This document shows positions 1 to 6,054 of a DNA stretch of 6,054 nucleotides, in pieces. Each line of letters starts with the position of its first letter. Positions within the stretch are counted from its first letter, which is position 1. Origin of the DNA: a bacterium. Lineage in GTDB: Bacteria > Lindowbacteria > 2-12-FULL-62-27. Where the stretch lies: assembly GCA_016202645.1 (NCBI GenBank), contig JACQOF010000011.1:1-6054 (forward strand), in the 5' to 3' direction. A program made the position numbers and the translations under genes. Below the pieces are notes generated by a model. It was not told where the DNA came from. It saw only the letters and a list, made by a program, of their open reading frames with translations, and did no database searches.

Positions 1-2
1 AC

Positions 3-143
3 ACGGTGGCGGGCCGCAGCGGCTACATCCTGTCTACCAGTTGCGAGATCCCGCCCAGTTCCAAGCCCGAGATCGTCCAGTGGTTCATGGACGCCGCCCG
101 GACCCTGGGCCGGTACCGGCAGGAGGTCGAGTCCCCGGCCTGA
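3..143 (+). CDS. C-terminal fragment of a uroporphyrinogen decarboxylase (URO-D) family protein
   Basis: The window opens inside this gene; 46 codons are visible, read from base 3, ending in TGA at 141-143. The visible segment [12 protein letters not shown] followed by a helix ending in ARTLGRY matches the usual end of URO-D-fold proteins. That superfamily includes haem-pathway uroporphyrinogen decarboxylases and corrinoid-dependent methyltransferases. In the family, this Gly-Tyr-Ile-Leu-Ser strand closes the (beta/alpha)8 barrel and is followed by a helix and a short tail. The GCEIPP-like wording is more typical of the methyltransferase-like branch than of true HemE, but the catalytic part lies outside the window, so I cannot choose between them and give no symbol. 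It is the last gene before the integron, and a terminator-like hairpin lies about 150 bases downstream. Confidence 0.8.
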
Positions 144-347
144 GACCGCGGCCGCTTTGCCCTTCACCGGGTTCGTGGTACCATCAAATCGTCTTGGCGG
201 TTCCCCGGTGTCCGTGGAGGGGGCGCTCTCATGATGTCTCCCGGGGAGAAAGAGCGGGTGAACCCTGGCGGGCCCGCCGCGCACGCAGATTCGTTCGGCC
301 CTCGGGGGAGGCTGCCATCCCCGAGGGCCCTTTCGCTTTCGGCCAAG
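144..347. other. Gap between URO-D gene and integrase, rich in hairpins
   Basis: I see no credible gene here. A frame is open from ATG 231, preceded by a GGAGG-like stretch, and runs into the integrase, but its first ~70 residues are low-complexity, Pro/Ala/Arg-rich and unlike integrase. The stretch can form several stems: CGCTCT/AGAGCG around 225-256 enclosing TCTCC/GGAGA, then GGCGGGCCCGCC at 268-279, then the terminator-like stem at 297-329. Together they could be a structured leader, but I do not recognise a known riboswitch class. Confidence 0.3.
297..336 (+). terminator. Terminator-like hairpin, 11-bp perfect stem
   Basis: The arms GGCCCTCGGGG (297-307) and CCCCGAGGGCC (319-329) pair perfectly around an 11-base loop, followed by a short T-rich tract (ctttcgcttt). 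This fits an intrinsic terminator for the upstream URO-D gene, though the tail is not a clean run of T. If it terminates, the ATG at 231 is an unlikely integrase start, because the hairpin would lie inside the reading frame. A start after it, such as the GTG at 348, would then be better. Confidence 0.55.
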
Positions 348-884
348 GTGACTCCGTGCCCGCCTGCCCTCCGCCCCGCGCGCGCGGCGCCAGCCACGCC
401 GTCAACCTTCCCCACCCCAGCACCCGCACGACAGCAGCCGAAGCTCCTCGACCGGCTGCGCGGGGCATTGCGCGCCCGCCATTACAGCCCCCGGACCGAG
501 CAGACCTACTGCCACTGGGTCAAGCGCTTCATCTTCTTCCACCACGTCCGGCACCCTGCCGAGATGGGCGAGCCCGAAGTCAACGCGTTCCTGCCCGAGG
601 CGGTGAAGCGGCCGCTCGCCGATCACCGAGAGGACGTGAAGCGCATTCATACGCGGGACGTGGCGGACGGCTACGGGCGAGTTGCACTCCCGGATGCCCT
701 AGCCCGGAAGTACCCGAAGGCGGCGTGGGAGTGGCGGTGGCAACACGTCTTCCCGCAGGAGCACCGCTGGGTGAACGCCCGCACCGGCGAGCAGGGGCGG
801 TACCACATGGACGAGTCACTGATCCAGCGGGCGGTGAAAGTCGCCGTGCACTCGGCCGGCATTGCCAAGCATGCGACCTGCCAC

Positions 885-955
885 CTGTCTGCCGTCACCC
901 CCGGCACAGGCAGGCACCCTGCGCCACTCCGGAGTTTACCCCGCGCTTGTGCGGG
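885..955 (+). other. Two short insertions flanking the LRHS motif of the integrase
   Basis: Compared with the intact family order H-TLRHS-FATH, extra bases lie at about 885-915 (about 31 nt, between the His codon 882-884 and ACC 916) and about 931-955 (about 25 nt, between TCC 928-930 and GCG 956). Each moves the frame by +1, which accounts for the frame 3 to frame 1 to frame 2 path. The second insert contains CCCCGC (939-944) and GCGGGG (951-956), a 6-bp stem with a 6-base loop. The same arms recur as a second hairpin 25 bases later (964-969 and 975-980). The boundaries are inferred from memory of the protein family, so they are approximate by a few bases. Confidence 0.6.
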
Positions 956-1195
956 GCGACGCACCCCGCCTTCCGCGGGGCGGGACACGCTATCCGGACC
1001 ATACAGGAGTTGCTCGGTCATAAAGACGTCAAGACCACGATGGTCTACACCCATGTTCTGAACCGGGGCGGACGGGGCGTCCGGAGTCCGGTCGATTCCC
1101 TGGGGGCTCCCCCGGCCGCGGGGGTGATAGACGGGAACCGGATAACACCCCAATGACATTGGAAAAAACGGCGTAACCGGTTGATATCACACACC

Positions 1196-1225
1196 TTGAC
1201 TGAGGTTTACCTGATGGGGTCTTAT
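1196..1225 (+). promoter_or_regulatory. Candidate cassette promoter (Pc-like)
   Basis: TTGACT (1196-1201) matches the sigma-70 -35 consensus at five of six bases. TCTTAT (1220-1225), 18 bases downstream, matches the -10 at four of six. It lies about 50 bases before the first cassette and points into it, where a cassette promoter is expected. The -10 overlaps the left arm of the hairpin at 1221-1247. This is a pattern match only. Confidence 0.35.
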
Positions 1226-1247
1226 CTGGCATCGTGCCAGAGATAAG
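1221..1247 (+). repeat. Inverted repeat in the attI region
   Basis: CTTATCTGGCA (1221-1231) pairs with TGCCAGAGATAAG (1235-1247) across a TCG loop, leaving a two-base bulge on the right arm. It is not followed by a T-run, so it does not look like an intrinsic terminator. It could be a regulator site, part of attI, or a worn remnant of an attC-like fold. The flanking core boxes expected for an attC are not evident. Confidence 0.5.
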
Positions 1248-1249
1248 CA

Positions 1250-1282
1250 CTTCACCTGGAAACCATATACGCGTAGTTAGCA
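1250..1282 (+). other. Putative attI / left end of cassette array
   Basis: GTTAGCA at 1276-1282 resembles the GTTRRRY core site where integrons are cut between G and TT. It is the complement, at six of seven bases, of the R'' box of cassette 1 (CGCTAAC, 2423-2429), which fixes the left end of that cassette at 1277. The sequence to its left would be attI. attI sites have little conserved sequence, so only the core point is supported; the 1250 boundary is nominal. Confidence 0.55.
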
Positions 1283-2513
1283 GCTTGACCAGAGTGATCA
1301 ACGCCGATGGACATTCACGCATTTATCGACACGGCTTCAATCGACGTACTGCAGGAGGAACTATGTCGATTGGCCACGGATTCTTCTTCGGATTCATTAA
1401 GCACCCTCGAAGAGTTTCTTCGCTACTGCGGACGTTCCGAGACAAAGGATGGGATCACGTCGATATCATTCAGCACTATGGTGCCACGTTTGCCTGCACT
1501 CGCACTGCTTCAGAAAGGACCAGTGGGAGTGCAGTCGCTTATGCGATCGCTCACAGATCAACACGGGGCGGGGTCGGAAGCATTCGCTGCTCTCTGGTGG
1601 GCCGCAAGAGGGAAGTTCACCCCCGACCTTTTTCAAGAACTCTTGAAATTCCAGTCTCGGGATGAACTTGTTCGAGCGCTAGCGGCCGAGACAATCCAAG
1701 CAGCTCGCGATGCGGTGAATCAATTGGTAATCGAGGCTAGAACGAATGCGCGATTGTTCGGCCACGTCTTGAGCTTCCTCGCCTCCAACTATCAAATGCA
1801 TACCTCTTTCGGGAGGGAAGGAGTCGATCTTGATGACTTCTATGAAATGATGACGAGCGGCGCGATAAAGCTTTCCCGCGTCCTTCTCCAGCAATTTGAA
1901 GACATGATTCAGCAAGAACTTCGAGAGGAGGAATACCAGCTCTTTCTGAAACAGCATCCCGTCTTCTTGGACGCACTCGCTGCCGACGTTATCCCGAAGC
2001 AGGCACTCGGGATCGAAATGGTGACCGACTTTGTCCTGCGGCGGTATGACAACAAGTATATCCTCGTAGAAGTCGAAAAGCCGCAAGACCGTTTGTTTAC
2101 CCGGAGCAACGACTTTACTTCCGACTTCACCCACGCTTTAGGGCAGGTCCTGGACTTCCAGCAATGGGTGGATTCAAACGGGGCGTACGCGAGGGTCCAC
2201 ATGCCCGATATCTCATCACCCCGCGGGCTCCTCGTAATGGGGCGGAGGATGGACTTGACGGATCAGAACAAGGGCAAGCTACACAGGTTTTCGGCGAATT
2301 GTTCTACCATCGACGTGGTAACGTTCGATGATCTTTTGCAGAACGCTACTAGCCTTTACCAAGCGATACTTCGCAAAGGCATGCCGACCAAGACGTGAAA
2401 AGAGGCCAGCGACAATCATCAACGCTAACTGACGCTGCAGCCGACCGCGGCCCGCCCGCCTGTCTGGCTAAGGTGTACCCTGCCTTAGGGGACCGCGGCG
2501 GCTGAGCTTTGCG
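1277..2513 (+). mobile_element. Gene cassette 1 (Shedu-like nuclease)
   Basis: The cassette runs from the T after G1276 to the G of the R' box at 2513, about 1.24 kb. It has 30 bases of leader, one ORF (1307-2398) and attC1 starting 24 bases after the stop. The compact layout with one ORF per attC is standard for cassettes. Its G+C is visibly lower than the integrase and the downstream operon (48-55% in two sampled 60-base lines, against about 67% in the flanks), which supports separate ancestry. Confidence 0.85.
1307..2398 (+). CDS. Shedu-like (SduA, DUF4263) defence nuclease
   Basis: 363 residues. The C-terminal half (about 205-355) reads as a DUF4263/Shedu domain, a PD-(D/E)xK nuclease fold used in antiphage and anti-plasmid defence. 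It has EEEYQLFLKQHPVFL, then TDFVLRR with Asp241, a strand YILVEVEKP with Glu255, Glu257 and Lys258, then HALGQVLDF with Gln280, and a closing GLLVMGRR plus DDLLQNATSLYQAIL. Asp241 with the Glu/Glu/Lys cluster is the likely metal site. The first ~200 residues are mainly helical by eye and I do not recognise them; in Shedu proteins this part varies and probably senses the trigger or regulates the nuclease. Single-gene Shedu systems are known, so no partner is required. No signal peptide or membrane segment is visible, so it should be cytoplasmic. ATG 1307 is the first in-frame start inside the cassette, but it has only a weak Shine-Dalgarno; expression may depend on an upstream promoter. No frameshift or stop is present, so it looks functional. 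Confidence 0.85.
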   Translation: MDIHAFIDTASIDVLQEELCRLATDSSSDSLSTLEEFLRYCGRSETKDGITSISFSTMVPRLPALALLQKGPVGVQSLMRSLTDQHGAGSEAFAALWWAARGKFTPDLFQELLKFQSRDELVRALAAETIQAARDAVNQLVIEARTNARLFGHVLSFLASNYQMHTSFGREGVDLDDFYEMMTSGAIKLSRVLLQQFEDMIQQELREEEYQLFLKQHPVFLDALAADVIPKQALGIEMVTDFVLRRYDNKYILVEVEKPQDRLFTRSNDFTSDFTHALGQVLDFQQWVDSNGAYARVHMPDISSPRGLLVMGRRMDLTDQNKGKLHRFSANCSTIDVVTFDDLLQNATSLYQAILRKGMPTKT

Positions 2514-2519
2514 TTATGC
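2423..2519 (+). other. attC1 recombination site of cassette 1
   Basis: 97 bases. R'' is CGCTAAC (2423-2429) and R' is GTTATGC (2513-2519); cleavage is expected between 2513 and 2514. The arms pair as GCT/AGC (2434-2436 with 2505-2507), CAGCCG/CGGCTG (2438-2443 with 2499-2504) and CCGCGG/CCGCGG (2445-2450 with 2493-2498). G2437 and A2444 are left unpaired on the 5' arm. Such one-sided extrahelical bases set bottom-strand recognition in attC sites. Unpaired spacers lie next to the cores (TGAC and TTTGC). The ~42-base tip contains a second small stem, CTAAGG (2468-2473) with CCTTAG (2483-2488). Confidence 0.93.
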
Positions 2520-2581
2520 GTGAGAAGGGCAGGCAGGAGACCGGAACCCGCGAGAGTCCGGAACAGAAGTCATCCGAATGA
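2516..2581 (+). CDS. Possible 21-residue leader ORF starting inside the core site
   Basis: An ATG at 2516-2518 lies within the recombination core GTTATGC and opens a 21-codon frame (MREKGRQETGTRESPEQKSSE) ending in TGA at 2579-2581, 28 bases before the main gene of cassette 2 and in a different frame. There is no clear Shine-Dalgarno in front of it. A short ORF in attI1 is known to help translation of downstream cassettes, so a similar role is conceivable, but chance is a fair alternative. Confidence 0.2.
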   Translation: MREKGRQETGTRESPEQKSSE

Positions 2582-2609
2582 GTGACTAGGGTGTGCTGGT
2601 GGAGCCCGC

Positions 2610-3557
2610 ATGACGACCACAGGAGCTATCGCCCCAAACCTTCACGAGGGAACGAGATCCGAGTACCTCGCCCAGTACGTCTTTTCGGCGTTTGGGACGT
2701 CGGTGGCCGTCCCCCACCCTGAAGACTCCGGGATCGATCTGCACTGCACGCTTGGATCCAGAGAGGGGCAGCGTCTTCTTGTTAGTCACTACTTCTCGGT
2801 CCAGGTGAAGAGTGGCGTTTCCCCAATCGCGTACCCCAATCCCTCGTCTGTGAGGTGGCTCCTCGGGCACAGGTACCCACTGCTGATCTGCTACGTGGAC
2901 AAAGGCACCCATCGGATCAGTGTGTATCAGACGCTGCCAGTCACGATGTGCTACGCAAAGGACGGAGTCTCGTCCGTCACCCTTGTTCCCGAACCAGACC
3001 CGGCGGGCTTTCATGTCATCAAGTCAGAGGCCAAACTCGAGCTCCGAATCGGACCCCCGATTCTTGAGTTCGCAATCACCAGACTTGAAGATGCAGCGTG
3101 GCTTCAGCAGGCCGTTGAGATCCTCAAGAAGTGGATCGAGATCGATCAGGCCAACATAGATCACAAAGCCTTTGGGGTCACTCTTTTCTCGGTACCGCAG
3201 TCCTACGCCCCAAACCAGATGCCTTCAGACGTATGGCAGTCCCTCGGTAATTTCAGGGAGTTCCAGGGAGATCCGAAGCGGCGTGCCTTGGCAATCGACG
3301 CCTTCTTCAAGATCCTTTCACACTTGGTCACTGTTGCTGCAGCCAATCAAGACCAAGGCCGCGTACAGACCATCGCGGAATTCAGCGTGAAGTGGTTCGT
3401 TGCTGAACGACCAGAGATCTCGAAAGCCCTGGAGTTCTTTGTCAACGTCCTGAATACTAGTATGCGGCACGTCGGACTGGAGGGTGGGATCAGGTTGACT
3501 GAACACCGCCCTGACGGCCCCGTTACGGGCTATCCTGTGATGAGCGTCGAGGACTGA
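2610..3557 (+). CDS. DUF4365-like PD-(D/E)xK nuclease-type protein, putative defence gene
   Basis: 315 residues. The N-terminal ~115 residues resemble DUF4365: a helix with Glu18 (RSEYLAQYVFSAFG), then a strand with DSGIDLHCTL where Asp43 is the likely acidic ligand, then YFSVQVKSG with Gln65 and Lys67 as the QxK form of the (D/E)xK motif, then YPLLICYVDKGTHRISVY, a strand pair typical of the family. Glu, Asp and the QxK are in the order expected for an active nuclease of this fold. The C-terminal ~200 residues have two mainly helical stretches (about 158-180 and 225-285) and I recognise no domain there. DUF4365 domains occur in many defence and restriction-like proteins, so a nucleic-acid-cutting role in immunity is inferred, not shown. 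GGTGGAG at 2598-2604, five bases before ATG 2610, is a good ribosome binding site and supports this start. No membrane segment or signal peptide is visible. The frame is intact. Confidence 0.75.
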   Translation: MTTTGAIAPNLHEGTRSEYLAQYVFSAFGTSVAVPHPEDSGIDLHCTLGSREGQRLLVSHYFSVQVKSGVSPIAYPNPSSVRWLLGHRYPLLICYVDKGTHRISVYQTLPVTMCYAKDGVSSVTLVPEPDPAGFHVIKSEAKLELRIGPPILEFAITRLEDAAWLQQAVEILKKWIEIDQANIDHKAFGVTLFSVPQSYAPNQMPSDVWQSLGNFREFQGDPKRRALAIDAFFKILSHLVTVAAANQDQGRVQTIAEFSVKWFVAERPEISKALEFFVNVLNTSMRHVGLEGGIRLTEHRPDGPVTGYPVMSVED

Positions 3558-3617
3558 CCGCGCAGTATCCATCCATCGTCGTTGCCAGCGGCTGGGCTAT
3601 CTGGGGACTAAGGAAGG

Positions 3618-3690
3618 GCATAACACGGCTTGCAGCCGACGGCGGCCGGTGGCATCCTGAGCCGCCGCGGCTGAAGCCTGGCCGTTGGGC
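3618..3690 (+). other. attC2 recombination site of cassette 2
   Basis: 73 bases. R'' is GCATAAC (3618-3624) and R' is GTTGGGC (3684-3690), a full match to GTTRRRY. The arms pair over 17 bp: GGCTT/AAGCC (3627-3631 with 3674-3678), CAGCCG/CGGCTG (3633-3638 with 3668-3673) and CGGCGG/CCGCCG (3640-3645 with 3662-3667). G3632 and A3639 stay unpaired on the 5' arm, the same bases and spacing as in attC1. The tip loop is short, about 16 bases. Confidence 0.95.
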
Positions 3691-3765
3691 GGACGTTACC
3701 CGCAGAAAGTCGCATTAGATCGGAATCAACTGTCACAGACGCGCTCCGCCTGTGTCTAAGGAAGT
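3691..3765 (+). promoter_or_regulatory. Leader of the sigma factor gene with a small hairpin
   Basis: Between the integron end and the sigma factor ATG, CACAG (3734-3738) pairs with CTGTG (3750-3754), with GCG/CGC stacked inside across a two-base bulge. It sits just before AAGGA (3758-3762), the likely ribosome binding site, only three bases from the ATG. I find no confident promoter. Since the integron edge is at 3690, the native promoter of this operon may have been displaced or may overlap the junction. Confidence 0.3.
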
Positions 3766-4656
3766 ATGGCAGCAGACCCCAATCCGTTTACGGACGTCGC
3801 CGCAGGTGAAGGGCGCGACCAGGAACTCGTTCAGCTTGCAAAGGGAGGGAGTCGGGATGCCCTCGAAGAGCTGGTCGTACGTCATCAGGCATGGATCTAC
3901 AACCTGGCGCTTCGAATGGCGCATCACCCGGAGGATGCTAAGGACGCCACACAGGAAGTCTTGATAAAGCTGTTCACGAGACTCTCGACGTTTGACGGAC
4001 GCAGCAGTTTGCGCACGTGGCTCTACCGAATCGTCATCAACCACCTGCTGAATATGAAACGCAGCCGCGCCGAGGCGAGGGAGATCACGTTCGCAGAGTA
4101 CGGACGAGCCCTCGATGACACGCCAGACGCGGAACTGCCGGATCCGATGGCGGCTCCCGCCGATGTGCAGCTCCTCGTTGCGGAAGCACGAATCGGGTGT
4201 ACGTCGGGCATGCTGCTGTGCCTGGATCGGGGGCAGCGACTGATCTTCATCCTCGGCAGCATTTTCGGCGTCAACGACACCGTCGGTGCGGAGCTGCTGG
4301 AGCTGACTCGGGACAACTTCCGGCAGAGACTCGCTCGCGCCCGCCGCGACCTGCAGAACTTCATGCAGGACAAGTGCGGGCTCGTAAACACCGCCAACCC
4401 CTGCCGTTGCGCCAAGAAGACACGGGGATTCATTGCGGCGGGGCATATCGACCCCAACAACCTGCGGTTCGCCCGGGAGCGCGTGACGCACGTGCGCGAT
4501 GTTGCAACACGCGTGAGCACGGAGATAACGGGGTTGGATGCGGCGTACGCCGAGGTCTTCCGCGATCACCCGTTCCAGAACTCGCCGGATTTCGTAGCTG
4601 CCCTGAGGGAGTTGATGAACCGGCCGGAGTTCCGATCGACGCTGGAATTGGACTGA
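3766..4656 (+). CDS. ECF-type RNA polymerase sigma factor with a cysteine-bearing C-terminal extension
   Basis: 296 residues, long for an ECF sigma factor (usually about 170-200). Region sigma-2 spans about 20-100: ALEELVVRHQAWIYNLALRM, then EDAKDATQEVLIKLF, the core-binding and -10 recognition helices, then GRSSLRTWLYRIVINHLLNMKRS. A linker of about 45 residues leads to sigma-4 at about 150-200 (DRGQRLIFILGSIFGV then ELTRDNFRQRLARARRDLQNFM), the helix-turn-helix for -35 recognition. Beyond it is a tail of about 95 residues with CGLVNTANPCRCAKKTRGF, holding Cys204, Cys213 and Cys215, which could bind a metal or act as a redox switch. No anti-sigma factor gene is adjacent, so the tail may take over control; that is inference. 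It is first in a group with the VOC gene 24 bases downstream. The frame is intact and the start is the first Met. Confidence 0.88.
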   Translation: MAADPNPFTDVAAGEGRDQELVQLAKGGSRDALEELVVRHQAWIYNLALRMAHHPEDAKDATQEVLIKLFTRLSTFDGRSSLRTWLYRIVINHLLNMKRSRAEAREITFAEYGRALDDTPDAELPDPMAAPADVQLLVAEARIGCTSGMLLCLDRGQRLIFILGSIFGVNDTVGAELLELTRDNFRQRLARARRDLQNFMQDKCGLVNTANPCRCAKKTRGFIAAGHIDPNNLRFARERVTHVRDVATRVSTEITGLDAAYAEVFRDHPFQNSPDFVAALRELMNRPEFRSTLELD

Positions 4657-4680
4657 TACCACGAGTAAAGGAGCGAAACC

Positions 4681-5112
4681 GTGAGCAAGCCAACACCAAA
4701 GGCTGTCGTGCCCATCATCGCCGTCGAGTCGGTCGACGAGATCCGGAGGTTCTACGTCGAGACCCTCGGTTTCGACCACGTGCGGGGAGTGGTCGGCAAG
4801 GACGGCCAGTTCGACTTCTGCACAGTCGCCAGGGACGGCGGGCGCATCATGTTCGCCCGCGCCCCGGGAGGGAGCCCCCACACCAAGCCTGCGTCCACGA
4901 AGCAGCCCGTCGGGATCTACCTTGAGGTCGCGGATGTCGAGCGCTACTTCGGGCAGCTTAGCGGAAAGAAAGGGGTGAAGGTGACGGACCAGCTGGCGAC
5001 GCAGTTGTGGGGCGACCGGACTTTCAAGGTGCTGGACCCGTACGGCTATGAACTCTGGTTCTACCAGACCGTCGGCGAGCCGAAGCCACCGCATGGCACG
5101 AAGATCGTCTGA
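4681..5112 (+). CDS. VOC (glyoxalase/bleomycin-resistance fold) family protein
   Basis: 143 residues, the usual length for a single-chain two-module VOC protein. Module 1 is VVPIIAVESVDEIRRFYVETLGF, the strand-helix that opens this fold. Module 2 is GIYLEVADVERYFGQL, closing with WGDRTFKVLDPYGYELWFYQ, the typical VOC ending. Glu82 and Glu124 are at common ligand positions, but the first strand lacks the His used by metal-dependent glyoxalases, so it may be a binding protein of the bleomycin-resistance type rather than an enzyme. The substrate cannot be told. The start is GTG 4681, supported by AAAGGAG at 4667-4673, seven bases upstream. It is 24 bases after the sigma factor stop, so co-transcription is likely. 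Cytoplasmic; no signal peptide. Confidence 0.85.
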   Translation: MSKPTPKAVVPIIAVESVDEIRRFYVETLGFDHVRGVVGKDGQFDFCTVARDGGRIMFARAPGGSPHTKPASTKQPVGIYLEVADVERYFGQLSGKKGVKVTDQLATQLWGDRTFKVLDPYGYELWFYQTVGEPKPPHGTKIV

Positions 5113-5163
5113 TTCAGTCACCGGCCTGTACAACGTATTGAGTATTTCTAAAGGAGAGGTGCC

Positions 5164-5784
5164 ATGCTTCCTTCAGAAAGACCCGCCCCGCGGCTCCAGC
5201 CGCTTCCTCCGGACCCGGGGTTCGCCGACGTCTTCGCGCGATTCGCCGCCGCCTGTGGCGGTTTCATCCCGAACGCGATGCTCATCATGCAGCGCAGACC
5301 GAAGATGCTGCGCGCGTTCATCCAGATGGGGGGAGCGGTCTCGGACCCGGAGACGAGCGAGGTCGATGCCGGCTTCAAACGGCTGATCGCCCTCGTCGCG
5401 AGCCACGCCGGTGGCTGCCGTTACTGCATGTCGCACAACGCCGCGCTCGTGCGCGGCTCCGTGATCGAAGATGCCAAGCTCGATGCGGTGTGGGAATACC
5501 GCACGAGTCCGCTCTACACCGAAGCCGAGCGCATCGCACTCGACGTGGCGCTCGCTGCGGGCGGAGTGCCGAACGCGGTCACCGATGAGATGTTCGCGAA
5601 GCTGCGCGAAAATTGGAGCGACGGCCAGATCGTCGAGATTGTCGCGATGATCGCGCTGTTCGGATTCCTCAACCGCTGGAATGACACTTTTGCGACGCCG
5701 ATCGAGGACGGAGCGCTCGCGGCGGGCGAGAAGTACCTCGCGCCCCACGGCTGGGAGCCTGCCGGGCATTTGAGGAGTGCATGA
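5164..5784 (+). CDS. Carboxymuconolactone decarboxylase (CMD/AhpD-like) family protein
   Basis: 206 residues, all-helical by eye. The hallmark is VASHAGGCRYCMSHNAALVRG, the CxxC...H active site of AhpD-like proteins with Cys85, Cys88 and His91, where the Cys pair works in thiol-disulfide exchange or peroxide reduction. Upstream are FIPNAMLIMQRRPKMLRAF and downstream LYTEAERIALDVALA and the helix IVAMIALFGFLNRWNDTF, both typical of the family. A true carboxymuconolactone decarboxylase would lack the Cys pair, so a redox role is more likely than aromatic degradation. ATG 5164 follows AAAGGAG at 5150-5156, a very strong ribosome binding site. It is 51 bases after the VOC gene and is the last gene of the group. 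CMD genes next to sigma factor genes are a known arrangement. Confidence 0.9.
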   Translation: MLPSERPAPRLQPLPPDPGFADVFARFAAACGGFIPNAMLIMQRRPKMLRAFIQMGGAVSDPETSEVDAGFKRLIALVASHAGGCRYCMSHNAALVRGSVIEDAKLDAVWEYRTSPLYTEAERIALDVALAAGGVPNAVTDEMFAKLRENWSDGQIVEIVAMIALFGFLNRWNDTFATPIEDGALAAGEKYLAPHGWEPAGHLRSA

Positions 5785-5826
5785 CAATCCGCAGGTTCAA
5801 CTTCGTCCTCGGGCTCGTAAGAGGGG

Positions 5827-5846
5827 ACGTTGGTGCAGAAACAACT
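5827..5846 (+). repeat. Direct repeat, copy 1
   Basis: ACGTTGGTGCAGAAACAACT, identical to the last 20 bases of the window, 208 bases downstream. The ends GTTG and CAAC are inverted with respect to each other within each copy. Confidence 0.9.
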
Positions 5847-6034
5847 TGCTGCATAGCCCATCACGGCGGCCTTCTCGGCGTCAAGAGGGAACGGGTGGCC
5901 CCTCAGCAATCAGGCGATAACCTCTCTGCCCCGTGCCCGGGGGCAAGGTCCCCGTTGCCGGGATGACCGTACCCATCCCAGGGATCCCGCAGGGACGGAG
6001 ACGCACCGGGCCGACATCCGGGTGACGGTGGAAC

Positions 6035-6054
6035 ACGTTGGTGCAGAAACAACT
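6035..6054 (+). repeat. Direct repeat, copy 2, truncated by the window edge
   Basis: Identical to 5827-5846 over 20 bases, up to the last base of the window, so the repeat may continue beyond. Bases to the left of each copy differ (GGGG against GAAC), so the left boundary is real. Confidence 0.9.

Follow-up and report, generated by a model that had tools for sequence, protein, structure and literature searches.

A two-cassette integron remnant with a Shedu-family gene and a DUF4365-like gene in an uncultured bacterial lineage

Defence cassettes have been described from chromosomal and mobile integrons (Darracq 2025, Kieffer 2025 and Getz 2025, cited in PMC12444791 and described in PMC12409362), and in the form in which they are summarised there they are single-gene anti-phage cassettes, each with its attC site, within an integron array. 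A Shedu-type gene is known from an integron cassette of Xanthomonas, where most of the host integrases are deleted or truncated (PMC12444791). Shedu systems consist of a single gene, whose product senses DNA ends or other cues with its N-terminal domain; the N-terminal clamp binds DNA ends and the PD-(D/E)XK domain nicks the DNA (PMC12904381). In a metagenome survey 23% of the COG-classified integron genes belonged to defence (PMC7370490), and restriction/methylation makes up 8.3% of the archaeal cassettes with predicted function (PMC9668308). Because defence genes are so common in integrons, two defence cassettes out of two are not remarkable alone. As integron defence genes, Shedu included, are already published, the locus described here is a sound new example, though an ordinary one. 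It is worth following for two features, a Shedu cassette which it has in common with another bacterial group, and an ExE active site.

The window, by which we mean the whole analysed stretch of 6,054 nucleotides, makes up the whole of contig C128 in a MAG with 146 contigs and 2.9 Mb, which is 82% complete. It begins on the left with the last part of a URO-D-like gene, followed by a defective integron integrase and by two cassettes, and ends with genes for an ECF sigma factor, a glyoxalase-family protein and a CMD/AhpD-like protein:

3-142, + strand: 3' end of a uroporphyrinogen decarboxylase-like gene, left flank, truncated at the contig start (Pfam URO-D 24.2 bits, cut-off 23.9)
444-1102, + strand: integron integrase pseudogene (TIGR02249 at 444-599, 591-884 and 935-1102)
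1157-1306, no strand assigned: presumed attI region and junction with cassette 1 (core-like GTTAGCA at 1276-1282; GC 0.49 versus 0.69 upstream)
1277-2513, + strand: cassette 1 (core sites at 1276 and inside the R' of attC1)
1307-2398, + strand: ORF1, Shedu-family protein (SduA_C/DUF4263) of 363 aa (Pfam PF14082 69.4 bits; PADLOC SduA 3e-35; PDB 8ti8 4e-17; VIA-align Z 9.0)
2423-2519, + strand: attC1 (covariance model 24.4 bits, E 4e-5; fold z -3.95)
2514-3684, + strand: cassette 2 (between the R' cleavage points of attC1 and attC2)
2610-3557, + strand: ORF2, DUF4365-like protein of 315 aa with the motif D43, Q65, K67 (Pfam PF14280 23.5 bits; PADLOC PDC-M02A 1e-4)
3618-3690, + strand: attC2, final site of the array (covariance model 25.5 bits, E 2e-5; fold z -3.37)
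3766-4656, + strand: ECF-type sigma factor, right flank (TIGR02937 70 bits, cut-off 42.9)
4681-5112, + strand: glyoxalase/VOC protein, flank (PF00903 47.5 bits)
5164-5784, + strand: CMD/AhpD-like protein, flank (PF02627 30.3 bits)

We read this locus, with a probability of about 0.62, as a short frozen integron remnant with two independently captured single-gene cassettes, one for a Shedu-type restriction protein and one for a separate nuclease. It resembles the published defence cassettes, as far as these are summarised in the cited accounts, in its single-gene cassettes with attC sites and extends them to an uncultured lineage; it differs from them in being a two-cassette remnant with a broken, inverted integrase and in that its activity is predicted. 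With the Xanthomonas Shedu cassettes, likened here by their description, it shares a cassette-borne Shedu and a damaged integrase, and the features of ORF1 to be set beside them are its ExE motif and its helical N-terminal domain.

The first-pass annotation had described two well-formed attC sites, each with one intact ORF in the same orientation, and an array from 1277 to 3690, all of which was confirmed, the attC sites by an independent search. A covariance model built from 10 class 1 integron attC sites of 7 plasmids (three of the ten loop-trimmed), with the standard R''/R' and L''/L' stems, matches the window at exactly two places, attC1 and attC2, both with exact ends. The two sites possess the R''/R' cores, the L''/L' stem and the extrahelical bases by which integron cassettes are recognised. 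Folded as single-stranded DNA, their bottom strands beat dinucleotide shuffles, and the 3' arm bears two bulged, unpaired bases with a spacing of six pairs, the hallmark of attC. A strict architecture scan finds both sites on the + strand and nothing in 60 dinucleotide shuffles (a looser scan gives 0.4 matches per shuffle); its one minus-strand call, 3536-3632 in reverse-strand coordinates, is attC1 read from the other strand. The outer limits of the array coincide with the GTTAGCA at 1276 and with the end of R' at 3690. Each cassette holds a single intact ORF on the + strand, in the orientation of its attC site, and at 366 and 323 codons the open frames are longer than those of all 500 base shuffles (medians 113 and 125). 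With GC contents of 0.53 and 0.57 the two ORFs are poorer in GC than the flanks (0.62-0.69), which fits acquired genes. Because each gene has its own attC site, each was captured alone; the sigma factor gene is not a cassette, since no attC site follows it.

What the first-pass annotation had passed over is the state and the orientation of the integrase. The profile positions 1-52 (444-599) and 165-262 (591-884) are fused in one frame and positions 262-315 (935-1102) lie in another, while positions 53-164, which going by IntI1 presumably contain the first catalytic arginine, are deleted. Together with the frame change, a GC-rich insertion resembling a hairpin, at approximately 890-985, disrupts the HxxR region. 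The intact integrase that defines a complete, active integron is therefore lacking in the window. The remnant shares the strand of the cassettes and faces them with its 3' end, an inverted layout as in the chromosomal integrons of Treponema, whose integrase and cassettes are likewise transcribed in one direction (PMC3607928), although in the window the integrase is a pseudogene. A search for an intact integron integrase in the same MAG and in two family members gave, besides two remnants, only hits below the cut-off, of which those inspected were Xer-like. With a dead integrase the array is frozen unless an integrase acts in trans, and none was found in the incomplete MAG. We propose that both cassettes were inserted by the once-active integrase between itself and the neighbouring sigma factor gene, and that the later loss of its core would have left them immobile. 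A strong hairpin at 297-335 (GGCCCTCGGGG...CCCCGAGGGCC followed by TTTCGCTTT), probably a terminator, stands between the gene of URO-D type and what is left of the integrase; a scan of the whole window against Rfam matched no family.

These results bear on the possibility that the two cassettes ride along as neutral passengers, still intact yet silent, and have been free of selection since the death of the integrase. The dead integrase speaks for it, as does the fact that no sigma-70-like promoter was recognised between 1050 and 3800, so that expression would need read-through or promoters of another type. On the other side, both frames have stayed open over more than 300 codons, and genes upstream on the same strand may provide read-through. 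We consider the passenger explanation possible but rather unlikely. For a two-cassette remnant with a dead integrase and no recognisable promoter the earlier term "immune island" is nevertheless overstated, and while the kind of genes had been named correctly, a claim that the array consists entirely of defence nucleases rests on n=2.

Assigning ORF2 is the more difficult of the two cases. Its match to the Pfam family DUF4365 (E 6e-5) stays at 23.5 bits, 0.8 below the gathering cut-off of 24.3, but the D...QxK signature of the DUF4365 active site is complete (D43, Q65-V-K67). Since the signature is present and the score falls just short, "DUF4365-like", the label chosen in the first-pass annotation, is apt, although full membership of the family is not reached by the profile search. 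PADLOC assigns the protein to the defence-candidate model PDC-M02A (1e-4). The QxK of ORF2 equals Q62/K64, the active pair of TmuRE, a DUF4365-APAZ nuclease of short Argonaute systems, which degrades DNA once its Argonaute partner has recognised a target (PMC10810196). Unlike TmuRE, ORF2 has no match to an APAZ domain and no Argonaute neighbour. At the thresholds used, no homologues of ORF2 were found in plasmids, phages, viral contigs and 386 genomes. A kinship to a DUF4365 protein of one genome (G035) was rejected, as the BLAST alignment covers only 33 residues (E 0.06). The single-sequence structure model (pLDDT 35) is uninformative about a PD-(D/E)xK fold.

Instead of being a defence nuclease, ORF2 might serve housekeeping or stabilisation and have an N-terminus that resembles a nuclease, and the sub-threshold Pfam score, the missing homologues in the collections searched and the poor BLAST value fit such a role. 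This explanation has to account for all residues of the D...QxK signature being present and for matches to nuclease or defence-candidate models in two independent libraries, and we regard it as unlikely, slightly more so than that of silent passengers. ORF2 is likely a DNA nuclease. Within the preferred reading of a frozen remnant it would be a second, separate metal-dependent nuclease, with a DUF4365-like domain at the N-terminus and a further, C-terminal part, and as an orphan DUF4365-like protein without Argonaute it is a candidate for cloning.

ORF1 is an SduA_C-domain protein, as the first-pass annotation had proposed. The Pfam match covers the residues 206-344 and passes the curated cut-off of 27 bits by far (E 5e-19). 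The PDB match comes from a profile of ORF1 and six Shedu relatives, which besides the SduA of Bacillus cereus (8ti8) also finds that of Escherichia coli (8ps4, 2e-8). In a model made with AlphaFold2 from a three-sequence input (mean pLDDT 57, the nuclease part of low confidence) the nuclease domain comprises about residues 186-355 and the N-terminal part, 1-189, consists of helical repeats. Residues 186-355 align to the B. cereus nuclease domain (8ti9_B, VIA-align) with a Z of 9.0 and an rmsd of 4.8 over 158 residues, where the helical-repeat background reaches Z 8, and Foldseek places Shedu in first rank; the model matches the E. coli Shedu by its fold as well. Because the nuclease part of the model is of low confidence, the fold match is supportive and not an independent proof. 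Matches of the N-terminal domain to other helical-repeat proteins (Z 6-8) were rejected as relatives, this arrangement being common. With the SduA proteins of B. cereus (8ti8/8ti9) and E. coli ORF1 shares the C-terminal DUF4263 nuclease domain and the active-site Asp and Glu, and it differs from them in that the match is limited to the C-terminal part, that the N-terminal domain appears different and that a Glu takes the place of the catalytic Lys. The domain order fits the Shedu plan. In the proposed mechanism the helical-repeat domain would sense or clamp foreign DNA (DNA ends in the case of E. coli SduA), and the C-terminal PD-(D/E)x(K/E) domain, probably oligomeric, would then cut it, which could protect the host against phages or plasmids.

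The earlier assignment of a PD-(D/E)xK-type motif to ORF1 holds for D241 and E255. The motif reads D241...E255-V-E257-K258, so that a Glu stands at the textbook position of the ExK lysine, a replacement which had gone unmentioned. Tested Shedu proteins carry D...ExK, while the Pfam definition does without the lysine. D241 and E255 are invariant among ORF1 and the relatives compared. Glu replaces the Lys also in the relatives from a Geobacteraceae MAG (L002) and from Microbacterium (L003) and in three plasmid proteins annotated with an SduA domain (L043, L044, L045), and Lys is found in a second Shedu of the same MAG (L015) and in the Shedu of Vibrio fluvialis. In VcSduA the exchange K557A abolishes protection, which demonstrates that this nuclease residue is needed (PMC12137116).

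Cleavage by ORF1 is thus not assured, and the protein might have kept the Shedu fold, lost cleavage and act through DNA binding alone, since E257 occupies the place of the lysine carried by Shedu proteins of proven activity. Against this, ExE does not drift but is kept in the five relatives just named, which come from different phyla, and the other two active-site residues do not vary. Moreover, some restriction enzymes with the PD-(D/E)xK fold, such as BamHI, use ExE. We therefore hold a purely DNA-binding ORF1 to be improbable and nuclease activity, as far as the motif allows a prediction, likely; cloning of ORF1 would offer a way to learn whether ExE Shedu proteins cut DNA.

A close relative of ORF1 is encoded on the Geobacteraceae contig (1996-3084) and shows 48% identity over the full length. 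Its gene is flanked by two attC-like sites (1758-1831 and 3131-3188) and belongs to a longer array (701-5290) with further such sites at 701-772, 1256-1313 and 5213-5290. The architecture scan recovers four of these sites, with none in 25 shuffles; the site at 3131-3188 fails the bulge filter of the scan, yet has a fold z of -2.9. As the class 1 covariance model barely detects them (best 9.8 bits), these sites rest on architecture and position. The cassette has SMI1/KNR4, DUF4826 and AAA_15 genes as neighbours in the array. The Shedu clade of ORF1 is therefore cassette-borne in two different bacterial groups, and the Geobacteraceae gene is evidence for the transfer of one Shedu clade or more, in cassette form, among bacteria that are distant from each other. 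No array was seen around the Microbacterium gene (37% identity to ORF1), and no homologues of ORF1 were found in viral contigs and phages.

The earlier suggestion of two complementary nucleases gains no support, and their selection as one cooperative pair, for instance of a sensor nuclease and a degrader, is very improbable: the genes are adjacent and co-oriented, but separate attC sites mean separate capture, neither the Geobacteraceae Shedu cassette nor the second one of this MAG has a DUF4365-like neighbour among the ORFs scanned, and VcSduA works alone (PMC12137116).

The same MAG harbours further cassettes. At the start of a contig of 181 kb (C106) we found a second integron remnant (556-2374), again in the inverted layout, in the order integrase C-terminus, cassette for an Mrr-type restriction endonuclease (PF04471, 50 bits), attC (1062-1129, 51 bits) and ORF for a ParE-like toxin. 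Contig C5 carries the second, different Shedu gene (1371-2103; PADLOC 7e-73), which has the ExK motif and ends in its own attC (2046-2103, 24.6 bits), with another attC-like site at 3096-3153. On contig C47 (3555-9906) attC-like sites follow a TIR gene pair, a dCMP deaminase gene (PADLOC dCTPase 2e-24) and a GmrSD_N/HEC-05-type gene; these sites are weaker, with z values of -1.8 after the TIR pair and -1.0 after the deaminase, barely better than shuffles. In a whole-genome covariance search no more than 150 of 3623 candidates received a score and the sites of the window itself were missed, which makes this search unfit for counting cassettes. A pattern search yielded 11 matches where its reversed control yielded 45, and of the 11 only those bearing a stem were believed.

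Tentatively, and as a possibility we would rather doubt than assert, a Shedu clade with a helical-repeat sensor and an ExE site may have spread between phyla as cassettes, and the inverted integrons of the host lineage may store mainly nuclease and signalling genes of defence (two different Shedu, DUF4365-like, Mrr, TIR pair, dCMP deaminase). The apparent richness of the MAG in defence genes is biased, since contig C5 was found through its Shedu gene. Short contigs of the MAG may be misbinned. A repeat of 29 bases, AAGAGGGGACGTWGGTNCWRAAACAACTT, occupies 5819-5847 of the window, and part of it recurs at 6035-6054, the contig end, where the assembly stopped. Allowing two mismatches, this repeat occurs within the MAG only in the window and on C5, which favours a single source of both contigs.
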